From a bacterium (GTDB lineage: Bacteria; Bacteroidota; Bacteroidia; Flavobacteriales_D; Crocinitomicaceae), in the NCBI GenBank assembly GCA_024742305.1, contig JANSYQ010000001.1, positions 434,001 through 498,000 of the forward strand: a stretch of DNA of 64,000 bases, read 5' to 3'. Position numbers and translations under genes: made by a program. Positions 1 to 64,000 of the stretch are shown here, piece by piece. Positions within the stretch are counted from its first letter, which is position 1. Each line of letters starts with the position of its first letter. The notes beneath the pieces were generated by a model that was not told the DNA's origin, did no database searches, and worked only from the letters and a program-made list of their open reading frames with translations.

Positions 1-281
1 TCGTATACGTTAGTTGCAACTCTGATGACAATTATGCGCTTGCCGTGTATCCGAACCCTACATCCGGTCCGGTGAACATTGCCATTTCAAGTGACATTCC
101 AGGCAAGGTAGACGTATTTTTGACCGATATTTCTGGAAAGGTAATCGAGAAAAGAGCTCAAACTACCATTCAAAAAGGCACGAACTTATTCACGTCTGAT
201 TTGAAGTTAACTCCGGGCGTTTACATGGTAATTGTTCGTGGAGAGAAAGGAACCCTCACCGAGCGATTTGTAGTGAAGTAA
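1..281 (+). CDS. Secreted protein, C-terminal fragment with T9SS type A sorting domain (5' end outside window)
   Basis: The frame is open from the left edge of the window, so only about the last 92 residues are seen. They contain the hallmark YPNPTSG motif at the start of a roughly 75-residue beta-rich domain, then a DISGKV-type motif, an L-x-PGVYMV segment and a terminal RFVVK. This is the Por secretion system (T9SS) type A C-terminal sorting domain, which directs the protein across the outer membrane and is then normally removed. The cargo part, and so the function, lies outside the window. A terminator hairpin follows 6 bp after the stop and the next gene (infB) converges on it. Confidence 0.85.
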   Translation, partial: VYVSCNSDDNYALAVYPNPTSGPVNIAISSDIPGKVDVFLTDISGKVIEKRAQTTIQKGTNLFTSDLKLTPGVYMVIVRGEKGTLTERFVVK

Positions 282-286
282 ACCAA

Positions 287-326
287 AAAACCCCGATCAT
301 CGAGCGGAGCCGAGATGCGGGGTTTT
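287..326. terminator. Bidirectional terminator with palindromic repeat in its loop
   Basis: The stem AAAACCCCG/CGGGGTTTT encloses CATCGAGCGGAGCCGAGATG (298-317), itself an imperfect palindrome. It lies between two convergent genes and has A and T tracts on both sides, so it can serve the upstream secreted-protein gene and infB. The inner 20-mer recurs in other intergenic regions of this window. Confidence 0.8.
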
Positions 327-348
327 CAATTATGTGTTCAGTAAAAGG

Positions 349-3048
349 CTACAGCTTTCTTGCTACTTCTACTTCTTCGTATGCTTCAATAATGTCGCCT
401 ACTTTTATATCGTTGTATTTCTCGATGTTCAAACCACATTCGTAGTTGTTTCTCACTTCCTTCACATCGTCTTTGAATCGTTTCAAAGAACCGAGTTTTC
501 CGGTGTGAACAACAATTCCATCGCGAATTACACGGATGTTCGACGAACGCTTGATTACTCCATCCAAAACGAAACATCCTGCAATCGTTCCTACTTTAGA
601 AATATTGAACGTTTCGCGAATTTCCGCTGATCCGGTGATTTCTTCTACTACATCCGGAGACAACATCCCTTCCATCGCAGCTTTGATTTCTTCGATGGCT
701 TTGTAGATAACCGAGTACAGTCGAATATCGATTTGTTCGTTTTCAGCCAGCTTTCGTGCCTGCATTGAAGGTCGAACTTGGAATCCAATGATGATTGCGT
801 CTGACGCGGACGCCAAGTTGACATCTGCCTCTGAGATCGCTCCCACACCTTTGTGAACAATATTCACCTGAATCTCTTCTGTTGAAAGCTTCAACATGGA
901 ATCCGATAGGGCCTCGATGGATCCATCCACATCCCCTTTGATGATCAAGTTCAACTCCTTGAAATCTCCAATCGCCAAACGACGACCGATTTCGTCCAAA
1001 GTAATATGCTTGGTTGTACGCAATCCTTGTTCACGATACAATTGCTCACGTTTCGTTGAGATCGATTTTGCTTCACGCTCATCGTCCATAACGTGGAACT
1101 TGTCTCCAGCTGATGGTGCCCCGTTGATTCCCAAAATGGAAACTGGTTGTGCCGGTCCAACTTCTGAAAGTTGATTTCCGTGCTCGTCGTGCATCGCACG
1201 CACTTTACCATTGTGACGACCAACAAGAACGACATCTCCAACGCGGAGTGTTCCTGCTTCCACCAACATATTAGTTACGTATCCTTTTCCTTTATCCAAA
1301 GAAGATTCGATTACAGTTCCAACAGCATTTTTGTTCGGGTTAGCGCGTAACTCCAACAATTCTGCTTCCAACAAAATCTTCTCGAGAAGATCGTCGATAT
1401 TTAAGTTTTTCTTTGCTGAAATCTCTTGACACTGGTACTTACCTCCCCAGTCTTCCACGAGGATATTCATCCCTGAGAGTTGCTCACGGATTTTGTCTGG
1501 GTTAGCACCCGGAGTATCTATTTTATTGATGGCGAACACCATTGGTACTTCTGCTGCCTGCGCGTGTGCGATCGCCTCTTTGGTTTGTGGCATCACGTCG
1601 TCATCAGCTGCAATGATAATCACGGCAACGTCGGTTACTTGGGCACCACGAGCACGCATCGCTGTAAAGGCCTCGTGACCCGGTGTATCGAGGAACGTCA
1701 TTTTACGTCCGTCTTCCAAGGTAACACTGTAGGCACCGATGTGCTGGGTAATTCCTCCGGCCTCACCTGCGATTACGTCGGCATCACGAATTCTGTCCAA
1801 AAGGGACGTTTTACCGTGGTCAACGTGTCCCATCACCGTAATAATCGGCGGACGAGTAATAAGGTCCTCTTCTTTATCTTCAACAACTGGAATTGCTTCC
1901 TGTACCTCAGCGGTAACGAACTCGGTTTCGAATCCGAACTCTTCCGCTACGATTTGGATGGTTTCTGCATCCAATCGCTGGTTGATGGAAACAAAAATCC
2001 CGAGTGACATACATGCCGAGATAACATCCGTTGAGCTTACGTTCATCATGGTTGCCAACTCAGAAACAGAAACGAACTCCGTTAACTTGAGTACTTTCTC
2101 TTCCAACTCTGCTTGCAACTCTTCTTCTTGACGACGTTGTGCTACGCTGTCTCGTTTTGCACGACGGTTTTTCGAAGCTTTGGATTTTCCTCCCTTGTTG
2201 GAGAGGCGCGCCAATGTTTCCTTAATCTCGCGCTGAATGTCCTGTTCGGTAATTTCAGGCTTATCCGTCTTCTTTTTACCTTTATTCTTCGCTTGTTGCT
2301 GTGCTTGTTTGTTGACGTCAACCTTACGAACACGTTTTCTTTTGCGACGTTCTCCACCACTTGAACGCGGCTTTTCTACCGGAAGCTCAATTTTACCAAC
2401 AACGTTAGGTCCACTCAGCTTCTTTGATTCGGCGCGAATGGTTTCTGTCTCTTTTGGAGCGTCGGCTGCCTTCTCAGGCTTCTCTTCCTTTTTATCAGAC
2501 TTTGGCTCTTCTTTCGGAGCTTCTTCCTTAGCTTTTGCAGTTTCTGCTGCTGGGCTTTTCGAAGTATCTTCCTCCTTTTTAGGTGCTTCCTTCTTTTCAG
2601 CAGGAGCTTCCTCTTTCGCCTTTTTGTCTGGACGCGTTTTTTGGTTGATAGAATCAAGGTCGATTTTACCCACCATTTTTACGCCGCGCTTTTCTTCGTC
2701 CTCTTTTGGTTCCTCTGCAGGCTTTTCTGCTTTTGGTTCCGGTTTTGGCGTTTCTATCGCTGGCTCTGGAGCAGCCTCTTCAGCGGGCGTTTCTTCTACG
2801 TCGTCCTTTTTATCTCGGATGGAAATAGTTTCACGTTTTTCTCTCGCTGGAGTTACTCTCTTCGTTTGTTCTTTCAGATCTTGGTCCGCAGCAAATTCTG
2901 TGCGAAGCATATCGTATTGCTCAGGCGTCAACTTAGTGTTGGGGCTGGCATCAATGCTCACACCGTTGCTCTCAAGGAAATCCACGATGGTAGACATACC
3001 AACGTTTAATTCCCCTGCTGCTTTTCCTAGTCTTATTGGTCTCGCCAT
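349..3048 (-). CDS. infB: Translation initiation factor IF-2
   Basis: This GTPase brings initiator fMet-tRNA to the 30S subunit and promotes subunit joining. The 899-residue protein starts with an IF2_N-type helical domain (residues about 2-50), followed by a long low-complexity Lys/Glu/Ala/Pro-rich linker (about 60-300). A second IF2_N segment precedes the G domain. The G motifs are clear: GHVDHGKT near residue 405, DTPGHEAF near 453 and NKID near 508. The C-terminal beta-barrel and fMet-tRNA-binding domains are complete. It is the last gene of rimP-nusA-infB, 60 bp after nusA. The long charged linker gives long open frames on the opposite strand that are not genes. Confidence 0.98.
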
Positions 3049-3108
3049 AAAATTATGCGTCCTTTGTTTTCTTTATAAATGCGTTAAATATACTGTTTTT
3101 ACTGTGAT

Positions 3109-4344
3109 TTACTCAAACTCAGCTCTTAGTATTTTGAACACTTCCTCTATCGTCTCTTGCTCCAAATCAGTACGTTTTACGAGGTCTTCTGCACTAATTG
3201 CCAATACTGCTTTCGCTGTATCACAACCAATTGCTTTCAACTCGTCTAGAATCCAACTGTCGATTTCATCAGCAAACTCTTCTAAGTCAACGTCTTCGAT
3301 ATCCACTTCACCTTCACGGTAGACATCCAGTTCGTATCCTGTTAGGCGGCCACCCAATTTGATATTATGACCTCCTTTACCAATTGCCAAAGAAACTTGG
3401 TCGGGCTTTAGGAATACTTTCGCACGTCCTTCTTCCTCGTCGATTTCGATACTTGTAATCTTTGCTGGAGATAGCGCACGTTGAATGAACAACTGTGGGT
3501 TGTTGGTAAAGTTGATTACGTCGATGTTCTCGTTACGCAACTCACGAACAATTCCGTGAATACGTGATCCCTTCATTCCGACACAAGCACCAACCGGATC
3601 CACACGATCATCGTACGACTCTACAGCAACCTTCGCGCGCTCACCTGGCTCACGCACAATTCGCTTGATGGTAATAAGTCCGTCGAATACTTCCGGAACC
3701 TCTAGCTCGAACAGGCGCTCCAAGAATTCTGGTGCAGTTCGTGACAAGATAATTACTGGGCTGCTGTTACGCATATCCACTTTTGCTACTACGGCACGAA
3801 TGGATTCCCCTTTTTTGAAGTAATCGGAAGGAATTTGCTCAGACTTCGGTAAGATCAACTCGTTTCCTTCGTCGTCGATAACCATGATTTCTTTCTTCCA
3901 AACTTGGTACACTTCTCCGGTGATAATATCTCCGATACGCTCTTTGTAGAGTTTGTACAAGTGATCTTTCTCCAACTCCAAAATTCTAGAAATCAAATTC
4001 TGACGCAATGAAAGAATATTTCTTCTTCCGAAATCCATGAACTTGAATTCTTCGGTCACTTCCTCTCCAATTTCGAAATCCTCTTCGATTTTACGAGCAT
4101 CTGAAAGAGCCATTTCTGTGTTTGGATCTTCTACCTCGCCATCATCAACGATTTCTTTGTTCAAGAAAATCTGAACATCACCTTTATCAATGTTTACAAT
4201 GACATCAATGTGTTCATCAGTATTGAATTTCTTTTTAAGCATGGCACGAAACACATCTTCCAAAACGTGTTGCATCGTTTGCTTATCAATGTTTTTCAGC
4301 TCTTTAAACTCCGAAAACGAATCTATTAATTCCAAGCTATCCAT
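3109..4344 (-). CDS. nusA: Transcription termination/antitermination protein NusA
   Basis: NusA binds RNA polymerase and modulates pausing, intrinsic termination and antitermination. The 411-residue protein shows the N-terminal polymerase-binding domain, an S1 domain (around GDIITGEVYQVW, about residues 135-200), a first KH domain with VGACVGMKGSRIHGI, and a second KH domain with SLAIGKGGHNIKLGGRLTG. The C-terminus ends in a short helical segment, without the tandem acidic repeats of the longer E. coli protein, as is usual outside Proteobacteria. It lies 11 bp downstream of rimP and upstream of infB, the conserved order. The operon leader carries a terminator-like hairpin, a plausible point of NusA autoregulation. 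Confidence 0.97.
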   Translation of the reverse strand: MDSLELIDSFSEFKELKNIDKQTMQHVLEDVFRAMLKKKFNTDEHIDVIVNIDKGDVQIFLNKEIVDDGEVEDPNTEMALSDARKIEEDFEIGEEVTEEFKFMDFGRRNILSLRQNLISRILELEKDHLYKLYKERIGDIITGEVYQVWKKEIMVIDDEGNELILPKSEQIPSDYFKKGESIRAVVAKVDMRNSSPVIILSRTAPEFLERLFELEVPEVFDGLITIKRIVREPGERAKVAVESYDDRVDPVGACVGMKGSRIHGIVRELRNENIDVINFTNNPQLFIQRALSPAKITSIEIDEEEGRAKVFLKPDQVSLAIGKGGHNIKLGGRLTGYELDVYREGEVDIEDVDLEEFADEIDSWILDELKAIGCDTAKAVLAISAEDLVKRTDLEQETIEEVFKILRAEFE

Positions 4345-4355
4345 AGTATTACTAT

Positions 4356-4832
4356 TTACTTAAATGAGATGATAATTTTTGTCTCTTTTATCTGTTCCAT
4401 CGGTACCACATGGTCCTCGATGATTGTTTCCTTTTTCTTTCTTCCTTCGATGCGTTCCTTTCGGGATGTTCGCACGGTTATTTCTTCTTCCGTTGCTGCT
4501 ACCAACTCACCCTCGATCGATCCACTATCGACAAATTTTACTTTTACCTCCCTTCCGATATTTTTCTTGTACTGGGCAAAAACGCGAAGTCCTTTATCCA
4601 ACCCTGCGGAGGAAACCTGCAGTTCAAAGTCTTGCTCTTCACGGTCCAGGTTGTGTTCTACATTTCGTGAAACGCGAATACAATCGTCTACGCTAACTCC
4701 TCCTTCGTGTTTGTCCAGCTCTACCTGAATGACATTGTTACTGGAAACATTCAACTCCACAATGAACAGTCCGTTATCCAGCTCTGCCATGCGTTCTTCA
4801 ACCAATTTCCTTACTAACTTTTTGTCTATCAT
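4356..4832 (-). CDS. rimP: Ribosome maturation factor RimP
   Basis: RimP assists 30S subunit maturation. The 158-residue protein has the expected two-domain form: an N-terminal alpha/beta domain including VSVDDCIRVSRNVEHNLD and the family motif LQVSSAGLDKGL (the usual VSSPGxxRPL with Ala in place of Pro), then a C-terminal Sm-like beta domain. It is the first gene of rimP-nusA-infB, which supports the assignment. The start at 4832 follows a hairpin and U-tract in the leader, and no strong Shine-Dalgarno sequence is visible, as is common in Bacteroidota. Confidence 0.93.
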   Translation of the reverse strand: MIDKKLVRKLVEERMAELDNGLFIVELNVSSNNVIQVELDKHEGGVSVDDCIRVSRNVEHNLDREEQDFELQVSSAGLDKGLRVFAQYKKNIGREVKVKFVDSGSIEGELVAATEEEITVRTSRKERIEGRKKKETIIEDHVVPMEQIKETKIIISFK

Positions 4833-4844
4833 AGGAGATAAAAA

Positions 4845-4864
4845 GAGGGGACTTGCGTCCCCTC
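4845..4864 (-). promoter_or_regulatory. Terminator-like hairpin in the rimP-nusA-infB leader (possible attenuator)
   Basis: A perfect 8-bp stem, GAGGGGAC/GTCCCCTC with a 4-base loop, is followed on the minus strand by five U residues and lies 13 bp upstream of the rimP start. The upstream minus-strand promoter box is at 4894-4901, and the neighbour on the far side is divergent. The hairpin therefore cannot end an upstream gene and should act within the operon leader. Attenuation is an inference. Confidence 0.6.
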
Positions 4865-4893
4865 ATTCTTGTGTGTCCATATTTTGTACGAGG

Positions 4894-4901
4894 CAAATAT
4901 A
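4894..4901 (-). promoter_or_regulatory. Predicted promoter -7 box of rimP-nusA-infB
   Basis: On the minus strand this reads TATATTTG, a full match to the Bacteroidota -7 consensus TAnnTTTG, about 60 bp upstream of rimP. No clear -33 TTTG is seen. Confidence 0.5.
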
Positions 4902-4983
4902 GCTATTTTATTTAATTCCCAATCATTTTAAAGAATTTCCGTCCCTATGGGTACAGTGTTGTTCTTTTTCAGAAATTTGCAGC

Positions 4984-5562
4984 ATGCTTGTAGAAATCGA
5001 AGACAAAATAGTATCAACTCAAATTTTTGAGAAGAAGTTTGTGTGCGACCTAAACGCGTGCAAGGGTGCTTGCTGTATTGAGGGGGACGCGGGTGCGCCA
5101 CTTTCAAAAAAGGAGGCGCGTATTTTGGAAAAGGACTTTGAGCAAATCAAACCCTACATGCGGGAAGAAGGTATTCGAGAAGTAGAAGAAAATGGCGTGT
5201 CGTATTTGGATGAGGAAAACGAACCTGTCACTACATTGGTAAATGGTGGTGAATGTGCCTTTGTCTTTTTTGATGATAAGGGCATAACCAAGTGTGCAGT
5301 TGAAGCTGCTTATTTGGACGGAAAAACAGACTTCAAAAAGCCGATATCCTGTCATTTATACCCCATTCGTGTAAAGAAATTTAACGAGTATCAGGCCTTA
5401 AACTACGATAAGTGGTCTATTTGTGAGCCTGCCTGCGCTTGTGGAGATGCATTGAATGTGCCTGTATTTCGATTTCTGAAAGAACCTCTGATTCGCGCCT
5501 TTGGAAAAGAATTCTACAAAGAGTTAGAAACTGTCGACGGAGAGCTTAAAAAAAGCGATTAA
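4984..5562 (+). CDS. DUF3109 family cysteine-rich protein
   Basis: This 192-residue cytoplasmic protein matches what I know of DUF3109, a conserved Bacteroidota family of unknown function related to the cysteine-rich YkgJ/UPF0153 proteins. Cysteines are grouped as C21, C26, C30 and C31 (motif CDLNACKGACC), then CAVEAAY, SCHLYP and CEPACACG. They look like ligands for zinc or an iron-sulphur cluster, which is inference. There is no signal peptide. It is a single gene, divergent from the rimP operon, and ATTTGC lies only a few bases before the ATG. Confidence 0.85.
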   Translation: MLVEIEDKIVSTQIFEKKFVCDLNACKGACCIEGDAGAPLSKKEARILEKDFEQIKPYMREEGIREVEENGVSYLDEENEPVTTLVNGGECAFVFFDDKGITKCAVEAAYLDGKTDFKKPISCHLYPIRVKKFNEYQALNYDKWSICEPACACGDALNVPVFRFLKEPLIRAFGKEFYKELETVDGELKKSD

Positions 5563-5619
5563 ACACCTGGTTTGGTCATTTTTACCAATATTTCCTTGCG
5601 GGGTTAGCACAGATCGCCC

Positions 5620-5627
5620 TATCTTTG
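5620..5627 (+). promoter_or_regulatory. Predicted promoter -7 box of the T9SS gene at 5655
   Basis: TATCTTTG matches TAnnTTTG exactly. CTTG at 5595-5598 is a candidate -33 element with a 21-bp spacer. The start codon is 28 bp downstream. Confidence 0.55.
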
Positions 5628-5654
5628 CACTCATATTAACCTTAACGAATACAT

Positions 5655-7295
5655 ATGAAAACACTTTACGCTACACTATTGTGTGTTTTCGGATTAAGCC
5701 TGAGTACATTTGCACAGGTTTCGTCGGACGACCCTACGGTAGAAAATGAATCTACCTCAAAAGTACCCCAAGCTCCTACCGCTCCCATTTTGCCACAGGC
5801 TGCCGTTGCGGGAGACATTTTCCCTTGTGGAGGTGGAACTGACACGTTGATCAATACTGGGTCATGCGGATCTGTTTGGGCAAGCGATAGTCTTGGAACC
5901 AATATTCTTTCAATGACTGACACACTTGTGTTTGGGCCTATCACAGCCGACACTACTCTTTACCTTATTGGTCTTCAAGGAACACAAAATGCTTCTACGC
6001 CTTTGCCGGGGCACGGTTCAAACTACTCTGGAAATGTTCGTGGTTATTGGTTTACCTCACCCGTTGACATGATTATTACTGGATTTTGGATTCCGACTGA
6101 AGGAAGTACTGCCAACCAAAATGTCGAATGTGTTATTTTCAATAACCAAACGCCTCCACCACTTTGGTCAAACACAACAAACGACTTTGTTTCGCAAGGA
6201 TACTGGAATAACTATCCTGCCAACGACACAATTGATGCTTGTATTCAGGTATCTGCTGGTGATGTAATTGGAATCTACGGACAACGTGGGACACAGAACT
6301 CTTATGGAACTTCTCCCTTCGTTTCTGATATTGATGGGAATGCAGTAACATTCACACGTTCAGGAATGCAACAATCTTTGACAACGAACCAAATGGCAAA
6401 TATTTTCCAAGAAAGCGGAGGAAGTATTTCACGTGTTGAGTTCTTTTATGACGTTAACCCAACACCAGGGTCTTCAACTCCAGTAAACGTAATTGTTCCT
6501 CAGCCAACTACAGCAAGTGCTAATGCAACTATTTGTAATGGCGACAGCATCTTTGTTGGTGGTGGTTACCAAACGACGGCAGGTGTATACACTGATACTT
6601 TGAATACTGTTTTTGGTTGTGATAGTGTTGTTACTACAACTTTGTCAACCGATCAATCTTACTTTATTCAGAATAACGAGAACATCTGTGCTGGAGATAG
6701 TATTCTTCTTGGCGGAGCTTACCAAACTACAGCTGGCTTCTACACAGATAGTCTTCAGACAGTTTTGGGATGCGACAGTACTATTGTGACCTTCTTGGAT
6801 ATCACTTCGCCTCCATCAGTCTCGTTCACAGCTCCTGTGGACACTATTTGTGCACAAGCCGATCCTTTCAGTATGAACGGAACTCCGGCAGGAGGTGTTT
6901 ACACAGGAACAGGTGTTTCAGGTGATATGTTTGATCCATCATCGGCAAACCTTGGTGGAAACATCATTCTTTATGAAGTAACAGACGGACCGTGTTACGA
7001 GTCTGCTTCTGCTATTTTCTATGTTCAAGATTGTGCATCAATTGGAGAGCCTACTTTGGAAGGCGTTAGTGTATATCCTAACCCTGCTTCATCTATTATT
7101 ACTGTGTCGCTTCCAGATTACATTTCTGAAGGGACGGCAGTATTGTATGACGCTAACGGACGCTTGGTACAAACCCATATACTCACAGAGACTATTTCAA
7201 CGCTAGATATTGGTGCGTTAAGCGCTGGTGTGTATGTGGTTGAAGTGAACAATACGAATGGTCAATCTGCGCAATTCCGATTGATTAAGAAATAA
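5655..7295 (+). CDS. Secreted multidomain protein with T9SS type A sorting domain
   Basis: The 546-residue protein starts with a signal peptide ending SLSTFAQ (about residues 1-20) and ends with a type A sorting domain (VYPNPASS near 473, terminal FRLIKK). The first part is a beta-rich region of unknown function. Two repeats of about 51 residues start near 291 and 342 and share C-x-GDSI, GG-x-YQTTAG and GCDS. A third, different Ig-like repeat (GGVYTGTGVSGDMFDP) is also found in the secreted protein encoded at 35731. This is a modular cell-surface or secreted protein, and I see no enzymatic motif. It has its own promoter and terminator. Confidence 0.88.
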   Translation: MKTLYATLLCVFGLSLSTFAQVSSDDPTVENESTSKVPQAPTAPILPQAAVAGDIFPCGGGTDTLINTGSCGSVWASDSLGTNILSMTDTLVFGPITADTTLYLIGLQGTQNASTPLPGHGSNYSGNVRGYWFTSPVDMIITGFWIPTEGSTANQNVECVIFNNQTPPPLWSNTTNDFVSQGYWNNYPANDTIDACIQVSAGDVIGIYGQRGTQNSYGTSPFVSDIDGNAVTFTRSGMQQSLTTNQMANIFQESGGSISRVEFFYDVNPTPGSSTPVNVIVPQPTTASANATICNGDSIFVGGGYQTTAGVYTDTLNTVFGCDSVVTTTLSTDQSYFIQNNENICAGDSILLGGAYQTTAGFYTDSLQTVLGCDSTIVTFLDITSPPSVSFTAPVDTICAQADPFSMNGTPAGGVYTGTGVSGDMFDPSSANLGGNIILYEVTDGPCYESASAIFYVQDCASIGEPTLEGVSVYPNPASSIITVSLPDYISEGTAVLYDANGRLVQTHILTETISTLDIGALSAGVYVVEVNNTNGQSAQFRLIKK

Positions 7296-7313
7296 ACCTC
7301 AAATAAATTAGAG

Positions 7314-7358
7314 AAAAGCCCCAGCATCTCGACTCCGCTCGATGACCTGGGGCTTTTT
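7314..7358. terminator. Bidirectional terminator with palindromic repeat in its loop
   Basis: The stem AAAAGCCCCAG/CTGGGGCTTTTT encloses CATCTCGACTCCGCTCGATG (7325-7344), a member of the dispersed palindrome family. It serves the plus-strand T9SS gene and probably the convergent lipoprotein gene at 7401. Confidence 0.85.
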
Positions 7359-7400
7359 ATTTCATCCAAGTTTTGTATTGATTCCTAATTAAAGTGGGGT

Positions 7401-7712
7401 TTAGAAGGCTCCTAGTCGATCTACCATGTCGTAGACTTTCCTGTTTTGGTTTTTTAGTTCTTTTTTGAATTTCGGAACATCGATTTTACCATCGTACTTC
7501 TTCTTCCACTTTTTTTCGCACTTCTGCGCTTCTTTCATCTCTTGGGAAATCTGTTCGTAACTCTTGCTATCCACTTCTTTTTCCAACGATTCAGCCACGC
7601 CTGCAAAACAATCACAATATTCTTTGGCGGCTTCTGTTTCTTTACCACCGGAGCATGACTGTGTTGCAATAGCAATGATGCATAACGAACTAAGTAAAAG
7701 TGCTTTTTTCAT
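7401..7712 (-). CDS. Small putative lipoprotein with a CxC motif
   Basis: I do not recognise the family. The 103-residue protein has a lipoprotein signal peptide with lipobox ending at C20 (ATQSC), so it is probably anchored in the envelope. The rest is helical and charged, with C33-D-C35 (EYCDCF), one further Cys in AQKCEKKW, and a Lys-rich C-terminal half. The next gene upstream (7798) encodes a lipoprotein of similar size that also has a CDC motif, so the two may be distant paralogues. A terminator separates them, so each is probably its own transcript. Confidence 0.75.
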   Translation of the reverse strand: MKKALLLSSLCIIAIATQSCSGGKETEAAKEYCDCFAGVAESLEKEVDSKSYEQISQEMKEAQKCEKKWKKKYDGKIDVPKFKKELKNQNRKVYDMVDRLGAF

Positions 7713-7727
7713 TTGAGGCTTTGATAC

Positions 7728-7760
7728 TAAAAAAGGCAGTTTACGATTGAAACTGCCTTT
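7728..7760 (-). terminator. Terminator of the lipoprotein gene at 7798
   Basis: The stem AAAGGCAGTTT/AAACTGCCTTT has a 7-base loop and is followed by a T tract on the minus strand. Confidence 0.85.
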
Positions 7761-7797
7761 AAACTGTAAATTTATTTGAATCTTAGATTAGACGCAA

Positions 7798-8136
7798 TTA
7801 CTTCAATAATTTGTCCAAATCTGCATCCGTTGGTTCACATTCCTTTACTTCCTCCATCAATTTGTCTACGCCTTTCGCATTCGCCTCTTCCGGAGTATCG
7901 TATTTTTCTCTGATTGATTCGAACATGCAGTCACATTGCTTTTCTGCTAGGTTGTCCAGTTCGTCTAAGTTCACGGCACCCATGTTTTCCGCGCCTAAAG
8001 TGCTTTTAAATGAAGAAACATAGGATTTCTCGCAACTGCTTACGAATGCTTCTTTTTCCGCATCCCATGCTGATTCTGAGCTACAAGAAGCTAGAACCAA
8101 GCCAGCGGCTAAGGTTAAGTAGATTGTGTATTTCAT
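7798..8136 (-). CDS. Small putative lipoprotein with a CxC motif
   Basis: The 112-residue protein has a lipobox ending at C18 (LVLASC). The mature part is acidic and helical, with C35, C68-D-C70 (KQCDCMFE) and C100. The spacing of the CDC motif and the flanking Cys residues recalls the neighbouring 103-residue lipoprotein, although overall similarity is low. Four cysteines in a protein exported to the periplasm could form disulphides or bind a metal; this is inference. I cannot name a family. Confidence 0.75.
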   Translation of the reverse strand: MKYTIYLTLAAGLVLASCSSESAWDAEKEAFVSSCEKSYVSSFKSTLGAENMGAVNLDELDNLAEKQCDCMFESIREKYDTPEEANAKGVDKLMEEVKECEPTDADLDKLLK

Positions 8137-8162
8137 AAATTGTGTTTTGCCTTCAAGTTAAT

Positions 8163-8198
8163 AAAAAAACCCTGACGATCTTTTCAGATGTCAGGGTT
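8163..8198 (-). terminator. Terminator downstream of nrdA
   Basis: The imperfect stem AACCCTGAC/GTCAGGGTT is followed by seven T on the minus strand. It lies about 145 bp past the nrdA stop and upstream of the lipoprotein gene, so it most likely ends the nrdBA transcript. Confidence 0.75.
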
Positions 8199-8258
8199 TC
8201 ACTTCTTGTAAGTTTAATTATTCGGCACAATTATTAATCAATACAAGATAGACTTGTC

Positions 8259-8334
8259 TCCCCTTTTCATTTCGGCATCTCGACAAGCTCGATGACCTCT
8301 GGCTCAGTGCAGCACAGGCTCGATGACAGGGGAG
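8259..8334. repeat. Intergenic palindromic element (CTCGA family)
   Basis: The gap between nrdA and its terminator contains CATCTCGACAAGCTCGATG (8277-8295) and a partial second copy, GGCTCGATG (8317-8325), framed by CTCCCC and GGGGAG that could pair. It belongs to the same family as the loops of the terminators at 287 and 7314. Confidence 0.6.
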
Positions 8335-8341
8335 TGTCTGT

Positions 8342-10678
8342 TTATTGTTCGTTGTTTTCGTCAACAATAGTTACCTCAGCATCAGGAGCTTCTTCAGCTT
8401 TTGGCGCTTTCACTACGTTTTTGTCAATCGTGAACTTGATTGCGTCCGTAGCCGCTTTCGTTCTGAGGTAGTACATTCCTGTTTTCAATCCTTTCTCCCA
8501 TCCGTAGAAGTGCATTGAAGTCAGCTTCCCGAAGTTTGCGTTCTCCATGAAGATATTCAATGACTGTGATTGACAGATGTAGGCTCCACGATCAGCTGCT
8601 TGATCCAAAATGGCTTTCTGAGAAATTTCCCATGCTGTTTTGTACAAATCTTTCAATCGTTGTGGAATCTCCTGAATGTTTTGGATGGATCCATTCGCCG
8701 CCATGATTTTCTGACGCATTTCTTGGTTCCAAAGTCCTTCACGAACGAGGTCTTTCAATAAGTGCTTGTTCACGATGATGAACTCCCCTGAAAGTACTCG
8801 GCGCGTGTATACGTTGGACGTATATGGCTCAAAACACTCGTTGTTTCCTAGGATTTGCGCTGTAGACGCTGTTGGCATTGGCGCAAGCAACAATGAGTTG
8901 CGAACTCCGTGCTCTTTTACTTCTTCTTTCAACACATCCCACTCCCAACGATCTGTAGGTGTTACACCCCACATATCGAACTGGAACACACCTTTTGATG
9001 TTGGAGAACCTTCGAATGTTTCATATGGCCCTTGTTCTTTCGCCAAATCTTTTGACGCCGTCATGGAAGCGTAGTAAATCGTTTCGAATACTTCGCGGTT
9101 GAGTGCTTTTGCTTCTTCTGACTCAAATGGATATCCTAGCATAATGAAAGCATCTGCCAACCCTTGTACTCCCAATCCAATTGGACGGTGACGCATATTT
9201 GAGTTACGTGCCTCCTCTACTGGGTAGAAGTTTCCATCGATGATTTTGTTCAAGTTCAATGTTGCTTGGTACGTTACTTGGAACAACTTTTCGTGATCAA
9301 AAGTTCCTTCTTCCGTGATGAATTTCGGCAATGCTAACGATGCCAAGTTACATACGGCCACCTCGTCTGGTGCTGTGTATTCGATGATTTCTGTACACAA
9401 GTTCGATGACTTGATGGTTCCAAGGTTCTGTTGGTTCGATTTCGCGTTTGCGGCATCCTTGTACAACATGTATGGTGTTCCTGTCTCAATTTGAGACTCT
9501 AGAATCTTGAACCAAAGGTCTTGCGCTTTGATTGTTTTGCGTCCTTTTCCTTCTGCTTCGTACTTAGTGTACAATGCTTCGAACTCTGCACTGTGCGTTT
9601 CAGAAAGTCCTGGGCATTCGTGCGGGCACATTAACGTCCAGTCTCCGTTTTCTTTCACACGCTTCATGAACAAATCTGGAACCCATAGAGCGTAGAACAA
9701 GTCACGTGCTCGTTGCTCTTCTTTACCGTGATTTTTCTTCAAATCCAAGAAGTCGAATACGTCTGCGTGCCAAGGCTCGATGTACATTGCGAAAGATCCT
9801 TTACGCTTTCCACCTCCCTGATCTACGTAACGTGCTGTGTCGTTGAATACGCGCAACATCGGTACAATTCCGTTAGACGTTCCGTTCGTTCCTTTAATGT
9901 AAGAGCCTGTTGCACGGATATCGTGAATAGCCAATCCAATTCCTCCGGCAGACTGAGAAATTTGCGCACAGTTTTTCAATGTGTCGTAAATTCCTTCAAT
10001 GCTATCTTCTTTCATTGTTAACAGGAAACAAGAGGACATTTGCGGTTTTGGCGTTCCTGCGTTAAACAAGGTTGGTGTTGCGTGCGTGAACCATCCTTCT
10101 GACATCAAGTTGTACGTTTCGATCGCTGAGTCAATATCTTCTTTGTGGATACCAACTGCCACACGCATCAACATTTGCTGTGGACGTTCTGCAATCTGTC
10201 CGTTCAGTTTCAATAGGTAGGAACGCGTCAATGTTTTGAACCCGAAGTAGTCGTAACGGAAATCGCGATCATAAATGATGCTTGAGTCCAAACGGTCTTT
10301 GTTTTCTTGGATAATGTCGTAAACGTCATCTGCCAATAGCGCTGCATTTTCCCCTGTCTTTGGATCGATGTACGTGTATAAATCAGACATTACTTCCGAG
10401 AACGTCTTCTTCGTTTCTTTGTGCAAGTTGGATACTGCGATGCGTGATGCTAGCAAGGCATAATCCGGGTGATCGATAGTTTTGGCTGCGGCTACCTCCG
10501 CTGCAAGGTTATCCAACTGTGTGGTTGTCACACCATCGAATAATCCTTCAATTACTTTCATTGCAACTGCTTCCGGGGATACCAATGGATCCAATCCGTA
10601 ACACATTTTTACAATGCGAGCTGTGATTTTGTCGAATTTTACAGCTTCTTTTCTTCCATCTCTTTTTACTACATACAT
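8342..10678 (-). CDS. nrdA: Ribonucleoside-diphosphate reductase class Ia, large (alpha) subunit
   Basis: NrdA reduces ribonucleoside diphosphates to deoxyribonucleotides using the radical generated on NrdB. The 778-residue protein has an N-terminal ATP-cone (about residues 1-90) for allosteric control, the alpha N-domain and the catalytic barrel. Active-site residues are present: C217 (SSCFLL), C428 with E430 (NLCTEI) and C443 (VAVCNL), plus the tyrosines of [10 protein letters not shown]. The C-terminal tail after about residue 745 is Ala/Glu/Asp-rich and has no cysteine, whereas class Ia enzymes normally carry a C-terminal Cys pair that re-reduces the active site. It lies 88 bp downstream of nrdB, with a hairpin between them. 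Confidence 0.97.
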
Positions 10679-10716
10679 GGGCGCTAGGGGTTATAAGGGG
10701 TTGATATTTTTGGTTT

Positions 10717-10754
10717 GTTCCAGCACATCTCGGCTCCGCTCGATGTACTGGAAC
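10717..10754. repeat. Hairpin with CTCGA-family palindrome between nrdB and nrdA
   Basis: The stem GTTCCAG/CTGGAAC encloses CATCTCGGCTCCGCTCGATG (10726-10745). There is no long U-tract on the minus side. It may act as a partial terminator or an mRNA processing/stability element between nrdB and nrdA. Confidence 0.6.
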
Positions 10755-10766
10755 TAATTCTTTTAA

Positions 10767-11741
10767 TTAAAAATCTTCGTCGAGGCTAAATGTTTGATCA
10801 GCATCATTGTTCAATACTCCAGCTTTTTGGTATTCGCCAACACGCTTCTCAAAGAAATTTGTTTTTCCTTGAATGGAGATCATTTCCATAAAATCGAACG
10901 GGTTGGAAACGTTGAATTGTTTTTCACATCCAAGTTCTACCAATAGTCGGTCTGCTACAAACTCAATGTACTGAGACATCAATTCGCTATTCATTCCGAT
11001 CAAACGAACTGGCAGGGCCTCCAAGATGAATTCTTTTTCGATTTCAACGGCATCTAGAATAATCTCTTCAATTTGTCCTTTTGGCAACTTGTTTACCACG
11101 TGGTTGTTGTACAACAAGCAAGCGAAATCACAGTGCAGTCCCTCGTCACGAGAGATTAGCTCGTTTGAGAAAGAAAGTCCTGGCATCAATCCGCGTTTTT
11201 TCAACCAGAAGATGGAACAGAACGATCCTGAGAAGAAGATTCCTTCCACAGCAGCGAATGCGATCAAACGCTCAGCAAACGATCCTTCCTCGATCCAACG
11301 CAACGCCCAATCTGCTTTCTTGCGAACACAATCCAATGTTTCGATCGCGTTGAATAGGTAATCTTTTTCTTTCTTCTCTTTGATATATGTATCGATCAAG
11401 AGCGAGTAAGTCTCCGAGTGGATGTTCTCTATCGCAATTTGGAATCCGTAGAAGAATTTTGCTTCTGTATACTGTACTTCTGCTAAGAAGTTTTCTGCTA
11501 GGTTCTCGTTGACAATTCCATCGGACGCCGCGAAGAATGCTAGCACATGCTTCACAAAATGGCGCTCGTCGTCATTTAATTTTGATTCCCAGTCGATAAG
11601 ATCTGGTTGTAGGTCAATCTCCTCTGCTGTCCAAAAGCTTGCTTCCGCTTTCTTGTAGAAAGACCAAATGTCGTCGTGTTGAATTGGAAATAAAACAAAT
11701 CGGTTTTTGTTTTCTTCCAAGATCGGTTCTAATTGTGCCAT
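10767..11741 (-). CDS. nrdB: Ribonucleoside-diphosphate reductase class Ia, small (beta) subunit
   Basis: NrdB carries the di-iron centre and stable tyrosyl radical that start catalysis in NrdA. The 324-residue protein has the metal ligands in the usual order: the Asp in FFAASDGIV, Glu and His in IENIHSETY (the tyrosine being the radical site), Glu in EGIFFSG, and Glu/His in RDEGLHCDF. The tyrosine makes it class Ia-like rather than Ic. It is transcribed ahead of nrdA on the minus strand. The 486 bp upstream hold no other gene and no NrdR box that I could recognise. Confidence 0.97.
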
Positions 11742-12227
11742 TTTACTTAAATTTTAACGTAAATATTCCCGTTCAAAAAACGTATGTTTTTCGATTTTTG
11801 CGCCTCCGCTATAGCTTCTGCGAAAGCGTTTTCGTCAATAAATTTTATGTTTCCTCTATGTTAAATCGGACGCTTAGTATGCAGGTGATTCGCTTAGTAG
11901 AGGCTTACAAATTTTGTCAAAAATCTTCCTTCAACCAACTAAAGAAATTCACAATTCGATAACGTTATTAACATTGAAATTCCGAATCCCTTTTGTGACA
12001 GACCTTAACACTTCTTTCAACACCTTTCAGAAAGATATTCACAGTGTTCAACGCTAACTCTGTCGATAAATATTCTCAATTCGTCTAAGCCCAATAAAGA
12101 ACGCTGAATCGAGATGGTTCTTTAAATTTACTGGTCATTTTTCCGCTTGTCAATACGACAATATTGTTATTTTAAACAGCCGATTGTTCATTAGGCAAGC
12201 CGGTATCACTGAAACCCTGCACCAACC
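11742..12227. other. Gene-free region between divergent nrdB and comF
   Basis: These 486 bp are AT-rich and contain no convincing open frame. Visible elements are a 10-bp palindrome, ATAACGTTAT, near 11960, an imperfect hairpin around 11809-11835 (CGCTATAGCTTCTGCGAAAGCG), and a single ATATTCACA at 12035-12043. It should hold the promoters of nrdBA and comF, but I see no full TAnnTTTG match for either. Confidence 0.5.
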
Positions 12228-12947
12228 GTGGAATCATTCAAAAAATCAACCCAAATTGGCCGATCACTTTCGCGTGACTTACTGCATTTGGTTTATCCTG
12301 AACTATGTGTTTCATGCGAGAATGAATTAACTGGAAATGAAGCACATATTTGTTCTATTTGTGACGCCGACTTAACAGAAACGTCATACCATCTCTTTGA
12401 AGAGGCTTCTTCTTTCGATAAATTGTTTTGGGGACGTGTTGATTTGAGCGCTACTTATGCTTTGTTTTCGTTCACCAAAGGATCGGTTTTGCAGCGTTTG
12501 CTGTTTCAGTTTAAATACCACCATACAAAAACCATCGGTCTACTATTCGGAAAACGTATTGGAACGCGCATTTCTTCTGTTTCGAAATATGATTCAATTG
12601 AAGTATTGCTTCCCGTTCCGCTCCATCCCAAAAAAGAATTTATTCGAGGATACAACCAAAGCTTAGCGCTCGCACAGGGAATTGCCTCTACTTCAAATCT
12701 TCCTATTAATGATGGTGTTCTGAAGCGTAAGCACAACAACTCGACACAAACTAAAAAGGATCGTTTTGATCGCTGGGAAAATGTTTCCTCGGTATTCGCT
12801 GTCTCCGAAGACATCAAAAAGTATAAGCATGTTGCCATAGTGGACGATGTGGTTACTACGGGCTCTACAGTAGAAGCTTTGGTTCATGTTATACGGGAAG
12901 CGCACCCTGAGGTAGAGGTGAGCGTGCTGACTTTAGCGATTGCATAA
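12228..12947 (+). CDS. comF: ComF family phosphoribosyltransferase-like protein
   Basis: ComF proteins are linked to DNA uptake during natural transformation. This 239-residue protein has the N-terminal zinc-finger pattern (C27, C30, C42, C45) and a C-terminal phosphoribosyltransferase fold with the PRPP-binding loop VAIVDDVVTTGST (about 204-216). The start is GTG; it gives the usual N-terminus, with a LLHLVYPELC segment just before the first cysteine pair. Length and domain order are normal. The gene stands alone. Confidence 0.9.
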   Translation: MESFKKSTQIGRSLSRDLLHLVYPELCVSCENELTGNEAHICSICDADLTETSYHLFEEASSFDKLFWGRVDLSATYALFSFTKGSVLQRLLFQFKYHHTKTIGLLFGKRIGTRISSVSKYDSIEVLLPVPLHPKKEFIRGYNQSLALAQGIASTSNLPINDGVLKRKHNNSTQTKKDRFDRWENVSSVFAVSEDIKKYKHVAIVDDVVTTGSTVEALVHVIREAHPEVEVSVLTLAIA

Positions 12948-13116
12948 GATGACTAGTAAGAAGTGAAAGGGGAGAAGTGAAGCGCTGGCTCGATGATCTA
13001 CGAACATCATGATTTTGACTTCTAACTCTAAACCACACAATAATCTCGTTCAAAATTCAGTTATATTTATAAGGCTCGAAACCAAGCCCATAAACCCAAT
13101 TCAAAACTCATAAACC

Positions 13117-13614
13117 ATGAAAAGTATCTCCCTTTTTCTTATCGCCGTATGCTTTAGTTTCTTCGGATTCTCTCAGACAACAAAAATTGACGGCATCTCT
13201 TTCAAATTGCCTAAAAACTGGATCAGCGACCCATTTTCCACGAGCAGTGTTTGCAACTGTCCCGGAATTATCATTATTGACGACGAAGACGAAAACAACA
13301 GCCTATGGATTGCTGTTTATTCCATTGGGAAGGATGAAGAAGTTCAAGAAGATCACAATTTCGTTTGGGATTATGAATTTACTCCCGAGGGAGACGGTCC
13401 GGAAGTTTTAACAGTCGATGACGTGACTATGCATGCTATGAAGGGCTCATACATTTCAGAGGATGGCGAAAGTTATCCTGGATATAAAATTACTTCAGCA
13501 AAAGGCAAAACAAGCAAGTCTTTTGATCACATCATTCATATTTATGCTAGTAATGACCTCACATTAAGCAGTGGTAAGGTGGGCGACTTTGTAAAAAGCA
13601 TCAAGTGGAAATAA
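13117..13614 (+). CDS. Secreted protein of unknown function
   Basis: The 165-residue protein has a clear signal peptide (residues 1-19, ending GFSQ) and no lipobox or T9SS domain, so it is probably periplasmic. The mature part starts IDGISFKLPKNW, a beginning seen in small alpha/beta proteins of the PsbP/DcrB kind, but I cannot assign a family with confidence. Two cysteines lie close together (VCNCPG). A near-match promoter box, TATATTTA, lies about 50 bp upstream. Confidence 0.75.
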   Translation: MKSISLFLIAVCFSFFGFSQTTKIDGISFKLPKNWISDPFSTSSVCNCPGIIIIDDEDENNSLWIAVYSIGKDEEVQEDHNFVWDYEFTPEGDGPEVLTVDDVTMHAMKGSYISEDGESYPGYKITSAKGKTSKSFDHIIHIYASNDLTLSSGKVGDFVKSIKWK

Positions 13615-13700
13615 CTTACTGGGGCAGAAGTGAAAAGAGATCAGAGTTAAGGATGAACGTTTCTTTTTTCTTACAGCGAAGCGGTCTTTGGTCTATTCAA

Positions 13701-15872
13701 CTACTCTTCTCCTCGGTTGAATAGAAACTTTAGTTCTTTGACTCTGTCTTGTTTTCCAATTCGTTCTTTAACGATGACAATAGTTTCCTCAGGATCAAAA
13801 TTTTCGAGAAAAATGTTAGCGTAACGCAAGGCATCATCGTACTTATTCGCTTCTAACGCGGTGTGAATACCAATTCGCAAAGCTGTTTTTGGGTCGGGAT
13901 ATTTGAGCGCTACCAAATCAACGGCATAGTCGAAGGATTCGGCGTAACGCTTCATGCGAAACAACGCTTCAATGGAAAATAGGATGGCGCGCCCGTTTAA
14001 CGGATCGTAATAACGAGAATATCGAAATTCTCGTAATGCTTTTTCGTACTCTTGTTTTTCACGTAGGAGTAGTTTTCCCTTCTCTACGACTTGATCTGCT
14101 TTTTCTTTGTCCCCTTGAGGGAAAACATACCGCTGTTGCACCAAAGCTTTATTAATGTTAAATGCCAGTTGATCGAACCGCTCTTGTAATCTTTGGTACT
14201 CCATTGATTTCAGTAGCGACTGTCGTGCTTGCTCAGGATTGTTCTCTGCGTACACGTCGAAATAGGCTTTATCAACAAGGAGTTCAGCAAATTGCTGATC
14301 ATTACCTTTCAGCGCATGTGGCTCCAGCTCTTTAATCAGTGCGACCATCCGCTCTTCATACTCTTCATTTCCTTTGATCATCTTGATAGACATCAATAAG
14401 TAGGTCGAAGCATGCTCGTAGTAGGTTTTATAAATATGAACTCCCACCCTTTCTGCTCGATACGAGTTTTGCCTTAGGGTCAGAAACACAGAAAATGCAG
14501 GAATACACAGTAGCATAAGTCCTGCACTGAGCAACGGAATTTTCAATGAAAGCGATTTTTCTTCCAGCTGTGCAACCAACAACACCAAAATCAAGAGTAA
14601 AATTGGGACCGGAAAACAGAAAAGGTCCCAGTCCATCGGCATAGAAAAAAGTGGGTTCATGGCGAACAAAATCGTCGCAAACAGAAGAAAGGTCAGAAGC
14701 AAAATATTCACCTCCGGCAGCTTCCAATTCAAGTTCTTTCTTTTTTCCAAGATGAGATAACCGAGTAAAAGCAGCAGTGACGGGGACCAAAACAAAATCA
14801 TGTTGAAGAAGTCCAGCAAATGCGCTATACTAAACATGTTGTAGTTGTCCAGTGGGGGCTCCGGCGAAACCATCGGCAAAAACAAGCGGTCAATGTCCTT
14901 GAAGTCTGTAAGTGTTCTCGGGTCATTAAAATCTTCAAAGACGAAAAAGTAGAGAATCAACCCTCCGGCGAACATCGGCGCATACATCCACTTCAAAACT
15001 TCTTTGAAACTCTCTGCCTTCTCCTTTAGTATCGTTTTTAGGTTGAATTTATACATGGAGGCTACGGCAAATGCCGGCACCACCAAATACATCAAAGTAT
15101 GCAGTCGAACGCCGATGAGTAGCAGTGGAACCATGGCCCAGTAGTACCAGGATCGTTTGGTGCGCATATATAAAACAAAGAGCAGCAACCACAGGTATAA
15201 GTTCAAATATACCGGGGCATACGTTTCTACGTGTCCGAAGAAAATAAGCAGGAAAGGAGAGGTCAACCCAGTCAAAGCCACAATAATACGCCAGCCTCTT
15301 GCTTTGATAAAGAAATTCACCGACCACAGCCAAACGAATACAAAAGCTCCTCCGCAGAAGGCATCCATGATTTTGAATGCATCCAGCATGGTGACCTGAA
15401 ACAGATACGAAATAAACTCAACAATCAATGTGACGCCTCCCCGACCATTGCCCGGAACAAACTCAAAAGAGAACAGGTTGCTATAAAAATCTGAGGGCAG
15501 ATCCTTGATTGTCGTGTCTAAAACAGGTTGAAATCCGCGCGAGTTTCCGTAAATATCTCCCGCCATTGGAAGGTTGTAGAAAAGTACTGCTGCAATCAAT
15601 CCAATTCCAAAGGAGAGTAGGCTTGCCCTTTTAACCTTGTCGGGCTTTGAAACAACTGAAACAACGGCGTCTTTGCCAAACCAAGTGTATACGAGGATAG
15701 CAATCATGATCACCATGCAGAAAATGAGCATTCCGGGTGACACAAACTTTAGAAAGTGAACTCCCCACCATGTTTCAGGAAATGCCATTCCCAATAGAAA
15801 AAAGCCGAAAAGTACCGTTGCCAATAAGGCGACTGATTTGTCTTTTACATAAAATTTTGTTTTCGGTTCCAT
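13701..15872 (-). CDS. Polytopic membrane protein with C-terminal TPR-like region
   Basis: The 723-residue protein has about 13 hydrophobic segments in residues 12-470, then a soluble helical part of about 230 residues with TPR-like repeats (YEKALREFRYSRYYDPLNG is typical). The membrane part contains FFGHVETYAP in a loop, resembling acidic loop motifs of GT-C glycosyltransferases that use lipid-linked sugars, so a role in envelope or protein glycosylation is possible. That is inference; no GT-C family can be named from what I see. The gene is divergent from the acyltransferase gene and has no partner in an operon. Confidence 0.8.
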   Translation of the reverse strand: MEPKTKFYVKDKSVALLATVLFGFFLLGMAFPETWWGVHFLKFVSPGMLIFCMVIMIAILVYTWFGKDAVVSVVSKPDKVKRASLLSFGIGLIAAVLFYNLPMAGDIYGNSRGFQPVLDTTIKDLPSDFYSNLFSFEFVPGNGRGGVTLIVEFISYLFQVTMLDAFKIMDAFCGGAFVFVWLWSVNFFIKARGWRIIVALTGLTSPFLLIFFGHVETYAPVYLNLYLWLLLFVLYMRTKRSWYYWAMVPLLLIGVRLHTLMYLVVPAFAVASMYKFNLKTILKEKAESFKEVLKWMYAPMFAGGLILYFFVFEDFNDPRTLTDFKDIDRLFLPMVSPEPPLDNYNMFSIAHLLDFFNMILFWSPSLLLLLGYLILEKRKNLNWKLPEVNILLLTFLLFATILFAMNPLFSMPMDWDLFCFPVPILLLILVLLVAQLEEKSLSLKIPLLSAGLMLLCIPAFSVFLTLRQNSYRAERVGVHIYKTYYEHASTYLLMSIKMIKGNEEYEERMVALIKELEPHALKGNDQQFAELLVDKAYFDVYAENNPEQARQSLLKSMEYQRLQERFDQLAFNINKALVQQRYVFPQGDKEKADQVVEKGKLLLREKQEYEKALREFRYSRYYDPLNGRAILFSIEALFRMKRYAESFDYAVDLVALKYPDPKTALRIGIHTALEANKYDDALRYANIFLENFDPEETIVIVKERIGKQDRVKELKFLFNRGEE

Positions 15873-15939
15873 TGGGGAATAATCTCTTCGAACGAAAATA
15901 GCAAATATTGAACGTGGTTGACAATCAGACAGAAGTCAT

Positions 15940-16998
15940 GTGCTGCCCGATTTAATGCGTAATTTTGTTCTTGATTTGAACACACGATCCAGTACATACC
16001 TGCATTCAATCGACTTTCTAAGAGGCATCACGGCCCTTGGGGTTGTAGTGTATCACTTTTTAAATCACACGGATGCTCACGGTCATTTATTGGATTCAAA
16101 TAATTCCGTTAGAACTGCATCACAGGTTCTGCCGTCCATTGTGTTCATTTTTTTCAGTTTGTCCGGCTTCGTTATTGCGATGTCCATGCACAGAAATCAG
16201 TTTCAACTAAAAAGCATCGGTGGGTTTCTTGCTAGAAGGTGGGTGCGAATTGAAATTCCTTACATTGCTTCTATTCTCGTTTACCTTGGAATTGCCGCTG
16301 CATGGTCAGTGAAAGACGGAACAGGAGTATCCATAGATTTCCAGCAAGTTTTTCACCACCTTTTTTATACGATTCCCTTCACCGATTATGCGTGGTACAA
16401 TGACATTTACTGGACCTTGGCTTTAGAATTTCAGTTTTACTTGTTTATAGCTCTAGCATTTCCATTATTCAATGCTAACGACTGGAGACTTCGTTATGCG
16501 GCGTTGGCGGCCTTTTCCGCATTGGGGTTGCTCATTCCAGACAATCGACTGTTGTTTCAATATGCACCCATGTTTGTGGTAGGCATTGTGCTTTATTACC
16601 ATCTCTACTCAGAAAAGAAATCACATACTGTAGCTTGGGTTTTGATTGTGCTGTGTCTCGTCCAAATTGGAAACAGTTTTGACATTTCTGCATCGTTGTT
16701 TATTGCAGCTTCCCTTGTTCTAATTCCTTACTCTATTGAACGAAAAAACATTTTCGCACGCATCGGAAAAATGGGCTATTCCTTATACCTCATCCACGGG
16801 GCGGCTGGCGGTTCCTTGCTTTATTTTCTTGGTAAAAGTGACTTATCCAGTGGAATGAAATATCTTGCTGTTTTTGGTGCTATTTTATTTTCCTTGGGGG
16901 TTTCCTTCCTTTTCTACAAACTGATAGAATTGCCTTCTATCAAAACAGCTAGTCGTATAACTTTTGGATCCAAAACTTCAAAATCAAATGAAAAATAA
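15940..16998 (+). CDS. Acyltransferase 3 family membrane protein
   Basis: This family (OatA/WecH-like) transfers acetyl or other acyl groups to envelope sugars. The 352-residue protein has the N-terminal signature SIDFLRGITALGVVVYHF with the conserved His, FFSLSGFVIA, an Arg-containing RRWVRIEIPY segment, WTLALEFQFYL, and about ten membrane segments. The substrate cannot be told from sequence. The start is uncertain: ATG at 15940 or 15955 is possible, but TAATTTTG at 15960-15967 looks like a promoter and would favour TTG at 15976, still ahead of the first motif. The 3' end overlaps the following FAD enzyme gene by 11 bp, so the two are co-transcribed. Confidence 0.9.
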   Translation: MLPDLMRNFVLDLNTRSSTYLHSIDFLRGITALGVVVYHFLNHTDAHGHLLDSNNSVRTASQVLPSIVFIFFSLSGFVIAMSMHRNQFQLKSIGGFLARRWVRIEIPYIASILVYLGIAAAWSVKDGTGVSIDFQQVFHHLFYTIPFTDYAWYNDIYWTLALEFQFYLFIALAFPLFNANDWRLRYAALAAFSALGLLIPDNRLLFQYAPMFVVGIVLYYHLYSEKKSHTVAWVLIVLCLVQIGNSFDISASLFIAASLVLIPYSIERKNIFARIGKMGYSLYLIHGAAGGSLLYFLGKSDLSSGMKYLAVFGAILFSLGVSFLFYKLIELPSIKTASRITFGSKTSKSNEK

Positions 16999-18052
16999 TC
17001 ATCCTACCATAGTTGTTGGCGCTGGACTTGCCGGACTTTCTGTAGCTGTTCGATTGATAGAAAAAAATCAACCGGTGGTACTTTACGATAACGGAGTAAA
17101 CCACAGTTCACGCGTTGCCGCAGGAATGATAAATCCCTTGGTATTTCGCAGGATGAATCGGGCTTGGCGTATTGACGAATGCATTGAGGCGGTGCACAGT
17201 TTTTATAGCGATATGGAAAAGAAAACGGAACAATCGTTTTTCCACCCTGTTGTTATTCGACGCATGTTTTCCAATGAGCACGAGAGAGAACTTTGGATGC
17301 AAAAGCAGCCCTTACCTGAGTATGATGCTTACATGACAAAAACCACCGAGGCAGACGATAACTTTAAAGGCGCCATCAATAATTTTGGTTCAGGGCGCGT
17401 GAAAAACGCTTCGTATGTCTCTACTTCTGTGTTTCTTGAAGCCGTAAAAGAATACATCGTAGAAAAGGCAGATGTGCGAAATGAACCTTTTGATTACAAT
17501 GAGATAGAAGAAGGCACCTACAAAGGAGAACCGTTCGAGCGCATTGTCTTTTGTGAGGGGTATCGCGGTTTGGACAATCCGTTTTTCAATTATTTGCCGC
17601 TTCAACAAACGAAGGGAGAAACTCTCGTGATCAAAAGCGATAGCATTCCGGAAAACGAGTCTGTAAATCGAAAATGTTTCATTCTACCGATGGGTAATCA
17701 GCAATTTAAGGTAGGTTCTACTTATGATTGGGACTCTTCCGATACGTCGATTACAGAAGCTGGAAGAGCTGCGATCCTTGAAAAGGTTGCGTACTTGACT
17801 GAAGACACGGTCGAAGTAATTGATCAAGAGGCGGGCGTTCGTCCAACCACACCTGACCGAAGAGGAATGATGGGGCAGCATCCGGAGCATAAAAAGCTCT
17901 ATATTTTTAACGGTCTTGGCACGAAAGGCTACCTCATTGCTCCGCTTTTAAGTCGTGAGTTTGTAGAGCACCTCATCAACGATGCCCCCTTGAATCAAGA
18001 GGTTGATATTGAACGGTTTCGAATCAAACATTTCCCCTCGAACCAGCAGTAA
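16988..18052 (+). CDS. FAD-dependent oxidoreductase (DAO family)
   Basis: The protein of 354 residues begins with a dinucleotide-binding fold, VVGAGLAGLSVAVRL, followed by ARG-less but family-typical SSRVAAGMINP. The C-terminal GVRPTTPDRRGMMGQHP and NGLGTKGYLIAP are characteristic of D-amino-acid-oxidase-like flavoenzymes. The substrate is unknown. I chose ATG at 16988 over a TTG at 16964 because it places the Rossmann motif at the very N-terminus. It overlaps the acyltransferase gene by 11 bp. Confidence 0.87.
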   Translation: MKNNHPTIVVGAGLAGLSVAVRLIEKNQPVVLYDNGVNHSSRVAAGMINPLVFRRMNRAWRIDECIEAVHSFYSDMEKKTEQSFFHPVVIRRMFSNEHERELWMQKQPLPEYDAYMTKTTEADDNFKGAINNFGSGRVKNASYVSTSVFLEAVKEYIVEKADVRNEPFDYNEIEEGTYKGEPFERIVFCEGYRGLDNPFFNYLPLQQTKGETLVIKSDSIPENESVNRKCFILPMGNQQFKVGSTYDWDSSDTSITEAGRAAILEKVAYLTEDTVEVIDQEAGVRPTTPDRRGMMGQHPEHKKLYIFNGLGTKGYLIAPLLSREFVEHLINDAPLNQEVDIERFRIKHFPSNQQ

Positions 18053-18096
18053 TTATTTGTAATTTAGGAGGATAATGTTTCATCCTAACTTACACC

Positions 18097-18750
18097 ATGG
18101 ATTCACTACTTACTGATTACAAAGCGTACTATCGCGTGCGCATGGAACGCTATGAAGGCGATCCCAACTATCCCAATTCCTATCAATCCGAAAAGGCGCT
18201 TTATGAAGCAATGAACTCGTGTAATGAGCTATCAGAGTTTCGCGATAAAGTTGGAAACCTCATGGTGGAAAACGCCATCGCCTTGGTAAAAGACGAAGAA
18301 TCTGCACGGCTAAAGTATTTTGAGCAACACGAAGAAACGGTGCGTGCCTTGGCACCAAAACGCATCCTTGAAAAGATTGATTCGGCGCAATCGGCGAATG
18401 ACGTAGCCATGATTTCATCCGAAGCGGAACAAGAAGTCAGCAACTTAATTAGTATTGATGGTTTTTACGATATCGTTAGAACCGACTTAATTCCGTTGTT
18501 AGAAGACCTTGAAGTCACAAAACAGGCGGTTATTCCATCCAAATATGAGCAGGACAGGCAACGATCAATTGCAGAGATTGAAGCATCCATTCGGACCAGA
18601 GTTCAGGATGTACATGAACAAGCACGCCACTGGGATCCGAATTGGAGCTTGGACCTATCGGTAATTTGGGAAACCCGTCATCGTAAAAAAATTGCTCTAG
18701 ATGATGCGCAGTTAGAAAAACGACTGAATCAAATTAAAACGTACTTATAA
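18097..18750 (+). CDS. Hypothetical cytoplasmic protein, first gene of a two-gene operon
   Basis: I do not recognise this 217-residue protein. It has no signal peptide or membrane segment, is mostly helical and charged, and has one cysteine. Its stop codon overlaps the start of the next gene (TAATG), so translation of the two is probably coupled. It lies 44 bp after the FAD enzyme gene and may belong to the same transcript. AGGAGG stands about 30 bp upstream of the ATG, too far to be a normal ribosome-binding site. Confidence 0.7.
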   Translation: MDSLLTDYKAYYRVRMERYEGDPNYPNSYQSEKALYEAMNSCNELSEFRDKVGNLMVENAIALVKDEESARLKYFEQHEETVRALAPKRILEKIDSAQSANDVAMISSEAEQEVSNLISIDGFYDIVRTDLIPLLEDLEVTKQAVIPSKYEQDRQRSIAEIEASIRTRVQDVHEQARHWDPNWSLDLSVIWETRHRKKIALDDAQLEKRLNQIKTYL

Positions 18751-20033
18751 TGGCTATTGATGCAATGATGTTGGGTCCCATGCTGGACCCGTTCCGAAAC
18801 ATGGCGAAAGAATGCGAGGCGAAGGGTTACTCGGGCGAAAGCTACGACGAAATGATGAACGCTTTGGCTCGAATGGAAGAGCTTGGTGAAGAACTCAGTG
18901 ACTTTATGGAGTTTTCAGCGAAGCTGAGTTCCGAGGGACTGCAACTAAAATTCAGTACCGCTTATGGTAATGTGTTAAGCGAAGCAGCTTCAGGTAGTTC
19001 GGGGTCTAGCGAAAGTAGCGGTAACGATTATGATGATAAAGCGCTATTAAAACAGAATATTGATAGCTTGCGAAATGCCATTGAAGAATTGAAGCGCGCT
19101 GAAAATGCTGCCGTTCAAGAAGCTACCTCTCACCATAAGGATGCCGATTCAAAAGCAGTTGCTGAAAATGAAGTAAGAACCTTAGCGAAAACGGATCAAC
19201 TCATTGGTCCCATTGAAGATTTGATTGCCTTGGGAGAATCTGGTATTAGTTTTCCGGAGTTTCTGCGCATTCAAATTGAAAAGGGGCTGGATAAAGCGAT
19301 GAATGGAGATGCGGTAATCCAAGAAGGAATTGCTTACGATCTCGATTTTGCGAAGGCGAGCTCAATACACCCATACGATATTCAAATTCGCGAAGAGCAA
19401 ATGAAAGCCTTTGAACGTCTGGCCGCACAATCACCGTTTGGACTGCCCAACCACTTGTCCATGCGCTTGGCATTTGACGCTATTGTGCAGTCTCATGTTT
19501 CTGCAAAAAACAAATGGGAGACCATTGATCGCGCTTGGAACCGAATTTTCAGCCTTTTGGACACATGGGTTATTGCCCACACAAGCTTCGCTCCGTCTAT
19601 TGACCCTTGGGCGATGTCTAGCAACCCACAGGCAGCTGTGCAGCGAGACAAGGAGACGCTGCCAGGCTATATACAAGAACGAATTCGATTGCTTCAAGAG
19701 AACTTTGGTGTTTCTTTCTCCCAAATTTTACAAGAGGAAACGTTTGTTTGGAGTGTGCGCCATCACCACTTCTCATACAGTCAAGTATACACCGAGTTCT
19801 TGATATCTAAAGCCCTGCCTCTATGTAAGCCGGAGCAATTATTAAGCGCTGAACTGGTGCAAGAAGTAGAACAGATGTACAATTCTAACCAAATGCCAAA
19901 TCCGGAAAACTACAAAGTTTTAGACCGACAAGAAGCCGCTTACAACAAGCATTTTGGTGAGGGGCAGTTTGTTCAAAAAGTAGGACCAAAACCCTCCTTT
20001 GGTAATAGAGCGGCATCACCTTGGACCCTTTAA
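18750..20033 (+). CDS. Hypothetical cytoplasmic protein, second gene of a two-gene operon
   Basis: I do not recognise this 427-residue protein. It has no signal peptide. An N-terminal helical part (1-85) is followed by a Ser/Gly-rich linker (about 87-100) that separates it from a helical remainder with an acidic coiled-coil-like section (about 105-160). Three His lie together in WSVRHHHFSYSQ near residue 336. The C-terminal 60 residues are Pro/Gly-rich and probably disordered. It starts within the stop codon of the upstream 217-residue gene, so the two proteins probably act together. Confidence 0.7.
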   Translation: MAIDAMMLGPMLDPFRNMAKECEAKGYSGESYDEMMNALARMEELGEELSDFMEFSAKLSSEGLQLKFSTAYGNVLSEAASGSSGSSESSGNDYDDKALLKQNIDSLRNAIEELKRAENAAVQEATSHHKDADSKAVAENEVRTLAKTDQLIGPIEDLIALGESGISFPEFLRIQIEKGLDKAMNGDAVIQEGIAYDLDFAKASSIHPYDIQIREEQMKAFERLAAQSPFGLPNHLSMRLAFDAIVQSHVSAKNKWETIDRAWNRIFSLLDTWVIAHTSFAPSIDPWAMSSNPQAAVQRDKETLPGYIQERIRLLQENFGVSFSQILQEETFVWSVRHHHFSYSQVYTEFLISKALPLCKPEQLLSAELVQEVEQMYNSNQMPNPENYKVLDRQEAAYNKHFGEGQFVQKVGPKPSFGNRAASPWTL

Positions 20034-20101
20034 TTTTTCTGCGTTATTGGAATACAGTGTAATAAAGAAGTATGCTTATTATTACCATGGAAGATAATTT
20101 G

Positions 20102-20109
20102 TAGTTTTG
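20102..20109 (+). promoter_or_regulatory. Predicted promoter -7 box of the bacilliredoxin gene
   Basis: TAGTTTTG matches TAnnTTTG, 41 bp upstream of the start codon. A -33 element is not obvious. Confidence 0.45.
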
Positions 20110-20150
20110 TATAGAATTATTATAAATAACAGCAAAAAACACATTCAGAT

Positions 20151-20564
20151 ATGTATCCACCAGAATTAGTTCAGCCGATGAAAGAAGACTTAACGCATGT
20201 TGGGTTTAACCAGTTAACTACTGCAGATGAGGTTGATGAGATGATAGCGAGCAGCGGGGAAAGCCTTTTGTTGGTCGTAAACTCAGTGTGCGGTTGTGCG
20301 GCAGGAAACATGCGTCCGGGCGTGAAGCTTTCATTAGACAATGAGAAAGTTCCAACCACTTTAGCTACCGTTTTCGCTGGAGTTGATGGAGAAGCAACGG
20401 CACAAGCACGTAAGTACTTTTTGCCTTACCCTCCTTCTTCACCGTCTATTGCGGTTTTCAAAGATGGAAAGTTGGCTCATTTCTTAGAGCGTCACCATAT
20501 TGAAGGCGGCACAGCAGATATGATCGCTGAGAACTTAAAAGGCGCTTATAACGAGTTATTTTAA
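20151..20564 (+). CDS. BrxA/BrxB family bacilliredoxin (YphP/YqiW-like)
   Basis: Proteins of this thioredoxin-fold family remove bacillithiol or act as small disulphide isomerases. The 137-residue protein has the family's N-terminus MYPPELVQPM, the active-site C47-G48-C49 (VNSVCGCAAG), and the FLPYPPSSPSIAVFKDGK segment with the cis-proline region. Length is normal. Its presence suggests a bacillithiol-type thiol system, as known in some Bacteroidota, but no bsh biosynthesis gene is in this window. It is a single gene flanked by palindromic elements. Confidence 0.93.
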   Translation: MYPPELVQPMKEDLTHVGFNQLTTADEVDEMIASSGESLLLVVNSVCGCAAGNMRPGVKLSLDNEKVPTTLATVFAGVDGEATAQARKYFLPYPPSSPSIAVFKDGKLAHFLERHHIEGGTADMIAENLKGAYNELF

Positions 20565-20569
20565 GTTTT

Positions 20570-20625
20570 AAAGTACATCTCGGCTACTTCGGCTGAAGCT
20601 CAGCACCAGTCCGCTCGATGTACTT
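20570..20625. repeat. Palindromic element downstream of the bacilliredoxin gene
   Basis: AAGTA...TACTT flanks a region that starts CATCTCGGCT and ends CCGCTCGATG (20576-20620), with an insertion in the middle compared with the other family members. It stands just before a terminator that carries a second family copy. Confidence 0.6.
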
Positions 20626-20640
20626 ACTAGATGCACTTTA

Positions 20641-20687
20641 AAAAAACCCGGCCTCTCGACTACGCTCGAGGACCGGGTATTTTTTTG
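20641..20687. terminator. Bidirectional terminator with palindromic repeat in its loop
   Basis: The stem CCCGG/CCGGG encloses CTCTCGACTACGCTCGAG (20653-20670), with A and T tracts on the two sides. It ends the bacilliredoxin gene and the convergent FKBP gene. Confidence 0.85.
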
Positions 20688-20703
20688 ACTGTAATATTCT
20701 TAT

Positions 20704-21162
20704 TTAAAGCACTTCGATTAACTCGATATCGAAGATGAGAACCGCGTTTGGCGGAATAGACCCGCCCCCACTTGGACCGTAGCCGAGGGCAGACGGAATC
20801 AATAGCTTCCCTGATCCTCCTTCCTTGAAGTACGGAATTCCAATGCGCCAACCGTCAATGACTCCACCAAGATTAAATGTGATCCCCTGCGCACTGCTTC
20901 CATCGAAGATTTCGCCGTCGAGAAAATAGCCCGTGTAAGCCACACGTACATCCGAGTTAGAGTTGCACTCCGGTCCCGTTCCTTGTTGTTCAATGATATA
21001 ATACAATCCAGATGGATCTTTTTGCGCAACAAGTCCGTTTTCTATCAAGTAGTCTTGAATTAGTTGATCGTCTATTTCTGCCTGTTCTTCAGGGCTCGTT
21101 TTTTTACATCCTACCGCAACAAATACGAGTGCAGCAACAGCGAGTAAACCAGCTATTCTCAT
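20704..21162 (-). CDS. FKBP-type peptidyl-prolyl isomerase lipoprotein
   Basis: The 152-residue protein has a lipoprotein signal with C19 as the modified residue (FVAVGC). A short helical linker follows, then an FKBP domain (about 60-152) with the typical VRVAYTGYFLDGEIFDGS, GVIDGWRIGIPYFKEGG, IPSALGYG and IPPNAVLIFDIELIEV segments. It should catalyse proline isomerisation of exported proteins in the periplasm. Its start overlaps the stop of the glutathione peroxidase gene by 4 bp, so the two are translationally coupled. Confidence 0.95.
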   Translation of the reverse strand: MRIAGLLAVAALVFVAVGCKKTSPEEQAEIDDQLIQDYLIENGLVAQKDPSGLYYIIEQQGTGPECNSNSDVRVAYTGYFLDGEIFDGSSAQGITFNLGGVIDGWRIGIPYFKEGGSGKLLIPSALGYGPSGGGSIPPNAVLIFDIELIEVL

Positions 21163-21674
21163 AATAAATCAGTTATTTTTTGGTCCATTGGCTTGGTCAT
21201 AGAACGAAAATGCTCTATCAAGTTTCCTTCTTCATCTACCAAAAACTTTTCAAAGTTCCAACGCACGGTAACATCTCCTGCTTGTTCTGTCAGCCATTGA
21301 TAAACCGGATGTTGCCCTTCTCCTTTTACTTCGATTTTGGATGCCATGAGAAATGTAACGCCATAGTTTTTCTTACAAAACGACTGAATTTCTTCCTCTG
21401 AGCCCGGTTCTTGCCCACCGAATTGATCGCATGGGAAACCGATGATGGTAATTTTCTCTCCAAACTTTAAATGAAGCGCCTGCAGCTCTTCGTACTGTGG
21501 CGTAAACCCACATTCAGACGCCGTGTTCACAAACAAGATTTTTTTTCCTTTGAATTGCTCCAAAGATGTTTCGTTCCCCTCTATGTCCGTAAAGGACAAA
21601 TCGTACAATGAGTTCTGAGCACTTGCGCCCATGCTCATTGCAATCGCTGCTATAAATAATCCTACTTTTTTCAT
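21159..21674 (-). CDS. Exported glutathione peroxidase family protein
   Basis: The 171-residue protein has a signal peptide (1-19, ASAQ) and a glutathione-peroxidase fold with the catalytic tetrad C55 (NTASECGF), Q88 (FGGQEPG), W139 and N140. C100 (SFCKKNY) matches the resolving cysteine of thioredoxin-dependent members, so it more likely uses thioredoxin-like reductants than glutathione. The signal peptide points to peroxide defence in the periplasm. It is the first gene of a two-gene operon with the FKBP lipoprotein. Confidence 0.94.
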   Translation of the reverse strand: MKKVGLFIAAIAMSMGASAQNSLYDLSFTDIEGNETSLEQFKGKKILFVNTASECGFTPQYEELQALHLKFGEKITIIGFPCDQFGGQEPGSEEEIQSFCKKNYGVTFLMASKIEVKGEGQHPVYQWLTEQAGDVTVRWNFEKFLVDEEGNLIEHFRSMTKPMDQKITDLL

Positions 21675-21744
21675 AGGATTAAAAATACGAAGAAATCAAG
21701 AGATTTTTTGTGAACACGCTTGTTGTTCATTGATTTTCGCGAAA

Positions 21745-21776
21745 CAAAAAAGGGAGTACCGAAGCACTCCCTTTTC
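21745..21776 (-). terminator. Terminator of the T9SS gene at 21796
   Basis: AAGGGAGTGC/GTACTCCCTT with a TTCG loop is followed by a T-tract on the minus strand. Confidence 0.88.
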
Positions 21777-21795
21777 ACAGAATCTAAATTAGATT

Positions 21796-23559
21796 TTATT
21801 TTTTCACTACGTTGAATGTAGACGTTGCTCCTGACTCAAGTGCCACGTTGAACGTGTAAACACCTGTTGCCAAAGAAGAGATATCAACAGTTGTAGATCC
21901 GTTTACCAAAGTAATTGGCGCAGTGAATGCTACTTTTCCTGTTACATCAGCAACTGTCAATACTGCATCACCTTCAGCGTTCAAAGTAACTTTTACTTTG
22001 TCTTCAGCTGGGTTAGGGAATGCTGTACCTCCAAGTGTGTTTTCTTCCAATCCAAGCTCAGCTGGATCGAAGATATTCAATGCCAAAGAAGGTGCAGAAA
22101 CTCCTGCCCATCCTGCAGCATACCACTCACCATCTACGTGTACTGGTGAAGGTGGCTGACGGAAGATTCCTTGGTTACCATCGTAGTTAATTCCATTGTC
22201 GTATCCGAATGCAACTGTAGCTGACTCGAATGTTTGGATACAGAACAAGTAACGAACTCCATCTTGTAGTTGGAACTGTGTCTGGAAAGGAACAAATACT
22301 GGCTGCTCAACTTCGTTATCTGAAGCTGGATAGTGAGTTCCGAAAGACAACAAGTTCAAGTTTTGGAACGCGTCGTTTGTTGTTGGATCGAATGTGTAGT
22401 TTGGATCGTCCAAATCTACCCAACCGTCATCCCACTGGTATGCGTTAACGAAGATTTCAGCTCCTGCCAAAACTTCACCTGCAGCAGTGTCAACATGAGG
22501 TACAATCCAAACACCGTTTGTAGCCATTGTAGAAGCGTTATCTTCTTGAACCATCATACAAGACTGGTACTCAGTAGTTGAGTTACTTGGGTACGTGTTT
22601 GCTACTGGCTCGCTGTTTACGTCTACGTTAGACAAAGACAATACATCGTCTTGGATAGAGAATGTAGATGACAATGTGTTATCGAAATCTGATTCATCAG
22701 TTCCTCCGAAATCCATTGTGTATGTCAATGTGTACAATCCGTTATCGTACATTCCAACACCACCTTCAGTCCAAGCTGGGAACTCTAATGGGTTTCCAGG
22801 GAAGATAGAAGCTGTATCACTAGACAACATGTTCTGAATGTTTACAGTCTCTGTGTAGTAGTTTCCGTTCGGTCCATCGATAGTAGCTGTTACGTCAACA
22901 GATGCTTGATCGTTTGTTCCGAAGTTGTACAACTGAATTCCTGGTGTGAATCCGTCGAATTGACGTGAGTTTGCACCTCCGTAAGGAGCTACCAACATTT
23001 CACCATTGTTCGCTCCGATATCGTCAGCGAATGCACCGAATTTGTTTCCAAGGAACATTACAACCGGTCCATTCTGCATTTCTGCAACCAACTGAGCTCC
23101 TGAAACACTAGAAATAAATACTACTGGAATAGTAACACTTGCACCGTCAGCACCACCACCCATTTGGATTACTTCATCCTCACGGTTAATGATAATTACG
23201 GCAACAGCTCCTGCATTCTCAGCGTTCAACGCTTTCGTACCGAACTCACATGTGTTACGATAGATTACGGCAATTTTTCCGTCCAACTGACCTGCTGGAA
23301 TTGGATTACATGCTTCTGCCGACATTGGGTTTCCTTGTGGGTTTGTTCCTGGTGTACCGTCATCAGCCATCATTAGCGTGTCGATAACAGATGTTCCTGG
23401 AACTAAGAAATCAGGAGTCGACCAATCCGTTCCGGGCTCAGCCCAAGAGAATTCGTAGTTTCCTTGAATTGCAAGCGGAGAGACACCTGCACAAATAACT
23501 TGAGCTTTTACGGCGAATCCACTCGCAATTACTGCAATTGAGAGTAAGAGTTTTTTCAT
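21796..23559 (-). CDS. Secreted PA-domain protein with T9SS type A sorting domain (tandem paralogue 1)
   Basis: The 587-residue protein has a signal peptide (1-19), a protease-associated (PA) domain at about 65-175 (GKIAVIYRNTCEFGTKALNAE, AVAVIIINRE, IPVVFIS), a middle part including GANNGEM and a NYGTNDQ segment, and a conserved block with EYQSCMMVQE, NAYQWDDGWVDL and FGTHYPASDN (about 330-430). A type A sorting domain closes it (FPNPAED, terminal FNVVKK). PA domains usually accompany proteases or bind peptides or calcium, but no protease motif is visible here. It is the 3'-most of four related genes, with its own terminator. Confidence 0.87.
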   Translation of the reverse strand: MKKLLLSIAVIASGFAVKAQVICAGVSPLAIQGNYEFSWAEPGTDWSTPDFLVPGTSVIDTLMMADDGTPGTNPQGNPMSAEACNPIPAGQLDGKIAVIYRNTCEFGTKALNAENAGAVAVIIINREDEVIQMGGGADGASVTIPVVFISSVSGAQLVAEMQNGPVVMFLGNKFGAFADDIGANNGEMLVAPYGGANSRQFDGFTPGIQLYNFGTNDQASVDVTATIDGPNGNYYTETVNIQNMLSSDTASIFPGNPLEFPAWTEGGVGMYDNGLYTLTYTMDFGGTDESDFDNTLSSTFSIQDDVLSLSNVDVNSEPVANTYPSNSTTEYQSCMMVQEDNASTMATNGVWIVPHVDTAAGEVLAGAEIFVNAYQWDDGWVDLDDPNYTFDPTTNDAFQNLNLLSFGTHYPASDNEVEQPVFVPFQTQFQLQDGVRYLFCIQTFESATVAFGYDNGINYDGNQGIFRQPPSPVHVDGEWYAAGWAGVSAPSLALNIFDPAELGLEENTLGGTAFPNPAEDKVKVTLNAEGDAVLTVADVTGKVAFTAPITLVNGSTTVDISSLATGVYTFNVALESGATSTFNVVKK

Positions 23560-23610
23560 AAGATTAAAATTTTAGACAGGGCTAAGTTAACGTAAAAAAA
23601 TTGTTAACAC

Positions 23611-23640
23611 AAAAAAAGGAAGCCCTAGAGCCTCCTTATT
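23611..23640 (-). terminator. Terminator of the T9SS gene at 23663
   Basis: GGAGGC/GCTTCC with one G-T pair and a short loop is followed by seven T on the minus strand. Confidence 0.75.
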
Positions 23641-23662
23641 TTTCGAATATTTTCGTAGTTAA

Positions 23663-25456
23663 TTATTTCTTCACGATGCTGAACTGTGCCGATTGTCCAT
23701 TTTCGTCTGTCAAATTGAGTACGTAAGCACCCGACTCAAACGATGAAATGTTAACATCAACTTGACCGTTCGCCACCACTACATTGTCCATAAATACTAC
23801 CTTTCCGGCGATATCCGTTATCTGCAATCGTGTATCTCCGGAAGTGTTTACAGAGATAGTGATACGATCCTCTGCTGGATTCGGGAATACATTTCCTTGC
23901 AGTGCATTGCTCTCATCTAACCCAACAAAAGTTTGGTGCAATACCATAGATGAAGCCGAAACTCCTGCCCATCCTGCCGTATACCATTCTCCATCTACAT
24001 GAACTGGCGAAACTGGTTGTGCATCAATACTGTAGTTTGCACCGTAGTCCAATGAATTATCGTACCCGAAGGAAATAGTTGCAGATTCAAACGTTTGAAT
24101 ACAGAATAAGTAGCGCACATTTGATTGCAATGTTACGGGTGTTTGGAAAGGAACCCACGCTGGTTGATCCACGTCGTTGTCAGATGCTGGGTAATGTGTT
24201 CCAAATGAAAGTAAGTTTAGGTTTTGATACGCATCATTCGTAGTTGGGTCGAAGGTGTAGTTCGGATCGTTCAAATCTACCCAACCATCGTCCCATTGGT
24301 ACGCGTTCACAAAAATTTCCGCTCCTGCCAACGTATTCACTGAAGTATCGGTATGTGGTGTGATGTACATTCCGTCGATCAAACCTGCTGCATTTGCTTC
24401 CTGCAACATCATACACGATTGATACTCTGTTGTTGAATTGCTTGGATAGCTGTTGGCTACTCCCGTATTGTTCACTCCTCCACGCGCCAAAGAAATCCAC
24501 TGGTCCGTGATTTTGAACTCTGCTGTGTACACGTTATCAAATGGGAAATCGTCTGTTCCGCCAGTAGAAATTGTGTACGTTAATGTGTAATCTCCAAGAT
24601 CGTACGTCGTTTCCGACCAAGCGGGGAATTCCGTTGCATTTCCAGCGAAAATAAATGCTGTATCTCCTGAGTTCAGGTTCAATGGAATCGTTTCATCGTA
24701 ATAATTTCCGTTGGGTCCATCTATGGTTGCTGATACCGAAGCATTTGGCAAGTCATTGATTCCGTAGTTATACACCTGAATACCTGGAGTAAAACCATCG
24801 TACATTGATTCCGTTGCAGTACCGAAAGGTGAAATCGTGAATTCTCCTTTCACTGCTCCAATATCGTCGTTGAACGCGCCTAGCTTGTTTCCAATGAACA
24901 TCTCTACAGGTCCGTTCGCCATTTCAGCGACTAAAAGTGAGCCGTCTAGCTGAGAAATCATTACCGCCGGAATATTACAATCTGTTCCCAAGGCTCCGTT
25001 TAGTGGGTCTGTATTTCCCAACATTCCTATTAATCCCGGTTCGCGGTTGACTACAATCACACCGATAGCCCCGGCTTGCTGTGCGTTATAAATTTTTTCT
25101 GAGAACCAGCACGTATTTCTGTAAACCACGGCAATTTTTCCCGTTAGATCATTGATTACGGAATCACACGCTTCTTGTGAAATAGGATTTCCTTGCGGGT
25201 TGGTACCCGGAGTTCCGTCTTCTGCCAACATCAACTCCCCTTGAATGAAGTCTCCAGCGTTGTTAAAGTTCAAACCTCCGTTCCATGTTCCCCACGTTCC
25301 GTCGTCAGCTTCACCGGGCCATTGACCGCAGTTTGCCTGCACTGTATACTCGTAGTTACCTTGAATGGCTGCCGGCGAAATTCCGGAAACGACTACCTGA
25401 GCATTAACTGCAAGGCCCGTAGCCAAAACGGCCAGTGATAGTATTAGTTTTTTCAT
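23663..25456 (-). CDS. Secreted PA-domain protein with T9SS type A sorting domain (tandem paralogue 2)
   Basis: The 597-residue protein has the same order as its neighbours: signal peptide (1-19), a GISPAAIQGNYEYT start, a PA domain (about 75-190, with GKIAVVYRNTCWFSEKIYNAQ), the EYQSCMM/NAYQWDDGWVDLNDPNY/FGTHYPASDN block, and a sorting domain starting FPNPAED. It shares an N-terminal NCGQWPGE-like insert with paralogue 3 that paralogue 1 lacks, so 2 and 3 look most closely related. The function is unknown. Confidence 0.87.
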   Translation of the reverse strand: MKKLILSLAVLATGLAVNAQVVVSGISPAAIQGNYEYTVQANCGQWPGEADDGTWGTWNGGLNFNNAGDFIQGELMLAEDGTPGTNPQGNPISQEACDSVINDLTGKIAVVYRNTCWFSEKIYNAQQAGAIGVIVVNREPGLIGMLGNTDPLNGALGTDCNIPAVMISQLDGSLLVAEMANGPVEMFIGNKLGAFNDDIGAVKGEFTISPFGTATESMYDGFTPGIQVYNYGINDLPNASVSATIDGPNGNYYDETIPLNLNSGDTAFIFAGNATEFPAWSETTYDLGDYTLTYTISTGGTDDFPFDNVYTAEFKITDQWISLARGGVNNTGVANSYPSNSTTEYQSCMMLQEANAAGLIDGMYITPHTDTSVNTLAGAEIFVNAYQWDDGWVDLNDPNYTFDPTTNDAYQNLNLLSFGTHYPASDNDVDQPAWVPFQTPVTLQSNVRYLFCIQTFESATISFGYDNSLDYGANYSIDAQPVSPVHVDGEWYTAGWAGVSASSMVLHQTFVGLDESNALQGNVFPNPAEDRITISVNTSGDTRLQITDIAGKVVFMDNVVVANGQVDVNISSFESGAYVLNLTDENGQSAQFSIVKK

Positions 25457-25503
25457 AGTGTGTAATTATAGCTTTTGGCTAAAGTATGAAATGTAGGGGA
25501 AAC

Positions 25504-25533
25504 AAAAAAGGGAGAACCGAAGCCCTCCCTTTG
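25504..25533 (-). terminator. Terminator of the T9SS gene at 25551
   Basis: AAAGGGAG/CTCCCTTT encloses GGCTTCGGTT and is followed by a T tract on the minus strand. Confidence 0.85.
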
Positions 25534-25550
25534 AATAACAAGTTGTTATC

Positions 25551-27329
25551 TTATTGTTTTACTACGCTGAAAGTTCCTGTTTGACCTTCGTTTGTAGTTA
25601 CGTTGATTACGTAAACTCCTGAATCAAATCCGTTGATGTTCACTGTAGCTTGTCCGTTCTCCAAAGTAACTGGAGCGCTGAATACAACTTTTCCTGTTAC
25701 GTCAACGATTTCCATGTTAGCATCTCCTGAAGCGTTTACTGATACCGTTACGTGATCATTCGCAGGGTTAGGGAATGCAGAACCTTGCAAGATTGCTGGA
25801 TCTACCATACCTGCGTAAGTTTGAGTCAATGCCATTGAAGGAGCAGATGAACCGTTCCATCCTGCTACGTACCAAGTTCCATCTGTATTTACAGGAGAAA
25901 CTGGCTGAGCGAAGATGCTGTAGTTCGCTCCGTAATCCAATCCGTTGTCATATCCAAATGATACTACGTCTGGAGAGAATGTTTGAGCACAGAACAAGTA
26001 ACGAACGTCGTTCTGAAGTGTAATTGCCGTTTGGAACTGCACCCATGATGGCTGATCAACGTCGTTGTCAGATGCTGGATAGTACGTTCCGAACGTTAGC
26101 AAGTTCAAGTTGTTGAATGCATTCGTTGTGGTTGCTGCGAAATCGTAGTTTGGATCGTTCAAATCAACCCAACCATCATCCCACTGGTATGCGTTCACGA
26201 AGATTTCTTGTCCAGCGTAAACGTTCACAGATGTATCTGCATGTCCTACGATCCACATACCGTCTACGATCATTCCGTTCATGCTTGGTTCTTGCACCAT
26301 CCAACAAGACTGGTACTCTGTTGTTGCGTTTGATGGGTAGTTGCTGTACGTTGGTGTTACTCCAACATCCAAACGAGAAGCAGAAAGGATATCATCATTA
26401 ATAGAGAACTCTGCAGTGTACACGTTGTCGAACGGGAAGTCGTCTGCTACCCCTGCATCAAGCGTATACGTTAGCGTATAGTTTCCTAAATCGTATGAAG
26501 TTTCAGTCCAAGCTGGGAATTCTGTTGCGTTTCCTGGGAACGGGAACACAGTATCTCCTGAAAGAGCGTTGAAGTTCAACGTTTCAGTGTAGTAGTTTCC
26601 AGCAGGACCATCGATTGTTGCGGTGATAGTTGCGTTTGGCAAATCATTAATCCCGTAGTTGTAAGCTTGCAAACCAGGCGTAAACCCATCGAACAACTGA
26701 ACGTTGTTTCCTCCGTAAGGAGCGATAAGGAACTCTCCTTTAACTGCACCGAAATCGTTCGGGAACGCACCAATTTTGTTACCAATGAACATTTCTACTG
26801 GTCCGTTTGCCATTTCGCTGATCAAAGCGGCCCCGTCAATGCTAGAGATAAATACCGCTGGAATTTCCACTTGGATTCCCTCTACGGCATCGCCCAACAT
26901 TCCAAGTAGTGCATCTTCACGGTTCACAATAATTGCTGCAACAGCACCAGCGTTCTGAGCGTTCAACAATTTTGTTGTAAAGTTACATGAGTTACGGTAG
27001 ATAACCGCGATGAAGCTAGTAAGGTCATTGATGATAGAATCACATCCTTCTTGCGAAATTGGGTTACCCTGAGGGTTAGTTCCTGGAGTTCCATCCTCAA
27101 CCAATCTCAATGTATCTTGAATAAAAGTTCCAGCTACGTTGAAATCAAGGTTGTTCAATACACCCCAAGTTCCGTCATCGGTTTCACCGGGCCACGCACC
27201 ACAGTTTGCCTGTGTCGTGAAATCATAATTTCCCTGAATAGCGGCTGGGCTTACTCCGGCTACCACCACTTGGCCGTAAACCGTGAAACCTGTAACCACC
27301 GCTACAAGCGAGAGTAGAAGTTTTTTCAT
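25551..27329 (-). CDS. Secreted PA-domain protein with T9SS type A sorting domain (tandem paralogue 3)
   Basis: The 592-residue protein has a signal peptide (1-19), a PA domain (about 75-190, with FIAVIYRNSCNFTTKLLNAQ), the conserved EYQSCWMVQE/NAYQWDDGWVDLNDPNY/FGTYYPASDN block and a sorting domain starting FPNPAND. It is nearly colinear with paralogue 2. Each gene of the cluster has its own terminator and about 100 bp of upstream sequence, so they are probably separate transcription units that could be expressed differently. Confidence 0.87.
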   Translation of the reverse strand: MKKLLLSLVAVVTGFTVYGQVVVAGVSPAAIQGNYDFTTQANCGAWPGETDDGTWGVLNNLDFNVAGTFIQDTLRLVEDGTPGTNPQGNPISQEGCDSIINDLTSFIAVIYRNSCNFTTKLLNAQNAGAVAAIIVNREDALLGMLGDAVEGIQVEIPAVFISSIDGAALISEMANGPVEMFIGNKIGAFPNDFGAVKGEFLIAPYGGNNVQLFDGFTPGLQAYNYGINDLPNATITATIDGPAGNYYTETLNFNALSGDTVFPFPGNATEFPAWTETSYDLGNYTLTYTLDAGVADDFPFDNVYTAEFSINDDILSASRLDVGVTPTYSNYPSNATTEYQSCWMVQEPSMNGMIVDGMWIVGHADTSVNVYAGQEIFVNAYQWDDGWVDLNDPNYDFAATTTNAFNNLNLLTFGTYYPASDNDVDQPSWVQFQTAITLQNDVRYLFCAQTFSPDVVSFGYDNGLDYGANYSIFAQPVSPVNTDGTWYVAGWNGSSAPSMALTQTYAGMVDPAILQGSAFPNPANDHVTVSVNASGDANMEIVDVTGKVVFSAPVTLENGQATVNINGFDSGVYVINVTTNEGQTGTFSVVKQ

Positions 27330-27433
27330 AAGTTCTAAATTTTAGATATTCTGTACCGTAAAAGTACGAAGGAAAGGCTTATATGGTTGGGGTTAGTGTA
27401 AATTTCTTTCACACAGAATTAGTCTTAACCTAC

Positions 27434-28741
27434 TTATTGTTTGATAAATCGAGCCAGCTTTTGGTTTCCTGAAACAAACGTAGCTGAAATGAAGTAGTGT
27501 CCGGGGTGGAGCATACTTATATCTATCTGCTGTTCACTATTGGTAGGATTGAATTCAATCGCGTTCACCTCTCGCCCTTGAGCATCGGAAATAATTACCT
27601 TAATGGGATTTGCAGCATCCGTTTTTAAGTATAAATCTGTTCCTGCCGGGCTTGGATAGCAAACAACTGATTCAAAAAGAGCTTCTTTTTCCATTTCACC
27701 AACACCTGTTACAAGGTTGAACCTTGGAGCAACGGCAGGAACCATAGTAGGTTCAACGAGTTCCCAATCGCTATTAGATTGTATTACGCCAATAGGTTGC
27801 TTTATTTCGTTAAAGTTTGTCTGAAAGCTAGTTGTGGTATCAAATCCGAACTTAACTGGGTCTTCAAAAGTCTGTGCACATATTAAGTACCGTGTAAAAT
27901 CATTTTGGATCACAATTGATTGCAGTGATACCGAAATGGTACTATCATTTTCATCATCGCTAGAAGGATAATATGTTCCAAAACCAAGAAGCTGAAGGTT
28001 TTGAAAAGCTCCATTAACAGATTGAAAGGATGAATCGTCGATGTTTTGCCATGAATCTGACCAATCAAACACATTTATGAAAATCTCTGCTCCTGCAATA
28101 GTTTCTCCTGAATCCACATGAGGAACAATGTCCACATGCGTCATTTGGTAAGGGTACGGATTACTCACAAAAAACGCTTCGTTGGAATCTTCCCATACTA
28201 CACATGCTTGATAGGATACAGCACTGCTGGGTTTGGGATAAATTTGGTGGAGGCGTTGTTCATTGGGCTGAATTCCGGATGGAGCAATGGTGTGATATTC
28301 ACTATTCCATAAAATGAACGGTAACACCAACGAGTCGTTTGACGTGTTTTGGTCATTCTCAATTTGAACCCGATATATTAACTCATAGTCTCCAAAGTTC
28401 ACGGAATTAGGTGCAAAACTGAATGGAGAGAACTCATTGCTTTCCCCTTGAAATATTCGAATGGAATCGCCAGCATTAATTGTTAATGGACCAATTGCAT
28501 CTTGAAAGTTAAATCCATTGGAGCTAGTTATACTCACCGATATGTAGACGCTATCCTGATTTGCTGTTCCGTAATTGTAGAATGTTCCACCAATAGGAAA
28601 CCCATCAAACATTTTGTGAAAGTCCGTACTCAATGGCGGAACGAGAACGTCATGTTTTGTGAATCCTAAATCATTATTCAGTTGAGCGAAAAGTGGCGAG
28701 AGGCATGTAAAGCAAAGAAGCAGCGTAGTGATTTGTTTCAT
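27434..28741 (-). CDS. Secreted T9SS protein related to the PA-domain paralogues but lacking the PA domain (tandem paralogue 4)
   Basis: The 435-residue protein has a signal peptide (1-19, LFAQ). It joins directly to the segment that follows the PA domain in the other three (FDGFPIGGTFYNYGTANQDS). It keeps the conserved block in divergent form (SYQACVVWED, AGAEIFINVFDWSDSW, FGTYYPSSDDEND, RYLICAQTFE) and ends with a type A sorting domain (CYPSPAGTD, terminal ARFIKQ). It is either an ancestral or a reduced member of the array. Confidence 0.85.
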   Translation of the reverse strand: MKQITTLLLCFTCLSPLFAQLNNDLGFTKHDVLVPPLSTDFHKMFDGFPIGGTFYNYGTANQDSVYISVSITSSNGFNFQDAIGPLTINAGDSIRIFQGESNEFSPFSFAPNSVNFGDYELIYRVQIENDQNTSNDSLVLPFILWNSEYHTIAPSGIQPNEQRLHQIYPKPSSAVSYQACVVWEDSNEAFFVSNPYPYQMTHVDIVPHVDSGETIAGAEIFINVFDWSDSWQNIDDSSFQSVNGAFQNLQLLGFGTYYPSSDDENDSTISVSLQSIVIQNDFTRYLICAQTFEDPVKFGFDTTTSFQTNFNEIKQPIGVIQSNSDWELVEPTMVPAVAPRFNLVTGVGEMEKEALFESVVCYPSPAGTDLYLKTDAANPIKVIISDAQGREVNAIEFNPTNSEQQIDISMLHPGHYFISATFVSGNQKLARFIKQ

Positions 28742-28779
28742 AAGGATACAACGCGAGAGAAAACGATTTGGTTGGAAAC

Positions 28780-28808
28780 AAGAAGAGCCCTCTTTCGAGA
28801 GCTCATCC
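28780..28808 (-). terminator. Terminator of sdhCAB
   Basis: On the minus strand GAGCTCTC-GAAA-GAGGGCTC is followed by TTCTTG. It lies about 20 bp after the sdhB stop. Confidence 0.75.
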
Positions 28809-28829
28809 TGACTATTTCGGTACTTTCAA

Positions 28830-29579
28830 TTATTCTCCAGTCACCGATGCCTTTAAATATTCTCTGTTCATTCGAGCGATGTTCTCCAAAGAAATCTCTT
28901 TTGGACATTCTACCGAACAAGCTCCTGTATTTGTACAGTTTCCGAAGCCTTCTTTGTCCATTTGCTCTACCATGTTCAATACACGGCGTTTTGCCTCAAC
29001 TTTACCTTGTGGAAGTAATGCAAACTGTGATACCTTCGCTGATACGAAAAGCATTGCTGAGGCGTTTTTACACGCCGCTACACAGGCTCCACACCCAATA
29101 CACGTTGCAGCATCGAATGCCTTGTCTGCATCTGCTTTAGGAATTGGAATGGCGTTAGCATCTTGCGTATTTCCGGATGTTCCCACAGAAACGAACCCTC
29201 CAGCGTGCTGAATACGATCAAACGCTGAGCGGTCCACCACCAAATCCTTGATTACTGGGAACCCTTTCGCTCTCCAAGGCTCGATGTAAATCGTGTCGCC
29301 ATCGTTGAAGCTACGCATGTGCAATTGACATGTGGTAACGGCTCTATCTGGTCCGTGTGGCTGTCCGTTGATGTGCATTGAACAGCTACCACAAATACCC
29401 TCACGACAATCGTGATCGAACGCCACTGGCTCTTCTCCCTGAGCAATCAACTGCTCATTCAAAACATCCATCATCTCCAAGAAGGACATGTGCTCTGAAA
29501 CGTTATCAAGTTGATACGTTTTGATTCCTCCTTTATCGTTTGCGTCCTTTTGACGCCAAATTTTCAAAGTTAACTTCAT
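28830..29579 (-). CDS. sdhB: Succinate dehydrogenase/fumarate reductase iron-sulphur subunit
   Basis: SdhB passes electrons from the flavoprotein to the membrane haem/quinone subunit. The 249-residue protein has the 2Fe-2S motif [11 protein letters not shown] with the distant CQLH, the 4Fe-4S motif [11 protein letters not shown], and a second cluster motif [14 protein letters not shown]. The form matches the Bacteroidota type associated with a single five-helix cytochrome b subunit. It is the last gene of sdhCAB, 7 bp after sdhA. Confidence 0.97.
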
Positions 29580-29586
29580 CTCGTTC

Positions 29587-31602
29587 TTATTTGTACGAGC
29601 GCTGTTTCAGCTCAATATCGTTAAACGTTAATTCTTCTTTGTGCAGTTTCGCGTTGCTTGGGTCTCCTGTCCATTCCCATGCGGCGACGTAAGCGAAGTT
29701 TTTGTCGTCTCGTTTTGCTTCTCCTTTCTGAGGCCCGTCTTCTTCGGCGGATTCTTCGCGGAAGTGACCTCCACAAGATTCAGTACGGTGCAATGCATCA
29801 TGGGCGAAAAGTTCTCCTAATTCAAGGAAGTCTGCTACACGCGCAGCTTTCTCCAGTTCAGGGTTGAGCTCATACATTCCTCCTGGAACGAATACGTCTT
29901 TGTAGAACTCTTCACGAATTTGTTGAATTTCAGCTATGGCTTCTTTCAACCCTTGTTCGTTACGTGACATTCCAACTTTGTCCCACATTACTTTTCCAAG
30001 ACGGCGGTGGAAATGATCCACTGATTTCGATCCCTTGTTATTGATGAAACCTTCCAATCGTTCTTTTACTGCATTTTCCGCCTCAACAAACTCAGGTGAA
30101 TCGGTCGGGATGGCACCCGTACGGATATCGTCTGCTAGGTAATCTCCAATAGTATATGGAAGTACAAAGTATCCGTCTGCCAATCCTTGCATCAACGCGG
30201 ATGCTCCCAATCGGTTCGCTCCGTGGTCAGAGAAGTTCGCCTCTCCGGCCGCGTAACAACCAGGAATGGTGGTCATTAGGTTGTAATCTACCCAAACACC
30301 TCCCATGGTGTAGTGTACCGCAGGATAAATCATCATCGGTGTTTTGTATGGATTGTCGTCTGTAATCTTCTGATACATTTGGAACAAGTTCCCGTATTTC
30401 GCTTCGATTACGCCTTCACCAAGCTCTCGAACGCGCTCATCAGATGCATTCGGTTCTCCCTCAACTGTTGCTTTTTCTCGACCATAGCGCATAATTGCCG
30501 CATCGAAGTCCAAATAAACAGCTTCACCGGTTTCATTTACTCCAAACCCTGCATCACAACGCTCTTTGGCTGCACGGGAAGCAACGTCACGTGGGACGAG
30601 GTTACCAAATGCTGGATAACGTCGCTCCAGGTAATAATCGCGCTCGTCTTCGGAAAGGTCGGTTGGTTTTTTGGTTCCTTTACGTATAGCCTCCACATCT
30701 TCCATGTTTTTTGGCACCCAAATTCGTCCGTCATTACGCAAAGACTCTGACATCAAGGTCAATTTCGATTGGTAATCACCGGAGCGTGGAATACACGTTG
30801 GGTGAATTTGCGTGTAACATGGATTTGCGAAGAAGGCTCCTTTTTTGTGCACGCGCCATGCGGCTGTAACGTTGGATCCCATCGCGTTTGTAGAAAGGAA
30901 GAACACGTTTCCGTAACCTCCGGAAGCAATTACTACTGCGTGAGCAGAGTGACGTTCAATTTCACCAGTCACCAAGTTACGTGCGATAATTCCACGTGCC
31001 TTACCGTCCACTTTTACGAGTTCAAGCATTTCGTGGCGGTTGTACATCTTGATTTTCCCTTTACCAATTTGGCGGTTCATGGCAGAGTATGCACCCAACA
31101 GCAATTGCTGTCCGGTTTGTCCTTTGGCGTAGAACGTACGGGAAACCAATACACCACCAAAAGAACGGTTGTCCAAAAGACCTCCATACTCACGTGCGAA
31201 AGGAACTCCTTGTGCCACACATTGGTCGATAATGTTAGCCGAAACTTCCGCCAAACGGTAAACGTTGGCTTCGCGTGATCGGTAATCTCCACCTTTCACA
31301 GTGTCGTAGAACAAGCGGTAAACCGAGTCACCATCGTTCTGATAATTCTTCGCCGCGTTGATTCCCCCTTGTGCTGCAATGGAGTGCGCACGACGTGGGG
31401 AGTCTTGAAAACAAAATGCTTTTACGTTGTATCCCATTTCGGCAAGAGAAGCGGAAGCAGAGCCTCCAGCCAATCCTGTACCGACAACAATAACGTCAAT
31501 CAAACGTTTGTTTGCTGGGTTAACAAGGTTGATTTTGTTTTTATGATTTGTCCATTTGTCCTTAATTGGACCTTCTGGAATTTTTGCATCTAATACTGAC
31601 AT
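29587..31602 (-). CDS. sdhA: Succinate dehydrogenase/fumarate reductase flavoprotein subunit
   Basis: SdhA oxidises succinate to fumarate (or the reverse) with covalently bound FAD. The 671-residue protein has the FAD-binding [19 protein letters not shown], the [15 protein letters not shown] segment with the histidine that carries FAD, and the substrate-site [10 protein letters not shown] and [11 protein letters not shown] regions. Length is as expected for the Bacteroidota/B. subtilis-like branch. The gene sits between sdhC (21 bp gap) and sdhB. Confidence 0.97.
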
Positions 31603-31623
31603 ATTCTCGAGTATTTCTAAGTT

Positions 31624-32547
31624 CTATTTCGTTAGGAAAATAATCACTGGGATCACCGCAAATCCAAGAGGAATCAATACGGAGAATGCCTTTCCAAATC
31701 CACTAAGTAGTGGTGTATATTTCTCGTTGTTCAAGCCAAGCGTTTGGAATGCGGATGCGAATCCGTGCCAAAGGTGAAACCCTAGTACTGCCATGGCTAG
31801 CACGTACAATATCACCGCTAACCAAGCAAACTCGTTTGCTGGAAGGTCCGCTTCGTTTTCTTTATCATGTCCAAAGAACGCCAATGTAAGCGAGTGCAAA
31901 TCTTTGTACCCTTCACCTACTTTTAGTTCACTGCGTGTATCGTAGAATTCCGTTTCGTTACGAATTTCACCACTCGCCTTTCTTCCTTCTTGATCCTCGA
32001 AAGCTTTCACAGACAAGTAATCGCCTTTTGTTGTGAGATAATAGCTCGAAGTGTCGTAATACATGGTGGTGGTTCCTTGTGCATCGATCACTTGCTCTTG
32101 CTCTGTTGTGCGCTCTACTTTGTGCAGCGGCATCTCTTCGAAGTGCATTTTTGCCCAAAAGTTGGCCATGTGCATGATGATGAACACTAAAATTGCCGTT
32201 CCTAAGATCGCCATGTAGCGAGACGGAAGCTGTGTGTTTCGCTCCGGCTTGTTGTAGGCGTAGTTCACTGGACGTGCCTTTTTGTTTTGAATGGTCAACA
32301 AGAAGCCATCAATCGCATGGAACAAGATTGAGAAGTACGTTAGGTACGATAGAATCTTGATAAACGGATTGTGGGTCATGAAATAGGCGTACTCATTGAA
32401 CGCTTGTTTTCCCTCTTCACCTGTGATGAAAATCAACTGGAGGTTACCGAGAAGGTGTCCAACGAGAAAGAGGCACAAGAACAGTCCCGTGAGGGCCATC
32501 CACCACTTTTTCGCTATGGAAGATTTGAGAATCGCTGATTTGCTCAT
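31624..32547 (-). CDS. sdhC: Succinate dehydrogenase cytochrome b558 subunit with enlarged loop
   Basis: This subunit anchors the complex, carries haem and reduces menaquinone. Five membrane helices are visible, with candidate haem-ligand histidines H31 (VGHLLGN), H77 (LFHAIDG), H126 (IMHMANFW) and H258/H261 (FHLWHGFASAF). The protein has 307 residues, whereas I expect about 220-240. The extra length is a hydrophilic, charged insertion of roughly 70 residues (about 143-213) between helices 3 and 4, rich in Tyr, Thr and Glu. The rest aligns without a gap, so this is not a frameshift. It is the first gene of sdhCAB. Confidence 0.93.
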   Translation of the reverse strand: MSKSAILKSSIAKKWWMALTGLFLCLFLVGHLLGNLQLIFITGEEGKQAFNEYAYFMTHNPFIKILSYLTYFSILFHAIDGFLLTIQNKKARPVNYAYNKPERNTQLPSRYMAILGTAILVFIIMHMANFWAKMHFEEMPLHKVERTTEQEQVIDAQGTTTMYYDTSSYYLTTKGDYLSVKAFEDQEGRKASGEIRNETEFYDTRSELKVGEGYKDLHSLTLAFFGHDKENEADLPANEFAWLAVILYVLAMAVLGFHLWHGFASAFQTLGLNNEKYTPLLSGFGKAFSVLIPLGFAVIPVIIFLTK

Positions 32548-32582
32548 TTTACCGATTTATCTTTAAAATAATGTGACGCTTA

Positions 32583-32590
32583 CAAATTTA
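32583..32590 (-). promoter_or_regulatory. Predicted promoter -7 box of sdhCAB
   Basis: On the minus strand this reads TAAATTTG, a full match to TAnnTTTG, 36 bp upstream of sdhC. Confidence 0.55.
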
Positions 32591-32714
32591 ACAGTTCGTT
32601 GACTTTGTTGGGAGATTCGGCCTTATTTAGATTCTGTTTAAATAAGAAGGAGAAAGATGTAACAAATCTCCGCGGAAAACGTTATGCGTGCAGAACTGTT
32701 TTAAATCTCCTGTT

Positions 32715-33056
32715 ATGCATTATTTCTTGCTTATTGCGCTTTTGGGCGCATCGCTCTCCAGCTACGCACAATCTTCTGATAATGAAATACTTCAAGTTGC
32801 TCAACTTCGTGCCGACTGCGTAGAAAGGTCGCTCTGTAGCGTTGAAGTTTACCCAAATCCATCTACAGGACCGGTGCATGTTGACGCTCCCAAAGGGGCT
32901 TCTTGTATGGTTTATTCCTCCTCAGGAACCTACGTTGGAACGTGGGAAGTTGGCGAGAACGGACTCGATTTGGTAGATCTTCCTTCTGGAATTTTCATCG
33001 CTGCGGTGACCTACAATGGCATCAAACACACTTCGAGAATTGTGATTTTGGATTAA
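32715..33056 (+). CDS. Minimal secreted protein: signal peptide plus T9SS type A-like sorting domain
   Basis: From ATG 32715 the product has 113 residues: a signal peptide (1-19, SSYAQ), about 25 residues with two cysteines (ADCVERSLC), and then directly a type A sorting domain (VYPNPSTGPV, LPSGIFIAAV, terminal SRIVILD). There is almost no cargo. I preferred this start to one 27 bp upstream because it begins the signal peptide. It could be a relic of a larger gene, or a small secreted peptide released by sorting-domain cleavage. It is divergent from sdhC. Confidence 0.75.
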   Translation: MHYFLLIALLGASLSSYAQSSDNEILQVAQLRADCVERSLCSVEVYPNPSTGPVHVDAPKGASCMVYSSSGTYVGTWEVGENGLDLVDLPSGIFIAAVTYNGIKHTSRIVILD

Positions 33057-33107
33057 GACTTAAGTAAAATCATTTTTTTCTGATCGTTGTCGTTGTATCT
33101 TCGGGGT

Positions 33108-34037
33108 ATGACCAAAACCATTACTGTTATCGGCTACGGAAATGTAGGGCGCGTGCTCGTGAATTTGCTTTTGGGCTCCAGCCATCACATTCATCTGAAC
33201 ATTCTTGACCCAGCGGATTGGCTTACGGGTGCTTTTTTAGACCTTGAGCATGCTTTGGGTATGCAGCCGAACAAGCGAGTGCACTTTAACGACCAGCAGC
33301 TTTTTGAATCATCGGATTACGTTTTTTTTACGGCTGGAACACCAAGTAAGCATGGTTCCTCTCGACTGACGACGGTAAAGGACAACACGCAATTGGTAAA
33401 GGATCTCTTTTTGGGAAAAGACCTCAACCCGAATATGTGCGTAATCGCAATTACAAATCCAGTGGATGTAATTACTGCCGCCATTTTTAAGTACTCCAAT
33501 TTGCCTTGGAATCAAGTGGTTGGTACCGGCACCTATTTGGATTCACAGCGTTTTTCATATCATCTTGCGCAATTAACTGGAACCGATTATCGCGATGTAA
33601 ATGCGCTTATTTTGGGTGAACATGGCGAATCATTTGCGCCTATTCTCTCGCAAAGCTCCTATTCGGGAAAACCATTAATGGAAGGTTCAAAGTTTACACC
33701 TACTGTCACAGATAGAGCCTTGTATCAGACGCATCATGCCGCTTTTGAAATTCGAAAAACAGAACCTGGCACTTCGATGGCTGTTTCTCACTGCGCCTTG
33801 CGCATCATGGAATATTTCGAGGACGAAGTTGAGCGCCACATTCCAGCCTCTGTTTTGTTAAATGATGTTTGGACGAAAAAATTGGAGTTAGCTCACCCCA
33901 TCTGCATGAGTGTTCCTGTGGTGATTTCTTCGAAAGGACTTGAAATTCCCGATCCATTAGAACTAAAAAACAGCGAATTGAGCGCTTTGAAACGATCGGC
34001 GCAAGTGCTGTTAGAGTATCAAGGGTTTTTGGTTTAA
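33108..34037 (+). CDS. Lactate/malate dehydrogenase family protein
   Basis: The 309-residue NAD-dependent 2-hydroxyacid dehydrogenase starts with the Rossmann motif VIGYGNVGRV. The catalytic residues are D145 and R148 (LDSQRF), H172 (GEHGES) and R86. The specificity position (102 in dogfish LDH numbering, Gln in LDH and Arg in MDH) is K81 in GTPSKHGSSR, and Pro stands where Arg99 is usual. The substrate is therefore not clear, with malate/oxaloacetate or another carboxylate possible. ATG 33108 gives the normal N-terminus. A near-match promoter box, TATCTTCG, lies just upstream. It converges on the LD-carboxypeptidase gene. Confidence 0.88.
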   Translation: MTKTITVIGYGNVGRVLVNLLLGSSHHIHLNILDPADWLTGAFLDLEHALGMQPNKRVHFNDQQLFESSDYVFFTAGTPSKHGSSRLTTVKDNTQLVKDLFLGKDLNPNMCVIAITNPVDVITAAIFKYSNLPWNQVVGTGTYLDSQRFSYHLAQLTGTDYRDVNALILGEHGESFAPILSQSSYSGKPLMEGSKFTPTVTDRALYQTHHAAFEIRKTEPGTSMAVSHCALRIMEYFEDEVERHIPASVLLNDVWTKKLELAHPICMSVPVVISSKGLEIPDPLELKNSELSALKRSAQVLLEYQGFLV

Positions 34038-34040
34038 AAG

Positions 34041-34085
34041 AGACTCTAGACCGCTGCGCTCCATGAGGAGAGACGCTAGACTTGT
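34041..34085. repeat. Palindromic intergenic element between convergent genes
   Basis: AGACTCTAGACCGCTGCG and GAGAGACGCTAGACT are imperfect inverted copies around CTCCATGAG. The layout resembles the CTCGA-family elements but with a TCTAGAC core. It may act as a bidirectional terminator, but no U-tract is seen. Confidence 0.45.
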
Positions 34086-34092
34086 TCGTTCA

Positions 34093-34995
34093 TTACTTCT
34101 GAAATGTCAAGGTTGATCCACTCGAGTCTACTTCAAGGCTTACGGTTGCTCCAAAAATCAACGCGCGATTGTCATCAATGTGACCCGCAGGAAAGTTGAA
34201 TGCAAAAGGAATGTTTCGCTCCTCAAAGTGTTCCAAAACTATTTCCTCCAACGTTTTACCATACGGTATTTCAGAGTCTTTCATGGAAGTCATTCCGCCT
34301 ACAACAAGCCCGTTGATTTTACCCAGTATTCCAGCTTTTTTCAAACTGTAAAACATTCTGTCTATACTGTACAATGGCTCGCCGACTTCCTCAACAAAAA
34401 GAATACAGTCTGTGCAGTCGGGTTGGTCGTTTGTTCCAATCAGACTGGCAATGATTGCCAAGTTTCCTCCCAGTAACGTGCCTTCCGCAGTTCCTTCTTT
34501 ATTGAAAGATGATTTTGATGCTTCTATTGAATACTTCGTTCCTTCAAGCGCTTTAACTAGCGTGCCGAGTGCCTCTTGTGAATGGTCGATAAAGTTCAAC
34601 GGCATTGTTCCGTGAATACTTGCGAACATCTTTGTTTGAAGGTGTTGATGTAAGACCGTAACATCGCTGAAGCCGATGATCCATTTCGGGTTTTGATAAA
34701 ATTTGCCCCAATTCAACCGATCCACCAATTGAACACATCCATAACCACCTCTTGCACACAAAATCGCATCAATTTCAGGGTCGTCGATCGCTGTTTGTAG
34801 GTCAGCAAGTCGTTCTACTACCGTTCCGGAAAAATAATGATGTCCTCCAAGGCAATTTTCACTTATCGACACCTTAAATCCTGAACTTTCAAGTTTTTTT
34901 TTAGCCAATTCAACATGCGACACCTCTATTCGTTTGGCAGGCGCTACAATTCGAATATGGTCACCTTTTTGCAGGTGCTTTGGACGTTGCATCAT
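34093..34995 (-). CDS. LD-carboxypeptidase (peptidase family S66)
   Basis: S66 enzymes cut the L,D bond of murein tetrapeptides in peptidoglycan recycling. The 300-residue protein has the nucleophile S110 in WIIGFSDVT, the upstream CARGGYGCVQLVDRL, Glu in FVEEVGEPLYSIDRM and His in FPAGHIDDNRAL, so the Ser-Glu-His triad is complete. There is no signal peptide, consistent with a cytoplasmic recycling enzyme. The start could be either of two adjacent ATG codons. Confidence 0.94.
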   Translation of the reverse strand: MMQRPKHLQKGDHIRIVAPAKRIEVSHVELAKKKLESSGFKVSISENCLGGHHYFSGTVVERLADLQTAIDDPEIDAILCARGGYGCVQLVDRLNWGKFYQNPKWIIGFSDVTVLHQHLQTKMFASIHGTMPLNFIDHSQEALGTLVKALEGTKYSIEASKSSFNKEGTAEGTLLGGNLAIIASLIGTNDQPDCTDCILFVEEVGEPLYSIDRMFYSLKKAGILGKINGLVVGGMTSMKDSEIPYGKTLEEIVLEHFEERNIPFAFNFPAGHIDDNRALIFGATVSLEVDSSGSTLTFQK

Positions 34996-35000
34996 GAAAG

Positions 35001-35008
35001 CAAATGTA
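35001..35008 (-). promoter_or_regulatory. Predicted promoter -7 box of the LD-carboxypeptidase gene
   Basis: TACATTTG on the minus strand ends only 5 nt before the first ATG, so the transcript should have almost no leader. Confidence 0.5.
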
Positions 35009-35064
35009 GTAGAATTGACATCTGAACGCCATATTTTTACCTAATTTCGAAGCAAATCAACCAC

Positions 35065-35505
35065 ATGATTGATCCGTTTGACGATAATTACTTCATGAAG
35101 CAGGCTTACCTTGAGGCGGAAAAAGCCTTTGAGCTGGGTGAAGTACCCGTGGGAGCTGTCATCGTTGCCAACCAGCGTGTTATTGCTCGTTCCCATAATC
35201 TAACAGAGCAACTGAACGACGTTACTGCACATGCGGAAATGCAAGCCATAACTGCCGCAGCTGGTTTTTTAGGAGGAAAATACCTGAAAGGATGCACGCT
35301 TTACGTGACCTTGGAGCCATGCGTTATGTGTGGAGGAGCGTTGTACTGGTCGCAATTGGATAAAATCGTCTTTGGTGCACGAGACGAAAAAAGAGGAGCG
35401 AGTACCGTGGGTAACTTGTATCACCCTAAAACAGAATTGGTTGGTGGAGTTATGGAGAATGAGTGCCAAGCTATTCTTCAGGAGTTCTTCCGATCCAAAA
35501 GGTAA
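35065..35505 (+). CDS. tadA: tRNA-specific adenosine deaminase
   Basis: TadA converts A34 to inosine in tRNA-Arg(ACG). The 146-residue protein has the zinc and proton-shuttle motif H56-A-E58 and P85-C86-V-M-C89 of the cytidine-deaminase fold, along with the N-terminal MKQAYLEAEKAF and GEVPVGAVIV segments typical of TadA. Length is normal. It is a single gene with no operon partner. Confidence 0.95.
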   Translation: MIDPFDDNYFMKQAYLEAEKAFELGEVPVGAVIVANQRVIARSHNLTEQLNDVTAHAEMQAITAAAGFLGGKYLKGCTLYVTLEPCVMCGGALYWSQLDKIVFGARDEKRGASTVGNLYHPKTELVGGVMENECQAILQEFFRSKR

Positions 35506-35730
35506 GATTTCACACATCGTTAATTTTTGGATTTATGGGTAAAACGTTCTACATTAGAGAACGCTAAATAAGTAACTATGACAAAACTACTACTCCCTTC
35601 GCACTTCGCTGCATGTGCCACTTACTAACTAATCGCAGCCAAATACTAAACAAATTCTTTCTCTCGAGTAGCTCGCCATTACTTTCACGAGTTGGAAAGG
35701 AACTATTTATGAACTTCTAAACTACACGAT

Positions 35731-37386
35731 TTGAAAAAAATTACCGTACTCCTAGCTGGACTCCTTGTGGGTTTCTTTAGCTTTTCGCAAACAACGCTTT
35801 TCTCTGATAATTTTGAATCGGGAAGTGGACAGTGGGTCTTAAATTCCTCTGGTTCCGGAGCAAACAACTGGGTGGTGAACAACGCATACCTTGGCTTTTC
35901 AGGTTTAATTCCTGATACACCAAATCAACCAGGAGGTATTACCGGTTCGCCTCAATCTTTTTACATGCACATCACTAACACAACTGTTTGTGGTGGGCTT
36001 TCTGTGTGTAATGCAAATTATGACGCGGGTGCCACATCTGATATCTATACGCGGTTAGCAACTCCAATCGACGCTTCCAATGCAACTGGAATTACACTTT
36101 CTTTCTGGTACTTGTGTCAAGGACTCACTGGAACAGCCTTTGGTACTTTAGAGTACTCCATAGATGGAGGAACAACGTGGACGCCAACGGGAACAGTATA
36201 CCAAAATACAGGTGCTTGGACGCAAGAGTCGGTTACACTGCCTGCTTGGGACAATGTTGCAGCACTATCATTTCGATACAGATGGCAAAACACATCATCA
36301 GGATCAGGAACAGACCCATCTTTTTCCATTGACGATATTTTGATCGAAGGAACTACCGGAGGCGGTGGCGGTTCAAACACCATCACAACCGCTACAGATT
36401 TATCGCCAAATGCTTGGTGCCAAGGACAAACCACAACCATTCAAGTAAACTTCACTTCTACCGGTACTTTTAACGCAGGAAATATTTACTCAGCAGAACT
36501 TTCAGATGCGTCAGGGTCTTTTGCCGCACCAACCGTGGTGGGAACCTTGAACTCGACAGCAAACTCTGGTACAATAACTGCCGTGATTTCAGGAGCGACT
36601 CCAGCAGGAACTGGGTATCGTATTCGTGTGGTTTCCGACAACCCAGCTGTTATAGGAACCGATAATACCGTTGACCTTGCGATTAACGCATTACCCAACG
36701 TAACCCAAGCTGCTTTCTCTGATGTTTGCTCTACCGGTGGAGCCGTGAACTTGGTGGGAGGATCTCCTTCAGGAGGAACCTATTCAGGAACGGGCGCCAG
36801 TGGTACTCAGTTTGACCCCTCCGTTTCCGGATTAGGATCTTTCCCTTTAACGTATACCTACACCGATGCTAACGGATGTATAAATTCGGCAGTGGAAACC
36901 ATTACGGTTATCCAAGGACCAACAGTGACTTTATCTGCCTTTAGCGATGTATGTGATACCGATCCATTCTTTACGCTAACAGGTGGAAACCCATCCAACG
37001 GAACATATAGCGGTCCGGGTGTAACGGGTGGTGTGTTCAATCCTGCAACAGCGGGTGTTGGAACGCACACAATTACCTACACATTTACCGACGGGAATGG
37101 TTGTGACGGAACAGCAAACGAAACAATCACCGTGAACGATTGTGCAAGCTTAAACGAGAACAACTTGATTTCGTTTGAAATTTTACCGAACCCAACAAAC
37201 GGAACTTTCCAAATCGTAAGCCAATCACCAATTGATCATGTTTCCTTGATGGATATGAGCGGTCGCGTGATTAAAGAGTTCGAGGCAGGTTCTTCATACT
37301 CTATTCAGGAACTTCCTTCTGGCATGTACATGGTTCGTGTACAAGCTGAGGGACTGATTAAAGATCAAAGGTTAATGAAGCAATAA
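35731..37386 (+). CDS. Secreted multidomain protein with T9SS type A sorting domain (TTG start)
   Basis: The 551-residue protein has a signal peptide (1-19, FFSFSQ), a lectin/MAM-like beta-sandwich with FSDNFESGSGQW and GTLEYSIDGGTTW (about 20-210), a second beta domain, and two repeats of about 76 residues (starting near 327 and 403, each AFSDVC...GGTYSGTG or GTYSGPG). A type A sorting domain follows (ILPNPTNG, terminal RLMKQ). The start must be TTG because no ATG or GTG precedes the signal peptide in frame. The repeats resemble a module in the protein encoded at 5655. Confidence 0.87.
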   Translation: MKKITVLLAGLLVGFFSFSQTTLFSDNFESGSGQWVLNSSGSGANNWVVNNAYLGFSGLIPDTPNQPGGITGSPQSFYMHITNTTVCGGLSVCNANYDAGATSDIYTRLATPIDASNATGITLSFWYLCQGLTGTAFGTLEYSIDGGTTWTPTGTVYQNTGAWTQESVTLPAWDNVAALSFRYRWQNTSSGSGTDPSFSIDDILIEGTTGGGGGSNTITTATDLSPNAWCQGQTTTIQVNFTSTGTFNAGNIYSAELSDASGSFAAPTVVGTLNSTANSGTITAVISGATPAGTGYRIRVVSDNPAVIGTDNTVDLAINALPNVTQAAFSDVCSTGGAVNLVGGSPSGGTYSGTGASGTQFDPSVSGLGSFPLTYTYTDANGCINSAVETITVIQGPTVTLSAFSDVCDTDPFFTLTGGNPSNGTYSGPGVTGGVFNPATAGVGTHTITYTFTDGNGCDGTANETITVNDCASLNENNLISFEILPNPTNGTFQIVSQSPIDHVSLMDMSGRVIKEFEAGSSYSIQELPSGMYMVRVQAEGLIKDQRLMKQ

Positions 37387-37407
37387 TCGTTGTAGAACAA
37401 CAATCAA

Positions 37408-37437
37408 AGAGACCGTCCGTTTGGGCGGTCTTTTTTT
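37408..37437 (+). terminator. Terminator of the T9SS gene at 35731
   Basis: AGACCGTCC/GGGCGGTCT with a short GTTT-type loop is followed by seven T. Confidence 0.92.
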
Positions 37438-37480
37438 ACCTGTAGCTTTATTTCTGCTATCGTTTAAACTTGATCGGATT

Positions 37481-38503
37481 TCATTTAATCAACTTATACG
37501 AAGTTTCCGCTTCAAATGCTGATTCATTTTTCAAGTAGATGTTGAACCAGCTAGACATAAGCTCAGCCACTTCCGCTTGGTGTTTGATACAACCGTGATT
37601 ATCGTTATTGAACTCAACAAAAACGTGCGGAGCTTTATTCTTTTCCAGCTCTTCATGTAGTTTGTGCGCCATACTTATATCACAGGCGTCGTCTTTTGAG
37701 CCATGTAGCATCAGTATTGGGGTTGAAGCACACATGTCACCCGCCCAATGCGTTGCTGATCTGTTTTTTAGCTCTTGTTCAGACTCTTCACTGTAGTTCG
37801 GAATCAGCACTTCATAAACATGGGACTCCATATCCGGTCTTTGATCCTTCATAATAAAGAGGTCATTGAGTCCGCCTAAAACTACAAGAGCATCGATGCT
37901 ACATGTTTCCTTCAATGCCATATAACTCATCATTCCGCCTCTGCTAATGCCAAACATTCCAATCCGAGACGTATCTGCAGACTCCACTTGTGCTAGTGCT
38001 GGAATAAGGTTGAGAACGTCATTTACATCACTTCCACCGAACTCTTCTTTTCCCTCGCTATTTGAGTTTCCTCTGTAATTACTTGCAATTACCACATAAC
38101 CTTCTGCTGCTATCATGCCCATTTGTACTACGGCGGTACCAACCAAAAGCTGTCCGAAATCTCGATTTCCCCCTCGATTGTAGATTACACAAGGGTAACT
38201 TCCGGGCTCTTTGGGTCGCACCATAAATCCAGTCACCATGAGGCTGTCGCTTTCGTAAACCATGCTGTAAACATCAATACTATCGACGTAAGCATACTCA
38301 CTTTTGAGCATCCCTTTTTTCATTATTTTTTTGGCGATCGGTGTTTTTTGCCAATCCGTTTCTCTGATTTTAATGTGTTCTCCCGCTTCAAAATTGCCCC
38401 AAATTTCGCGGGCGTTACTCGGCTTTTGTTCGTGAGAGTGATCATGTTGTGCGCAGATTCCAAAGGATGCGGCAACGAAAATGTAGGTTACAACAGTTTT
38501 CAT
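37481..38503 (-). CDS. Secreted alpha/beta hydrolase, prolyl oligopeptidase-like (S9-type)
   Basis: The protein of 340 residues from ATG 38503 has a signal peptide (ending GICAQ) and an alpha/beta-hydrolase fold with the nucleophile elbow GISRGG, the catalytic Asp in LHGSKDDAC and the His in NDNHGC. A short His-rich sequence (HDHSHEQ) follows the signal peptide. The family includes dipeptidyl peptidases and acyl esterases; with only the catalytic domain present, a peptidase or esterase role cannot be separated. I rejected a start at 38545 because it would bury the signal peptide. Confidence 0.85.
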   Translation of the reverse strand: MKTVVTYIFVAASFGICAQHDHSHEQKPSNAREIWGNFEAGEHIKIRETDWQKTPIAKKIMKKGMLKSEYAYVDSIDVYSMVYESDSLMVTGFMVRPKEPGSYPCVIYNRGGNRDFGQLLVGTAVVQMGMIAAEGYVVIASNYRGNSNSEGKEEFGGSDVNDVLNLIPALAQVESADTSRIGMFGISRGGMMSYMALKETCSIDALVVLGGLNDLFIMKDQRPDMESHVYEVLIPNYSEESEQELKNRSATHWAGDMCASTPILMLHGSKDDACDISMAHKLHEELEKNKAPHVFVEFNNDNHGCIKHQAEVAELMSSWFNIYLKNESAFEAETSYKLIK

Positions 38504-38635
38504 AATTGAAATTGAGGTTTTCAGGTGATTATTAGGTAAATGCACCGATGTAAAATAGTAACAAAAGTTTTTTGGGTCATCTCTACTACGCCATTTTGAA
38601 TCTGCAAAAACACGGAATTAGCGCTTGGAAATGTC

Positions 38636-38643
38636 TAATTTTG
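38636..38643 (+). promoter_or_regulatory. Predicted promoter -7 box of mnmE
   Basis: TAATTTTG matches TAnnTTTG and ends 4 nt before the mnmE ATG. Transcription starting 6-8 nt downstream would give a leaderless mRNA. Confidence 0.5.
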
Positions 38644-38647
38644 CAAC

Positions 38648-40000
38648 ATGACCAATGATACAATTTGTGCATTAGCGACTCCCAATGGAATTGGTGCTAT
38701 TGGTGTGATTCGTGTTTCAGGAAGCGATGCCAAATCGATTACCTCTAGGGTTTTTTCACGCGATTTGAAGGAAACGGTTTCTCATACCTCACACTTCGGA
38801 ACCATTAAAAGCAAGGAGGGTGCAATTGTTGACGAGGTTTTAGTTACTGTTTTTGATACAGGAAAAAGCTTCACCGGAGAGGAAAGCGTGGAAATTGGCT
38901 GTCATGGGTCCCCCTATATTCAACAGCAAATCATTCAACTGCTATTGGCTTCAGGTTGTCGGATGGCGCAGCCGGGAGAGTTTACCCAACGAGCTTTTCT
39001 TAACGGTCAAATGGATTTATCTCAAGCAGAAGCTGTGGCAGATCTCATCGCCGCACAGTCACGTGGTGCGCACAATATTGCTATCAAACAGCTGCGGGGT
39101 AACTTCTCTAACCGACTGAAAGAGTTGCGTGAAAAACTTATTCATTTTGCCTCTTTAGTAGAATTGGAACTTGATTTCGCAGAAGAAGATGTAGAGTTTG
39201 CCGACCGCACCGAATTGAAAGCGTTGGTAGCAGATGTTTTGGCCTATATTAAACGTTTGGCGCAATCTTTCGAATTAGGGAATGCGATTAAAAATGGGGT
39301 TCCTGTGGCTATTGTGGGTGCACCGAACACCGGAAAAAGTACCTTGCTGAACCAGTTATTGGAGGACGATCGAGCGATTGTTTCGAACATCGCTGGAACC
39401 ACGCGAGACGTCATTGAAGAAACGTTGAATATTGACGGCATCCTTTTTCGCTTGATTGATACGGCTGGAATTCGCGACAATGCAGAGGAAATTGAAGCTT
39501 TGGGAATTGAACGCTCTCGAGAAAAAATCAAGCAGGCTACCGTGGTACTTTGTTTGGTAGATAGCAGTGATCTAGAAGGATTAACTGCTGGAAACTCTTT
39601 GGTAACGAGCATTCGTTCAGATTATCCCGATAAGAAAGTATTGTTGGTACTCAATAAGTTGGATTTGAAAACGCCTGAACACAGCGACGGCGCCCTTGCC
39701 ATTAGTGCGAAAGAAGGAACAAACATCGACGACTTAAAATTGTGGATGGTAAACTCTGTAAGCGGCGACTTCGATTTAGCCGAGGAAACCATCGTTTCGA
39801 ACGCCCGCCATTACGATGCACTTATTCGCACCTCAGAAGCCCTAGAAAAAGCCTTAGAAGGTTTAGAAACGGGTATCACGGGAGATTTTGTAGCCATGGA
39901 TATCCGTCAGGCAATGTATGAGCTCGGCCAAATCACAGGGGATATTTCCACGGACGACTTATTAGGGAACATCTTCGCTAAGTTTTGTATCGGAAAGTAA
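38648..40000 (+). CDS. mnmE: tRNA modification GTPase MnmE (TrmE)
   Basis: MnmE works with MnmG (encoded here at 45550) to make the cmnm5/nm5 modification at U34 of tRNAs. The 450-residue protein has the N-terminal folate-binding domain, a helical domain, the inserted G domain with G1 GAPNTGKS (about 224-231), AGTTRD, DTAG and NKLD, and the conserved C-terminal FCIGK with its essential cysteine. Length is normal. It has its own promoter. Confidence 0.98.
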   Translation: MTNDTICALATPNGIGAIGVIRVSGSDAKSITSRVFSRDLKETVSHTSHFGTIKSKEGAIVDEVLVTVFDTGKSFTGEESVEIGCHGSPYIQQQIIQLLLASGCRMAQPGEFTQRAFLNGQMDLSQAEAVADLIAAQSRGAHNIAIKQLRGNFSNRLKELREKLIHFASLVELELDFAEEDVEFADRTELKALVADVLAYIKRLAQSFELGNAIKNGVPVAIVGAPNTGKSTLLNQLLEDDRAIVSNIAGTTRDVIEETLNIDGILFRLIDTAGIRDNAEEIEALGIERSREKIKQATVVLCLVDSSDLEGLTAGNSLVTSIRSDYPDKKVLLVLNKLDLKTPEHSDGALAISAKEGTNIDDLKLWMVNSVSGDFDLAEETIVSNARHYDALIRTSEALEKALEGLETGITGDFVAMDIRQAMYELGQITGDISTDDLLGNIFAKFCIGK

Positions 40001-40008
40001 AACCAAAA

Positions 40009-40040
40009 AAAAGACGAACACTTTCGTGCTCGCCTTCTTT
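40009..40040 (-). terminator. Terminator of the outer-membrane protein gene at 40060
   Basis: On the minus strand AAGGCGAGCAC-GAAA-GTGTTCGTCTT forms an 11-bp stem with two G-U pairs and is followed by eight T. On the plus strand the same positions give A-C mismatches, so the minus orientation is favoured. Confidence 0.82.
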
Positions 40041-40059
40041 TACGTATTGCTACTTGCTA

Positions 40060-40935
40060 CTAAAAATTCAATGACAATCCGAAGGTAAGTGGGTAGACTT
40101 CTACCGTTTTTCCTTGGTCGAAGAGTGGAAGTAAGCTATAGTTGGCAAATACTCCCCAGCTTCCGTAACCCAATCGCGCTGTTGCGTCTAGTTTGAATGA
40201 GTTCAAGTTGTAATTTCCTTTGATACGCTCTTCGAACTCCTTTCCTTCAAACTCTCCGTTTCGTTTCAACTTAGATGTCAATCGAACACCTCCTACTACA
40301 CCTGTTGCCAAGTAAAAGCTACGATCTTCGTCTGCATTCGTGTTGAACTCCAACAATAGTGGAACGGTCAAATACGATGCTTTCATCTTGTTTTTTGTGT
40401 ACGTATTCACTGTATCCATCACTGCGAATAGTGAGTCTGCAGTTGATTGCACTAGGTAATTGTCGCGCAACGCTACTGATGTGAAGCTAAACCCAAGTCC
40501 TGTTGTAAGTCCAACGTACGGAGTTCCGAAGTTGAATTTGTGCTCCATGATGTTCAAGTTCCACACTTGAGAACGTGCTGCATCGTTATTCCAGTAAGGG
40601 TTGTTGGCGAAGTTGTTGTACTCAAAGTTTTCGTTCATCAACATCGTTACTCCAAAGTCAACACCTGCCCAGTGCGGTTCACTTTTCTTATTTCGCTTCG
40701 GTTCTTCGCCTTCATCGAAGTCTAAGTTGATGTCGTCACCTGATTTAGAATCGCTTTTTGTAATGATGATGAACTCGCTGTTTCCAACATTCATTCGTGT
40801 GGTATCGGCTTTTCCCGTTCCTTCTTCTTCAAAAACTACAGGCTCATTCCCCTCTGTTTCTGTCTCTACTTCTTCCTGTGCAAACACGGGCACTGCAAAA
40901 AGTAATGCTGCTAGTAATGTATTCCATTTATTCAT
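40060..40935 (-). CDS. Outer membrane beta-barrel protein
   Basis: The 291-residue protein has a signal peptide (1-19, PVFAQ), an acidic linker (about 21-80, Glu/Asp-rich) and then alternating hydrophobic strands typical of a small outer-membrane barrel, ending in aromatic FGLSLNF. It resembles the PorT-like or OmpA-beta-like families common in Bacteroidota, but I cannot pin down one. The acidic periplasmic linker before the barrel is notable. The gene stands alone. Confidence 0.8.
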   Translation of the reverse strand: MNKWNTLLAALLFAVPVFAQEEVETETEGNEPVVFEEEGTGKADTTRMNVGNSEFIIITKSDSKSGDDINLDFDEGEEPKRNKKSEPHWAGVDFGVTMLMNENFEYNNFANNPYWNNDAARSQVWNLNIMEHKFNFGTPYVGLTTGLGFSFTSVALRDNYLVQSTADSLFAVMDTVNTYTKNKMKASYLTVPLLLEFNTNADEDRSFYLATGVVGGVRLTSKLKRNGEFEGKEFEERIKGNYNLNSFKLDATARLGYGSWGVFANYSLLPLFDQGKTVEVYPLTFGLSLNF

Positions 40936-41000
40936 AACGCTGTATATTTTCTTGTTTGTTTATCCGTAAGACTGAACGGGCTACAAAAAGTTACAGCGGG

Positions 41001-41375
41001 TTACCAATTTTCTAGAAAATCGTCTAAATCGCGGCGGTCCTTTTTCGATGGTTTGCCCGTACCGTGCTGCCTGTAGGACTTTTGAGAAACTTGAAAAATT
41101 TTTAGTTTTTCTATCTCTTCTTCGGGCGTAATGTCTAATAAATAGTCGGGAACCAGCTTTGCTCCCACCCTTCTATCGAGAATATTGAGAACTTTAAACG
41201 TGAATGTGGCCGTGTGTTTGATCACATTGATTTCATCCCCAATTTTAACATCCTTGGCGGGCTTCACGTTTTCACCGTTTAACTTCACCTTACCTTTTGA
41301 GATGGCATCAGCGGCTTGCGAGCGTGTTTTCGCCAAGCGAACACTCCACACGTATTTATCCAAGCGCGTACTCAT
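41001..41375 (-). CDS. RNA-binding S4 domain protein (Hsp15/HslR-like)
   Basis: The 124-residue protein starts with an S4 domain (RLDKYVWSVRLAKTRSQAADAI, GKVKLNG, VKIGDEI) and has a basic C-terminal tail (GTGKPSKKDRRDLDDF). This is the layout of Hsp15, which binds stalled 50S subunits with peptidyl-tRNA. It is the last of three genes and overlaps the MmcQ gene by 20 bp, so it is translated from the same mRNA. Confidence 0.9.
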   Translation of the reverse strand: MSTRLDKYVWSVRLAKTRSQAADAISKGKVKLNGENVKPAKDVKIGDEINVIKHTATFTFKVLNILDRRVGAKLVPDYLLDITPEEEIEKLKIFQVSQKSYRQHGTGKPSKKDRRDLDDFLENW

Positions 41376-41709
41376 TCCTTACTTTTTTCGTCAGGGAAGC
41401 TACAATTAGGTCATATGAATGATCAATTAGCTCGTAGATCAGTGCATCAGGAACGTCTTCTTGCGTGTACACCGAGTTCCACAGCTGTTTATTCATGTGA
41501 TAGCCCGGGCGAACTCCATTGTAGGTTTCACGCAGCTCTACGGCACGTTCTGGGTCGCATTTTAAATTGATGTAATCGAAAGAGTCGACACCCGTTAGGG
41601 CAAACATCTTGTTGGCCACTTTAAACACCAAAGTACTTTTATCGAAAGGAAAGGATTCCGTAACCGCTTTTTTCGATAGACAGTATTCTCGGTATTCCTC
41701 GATGTTCAT
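41356..41709 (-). CDS. MmcQ/YjbR family protein
   Basis: This small conserved family has a CyaY-like, putative DNA-binding fold and no firmly established role. The 117-residue protein shows the usual CLSKKAVTESFPF start, FKVANKMFALTG, NLKCDPERAVELR and GYHMNKQLWNSV. It lies 2 bp after the desaturase gene and overlaps the S4 gene by 20 bp, so the three are one operon on the minus strand. Confidence 0.92.
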   Translation of the reverse strand: MNIEEYREYCLSKKAVTESFPFDKSTLVFKVANKMFALTGVDSFDYINLKCDPERAVELRETYNGVRPGYHMNKQLWNSVYTQEDVPDALIYELIDHSYDLIVASLTKKVRNEYALG

Positions 41710-41711
41710 TT

Positions 41712-42815
41712 TTAGTGAATTGCCGGAGCTTCGTCGTTTCTACCGAGATTCTTCAACATTTTCGCATGTCCGCGCAACGCTTCCAAGAAAGTAGCATAAG
41801 AATGATACGGTAAATTGTACTCGAAAGCGGTCTCCCTAACAATATGCGAGATCTTTCTGTAGTGAACGTGACAAATGTTCGGGAACAAGTGGTGCTCGAT
41901 TTGATAATTCAAACCTCCTACGTACCAAGAGAACAAACGCGACTTGTTTGCAAAGTTTGCAGTATTCAACAATTGATTCGCCGCCCAGTCTTTTTGAATG
42001 TTTCCAGAAAGGTCGGGTGATTGGAATTCAGATGTAGGAACCACGTGCGCCGGTTGGAAAATACACGCAAGAGTCAAACCTGCAACAAAGTGCATGATAA
42101 AGAACCCCACGAAAGTCGCCCACAATGGAGCCGATGAGAAGATTATCGGCAACGCTAAAAATACTCCGAGGTACAAAACTTTACTTATTATCAGGGAAGT
42201 TAAAAACTGACGAGAAGTGATCCCTTGTGTTTCTAAAAGCCCTCGTTTCTTGTAACGTGTGTACTGTGCGTAATCTTTACTAAACACCCACATGATTGTC
42301 ATGAAGCCATAAAGGAACCATGCGTAAATGTGTTGGTATTTGTGTCCTTTCAATTTCTTTTGGTCCGGTGAGAAGCGCATTAAAATGCCCGAATCGATAT
42401 CCTCGTCCATTCCAGCAACATTGGTATATGTATGGTGTAATACATTGTGTTGGATACGCCAATTTACATCACTTCCCCCTACGAAAACCAATAGTTTTCC
42501 TAAAAGTACATTGACTTTTGCGTTTTTAGAGTAGGCATGATGGTTCGCATCGTGCATAATGGAAAGTCCAATTCCCGACATTCCGAACCCCATTAAAATC
42601 CACATTAGTAGTGTTAACCAACTGTTTTCGAAAACGGTTAGTATTAAAATGAATGGGACGAAGTAAAGCGCTAACATGAAAATGGTTTTCAGAACCATGT
42701 TCGTATTCGCGTATCGATTAATGTTGTTTTCTTTGAAATATTGGTTGACTCTTTTTCGCAATTCTTTCGCGAAGTCATCCGTGCTTTTGGAGAATCTAAT
42801 AGCTTTATTTTGCAT
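41712..42815 (-). CDS. Fatty acid desaturase (membrane front-end/acyl-lipid type)
   Basis: This integral-membrane di-iron enzyme introduces a double bond into fatty acyl chains. The 367-residue protein has the three histidine boxes HDANHH (about 86), HNVLHH (about 122) and QIEHH (about 303), plus four membrane segments. The Gln in the last box and the LFPNICHVHYRKI context resemble delta-5/delta-6 type enzymes, but there is no cytochrome b5 domain. Regiospecificity cannot be stated. It is the first gene of the desaturase-MmcQ-S4 operon. Confidence 0.93.
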   Translation of the reverse strand: MQNKAIRFSKSTDDFAKELRKRVNQYFKENNINRYANTNMVLKTIFMLALYFVPFILILTVFENSWLTLLMWILMGFGMSGIGLSIMHDANHHAYSKNAKVNVLLGKLLVFVGGSDVNWRIQHNVLHHTYTNVAGMDEDIDSGILMRFSPDQKKLKGHKYQHIYAWFLYGFMTIMWVFSKDYAQYTRYKKRGLLETQGITSRQFLTSLIISKVLYLGVFLALPIIFSSAPLWATFVGFFIMHFVAGLTLACIFQPAHVVPTSEFQSPDLSGNIQKDWAANQLLNTANFANKSRLFSWYVGGLNYQIEHHLFPNICHVHYRKISHIVRETAFEYNLPYHSYATFLEALRGHAKMLKNLGRNDEAPAIH

Positions 42816-42837
42816 GCATTTACTTAATAGTAAGTAA

Positions 42838-42845
42838 CAAAGATA
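42838..42845 (-). promoter_or_regulatory. Predicted promoter -7 box of the desaturase operon
   Basis: TATCTTTG on the minus strand, 22 bp upstream of the start codon. Confidence 0.55.
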
Positions 42846-43059
42846 CGGGAAAATAGACTGCCTCCTATGAAGTTGTGCTTAATTAACAAGCAGCCGCCTA
42901 TACTTAACAACCAGTTAAACTATTGTTTACCCGTTGGTTACAGCGTGATCACCGTCGTTTATTTTACGTAAAATACCCTTTTAAGGGTATAGAGCCCTTG
43001 ATCTCCTCATTTTCACCTAGGATGCAGCTTTTCAAAGTCTTGAATTTGCATTTTCCTGT

Positions 43060-43067
43060 TAACTTTG
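43060..43067 (+). promoter_or_regulatory. Predicted promoter -7 box of ispG
   Basis: TAACTTTG, 21 bp upstream of ATG 43089. CTTG at 43039-43042 is a possible -33 element. Confidence 0.55.
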
Positions 43068-43088
43068 CTTGGATACCAAAGCAGGATT

Positions 43089-45011
43089 ATGTCAGAGAAG
43101 ATGCCGCCGTATTGTAATGATTATTTGAATCGTTCACGATTTACGACGAGAGAGGTGATGATAGGAAGTGTGGGGTTTGGCGGGTCCAATCCGGTGCGAA
43201 TTCAGTCCATGACGACCACAGACACCATGGATACACAGGCTTCCGTGGAACAATCAATTCGAATGATCGACGCTGGTTGTGAGCTGGTTCGATTGACTGC
43301 ACCGAGTAAAAAAGATGCAGAAAACCTTCAAAATATAAAGGATGAACTGGTTTCAAGAGGATATGAAACACCTTTGGTTGCCGACATTCATTTTACTCCT
43401 AACGCCGCAGAAATTGCAGCGAAAATTGTAGAGAAGGTACGCGTCAATCCTGGAAACTACGCCGACAAAAAGCGTTTTGAGGAGATTGAATACACCGACG
43501 AAAGTTATCAAGCTGAGTTGGATCGCATTGAGAAAAAATTTACTCCGTTGGTTCTTCTCTGCAAAGAGCAAGGTACAGCGATGCGCATTGGCACCAATCA
43601 TGGATCACTCTCTGACCGAATTTTAAGCCGCTATGGTGACACGCCGGAAGGAATGGTAGAATCTGCCATGGAATTCCTGAATATCTGCCGAAAACATGAC
43701 TTTCATGATATCGTACTCTCCATGAAGGCGAGTAACACCTTGGTAATGGTTCAGGCATATCGTCTGTTAATGGCGACTATGTCTAAGCACGGAATGAATT
43801 ATCCGATTCATTTGGGAGTAACGGAAGCTGGCGACGGAGAAGATGGAAGAATCAAATCTGCGGTGGGTATTGGCGCTTTACTTGAAGATGGTATTGGCGA
43901 CACTGTTCGTGTTTCATTAACCGAGGCCCCGGAAGCTGAAATACCCGTGGCCCAAAAGCTCGTGAATAAGTTCTCATCGAATAATAATTATACACTCAGC
44001 GGTAAAGTTGATTCGCTACCATACAATCCGTATGCCTATCAGCGGTATGAAACGAACAATGTTGGGAAAGTAGGAGCCGGAAATGTTCCTGTTGTTATTG
44101 CGGATGTCAGCACGATTGATGATGTAAAACCCTCTCATTTGTTTGGTTACGGCTATTTGTATTCAGTGCCATTAGACAAGTGGAACCTTTCGGACTCTGC
44201 TGCAGACTTCGTTTACATCGGAAATAAGGCGTTGAACTTTGAGGTTCCAGGAACATTACAAGTACTTTGCGACTGGGCGTTGTGGGAGTCAACCTATAAA
44301 GCGCGTGATGGTTTTTACCCAATCATCGATCGCTCCTTGCTAGATAAAATGGGTGCTGATCAATCGTTTTTCTTGCGACATGATGCAACGGATAGCGATG
44401 TTGCTTTCTTGCAGAAATATCGAAATTGCGTGGTGGTTTTGGAAAGCAACTTTTCCAATAAAGCACAAGTTTATCGGAACATCTATTTAAAATTTGCGGA
44501 AAACAACATTAAAAACCCCGTTATTCTCACCAGTCAGCAAGACTCAAGTGATGTTGAAACGTTCCAACTTTGGACCTCGTCTGATCTTGGTGTTTCTCTA
44601 ATCGACGGTTTTGGTGATGGCATTTGGCTGAAGGGAAACGTTAGTTCTCAAATCATCAATGCGACGAGTTTTGGAATTCTTCAAGCGACTCGTACACGAA
44701 TATCAAAAACGGAATATATAAGTTGTCCATCTTGCGGTAGAACCTTATTTGACTTACAGGAAACAACAGCGAAAATTCGAGCAAAAACATCGCATTTGAA
44801 AGGTGTGAAGATTGGAATTATGGGCTGCATTGTAAATGGTCCCGGTGAGATGGCCGACGCTGACTATGGTTATGTGGGTACAGGACCTGGAAAAATTCAT
44901 TTGTACAAAGAGAAAGAAGTTGTTCGAAAGAACATTCCGGAGGACGAAGCTGTTGACGCATTGATCGACCTCATTCGTGAACATGGTGACTGGATTGATC
45001 CAGTAAGCTGA
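43089..45011 (+). CDS. ispG: 4-hydroxy-3-methylbut-2-en-1-yl diphosphate synthase, long form
   Basis: IspG (GcpE) reduces MEcPP to HMBPP in the MEP isoprenoid pathway. The 640-residue protein is the long form with an extra TIM-barrel-like domain between the N-terminal barrel and the C-terminal 4Fe-4S domain, as in plants, Chlamydia and Bacteroidota. The cluster ligands are ISCPSCGR (Cys near 546 and 549) and GIMGCIVNGPGE (near 579). The N-terminal barrel shows VRIQSMTTTDTMD and MRIGTNHGSLS. I chose ATG 43089 because the following SRFTTREVMIG matches the usual start of the family. Confidence 0.96.
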   Translation: MSEKMPPYCNDYLNRSRFTTREVMIGSVGFGGSNPVRIQSMTTTDTMDTQASVEQSIRMIDAGCELVRLTAPSKKDAENLQNIKDELVSRGYETPLVADIHFTPNAAEIAAKIVEKVRVNPGNYADKKRFEEIEYTDESYQAELDRIEKKFTPLVLLCKEQGTAMRIGTNHGSLSDRILSRYGDTPEGMVESAMEFLNICRKHDFHDIVLSMKASNTLVMVQAYRLLMATMSKHGMNYPIHLGVTEAGDGEDGRIKSAVGIGALLEDGIGDTVRVSLTEAPEAEIPVAQKLVNKFSSNNNYTLSGKVDSLPYNPYAYQRYETNNVGKVGAGNVPVVIADVSTIDDVKPSHLFGYGYLYSVPLDKWNLSDSAADFVYIGNKALNFEVPGTLQVLCDWALWESTYKARDGFYPIIDRSLLDKMGADQSFFLRHDATDSDVAFLQKYRNCVVVLESNFSNKAQVYRNIYLKFAENNIKNPVILTSQQDSSDVETFQLWTSSDLGVSLIDGFGDGIWLKGNVSSQIINATSFGILQATRTRISKTEYISCPSCGRTLFDLQETTAKIRAKTSHLKGVKIGIMGCIVNGPGEMADADYGYVGTGPGKIHLYKEKEVVRKNIPEDEAVDALIDLIREHGDWIDPVS

Positions 45012-45021
45012 TTGTTTTTAC

Positions 45022-45095
45022 GGTTCCGCTCGATGCTCTCAAAATACAATTGAAAATTTAACATTGATCAAAAGAACATCGAGCGGAGCCGAGAT
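45022..45095. repeat. Inverted CTCGA-family copies downstream of ispG
   Basis: GGTTCCGCTCGATG and CATCGAGCGGAGCC pair at 13 of 14 positions across a loop of about 45 bases. The second copy extends to GAGATTCG, the same sequence as in the terminator at 287. Confidence 0.6.
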
Positions 45096-45120
45096 TCGCT
45101 TTCAGACCTCAAGAACCACT

Positions 45121-45136
45121 TTTTTCACGTGAAACA
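45121..45136. promoter_or_regulatory. parS-like site (ParB binding), site 1
   Basis: TTTTTCACGTGAAACA differs from the parS consensus TGTTTCACGTGAAACA at one position. It is intergenic. Confidence 0.7.
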
Positions 45137-45423
45137 TTGTAATCACTTGATTTACAAGACAATAAATAATTTACAGGAACTAAAAATCACGTCTTCTCTA
45201 TTTAACGATCTCCAATATCCCAAGGTGATTCTATCAGAGAGCATTAGAAAAGCGCTCAGAACGCAAAAAAACGCGGTAATTATGCGTTGAGCGAGTAAGA
45301 ACTGATTGAAATTTTGGTTTTTGAACTGATTGTAGTCTTCGAGAGTCTCAGACTAAGAATTTCATGGATTATGAGCTCGTGATTTAAAATTGAAATAAGC
45401 TAACCTCGTCGACAATTTATAAA

Positions 45424-45518
45424 AGTACCTCTCGGCTCCGCTTTGCTCCGCTGAAGCCTCTCCTTCATAGCTCTTATTACGACGAAGTAGCTTCGCTAAA
45501 GCAATGCTCGAGGTACTT
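45424..45518. repeat. Long inverted repeat downstream of mnmG
   Basis: AAGTACCTC at the left pairs with GAGGTACTT at the right. The interior contains CTCGGCTCCGCTT and ATGCTCGAG, split versions of the dispersed palindrome. It may act as the mnmG terminator. Confidence 0.55.
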
Positions 45519-45549
45519 ACTTGAAAAAGTTACATAGAAGTTTGAACCG

Positions 45550-47421
45550 CTACCTTCCTAAGTATACCAACAAAACAGAAACGTCGCTTGGTGAAACACC
45601 ACTAATACGTGAAGCCTGACCTATCGTTGCTGGGCGAATTTGATCCAGCTTTTCTCGTGCCTCCGTACTTACACTACCCAATTTAGAATAGTCCATATCA
45701 GCCGGAATTTTTACTTCTTCCAAACGATTCATTTTTTGAGCCACGTCTTGCTCACGTGAAATATAACCGTCATACTTTAACTGGATCTCTGTTTGTGATA
45801 CGATATCAACATGTTCCGATGTTAACTCATCTGCAACTTTCTTCGAGTCCACGCTCATTTCTAAAACGTCTTTGATTTCAATGTTCGGCCGTGTGATCAA
45901 TGAACTCAATTTAACTTGCTGGTTGATTGGTGCGCTAGATTTACTCTCTAGTATTCTATTGGCGACATCAGGTGCTACCCCTTCTTTACGCAGCGACTTT
46001 TTCAACTGCTCTGTTCCTTGTACTTTCTTGTTCACTTTTTCCATGGCTTCATCGTCTGCCAGCCCTAAAGCGTGTCCAATTGGCGTCAAACGTATATCTG
46101 CATTATCTTGACGAAGCAAAATTCGATATTCTGCTCTACTGGTGAACATACGATATGGCTCTTTGGTACCTTTGGTTATAAGATCATCTATTAATACTCC
46201 GATGTATGCATCACTTCTACTTAGAATAAACTCACCTTGTTCTTTCACTTTACGGTGGGCGTTTATTCCAGCCATTAGCCCTTGACATGCTGCTTCCTCG
46301 TATCCCGTAGTCCCGTTTATTTGACCAGCGAAATACAAGCCTTCGATTTTCTTCGTCTCCAGTGTATGTTTCAACTGTGTTGGTGGAAAGTAATCATACT
46401 CGATTGCATAACCGGGACGGAACATTTTCACGTTTTCGAATCCTGGAATTGTTTGCATAGCCGCATATTGGATTTCTTCCGGAAGCGATGTACTGAATCC
46501 ATTCACATATATCTCAACGGTATTCCACCCTTCCGGCTCGACGAAAATCTGATGACGATCTCTATCCGCGAAACGATTGATCTTATCTTCTATACTTGGA
46601 CAATATCTTGGTCCCGTACTTTTAATGGCTCCATTAAACATTGGTGAACGGTCAAAGCCTGATCGTAACAATTCATGTGTATCGGAATTGGTGTAAGTGA
46701 TATGACAAGATCGCTGTTCTTTTAGAGCCCTAGTATTCGAAAAACTAAACTTAGACGGATCATCATCCCCTAATTGTTCTTCCATTTTAGAATAGTCTAA
46801 AGAACGACCATCTACCCTTGGAGGGGTTCCTGTCTTCATACGTCCCGACTCAAACCCCAATTGAATTAATTCTTCAGTGATACCGGTTGCTGCGCGTTCT
46901 CCAGCCCGACCACCGCCGAACTGTTTTTCACCCAAGTGAATCAGTCCATTCAAAAAGGTTCCGTTGGTCAACACCACTGACCTTGCTTTCACTTGAACTC
47001 CAATAGATGTTTTGACACCAACAACTTTATCACCTTCAATAATGAGGCCGGTACACATGTCCTGCCAAAAGTCAACGTTTGGATTTCGCTCTAACAACAA
47101 ACGCCATTCTTCAGCGAAACGCATTCGGTCATTTTGGGTTCTTGGTGACCACATTGCAGGGCCCTTCGAACGGTTCAACATACGAAACTGAATAGCACTC
47201 AAATCGGAAACAACACCGGAGCCCCCTCCAAGCGCATCGATTTCTCGAACGATTTGCCCCTTCGCCACACCTCCCATTGCAGGGTTGCAACTCATTTGCG
47301 CAATCGTATTCATATTCATCGTGATCAACAACACAGAACTTCCCAACTTCGCAGCAGCATTCGCAGCCTCGCAACCAGCGTGGCCCGCTCCCACTACAAC
47401 AACATCATACTCCTTCAACAT
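45550..47421 (-). CDS. mnmG: tRNA uridine-5-carboxymethylaminomethyl modification enzyme MnmG (GidA)
   Basis: MnmG is the FAD-containing partner of MnmE in wobble-uridine modification. The 623-residue protein has the N-terminal FAD motif [20 protein letters not shown], the conserved [11 protein letters not shown], the [12 protein letters not shown] segment, and the C-terminal helical domain that binds MnmE ([20 protein letters not shown]). Length is normal. It is the last gene of a minus-strand operon after ybeY, and parS sites lie 9 bp upstream of its start and in the downstream gap. In many bacteria gidA lies near oriC. Confidence 0.98.
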
Positions 47422-47429
47422 AAAATCAA

Positions 47430-47445
47430 TGTTTCACGTGAAACC
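47430..47445. promoter_or_regulatory. parS-like site (ParB binding), site 2
   Basis: TGTTTCACGTGAAACC has one mismatch (last base) to TGTTTCACGTGAAACA and a perfect 14-bp palindromic core. It lies immediately upstream of mnmG. Confidence 0.8.
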
Positions 47446-47520
47446 TTTTTCCAATTACATATCGCTATCAATCGACAATGTTCACACCACAAAATTACAA
47501 TAGAAAATAGTCTTTACGAA

Positions 47521-47536
47521 TGTTTCACGTGAAACC
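47521..47536. promoter_or_regulatory. parS-like site (ParB binding), site 3, overlapping the ybeY stop codon
   Basis: TGTTTCACGTGAAACC again has one mismatch. The last codons of ybeY (TTC ACG TGA on the minus strand) lie inside it. Confidence 0.8.
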
Positions 47537-47935
47537 TAAATAGAAATCTTCCTTTTCACGCATCTCACTTCTTTCTTTATCGGACTTATCCTTATACCCA
47601 ATAATATGCAAAACTCCATGAACTACCACTCTATAAAGTTCGTTCTTCCAGTCAACTTGCAAATCACCAGCATTCTCTTTCACCCTATCCACACTAATCA
47701 ATAAATCACCACTAATAACATCATCTTCTCTATAATCGAAAGTAATTATGTCTGTATAATAGTCGTGGTTTAGGTATTGCTTATTCGCCTCTAAAATATG
47801 TGTATCCGAACAAAACACTATACCTACTTCACCCAACTCACAACCTTCCTTATCGCAAACCGTCGACAGCCATGAAACAAAAAATTCCGGATTTACATCC
47901 AGAATTTCAGTGTCCTCATATTGAATTGAAACCAT
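47525..47935 (-). CDS. ybeY: Endoribonuclease YbeY
   Basis: YbeY is a zinc metalloprotein involved in 16S rRNA maturation and ribosome quality control. The 136-residue protein has the metal motif HGVLHIIGYKDKSD, where the third position of the canonical H-x3-H-x5-H motif is Asp (HGVLH-IIGYK-D) and not His; a similar variant is, to my recollection, common in Bacteroidota. The ITFDYREDDVISGD segment is typical. Its start overlaps the stop of the kinase gene (TAATG), and it is followed by mnmG after 103 bp containing two parS sites. Confidence 0.93.
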   Translation of the reverse strand: MVSIQYEDTEILDVNPEFFVSWLSTVCDKEGCELGEVGIVFCSDTHILEANKQYLNHDYYTDIITFDYREDDVISGDLLISVDRVKENAGDLQVDWKNELYRVVVHGVLHIIGYKDKSDKERSEMREKEDFYLGFT

Positions 47936-48348
47936 TACTTACTAAAGTAAATTGTTACGTTTCTACCATTGTCTTTAAACTCCACTTCTTCTGCTAAGGA
48001 ACGCATAAGGAAAATACCACGTCCATGTTCTTTCTCAATATTTTCTGGAGCTGTTGGATCCGGTAAATTCATAAAATCAAAGCCCTTACCTTGATCCTGA
48101 ACACTAAAACAAAAATCGGTCTCTTTATCCCCTACTGAAACATCAACACTTAGATTCTTATCCCCATTGTTTCCATGTTGAATTGCATTATTCACAGCCT
48201 CTGTTACTGCCACCAATACATGTCCGTAATAATCTTCGTTGATACTTAACCGAGAACAAATAGAGTCGATGAGTGATTCTACTTTATTAATAGACCCAAA
48301 ATCTGACGGAATCGAAATCTTCTCCACTACAACATAACCATCCTTCAT
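47935..48348 (-). CDS. Anti-sigma-type serine kinase/ATP-binding protein (HATPase, RsbW/SpoIIAB-like)
   Basis: The 137-residue protein is a stand-alone GHKL ATPase domain with N-box EAVNNAIQHGN, G1 box DQGKGFDF and G2 box HGRGIFLMRSL. This is the form of RsbW-like anti-sigma kinases. No anti-sigma antagonist (STAS) or sigma partner is adjacent, so its target is unknown. It sits between the DUF4175 gene (14 bp upstream) and ybeY (1-bp overlap), a linkage that I believe recurs in Bacteroidota. Confidence 0.88.
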   Translation of the reverse strand: MKDGYVVVEKISIPSDFGSINKVESLIDSICSRLSINEDYYGHVLVAVTEAVNNAIQHGNNGDKNLSVDVSVGDKETDFCFSVQDQGKGFDFMNLPDPTAPENIEKEHGRGIFLMRSLAEEVEFKDNGRNVTIYFSK

Positions 48349-48362
48349 GCTATCTTTTACTC

Positions 48363-51300
48363 TTAAAAGACACTATTGAAGTATTCATTTGCTCTGTCCT
48401 TATAATACTTACTATAAGCCGGATCTACAGCGCGCAATAATTCAATTTGTCTTAGTTTTTCCTTGTTATACTCGTCAAATCGAATTTGGTTACTATAATT
48501 TTCATTTTTTGGTGATTTCGACTCTCTTTTTTCGTCGAACCCTCGTTCCATTATTGCTTTCTCACTTTCTAACAAACGAGTCAATATCTCCTTTTGTCGC
48601 TTGATTGAATTGTTATCAAGTCGCTTATTAATGATGTCTCGTTCCTGCTCTTCCAACTCTTTAATTAGGTCGTTTAATTTGTTTCCTTCTCCTGATCCGT
48701 CTTTATTCAATTCCTTTCGAAGCTGTTCAAGTCTGCGGCGAATCGCACCTTGCTCAGCAGCCATTTTCGCCATTTGTTTGCTTCCCATTCCTAATTGACC
48801 CATTCCACCCTGACCAGGTTTTTCACCGGGTTTTTGTCCAGGTTTATCTCCAGGTTCTTTACCTCCTTCTTGCTGACCTTTCTTCATAGCGTCCAATTGC
48901 TTTTGAAGCATTTTTTTCATTGACTCACCACTCATTCCTTCACCAGGTTTAGGCATACCCTTTCCGCCAGGTTTGTTACAACTTCCACTACCCGGCATTT
49001 GATTACGTATGGAGTTTTGCATCTGCTGAAGGCTCTCATTCAACATCAATGCAAGATTGTTATAACTCGTCATTACATATTGCTGGTGAATGGTCAAATC
49101 ACGTCTTCTGCGCTCATCAATATCCTCTAGGGAAAGTTCATGGTTCGCTCGAATTTGATTTAATTCGTCATCTATAAACTTGGCAATTTTTGGTTGGCGC
49201 TTTGCCAATTCATACAAACTATCAGCTACGATTTTCGTGTCGTCTATAATTCGTCTTTGTCTTCTTGAGTGCGTTTTAAATGCCGGATCTGTGTCTGCAA
49301 CGCGCTCTAGATTAAACATTGTTTCCTCTTGGTCGAAACTGAGGCTAACTAAACTCTCTAATATATTACGGAGCATAGTCATGTCCTCTTGTTCTTGTTG
49401 CTGATTCGCCTCTTGCTGCATCATGTCCATTTGCTCGGCCATCTGCTCCATTTTATCTGAGGCATTCTGCTGACTTTCTCCAGCTTTACCGGATTTCCCT
49501 TTGTTTAAATTCTGTTCAGCATCATTTAAATCTTCTTGAACTTCTTCGGCATTTTGTTGTTGGTCCCCCATATCCATAGGGCGAGAAAGATCATTATTCA
49601 GGCTATCCATTTCTTTGATATCCTCCTTGATTTTCTCAAACTTTTCGTCAATTTCCCTTTGCGCCTCTTTCTGTTCTTCCGTTACTTCTTTCGAGTCCTT
49701 CGTTTCTTCCGCAAGCTTTTCTTGTTCTTTTGCTAGTTCCTTTAGTTGTTCTTCAATAGCATCAATTTTCTCATCAACCTGCATCTTTTTCAGCATTTCC
49801 ATTGTGCGGTCCAGCTGTTTATTCATGTCTTCCGTGCTCATTTCGAGTTGCTCCATGTTTTCTTCGAGCATCTCCTTATTCTGCTCCTTCATGAGTTCCT
49901 CTAGTTGGTCCAAAAGATCACGAAGCTCATCATCCATAAGTTCTTCAAGCAAATCCTCAATTGCTTCTTGCTTCTCCATCAACTCCTCATCCATTTCGGA
50001 TAATTGGTTCTTCTCCTCAACGCTATTCTTCATCTCCTCTTGTAGGTTCTGAATGTCCTCTATTAGCGATTTGTGATCTTCTTGAAGTTGATTTACTTGA
50101 TTCTCTTGGTTCCAGTTTGATCGATTTGAGTTCATCGACTCTTTTCGTAGCTTCTCCAAATCCTTTTTGAATTGAGAAGCCTTCTCCATGACACTGGAAA
50201 GATCTTCTTTCGCCTTTTCCTGCTCTTCTTCACGCTTGTCGTTGAGCTCTTCTAGGTTTGGTAGTTTGTAAACAAAAGAACGGCTGCTAGTAGCCTTACT
50301 CCCATTCACACCATCGTTGTCATAGACCACGAAGCGATACTCAATTCTATCGTTCAGTTTCACTTTTTCTCTTCTGAAATCAACTGCGAAATTGAACGGG
50401 GATTCAGTTCCTAGCACGTTTCCAACATTCATGCTCTCCTCGCGCTTAGAACCATCCTCAGAGGTAATTGTGTACACAAATCGCAAACCATTCAATCCGT
50501 AATCATCGCCTACAACTCCTGAGAAATAGCGAATACCGTCTTTAATTGAGTCCTGTACTTCTTCTACTTCAATACGTGGATATTCATCTTTAATTACATC
50601 TATCGACAAGGCCGTGGAGTCCAGTTTTCCGGAAGTTTTATTCATTAGGACAATTCGTGCGTTCGCATCATTTAAGAATCGCTTATTAACGCTAAATCCT
50701 TGTTTTTTAAACACTTGCGGATTCTCATTGATCCAAAATTGAACTTCATCACTGTTCTTGGTTAGAATACTCCAATTCACTGTCGTTCCTTCTGGGATGA
50801 TTAAGTCTCCAGCATTCTCCACTACTTCGTTTTCCTTTCCTAAATACTTTGGATATGTTAACGTCGCCTGCAGTTTACCAATAGCCGTTTTCGCAATTAC
50901 GTCTACGTGGTAATCTTTACTCGTGAATTTCTCGTTCTCGTGAGAAGCAACAAATTGGAAGTTCATATCCTCACGCACTTGAACTAACTTTCCAGCGAAT
51001 CGATTCTTCGCCACTTTTTCCAATAAAAACGTTCCTTGTTTGGACTTCACATAGACCTTCTTTGGAATTACTGAGCCCGATAAGGAAACTTCAAATGGAA
51101 CATCCTCTCCCTCTTCTACTGCCTCTAAATTGGACACTAATTTGTATTCAAAAGGTGCCTCCGGTTTGTACTCTTTATTGAAGTTTACTACGCGATCGGT
51201 TCCTGAGGTATACAGATCTGGTTTGAAAATTCCGATGCTAAACATGATCACTACAATCGGCATTACCCATACTGCGTAGCGTTTGTTTTCTCCTAGATTG

Positions 51301-51743
51301 ATGGCTTCCGTAAATGGAACGGAATTCAGTTTAGAGCTGCGCTGTTGTACGCTCGCCTGAATTAACTCGTAGTCGCGTGAGTTCGGGTCCAAGCGGTCAT
51401 TCAGTTGTAGGGTATTTAAAAGTCGATCTGAGATGTTTGGAAAGAACCTTCCGATAATATTTGATGCTTGGTAACGGTTGATTCGTTTACCAAACGATTT
51501 TAGTTTCAACAATGGAATAATCACGAAGCGAATCATAATTAAAGTGTTCACGAAAATGAACCCAAAAAATAGGCTTGCGCGAACCGCTGAATTAAACCTT
51601 CCAATGTACTCCAACGTGATTACCGACAAATAGGTAAACAACAAAACACCGATGAAAAGAATGGCTCCTTTCACCATTTGGTTCTTGTAATACTTTCGAA
51701 TGAAAGCATCAATTTGGTTCAATAAACGATCAAAACTACTCAT
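48363..51743 (-). CDS. Large DUF4175-like membrane protein with coiled coil
   Basis: The 1126-residue protein has N-terminal membrane helices (about 24-45, 55-77 and 155-175), a beta-rich periplasmic part (about 180-500), a very long acidic Glu/Lys/Gln-rich coiled coil (about 505-800), a Gly/Lys/Pro-rich low-complexity stretch (about 920-1000, GGKEPGDKPGQKPGEKPGQG) and a C-terminal coiled coil ending YYKDRANEYFNSVF. It fits the DUF4175 family, whose function is not known. It starts an operon with the RsbW-like kinase, ybeY and mnmG. The long charged repeats produce opposite-strand frames that are not genes. Confidence 0.85.
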   Translation of the reverse strand: MSSFDRLLNQIDAFIRKYYKNQMVKGAILFIGVLLFTYLSVITLEYIGRFNSAVRASLFFGFIFVNTLIMIRFVIIPLLKLKSFGKRINRYQASNIIGRFFPNISDRLLNTLQLNDRLDPNSRDYELIQASVQQRSSKLNSVPFTEAINLGENKRYAVWVMPIVVIMFSIGIFKPDLYTSGTDRVVNFNKEYKPEAPFEYKLVSNLEAVEEGEDVPFEVSLSGSVIPKKVYVKSKQGTFLLEKVAKNRFAGKLVQVREDMNFQFVASHENEKFTSKDYHVDVIAKTAIGKLQATLTYPKYLGKENEVVENAGDLIIPEGTTVNWSILTKNSDEVQFWINENPQVFKKQGFSVNKRFLNDANARIVLMNKTSGKLDSTALSIDVIKDEYPRIEVEEVQDSIKDGIRYFSGVVGDDYGLNGLRFVYTITSEDGSKREESMNVGNVLGTESPFNFAVDFRREKVKLNDRIEYRFVVYDNDGVNGSKATSSRSFVYKLPNLEELNDKREEEQEKAKEDLSSVMEKASQFKKDLEKLRKESMNSNRSNWNQENQVNQLQEDHKSLIEDIQNLQEEMKNSVEEKNQLSEMDEELMEKQEAIEDLLEELMDDELRDLLDQLEELMKEQNKEMLEENMEQLEMSTEDMNKQLDRTMEMLKKMQVDEKIDAIEEQLKELAKEQEKLAEETKDSKEVTEEQKEAQREIDEKFEKIKEDIKEMDSLNNDLSRPMDMGDQQQNAEEVQEDLNDAEQNLNKGKSGKAGESQQNASDKMEQMAEQMDMMQQEANQQQEQEDMTMLRNILESLVSLSFDQEETMFNLERVADTDPAFKTHSRRQRRIIDDTKIVADSLYELAKRQPKIAKFIDDELNQIRANHELSLEDIDERRRRDLTIHQQYVMTSYNNLALMLNESLQQMQNSIRNQMPGSGSCNKPGGKGMPKPGEGMSGESMKKMLQKQLDAMKKGQQEGGKEPGDKPGQKPGEKPGQGGMGQLGMGSKQMAKMAAEQGAIRRRLEQLRKELNKDGSGEGNKLNDLIKELEEQERDIINKRLDNNSIKRQKEILTRLLESEKAIMERGFDEKRESKSPKNENYSNQIRFDEYNKEKLRQIELLRAVDPAYSKYYKDRANEYFNSVF

Positions 51744-51782
51744 AGCGACTACTCGAACTATCGAAAATACAATAATACATCC

Positions 51783-51797
51783 TTGTATTCAATACAA
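51783..51797. promoter_or_regulatory. 15-bp palindrome upstream of the DUF4175 operon (possible operator)
   Basis: TTGTATTCAATACAA is a perfect 7-bp inverted repeat around one central base, 40 bp upstream of the DUF4175 start in the gap before gltX. No regulator can be named. Confidence 0.35.
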
Positions 51798-51870
51798 TAA
51801 ACGTTAATTAACAGTACATTCTTGTGTGCGGTTCGTTCAATCAAATCGCCCACCATTACTATTCATTCCG

Positions 51871-51878
51871 TATCTTTG
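51871..51878 (+). promoter_or_regulatory. Predicted promoter -7 box of gltX-folB
   Basis: TATCTTTG, 22 bp upstream of the gltX ATG. Confidence 0.55.
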
Positions 51879-51900
51879 CCCTCAAATTAAAGATTGAATT

Positions 51901-53424
51901 ATGTCACAACCCGTTCGTGTACGATTCGCACCATCACCAACAGGACCTCTTCACATGGGAGGAGTTCGCACTGCATTGTATAACTATTTGTATGCTAAAA
52001 AGCACAATGGAACCTTTATAATTCGTATTGAAGATACGGACCAAACGCGTTTCGTTGAAGGTGCGCAAGAGTACATTTTGGATGCTTTGAATTGGTGTGG
52101 AATCATGCCAACGGAAGGACCAGGAATTGGTGGTGATTACGGACCGTATGTTCAATCTGAACGTAAGGAGATGTATCGACCTTATGCCGAGCAATTGGTA
52201 CAGGAAGGGAAAGCGTATTATGCATTTGACACTTCCGAAGAGTTGGATGCTATGCGTGAGCAAGCGAAGCAACTCGGGATGCCTAATTGGCAATACAACA
52301 GTGTTACAAGAAGTAATTTAAAGAACTCTTTAACTCTGCCAGCCGACGAAGTTCAAAAGCGATTGGACTCCGGAGAACCTTACACGATTCGATTCAAAAT
52401 GCCGCGAAACGAAGATGTGCGTTTTGAAGATGAAATCCGTGGATGGGTGGTTGTAAATACCAACAACTTGGACGATAAAATCTTGTTCAAATCGGATGGT
52501 ATGCCAACGTATCACTTAGCGAATATTGTGGATGATCACACCATGGCGATCTCACATGTGATTCGCGGGGAAGAATGGTTACCCTCTGCCCCATTGCACG
52601 TTTTGTTGTACAAAGCTTTTGGTTGGGAGTGTCCAAAGTTTGCGCACCTTCCATTGATTTTGAAACCGAACGGAAACGGAAAATTATCGAAGCGTGACGG
52701 AGACAAAGGTGGTTTCCCTGTTTTCCCGACCGACTGGAAAACATCCGAAGGAGAAATCTTTCCAGGTTACCGCGAACAAGGATATTATCCGGAGGCTTTT
52801 GTGAACATGCTTGCTTTCTTGGGTTGGAACCCTGGAACTCCACAAGAAATTTTCTCACTTGAAGATTTGTGTGAAGCGTTTACTTTGGAACGTGTTTCGA
52901 AAGCGGGAGCTAAATTTGATCCAGATAAAACAAAGTGGTTCCAGCAACAACATTTACGTTTGCGTGATGATAAAGTATTGGCTGAAGAATTGAAAAATTT
53001 AGTTGATACCGATCTATCCGTTGAGCAATTAACAACCGTAAGTAGCTTGATGAAGGAGCGCGCCACTTTCATTCAGGATATTGAAATCGAAGGTGATTTT
53101 CTTTTCTCTGCACCATCTTCCTACGATGAAAAAACGGTACGCAAGAAATGGAAAGAAGAAGCTCCAGGATTGATGTCGGAATGGATGACAATTTTAGAAG
53201 GTATTTCCACATTTGATGCCGCGACTATCGAGACAGAATTTAAGTCGATGTTGGAAGCAAAAGAGCTTGGAATTGGACGCGTTCTTCCATTGTTCCGTTT
53301 GTTGCTAACCGGTAAAGGAATGGGACCAAGCATGTTTGAAATTGCAGAATTCCTAGGAAAAGAAGAGACTTTAAACAGAATGAAGTCTGGTATTGAAGCT
53401 ATTGCCCAAGTTCAGCAAGCATGA
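51901..53424 (+). CDS. gltX: Glutamyl-tRNA synthetase
   Basis: GltX charges tRNA-Glu (or tRNA-Gln in a discriminating/non-discriminating manner that sequence alone does not settle). The 507-residue protein has the HIGH-type motif in APSPTGPLHMGG at residues 11-22, IRIEDTDQTR, and the KMSKS-type KLSKRDG near residue 260. The C-terminal anticodon-binding helical domain is complete. The folB start overlaps its stop by 4 bp (ATGA). Confidence 0.97.
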   Translation: MSQPVRVRFAPSPTGPLHMGGVRTALYNYLYAKKHNGTFIIRIEDTDQTRFVEGAQEYILDALNWCGIMPTEGPGIGGDYGPYVQSERKEMYRPYAEQLVQEGKAYYAFDTSEELDAMREQAKQLGMPNWQYNSVTRSNLKNSLTLPADEVQKRLDSGEPYTIRFKMPRNEDVRFEDEIRGWVVVNTNNLDDKILFKSDGMPTYHLANIVDDHTMAISHVIRGEEWLPSAPLHVLLYKAFGWECPKFAHLPLILKPNGNGKLSKRDGDKGGFPVFPTDWKTSEGEIFPGYREQGYYPEAFVNMLAFLGWNPGTPQEIFSLEDLCEAFTLERVSKAGAKFDPDKTKWFQQQHLRLRDDKVLAEELKNLVDTDLSVEQLTTVSSLMKERATFIQDIEIEGDFLFSAPSSYDEKTVRKKWKEEAPGLMSEWMTILEGISTFDAATIETEFKSMLEAKELGIGRVLPLFRLLLTGKGMGPSMFEIAEFLGKEETLNRMKSGIEAIAQVQQA

Positions 53425-53777
53425 GTAAGCACACCATTGAAGTCAATGGAATTAGGTTGTATGCTCACCACGGGTGTCTTCCCGAGGAAACAGCTATTGG
53501 AGGTCATTACATTGTAGATGTTGCCATCACTACCGATTTTACCGAAGCAATGCAGCATGATGATCTCAGTGCTACGGTTGACTATGTAGATGTTAATCGT
53601 ATTGTTGCGCGCGAAATGGCTGTTCCTTCGAAACTCATTGAACACGTTGGTTATCGAATTGTACAAGCGTTGAAATCAGAAGTTTCGGGAATTGATTCCA
53701 TAAAAGTCAAAGTGATCAAACTTACACCACCTATTAACGGTGATGTGGATAATGTAGCTATTGTGATTGAAGGATGA
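53421..53777 (+). CDS. folB: Dihydroneopterin aldolase
   Basis: FolB converts dihydroneopterin to hydroxymethyldihydropterin in folate synthesis. The 118-residue protein has the family start IEVNGIRLYAHHGCLPEE, the DYVDVNRIV segment, the LIEHVGYRIVQAL segment with the conserved Glu, and VKVIKLTPPINGDV. It is translationally coupled to gltX through an ATGA overlap. Confidence 0.95.
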   Translation: MSKHTIEVNGIRLYAHHGCLPEETAIGGHYIVDVAITTDFTEAMQHDDLSATVDYVDVNRIVAREMAVPSKLIEHVGYRIVQALKSEVSGIDSIKVKVIKLTPPINGDVDNVAIVIEG

Positions 53778-53800
53778 ACCCATTCCCCTTTTGGAACGCT

Positions 53801-53842
53801 TTCGCCAAAAGCTTTCACCGGCGGACGAAGCCTTTGGCGAAG
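53801..53842. repeat. Inverted repeat downstream of folB (terminator-like)
   Basis: TTCGCCAAAAGCTT and AAGCCTTTGGCGAA pair with one bulge/mismatch around a 12-base loop. There is no U-tract. The following 200 bp up to tRNA-Cys are purine-rich and contain a further CTCGA-like sequence (TCTACAAGCTCGACAG near 53930). Confidence 0.5.
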
Positions 53843-54005
53843 AACTCAGCGATGGCTCAGGGGGATAAGAGGGGGAGGACAACTATAAATTAGTATTTTT
53901 TTCGTCACGCTCCCGAGACCTCCCTCATGTCTCTACAAGCTCGACAGCCGGGGGCAGAAATACGAATTTTTTACTATCTTTCATTTAAGTTTCCAAGGGA
54001 TTGCG

Positions 54006-54013
54006 TACCTTTG
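54006..54013 (+). promoter_or_regulatory. Predicted promoter -7 box of tRNA-Cys
   Basis: TACCTTTG, 20 bp upstream of the mature tRNA 5' end. Confidence 0.6.
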
Positions 54014-54032
54014 GCGACCTACGTGAAAAAAT

Positions 54033-54107
54033 GGTCCTGTGGCCGAGGGGCTTAGGCACTGGTCTGCAAAACCAGTTACAGCGGTTCGAATCCGCTCGGG
54101 ACCTCCA
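54033..54107 (+). tRNA. tRNA-Cys (anticodon GCA)
   Basis: The acceptor stem GGTCCTG/CGGGACC pairs with one G-T wobble. The anticodon stem CTGGT/ACCAG encloses CTGCAAA with anticodon GCA. The T arm AGCGG-TTCGAAT-CCGCT is regular. The discriminator base is T, as expected for tRNA-Cys, and CCA is encoded in the DNA. Confidence 0.97.
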
Positions 54108-54112
54108 AAAAG

Positions 54113-54145
54113 CCCTCTGATTTTCATCAGGGGGTTTCTTTTTCT
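54113..54145 (+). terminator. Terminator of tRNA-Cys
   Basis: CCCTCTGA/TCAGGGGG with a 6-base loop is followed by TTTCTTTTTC. Confidence 0.82.
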
Positions 54146-54181
54146 ACATGCATTATGAGAGTTGGTAGCGATTTTGATAAA

Positions 54182-54865
54182 ATGGAATTTTCTTGGTTTG
54201 GTTTGGATCTTTTAGAGCCAAATTCACTTCTAACCAACTCACTGATTACCCTAACAGCCCTTATCTTCTTTTCTCTTGTTATTCGCAAATTTCCATTAAA
54301 TAAAGCGTTTTACAACTACTGGAAGTGGCTTTTTCTATTACAAGGAATCTCATTTTTTACTGGTGGCTTGGGACATGTTCTTTACAATTACACGGGGGTT
54401 TGGGGAAAGTTCGTTCCGATGGTTTTTGCCACCGGGATGATCATGTTTGCTGAACACGCCATGTTAACTTTAATACCTAAAGGCAAACAAAATTTGTTCA
54501 TGACAATATCCAAAGTCAAAGCAGCTACGGCAATAGTCATTTTGCTGATTTTAATGCTTAGGATGGATGTCGAAAATAACCTCGAGAAATTATTGTTGGT
54601 ACCTAGTTTGAATTCTACCATTGGATATTTTGCCACGTTGTTCTTCCTTGGATGGCGTTACGGAAAACGCGTTTCAAAAGCACTTTACCTCCTTCCAATT
54701 AGTGTACTCGTTTTAATTCCAGCGGCTATTTTTCAGATGAAGAAAATTAACATTCATCCCTGGTTCGATCGCAACGACGTAGGTCACTTACTTATCATTA
54801 TTACTTTGTTCTTGTATTATTTCGCGATCAAAGGATATCATCGCGATACGGAAGATGCGGCTTAA
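54182..54865 (+). CDS. Seven-helix membrane protein of unknown function
   Basis: The protein of 227 residues from ATG 54182 has seven clear hydrophobic helices (for example LITLTALIFFSLVI, WLFLLQGISFFTGGLGHVLY and LLIIITLFLYYFAI) and short loops. GGLGH in helix 2 and EHAML in helix 3 place His and Glu in the membrane. I recall similar uncharacterised Bacteroidota proteins (DUF6962-like) but cannot be sure. An ATG at 54155 is also in frame, but would sit almost on the tRNA terminator. Its stop overlaps the convergent stop of the next gene by 4 bp. Confidence 0.75.
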   Translation: MEFSWFGLDLLEPNSLLTNSLITLTALIFFSLVIRKFPLNKAFYNYWKWLFLLQGISFFTGGLGHVLYNYTGVWGKFVPMVFATGMIMFAEHAMLTLIPKGKQNLFMTISKVKAATAIVILLILMLRMDVENNLEKLLLVPSLNSTIGYFATLFFLGWRYGKRVSKALYLLPISVLVLIPAAIFQMKKINIHPWFDRNDVGHLLIIITLFLYYFAIKGYHRDTEDAA

Positions 54866-55809
54866 TAACGAACTGTAATTGTTCCGGTTTCTTTGATTGG
54901 AGTACCTTTTTCACTTTCCGCTACTAGAATGTAAACATACTTTCCTGCCGGAACAAGTTGTCCTCTAGTAGGATCTAAGCCAGTCCAACGGAACCTAGGA
55001 TCTTTTGACATCATCACCGTGTTTCCAGTTTGATCATAGATTACGAAATCGAAGGATCTAAACGCAATATCTTCTCCTAAAATTAAATGATATACATCGT
55101 TTAATCCATTTCCATCTGGTGTAAATACATCAGGTATTATGATAGAAATGTCTTCTTTCTCTTCAGTTGAAGTGTCCTCAATAACGATATTTTGTAGCGG
55201 GTCGTCTTCCTTTGCTAAATGCTCTTGCTCTAGCTTGATGATATCATTATTTCTCGCCTCTGTGATGTCTTCTTTTCCAATTTGATCATCTACTTTGTTA
55301 AACGAAGAAGGTGCGGAATCTTGTTTAGGTTTTTCAATCGGATCAGCTGGTACAATAACTTCATCAGGATCTGAAAGAGCCTTCCCATCTCTAGGTCCTG
55401 TTGTAGGTACAACATCGTCGTTTGGAATAACAGCTGGAATGGATTTCTGATTTACCTGAGAAGTAGTATTTGAATTAGATTTATTATCGACTACAAAAAC
55501 CTTTTCATCCTCTTTGATTTTCGATGAATCTTCTTCCGATTTCTCCGAAACAACTGCGGTATTTTTCGGTTCTTTTACTGTATTATCAGAATCCGAGGAA
55601 GTGTACAAAACAACGCCCGTTGCGATCACTGCCGCTCCGGAAATACCAATAATCGCTTTAGTCAACAAAGACATACCCCCAACTCCCGTTGCTCCGGAAG
55701 CGGCACCTACTTGAGAAGCAACATTCGCCCACAAATCAGGGTTCACCTTTGCTTCATAATTCCCCAATTTCTCGGAGAACAGGTCTTTTATTTGGTCATT
55801 ATCGCTCAA
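54862..55809 (-). CDS. Anti-sigma-like membrane protein with C-terminal gliding-motility (T9SS type B-like) domain
   Basis: The 315-residue protein begins with a soluble segment typical of Bacteroidota anti-sigma proteins (LFSEKLGNYEAKVNPDLWANV), then one membrane helix (about 47-68), a long acidic Ser/Asp/Pro-rich stretch (about 70-220), and a C-terminal domain of about 90 residues with PDVFTPDGNGLNDVY, IYDQTGNTV and PAGKYVYILV, the CHU_C/gliding-motility signature. There is no cleavable signal peptide. Its start overlaps the upstream sigma factor gene by 11 bp, which supports an anti-sigma role. The topology is predicted to be N-in, C-out. Confidence 0.85.
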   Translation of the reverse strand: MSDNDQIKDLFSEKLGNYEAKVNPDLWANVASQVGAASGATGVGGMSLLTKAIIGISGAAVIATGVVLYTSSDSDNTVKEPKNTAVVSEKSEEDSSKIKEDEKVFVVDNKSNSNTTSQVNQKSIPAVIPNDDVVPTTGPRDGKALSDPDEVIVPADPIEKPKQDSAPSSFNKVDDQIGKEDITEARNNDIIKLEQEHLAKEDDPLQNIVIEDTSTEEKEDISIIIPDVFTPDGNGLNDVYHLILGEDIAFRSFDFVIYDQTGNTVMMSKDPRFRWTGLDPTRGQLVPAGKYVYILVAESEKGTPIKETGTITVRY

Positions 55810-56335
55810 TTCCTAATTCTTCTAATTTGGTTTTTAAGTATGCCCTAGCACGGGAGTACTGACTCTTAGACGTATTTTCTGATATATTTAGTTGCATGGC
55901 TATTTCTTTATGCGAATAACCTTCGATGGCAAACATGTTAAATACGATCCTATATCCGTCTGGTAAATCATTCACAATCTTCATGAGATCATCAGCTGCT
56001 AATCCTTCAACAATGTAGCTATCCAATTCTAATTTGTAATCTACATCATCTACATTCACACTGTCCTTAAATTTGACATTCCTTCGAATTTCATCCAGTG
56101 CCGTATTCACCATAATTCTACGAATCCAACCCTCCAAGGAACCGTTCCCTGAATACTTGGACAGCTTCATAAATACTTTGACAAAACCGTCTTGTAGTAC
56201 ATCCTCCGCTTGCTCGGTGTTTTTTGCATATCGCATGCACACACCCAGCATTTTCGGGGCAAACTTTTCAAACAACGCACGCTGAGCTCTGGCATCCCCC
56301 TTCAAACACTTTTTCACCAAAGCCGAATCATCCAT
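55799..56335 (-). CDS. ECF-type RNA polymerase sigma factor
   Basis: The 178-residue protein has sigma region 2 (LFEKFAPKMLGVCMRYAKNTEQAEDVLQ and the following WIRRIMVNTALDEIRR) and region 4 with a helix-turn-helix (GYSHKEIAMQLNISENTSKSQYSRARAYL). There is no region 3, as in ECF factors. It is co-transcribed with, and overlaps, the anti-sigma-like membrane protein gene. The operon is divergent from the TlpA-like gene, so it might be under its own or that gene's control. Confidence 0.95.
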   Translation of the reverse strand: MDDSALVKKCLKGDARAQRALFEKFAPKMLGVCMRYAKNTEQAEDVLQDGFVKVFMKLSKYSGNGSLEGWIRRIMVNTALDEIRRNVKFKDSVNVDDVDYKLELDSYIVEGLAADDLMKIVNDLPDGYRIVFNMFAIEGYSHKEIAMQLNISENTSKSQYSRARAYLKTKLEELGIER

Positions 56336-56446
56336 AAACAGCGCTTATTCTTGTAGACCTAAAAATCGTAAAAAAGGTTGCATCCAGCGTAAAATATGTG
56401 GGAAAATGGGTCATTTATCGTATTTTCGTGGCTCCAAAAACTGTAC

Positions 56447-57679
56447 ATGAAATATCAGGCGATCCTATTACTCACCTTTATCTCAACATTTGGATTCGCG
56501 CAAGAAACAACTCTGCCCAAACTAAAAAAGGGACGATGGGTTGCCGGACTGCAGCTGAATGAAAACGATGTCCTTCCTTTTGAAATGGAGGTAGAAAAAG
56601 TCGAAGATAGCTACCAATTCTATGTAGTAAATGGTGATGAAATGATTAAAATGCAATCGCCTGAATTTAAAAATGACAGTCTTTTCGTTCGTTTTCCTTA
56701 CTTCAACTCGGAATTAGTGTTTGTGGCCGATGGCAAAAAATCCATTCATGGTTACTGGCAAAATTTTAATAAGAAAAATTACACCATTCCTTTTACCGCA
56801 GAACGCTCTAAGAAAAATGCACGCTTCTCTGAAACAAAAAAGAAAGCGGATATGTTGGCTCAGGTCGATGGAAAATGGGAAGTTACTTTCGGAAAAGGAT
56901 CTGATTCTGAATATCCGGCGGTTGGTATTTTTAATCAAGAAGAAGAGGTAATTACCGGAACCTTTCTTACCGAGACTGGCGACTACCGTTTTTTGGCAGG
57001 GAACGTAACGGAGGACAGTTTGTACCTTTCTTGTTTTGACGGCTCGCATGCATTTTTATTCAAAGCAAAGAAGAATGGAAATGAGCTGGAAGGAACGTTC
57101 TTCAGTGGATCGCACTGGTCCAGCTCTTGGATGGCAAAACCCAACGCTCAATTCGAACTAACCAGTCCGGAAGATTTGACTTTTATTGAAGGGGATAGCA
57201 CCGTGGCATTTCGATTGTCGAATTTGGAAGGAAAATCTGTCATTTTTCCGAATTCCTCAACGGAAGGAAAAGTAGTCATCATTCAAATTATGGGAACTTG
57301 GTGTCCAAATTGCTTGGATGAAACCATGTACTACAAGAAGTTAAGCGAGCGTTACAAAGACCAAGGATTGGAGATTATCTCTGTTTGTTACGAAGCAGGA
57401 GATACGTTTGAAGAACACAAAGCCAGCATCGAACGCTTGAAAAACAATCTCGATTTAGACTTCACCTTTGTGGTAGGAGGAAGCGCTAAAAAATCCCTAG
57501 CATCTCGACACTTCAGTATGCTGAACGAGGTTATTTCGTTTCCAACATCCATATTTATTGGAAGAGACGGAAGCGTAAAACGCGTTCACACCGGTTTCAA
57601 TGGTCCGGGAACTGGAGAAATCTATACACAGTATGTAGAGGAAACCAACGCGTTGATTGAATTTCTTTTAGCGCAGTAA
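56447..57679 (+). CDS. TlpA-like thioredoxin-fold protein (exported)
   Basis: From ATG 56447 the product has 410 residues: a signal peptide (ending FGFAQ), an N-terminal beta-rich domain of about 230 residues, and a thioredoxin-like domain (about 260-410) with the active site GTWCPNCLDE and cis-proline region SFPTSIFIG. This is the TlpA/ResA type, probably a periplasmic thiol-disulphide reductase. The upstream frame from 56396 would bury the signal peptide, so I rejected it. It is divergent from the sigma factor operon and its stop is directly next to the rpiB stop. Confidence 0.9.
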   Translation: MKYQAILLLTFISTFGFAQETTLPKLKKGRWVAGLQLNENDVLPFEMEVEKVEDSYQFYVVNGDEMIKMQSPEFKNDSLFVRFPYFNSELVFVADGKKSIHGYWQNFNKKNYTIPFTAERSKKNARFSETKKKADMLAQVDGKWEVTFGKGSDSEYPAVGIFNQEEEVITGTFLTETGDYRFLAGNVTEDSLYLSCFDGSHAFLFKAKKNGNELEGTFFSGSHWSSSWMAKPNAQFELTSPEDLTFIEGDSTVAFRLSNLEGKSVIFPNSSTEGKVVIIQIMGTWCPNCLDETMYYKKLSERYKDQGLEIISVCYEAGDTFEEHKASIERLKNNLDLDFTFVVGGSAKKSLASRHFSMLNEVISFPTSIFIGRDGSVKRVHTGFNGPGTGEIYTQYVEETNALIEFLLAQ

Positions 57680-58117
57680 TTATCCGCAAGCAATTTTGTT
57701 CACTCGGCGTTCATGACGTCCTCCTTCAAATTCAGTAGCAAGAAATACGTCCACCATTTCTATCGCTTCTTCTGTGGTAATAAAGCGGGCTGGTAGCGCC
57801 AAAATATTTGCGTTGTTATGTTCACGTGCCAATTGGGCAATTTCCGGTTTCCAGCACAATGCGCTGCGCACTCCTTGATGCTTGTTAGCTGTCATGTTGA
57901 TTCCATTTCCTGAACCGCAGATCAATATTCCCAACGTACCTTCGTTTTCTTCCACTTTGGAAGCCACGGGGTGACCAAAATCTGGATAATCAATACTGTC
58001 TTCTGAGAAGCATCCAAAGTCTTCTACTTCATATCCTTTGGATTGTAAGTGTGAAATAAGCGTAGCTTTCAACTGAAATCCTGCATGATCTGCTCCGATG
58101 GGTAAATATTTGCTCAT
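57680..58117 (-). CDS. rpiB: Ribose 5-phosphate isomerase B
   Basis: RpiB interconverts ribose 5-phosphate and ribulose 5-phosphate. The 145-residue protein has the family features GADHAGFQLK at the N-terminus, the active-site CGSGNGINMTANK with the catalytic Cys, and the C-terminal GRHERRVNKI. Length is normal. The gene borders the candidate replication origin. Confidence 0.96.
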   Translation of the reverse strand: MSKYLPIGADHAGFQLKATLISHLQSKGYEVEDFGCFSEDSIDYPDFGHPVASKVEENEGTLGILICGSGNGINMTANKHQGVRSALCWKPEIAQLAREHNNANILALPARFITTEEAIEMVDVFLATEFEGGRHERRVNKIACG

Positions 58118-58133
58118 TAAATGGAATTTGAAA

Positions 58134-58141
58134 CAAAGCTA
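58134..58141 (-). promoter_or_regulatory. Predicted promoter -7 box of rpiB
   Basis: TAGCTTTG on the minus strand, 16 bp upstream of the rpiB start. Confidence 0.5.
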
Positions 58142-58721
58142 AACCATATTCACTTTTCCATCAAGTTTTAAACATTGAAGAAATCAACACTTTCTACAAC
58201 GCCCGTAAATAGAGGAAGTAGAATGGTAAATTATTCACGTTGTTTTACACAATTGTGTTGGTAAGGGTTCATAAGTCGACAAATCTTTTTCTAGGAAGTT
58301 TGCTAAAAATGTATAAGCAGCTCGCAGATGGAATTTCAAAGAAAAAAACACCTTAATTTATCCCGACTTTTCCTTGACAAATGAACACAAATTGAATCGG
58401 ACAAACGTATAATTCTTTTCACATGTTACCGCTGTGTAAAATTGTGGATAAACCCACCTAATTCAACAAGCATCAAGTAAAGAAGCATGGAAAACGATGT
58501 GAATAACTGCACCTATGATCTTGATAACCTAAATAGCAAACATTTCGTTCACAATTTCCAAACATATTCACAGCACTAATAAGAATTAATAAATCTTCTT
58601 TTTTAAAAAAATATATATCTATTCTCTTGTATTGTGAACAACAAATGACCCAGTTGTATTTTTTGAATCAAATTTCTATCTTCTAGTGAATGTATACGTA
58701 ACTATTTAATAATCAATAAAG

Positions 58722-58729
58722 TAAATTTG
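58722..58729 (+). promoter_or_regulatory. Predicted promoter -7 box of the histidine kinase gene
   Basis: TAAATTTG matches TAnnTTTG, about 53 bp upstream of ATG 58783. A weaker CATCTTTG lies at 58768-58775. Confidence 0.45.
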
Positions 58730-58782
58730 TTCTGGGCGGCGCGGTGCGGCTGTTGGCAAAATTAACGCATCTTTGTAACTGT

Positions 58783-61560
58783 ATGGTTTCTAATAACCAA
58801 CGAATGATTAAGAAATTATTGGCGCTTCTCGAGTACGATTCTCCACGGTTTCGTTTGTTCCACAATCCTGAAAATAGCTTCCTTCGGATTGCGTCAGGAC
58901 AGGCATTTGCTGCTTTAATAGTTGCCCCATTGTACGCATACATTATGTATCGTACCAACGCGCCTGAAATCTATGTTTGGAACGGAATCATCTATACGAT
59001 TGCTTACTTGGTAATTTGTACAATATTTTACTTTGTAAGAACGCTGAGGTCCTGGTTGATGTATGCGTTCATACTGGAGTTTTTCGTCCTAACATTCATC
59101 GCATATTGGCAACTTCGTTCATCCGGTTTTCAACAGGCCGATTTGGTGTTTTTCTTCCTGTTCTATCTAATTTCTAGCATTTCCATTCAACGCTTGTACC
59201 CAGCGATTTTATATCAACTCGGTGTGCTACTCGCTTTTTTGGCAGATTACGAACAACTAGAAGCCGGTTCTAAAGTTCCATTTTTAGTCGTAGGTGTATT
59301 TCTGATTGTAGGATTGTCCATTTGTACCGTCGTGTATTTGCGCCGACAATTGTTGTTCTCCATCAAAGACTATATTTCCTACTTGAGGCGTATTGTAAAC
59401 AATCCTGGAAGTGGGTACGTTTTGTTGAAACAATCCAGTTTGATTGTCGTGGATCACAACGATGAAGTACTGAAGCTTTTGGATATTGATATCGAAAACC
59501 TTGCTGAAACATTTTATTCTTTCTTTAATGATGACGAGCGAAAAACCTTGGCTTCGTTGAAGCAAGGGCACAAATTCAAAAAGCAAATCAGTCTTTCAAG
59601 ACACAACGCAAGGAATTATGCTGAAATAAGAATCACGAATATAATTCTGAAAAACGATGCGTATCTGCTCGCTTCGATATCCAACACAACCGACGAAGTG
59701 CTGAAAAGAGAAGAGCTGCAATTGAAAGAAAAACGATACAGAAACCTCTATTTCCGAAATAAAGCGGGGGTTTTTACCCTGAATAGTCGAACGCAAGTTA
59801 TAGAAGCGAACGATACCTTTTTTAAGATGTTTGAAAACTCGCTAAAAAAGGGCGATCGCCTTTTCAAGGATGAAATTTATGCCGACTGGTCCTTCATAAT
59901 GGAATCGTTGAAATCTTCTGAGAAGGCACAAAGTTATCAAACGCAATACCAGCTGGATTCCGGAGTGCAAAAAACCTTCGTTTTTAGTTGGTATATCGAC
60001 GAGCAAACCGGTTATATTGAAGGTTCTGTGATCGACTTAACCAGTATAGAAAAAGCCAATCAGGCACTGAAGGAAAGTGAAGAAAAATACCGTCTTATTT
60101 ACGAGGAATCCAACGATGCCATTTTGCTTCTTGATGGAGATAGAATTGTTGATGCAAACAAGCGCACTGAAGAAATGTTCGGACTGAACCGAGCCGAGTT
60201 ACTTACCAAAAATCTCTTTCATTTATCCTTTGATTCAGACGTGAATTTAGAGAAGAGGTACCAGCAAGAAAAAGCACGTCTTTCTACTTCAAGAAGTATT
60301 CGATTTAATTGGTTGTTCGATGGTGTTGAAGGTGTTATTGAATCCGAAGTTTCCCTCGTAGAGGTAATGATTGGGAACAAGCTTTTCTATCAATGTGTAA
60401 TTCACGACACCACAGAACAAAATAAATTGGCGAAGGAGCAACTTCGTGCGGAGCTAGCGGAAGAAACGAACGTAAAGCTTGCCGCTGAAATCGAAGAACG
60501 AATTAAAGCTGAAACGAAATTGCAAGAACAGTTTTTGAGAACCCGTGCCATTTTCGAGAGTTCATCGAATACTTTGTTGATTACCTCAAAACCAAACGGA
60601 GACGTTACTTTCTTCAACTCGCACAGTCATAATTACTTCCAAAAAAGATTTGGACTCTTGATAATTAAAAATCGTAACTTCTTTGATTACCTAGAGGGAA
60701 TTGTATCACCACGTCGTCGCCGAATGCTGCGTATTGTATTCGCCAGTGTTCGTAAAGGAGCTTCACGGCAGTATGAAGTACGATTGACGCGAGATGGCGT
60801 AGATTTTTGGTTGGAACTTTTCGTAAACCCAATTTTCGATACGGAAGGCAATGTGGTAGAGATTTCCATGGTGGCACACGACATCACAGAGAAGAAACGC
60901 TCAAGTATTGGCATTGAAGAATCTCTGAAGGAAAAAGACGTGCTACTCAAGGAAATCCACCACCGCGTAAAAAATAACCTACAGGTGATATCGAGTATTC
61001 TCAACCTGCAAAGTTCATTTGTGAGTGACGAAAACACGTTGGGTATCCTCCAAGAAAGTAGAAACCGTATACGTTCCATGGCAATTATTCACGAAAACTT
61101 GTACCGTACCGAAGACTTTGCGAGTATCAAGTTTGATAATTACCTGAGAAATCTAACGGCGAACCTTATTGCATCTTACAGTGTTGATCGCACGATAGAA
61201 TTTGACGCAGATTTACAGGAGGTGGACCTAGTTTTGGATCAAGCCATCCCATGTGGACTTCTTACCAATGAACTCATCACCAACGCACTGAAATATGCTT
61301 GGGAAGGACAAAAAGGAGCGGCCAAAATTCATCTGAAACTAGAACAAGAAGGCGAGATGATCAAGCTAACGATAGCGGACAATGGAGTAGGACTTCCACA
61401 AGAGTTTGAAGACATGCAATCAGACACTTTGGGACTTCAATTAGTAACCACGCTTGCGGAACAGTTAGATGCCGAACTAAAGGTAAATACCGAGCAAGGT
61501 ACAGAGTTTCAGCTCATTTTTGAAAACGTAAAACGCGTAACGATACACCCCGGTACATAA
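58783..61560 (+). CDS. PAS-domain membrane sensor histidine kinase (HisKA_2 type)
   Basis: The protein of 925 residues from ATG 58783 has about six membrane helices in residues 30-205, then several PAS-like domains (about 225-310, 320-430, 430-560 and 600-710, joined by coiled-coil linkers such as KLAAEIEERIKAETKLQEQ), a HisKA_2 dimerisation domain with the phospho-acceptor H of EIHHRVKNNLQVISSILNLQ near 724, and a HATPase domain (LLTNELITNALKYAW, DNGVGLP). It is 77 bp upstream of a LytTR response regulator gene, its probable partner. ATG 58804 is an alternative start. The sensed signal is unknown. Confidence 0.93.
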   Translation: MVSNNQRMIKKLLALLEYDSPRFRLFHNPENSFLRIASGQAFAALIVAPLYAYIMYRTNAPEIYVWNGIIYTIAYLVICTIFYFVRTLRSWLMYAFILEFFVLTFIAYWQLRSSGFQQADLVFFFLFYLISSISIQRLYPAILYQLGVLLAFLADYEQLEAGSKVPFLVVGVFLIVGLSICTVVYLRRQLLFSIKDYISYLRRIVNNPGSGYVLLKQSSLIVVDHNDEVLKLLDIDIENLAETFYSFFNDDERKTLASLKQGHKFKKQISLSRHNARNYAEIRITNIILKNDAYLLASISNTTDEVLKREELQLKEKRYRNLYFRNKAGVFTLNSRTQVIEANDTFFKMFENSLKKGDRLFKDEIYADWSFIMESLKSSEKAQSYQTQYQLDSGVQKTFVFSWYIDEQTGYIEGSVIDLTSIEKANQALKESEEKYRLIYEESNDAILLLDGDRIVDANKRTEEMFGLNRAELLTKNLFHLSFDSDVNLEKRYQQEKARLSTSRSIRFNWLFDGVEGVIESEVSLVEVMIGNKLFYQCVIHDTTEQNKLAKEQLRAELAEETNVKLAAEIEERIKAETKLQEQFLRTRAIFESSSNTLLITSKPNGDVTFFNSHSHNYFQKRFGLLIIKNRNFFDYLEGIVSPRRRRMLRIVFASVRKGASRQYEVRLTRDGVDFWLELFVNPIFDTEGNVVEISMVAHDITEKKRSSIGIEESLKEKDVLLKEIHHRVKNNLQVISSILNLQSSFVSDENTLGILQESRNRIRSMAIIHENLYRTEDFASIKFDNYLRNLTANLIASYSVDRTIEFDADLQEVDLVLDQAIPCGLLTNELITNALKYAWEGQKGAAKIHLKLEQEGEMIKLTIADNGVGLPQEFEDMQSDTLGLQLVTTLAEQLDAELKVNTEQGTEFQLIFENVKRVTIHPGT

Positions 61561-61609
61561 ACCAAGACCGCTTACCAAAGAGCGTTGACGAGAGAAGCAA
61601 ATTTTTCCT

Positions 61610-61617
61610 TACTTTTG
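61610..61617 (+). promoter_or_regulatory. Predicted promoter -7 box of the LytTR regulator gene
   Basis: TACTTTTG with TTGACG at 61585-61590 upstream (about 19-bp spacer), 20 bp before the start codon. Confidence 0.55.
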
Positions 61618-61637
61618 AGAAACACTGCAAAATCCGT

Positions 61638-62396
61638 ATGTCCAAAATAAATGTATTGGTTGTAGAAGACGAGTCCATCGTTTCGAAAGATATTCAGCAC
61701 AGTTTGAAGAAGTTGGGCTATAATGTCGTGGGTGCCTCTGCAACTGGAGAGAAAGCGATTGAGTTAGCAGGATCCGAACAACCTGATGTCGTTTTGATGG
61801 ATATTATGTTGAAGGGTGATATGAATGGAATTGAAGCCGCAGATGCCATTAAAACGCAGTTTTCTATTCCTGTGATCTTTCTAACAGCTTACGCCGATGA
61901 GTCCACATTGTCTAAGGCGAAAATCACACAACCTTACGGTTACATTTTGAAGCCTTTCAAGGAAATTGATTTGCACACCACCATTGAAATGGCGATCTAC
62001 AAGCACGGAAAGGAACTGGAAGTGGTAAAAGAGCGCGACTTACTTTTCTCCATCGTGGAAAATAAAGAGCAAGGATCCAACGATTTCATTTTCGTGAAGT
62101 CGAACAGCAAGTTGGTGAAATTACGCAACGATGAAATTTATTACATCGAAGCCTTGAAGGATTATGTGGTGATTCACACACCTGGAACACGCTACACCAT
62201 CCACTCCACAATGAAAGACATTGAAGCAAAAATGGGAGAGGAGGAGTTCATTCGAGTTCACCGTTCCTACATTGTTCGCATCGACAAAATTGCGACGATT
62301 GAGTACCCGAACTTAACATTGGAAAACATCAAGAAAATCATTCCGATTGGAGGCTCGTATCGCGACGAATTGAACAAGCGAATTCGGACGGTATAA
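61638..62396 (+). CDS. LytTR-family response regulator
   Basis: The 252-residue protein has a receiver domain (1-120) with the phospho-acceptor D55 (VVLMDIML), acidic EDE near the N-terminus, and KPF near 110, followed by a LytTR DNA-binding domain (about 148-252, FIFVKSNSKLVKLRNDEIYYIE and RVHRSYIV). It follows the PAS histidine kinase gene and has its own promoter, so the pair may also be transcribed separately. The target genes are not known. Confidence 0.95.
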   Translation: MSKINVLVVEDESIVSKDIQHSLKKLGYNVVGASATGEKAIELAGSEQPDVVLMDIMLKGDMNGIEAADAIKTQFSIPVIFLTAYADESTLSKAKITQPYGYILKPFKEIDLHTTIEMAIYKHGKELEVVKERDLLFSIVENKEQGSNDFIFVKSNSKLVKLRNDEIYYIEALKDYVVIHTPGTRYTIHSTMKDIEAKMGEEEFIRVHRSYIVRIDKIATIEYPNLTLENIKKIIPIGGSYRDELNKRIRTV

Positions 62397-62480
62397 ATAT
62401 TCAGACATGTCTTGTGTGGGTAAAAGGTCAAATGTTGAAGGGAATACTCCTTCTACTTTTAGCTCGCACCCTTGAACCAA

Positions 62481-64000
62481 CTACTCTTCCTCAATCAACT
62501 CCAAGTCTATCTGGCGCTTGCGAACAGAAACTTCATAAATCTGCACCTTTACCGGATCGCCAATATTGTAGGTTTTCTTCGTTTTTGCACCAATAATCAC
62601 AAAAGAATCGGCATCGAAATAAAAACGGTCGCCCGGAATTTGTCCTATCGGAATCATTCCCTCGCAGTGATTTTCCGTCATTTTCACAAACATTCCAAAC
62701 TCGGCAATACCAGCAACGGTTCCCTCGAAAACTTCACCAATTTTATCCATCACAAACAAGGTTTGGAAGTACTTGGTGCTTTCTCGTTCTGCTTCAATGG
62801 CCTTACGCTCCATTCTTGAAATACGCTTGGCTACATCGTTGAGGTCGTTTCCGTAAGTCAACTTCTTGTTGTGAAGCACCTCAAATAGCACGCGATGTAC
62901 AATCAAATCGGCGTAGCGACGGATAGGTGAGGTGAAGTGCGTGTAATGCTGAAACGCCAATCCGTAGTGACCAATATTTTGTGTTTCGTACGACGCTTTC
63001 GCCATGGAACGAATCGCCATGGATTGAATAATAGAGTATTCGTTTTTCAACTTAATATCTTGCAGAAGTGCATTGATTCGTTTAGAAATAGAACGCTCAT
63101 CCGACAGGTCGATATCGTAACCAAACTTCTGCACAAACATGTCGAAAAGTTGAATTTTTTCCGGACTTGGCTTGTCGTGGCAGCGATAAATAAATGGAAT
63201 GGTAGGAGCGTTTTTATCGTTTGGTTTTGCAATAAAGGTAGCCACGCTTCGGTTCGCCAAAAGCATGAATTCTTCAATCAATTTGTTGGCATCTTTCGAT
63301 GTTTTAATGACGACCTCTTCAGGGTGACCATCTTCTCCCAAACGGAAACGAACCTCTTCCGATTCAATGTTCATCGCACCAGATTTTAATCGCCTTTTTC
63401 GCAAAATTTTAGCGATTTTATCTAAAAGAAGGATTTCATCTTGGTAATCGCCATCGGCACCTTCAATAATTTCTTGCGCTTCTTCGTACGTAAAACGACG
63501 GTTGGAATGGATTACGGTTTTCCCATACCACTCCTTGTATACCTTTCCGTTTTCGTCCATTTCAAAAACGGCAGAAAAACTGAATTTGTCTTCGTTGGGT
63601 CGAAGGGAACATGCCATGTTAGAAAGCTGCTCCGGCAACATAGGAATCACTCGATCTACCAAATACACAGAGTTGGAGCGTTTGAGCGCTTCGGCATCCA
63701 TAGCAGATCCGGGCCGCACATAATGACTCACATCAGCAATGTGAACACCAACCTCTATATTTCCATTTTTCAATCGCTTGAAAGAAAGTGCATCATCAAA
63801 ATCACGGGCGTCATGCGGGTCAATAGTAAAGGTGTCAACATCACGGAAATCTCGTCGTTTTGCCACTTCTTTTGGGTCGAGCTCCATTCCCACTTGCTCC
63901 GCTTCCGACATCACAGCATCCGGAAAGGCATAATCAATGCCATTGTTCACAAGTATGCTGATCATCTCAACATCATTTCCGCCACTATTCCCGAGGTTTT
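62481..64000 (-). CDS. rnr: Ribonuclease R, C-terminal part (5' end beyond the window)
   Basis: RNase R is a 3'-5' processive exoribonuclease that degrades structured RNA. The frame stays open to the right edge, and the visible 506 residues start NLGNSGGNDVEM, the sequence that precedes the RNB domain. The RNB domain holds the metal-binding DPHDARDFDDALSF and DRVIPMLPEQLSNMACSL. It is followed by an S1 domain (GEVFEGTVAGIAEFGMFVKM) and a short C-terminus ending LELIEEE. The N-terminal cold-shock domains lie outside the window. Confidence 0.97.
   Translation of the reverse strand, partial: NLGNSGGNDVEMISILVNNGIDYAFPDAVMSEAEQVGMELDPKEVAKRRDFRDVDTFTIDPHDARDFDDALSFKRLKNGNIEVGVHIADVSHYVRPGSAMDAEALKRSNSVYLVDRVIPMLPEQLSNMACSLRPNEDKFSFSAVFEMDENGKVYKEWYGKTVIHSNRRFTYEEAQEIIEGADGDYQDEILLLDKIAKILRKRRLKSGAMNIESEEVRFRLGEDGHPEEVVIKTSKDANKLIEEFMLLANRSVATFIAKPNDKNAPTIPFIYRCHDKPSPEKIQLFDMFVQKFGYDIDLSDERSISKRINALLQDIKLKNEYSIIQSMAIRSMAKASYETQNIGHYGLAFQHYTHFTSPIRRYADLIVHRVLFEVLHNKKLTYGNDLNDVAKRISRMERKAIEAERESTKYFQTLFVMDKIGEVFEGTVAGIAEFGMFVKMTENHCEGMIPIGQIPGDRFYFDADSFVIIGAKTKKTYNIGDPVKVQIYEVSVRKRQIDLELIEEE

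Follow-up and report, generated by a model that had tools for sequence, protein, structure and literature searches.

No gene is present in the gap that separates rpiB from a histidine kinase gene with PAS and HisKA_2 domains (assigned by Pfam), and an original prediction, made from the sequence alone, had proposed this region at positions 58118-58743 as the chromosomal replication origin (oriC). Whether the gap holds an origin, and which of its sites would form the core, was addressed in the window, i.e., the whole analysed stretch of 64,000 nucleotides (contig C40, positions 434001-498000), in the assembly of 4.09 Mb in 56 contigs, and among relatives. By rpiB, the nearest named loci come from metagenome genomes labelled Crocinitomicaceae, Fluviicola and Flavobacteriales, and the genome accordingly belongs probably to the Crocinitomicaceae (order Flavobacteriales). 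The two flanking genes diverge in transcription, and the gap between them must hold both promoters. According to the list of open reading frames, no ORF of at least 80 amino acids is located entirely within the gap, and a minus-strand ORF of 81 amino acids overlaps its end. As the sequence surrounding an in-frame ATG at 58804 is kept in two close relatives, the kinase gene may start at this codon, which would extend the gap to about 58803. The predicted lack of genes thus held for the interior of the gap, whereas its end may have to be shifted. The gap recurs among relatives: at 29 of the best 30 rpiB loci among 80 relatives (own locus included), the first 350 bases upstream of rpiB were free of an open frame of 90 codons.

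All boxes named in the original prediction were found in the gap. A perfect DnaA box TTATCCACA (58443-58451, minus strand) and the one-mismatch box TTATTCACA (58498-58506, minus strand) are read from the sequence 46 bp apart on the same strand, and several relatives have boxes at about the same places. TTTTACACA (58433-58441, minus strand) is separated from the perfect box by a 1-bp spacer and occurs a second time, 190 bp from the first copy (58243-58251, plus strand), on the rpiB side of the gap next to TTATTCACG (58231-58239, plus strand). Further boxes are ATATTCACA, described below, and the box-like site TTGTTCACA (58633-58641, minus strand). Altogether, seven sites with at most one mismatch to TTATNCACA occur within the 626 bp of the gap, the highest count on contigs C40 and C19 (594 kb; mean 0.56), and all 626-bp windows with at least six box-like sites on these contigs overlap the gap. 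Two further places on C40 reach five sites, one of which (C40 481571-482217, window 47571-48217) lies beside parS within coding sequence. Five other intergenic gaps examined between 45.0 and 61.7 kb contained no box-like site. Across the whole window, TTATCCACA with at most one mismatch was not enriched (17 seen, 16.3 expected from shuffled sequence), as would be the case if degenerate boxes had clustered by chance in A+T-rich DNA. As no other cluster in these 594 kb reaches its size and the element within it is kept across many genera, the probability of such a chance cluster is considered negligible.

The boxes of this clade appear to follow a relaxed consensus. In 37 gaps, own included, TTATNAACA was found 65 times compared to 5.2 in shuffles and TTATNCACA 28 times compared to 1.4, while the forms with G or T at the variable position occurred 5 and 4 times compared to 1.2 and 3.8; as the 37 gaps are mutually related, these counts are not independent. 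The window's own gap contains TTATNCACA and no TTATNAACA. The counts suggest TTATN(A/C)ACA as the DnaA box of the clade, and searches limited to TTATCCACA would under-count such sites. The DNA-binding domain reads KDHATV in all eight DnaA proteins examined and RDHTTV at the corresponding site of the best-matching solved DnaA (8btg); a relaxing effect of this substitution on the box is a guess.

To locate the core of the putative origin, loci of relatives were aligned. When 23 of the best 30 rpiB loci were aligned (seven loci were left out), conserved blocks became visible, the strongest of which consists of a box (mostly TATNMACA), a few bases, YTAATA, more TAA-like triplets and then T- and A-rich DNA. 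In the window, the box of this block is ATATTCACA (58564-58572, plus strand), which falls in conserved columns of a larger alignment (A1) and differs by one mismatch from TTATNCACA; in relatives the box at this place is mostly TATNMACA. It is followed after 4 bp (GCAC) by the DnaA-trio-like repeats TAA TAA GAA (58577-58585, plus strand) and by an A+T-rich stretch (58586-58625), which is presumably the region melted first. The A+T-rich stretch noted in the original prediction was confirmed, with 84% A+T across 58568-58617. TAATA is invariant in 36/36 rows of A1, and small insertions beside the trios distinguish relatives. Directly abutting ATATTCACA, a possible weak tandem box TTCCAAACA (58555-58563, plus strand; TTCTACACA in some relatives in A1) has four mismatches to TTATCCACA and is of uncertain status as a box.

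This arrangement is that of the basal unwinding system BUS (DnaA boxes, spacer, DnaA-trios), which is known originally from Bacillus subtilis; tests followed in six other species, and none of the six named in the available text is a member of the Bacteroidota (PMC8287927). The rule given there is a DnaA box with at most two mismatches to TTATCCACA within 16 bp of at least three NAN trios (PMC8287927), and ATATTCACA, with two mismatches to TTATCCACA, the spacer GCAC and the three trios conform to it; the rule by itself is loose, and the weight is carried by the conservation of the element. As in the systems of that article (PMC8287927), A+T-rich DNA lies beyond the trios and more boxes lie upstream; unlike them, the trio-side box in this clade is mostly TATNMACA and not TTATCCACA, and dnaA is far away. 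In a refinement of the original prediction, ATATTCACA, rather than the perfect TTATCCACA, would be the key box of the origin.

A sequence-only model (R1) was built from the 36 relatives in A1, which left out the own genome and seven distant loci of 44 anchored ones. On the own genome, R1 matched at the gap with 67.5 bits (E 2.9e-18; window 58492-58633, plus strand; G000:C40:492492-492633), the next best scored place reaching 17.4. Among the family genomes, 135/155 were matched, 30 of these being training genomes, and five of the 135 had a second match; matches in the 36 training rows exist by construction. Twenty of the 155 had no match under strict filters: eight of them also had no rpiB match, four had rpiB at most 450 bp from a contig start, and the other eight fell in neither group. 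Outside the family, R1 matched 10/31 genomes. The box-trio-A+T pattern, which was also scanned for directly, was present in the gap at 29/30 best rpiB loci and at 15/37 more distant ones; the pattern is loose, with five extra matches in those gaps besides the ones at the expected place, and the rpiB locus of G055, at a contig start, was left out. The conservation in relatives that the original prediction had proposed to look for was thus observed. In two distant loci (L066, from position 1029 on, and L071), the predicted start of the downstream gene (MNSPNNN) runs through the box-trio element, so that either this start may be wrongly placed, or gene and origin may overlap.

With an E-value of at most 0.01, R1 matched 23 of 80 named loci, always upstream of rpiB, although the named loci overlap genomes that had already been searched and these matches are therefore not independent. 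When 41 of these 80 loci were scanned for the pattern, eight had matches: the core element in two Crocinitomicaceae, and different-looking matches in six Flavobacteriaceae. Aligning 18 of the 80 (Flavobacteriaceae rpiB gaps, L210-L256) revealed, by eye, a layout related to that of the core element yet distinct from it, in which CAT-type triplets, perhaps a different type of trio, come after a box resembling TATTAACA.

A conserved region upstream of rpiB could also serve rpiB or the downstream gene, as a regulatory region or a leader RNA, and the gap has to contain the promoters of both divergently transcribed genes. The position of the element relative to its neighbours bears on this explanation. 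In 88 of 100 matched family genomes outside both earlier 80-genome searches the match lay within 1.5 kb of rpiB, and in 12 it lay further away. Of the 51 genomes matched in a first survey, 15 (own included) were outside training, and in 12 of these 15 the match was within 1.5 kb of rpiB; the untrained matches away from rpiB were those of G034, G046 and G073, the last one being weak (17.5 bits). The separation is clear in G046, G146, G157 and G178. It is less clear in G091, G095 and G182, in which rpiB and the element may be separated by a contig break, in G173, where the distance is only 2.1 kb, and in G098 and G099, where rpiB lies at most 30 kb away on the far side of parS. In G046, rpiB is located on contig C1 with an upstream region lacking the element, and the element is found on C29 together with a kinase, a response-regulator-like gene, mnmG and parS. 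In addition, the gene across the gap from rpiB varies among relatives, and can encode a histidine kinase, a LytTR regulator, a PAS protein, a MORN_2 protein or glycine dehydrogenase.

The element was instead found to stay near parS in several genomes with rpiB elsewhere. Twelve genomes in which more than 1.5 kb separates the element from rpiB were tested for parS-like sites (G073, G090 and G092 were left out): in ten, such a site lies 4.2-16.5 kb from the element on the same contig, and in G034 and G097 element and site are on different contigs. In the first survey, 33 genomes had both the element and a perfect parS, which were 5-22 kb apart on the same contig in 26 and on different contigs in seven. 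As the element remains near parS with rpiB elsewhere and the opposite neighbour is variable, the segregation region explains the element better than a neighbouring gene does. Furthermore, RNA folding of the gap was no better than that of shuffles (z 0.30), the gap contained no match to an Rfam family at the gathering threshold, and the DNA next to the trios varies among relatives by small insertions. A regulatory region or leader RNA is therefore very improbable as an explanation of the element.

The own genome displays the same linkage, as the original prediction had noted. The only two perfect parS sites GTTTCACGTGAAAC in the whole 4.09-Mb assembly are located at 47431-47444 and 47522-47535, beside mnmG and 10.6 kb from the gap, and the assembly scan identified a parS-like site with one mismatch at 45122-45135. 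The minus-strand ORF at 45550-47421 is taken to be mnmG (gidA). A ParB match above the cut-off is encoded on contig C43 of the same genome. In genera g2 and g11 (G095, G098, G099, G107, G109 and G117), GTTCCACGTGAAAC, not GTTTCACGTGAAAC, is the predominant parS-like site around the element, and G107 has five parS-like sites near the element within 2.1 kb.

The short distance between the gap and parS may also be read differently, i.e., the origin may be located nearby in the parS/mnmG region, the gap being only a reservoir for DnaA binding or a regulatory region that travels along. The distance of 10.6 kb, the two further five-box windows on C40, one of them (47571-48217) beside parS in coding sequence, and a skew minimum away from the gap in the own genome would all fit with this. 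The trio element is, however, located in the gap, and the two intergenic gaps examined beside mnmG are without boxes.

GC skew, also proposed as a test in the original prediction, was sampled in relatives, and its outcome favoured an origin at the element. In 8/8 of them (G037, G050, G066, G043, G107, G109, G117 and G098), the 20 kb to the left of the element had negative and the 20 kb to the right positive skew, the latter being barely positive in G066 (+0.002). Within 40-kb windows centred on the element, the cumulative minimum was positioned at -76 bp (G107), +103 bp (G117), -100 bp (G043) and -160 bp (G050) from an anchor in the element, and at -1985 bp (G037), -3210 bp (G109), +5954 bp (G098) and +14125 bp (G066) in the others; centring makes a minimum in the middle more likely, but not with a precision of 160 bp. 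The parS-like sites lie 7.5-17 kb off in the single-contig genomes G050, G107, G109 and G117. With the local minimum at most 160 bp from the element in four relatives, an origin in the parS/mnmG region is improbable. Samples taken up to 1.8 Mb away (nearest 20 kb included) had negative skew on the left in 7/10 (G037), 9/10 (G050) and 9/10 (G066), and positive skew on the right in 9/10, 8/10 and 10/10, respectively; samples of the wrong sign also occurred near the element, at 40-60 kb in G037 and G050. In G107, G109 and G117, far-left samples were negative in 5/5 and far-right samples positive in 4/5, and in G043 one of five right samples was negative and two of six left samples were not negative.

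In the own genome, the skew agreed only loosely with the minimum that the original prediction had expected at the gap. The cumulative skew of C40 falls from 16981 to 498506, placing the minimum 5.9 kb past the element, and of the other arm the contig includes no more than 29 kb. Among 964 positions, the gap ranks 44 by its local skew step, and a single-changepoint fit picks position 10,000 instead of the gap, so the skew of the own genome was rejected as strong evidence of an origin. Strong local negative skew at 46001-52000 of the window, largely over the minus-strand ORF 48363-51743, is probably due to gene composition, and it blurs the skew minimum of the own genome.

An origin at dnaA was also considered. 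The own dnaA is located on contig C19, another contig than the gap, and in single-contig relatives dnaA lies 1.62 Mb (G037), 0.46 Mb (G050) and 1.65 Mb (G066) from the element. No window on C19 reaches five boxes, and the skew samples flanking dnaA in G037, G050 and G066 did not change from negative to positive; this position was therefore rejected. The skew along C19 itself drifts noisily from negative to positive.

Based on the clustering of boxes, the conservation of the element and the skew of relatives, the gap is very probably the chromosomal replication origin, with a BUS-type layout. Onto the sites, their clustering and conservation, the parS linkage and the skew change observed here, a course of initiation can be projected from the known BUS of other bacteria. 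DnaA would load on the boxes of the gap and, starting from ATATTCACA (58564-58572), a DnaA filament would extend onto one strand of the trios (58577-58585) and open the A+T-rich stretch to about 58625. Helicase loading would follow, and two forks would depart in opposite directions. The new origins would be segregated by ParB, bound to parS at a distance of 10.6 kb.

Systems of this kind are already known; new are the exact location of the origin across the family, the relaxed box TTATN(A/C)ACA and the conserved CTTTTNCTAGGA motif. A limited literature search yielded no paper on DnaA-trios in Bacteroidetes, and to our knowledge DnaA unwinding has not been tested in Bacteroidota, for which a concrete box-and-trio sequence is now offered. 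By the title of a 2012 study by Xu et al., oriC plasmids reportedly replicate in Cytophaga hutchinsonii, which shares the phylum with this genome and belongs to another order. Flavobacteriaceae origins have been predicted in the mnmG region and were said to agree with GC skew, in Mariniflexile litorale (PMC11278836) and in Algorimicrobium (PMC12843772), and in the available text of both articles the prediction is by Ori-Finder 2022 and named by the marker gene mnmG. In comparison with these predictions (PMC11278836, PMC12843772), a gap and a core element are defined here, and were tested by moved neighbours and skew. For Mariniflexile, a start at dnaA disagreed with GC skew, and the figure legend swaps oriC and ter relative to the text (PMC11278836). 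In Blattabacterium Bge, a Flavobacteriales endosymbiont and thus from the same order as this genome, neither dnaA nor DnaA boxes were found and the origin was placed in dapB by skew (PMC2768785). In the limited collection of literature searched, the available texts contained no statement on an rpiB-adjacent origin. The origin signature recurs in many relatives far from dnaA, a gene often taken as start marker, and one Flavobacteriaceae genome was initially numbered from dnaA contrary to its skew plot (PMC11278836). An exact origin enables growth rates to be estimated from coverage ratios, genomes to be numbered correctly and oriC vectors to be designed for the family.

The gap contains a further conserved motif, CTTTTTCTAGGA (58285-58296, plus strand), which represents the CTTTTNCTAGGA motif and has a similar position in many relatives. 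By itself, the motif is not specific to the gap, as C40 carries three perfect copies, two of them elsewhere. An inverted partner with at most one mismatch, starting 52-53 bp on, was present at 8/30 rpiB loci and is degenerate in the own genome. The left arm (at most two mismatches) occurred at 21/31 loci with a kinase, PAS or LytTR neighbour, at 0/30 with MORN_2, at 3/5 without a neighbour match and at 0/1 with glycine dehydrogenase, an association that is confounded with ancestry. CTTTTNCTAGGA, paired in some relatives with an inverted copy about five helical turns off, could be a clade-specific control site to which an initiation regulator binds, for which the LytTR response regulator from the adjacent kinase-regulator pair may be a candidate, but we consider this unlikely; the motif may simply be the operator of the neighbouring gene. 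At the more distant loci L061-L097, a MORN_2 repeat protein was the best match of the gene opposite rpiB in 28/37 cases, which suggests an old rpiB-origin-MORN arrangement.
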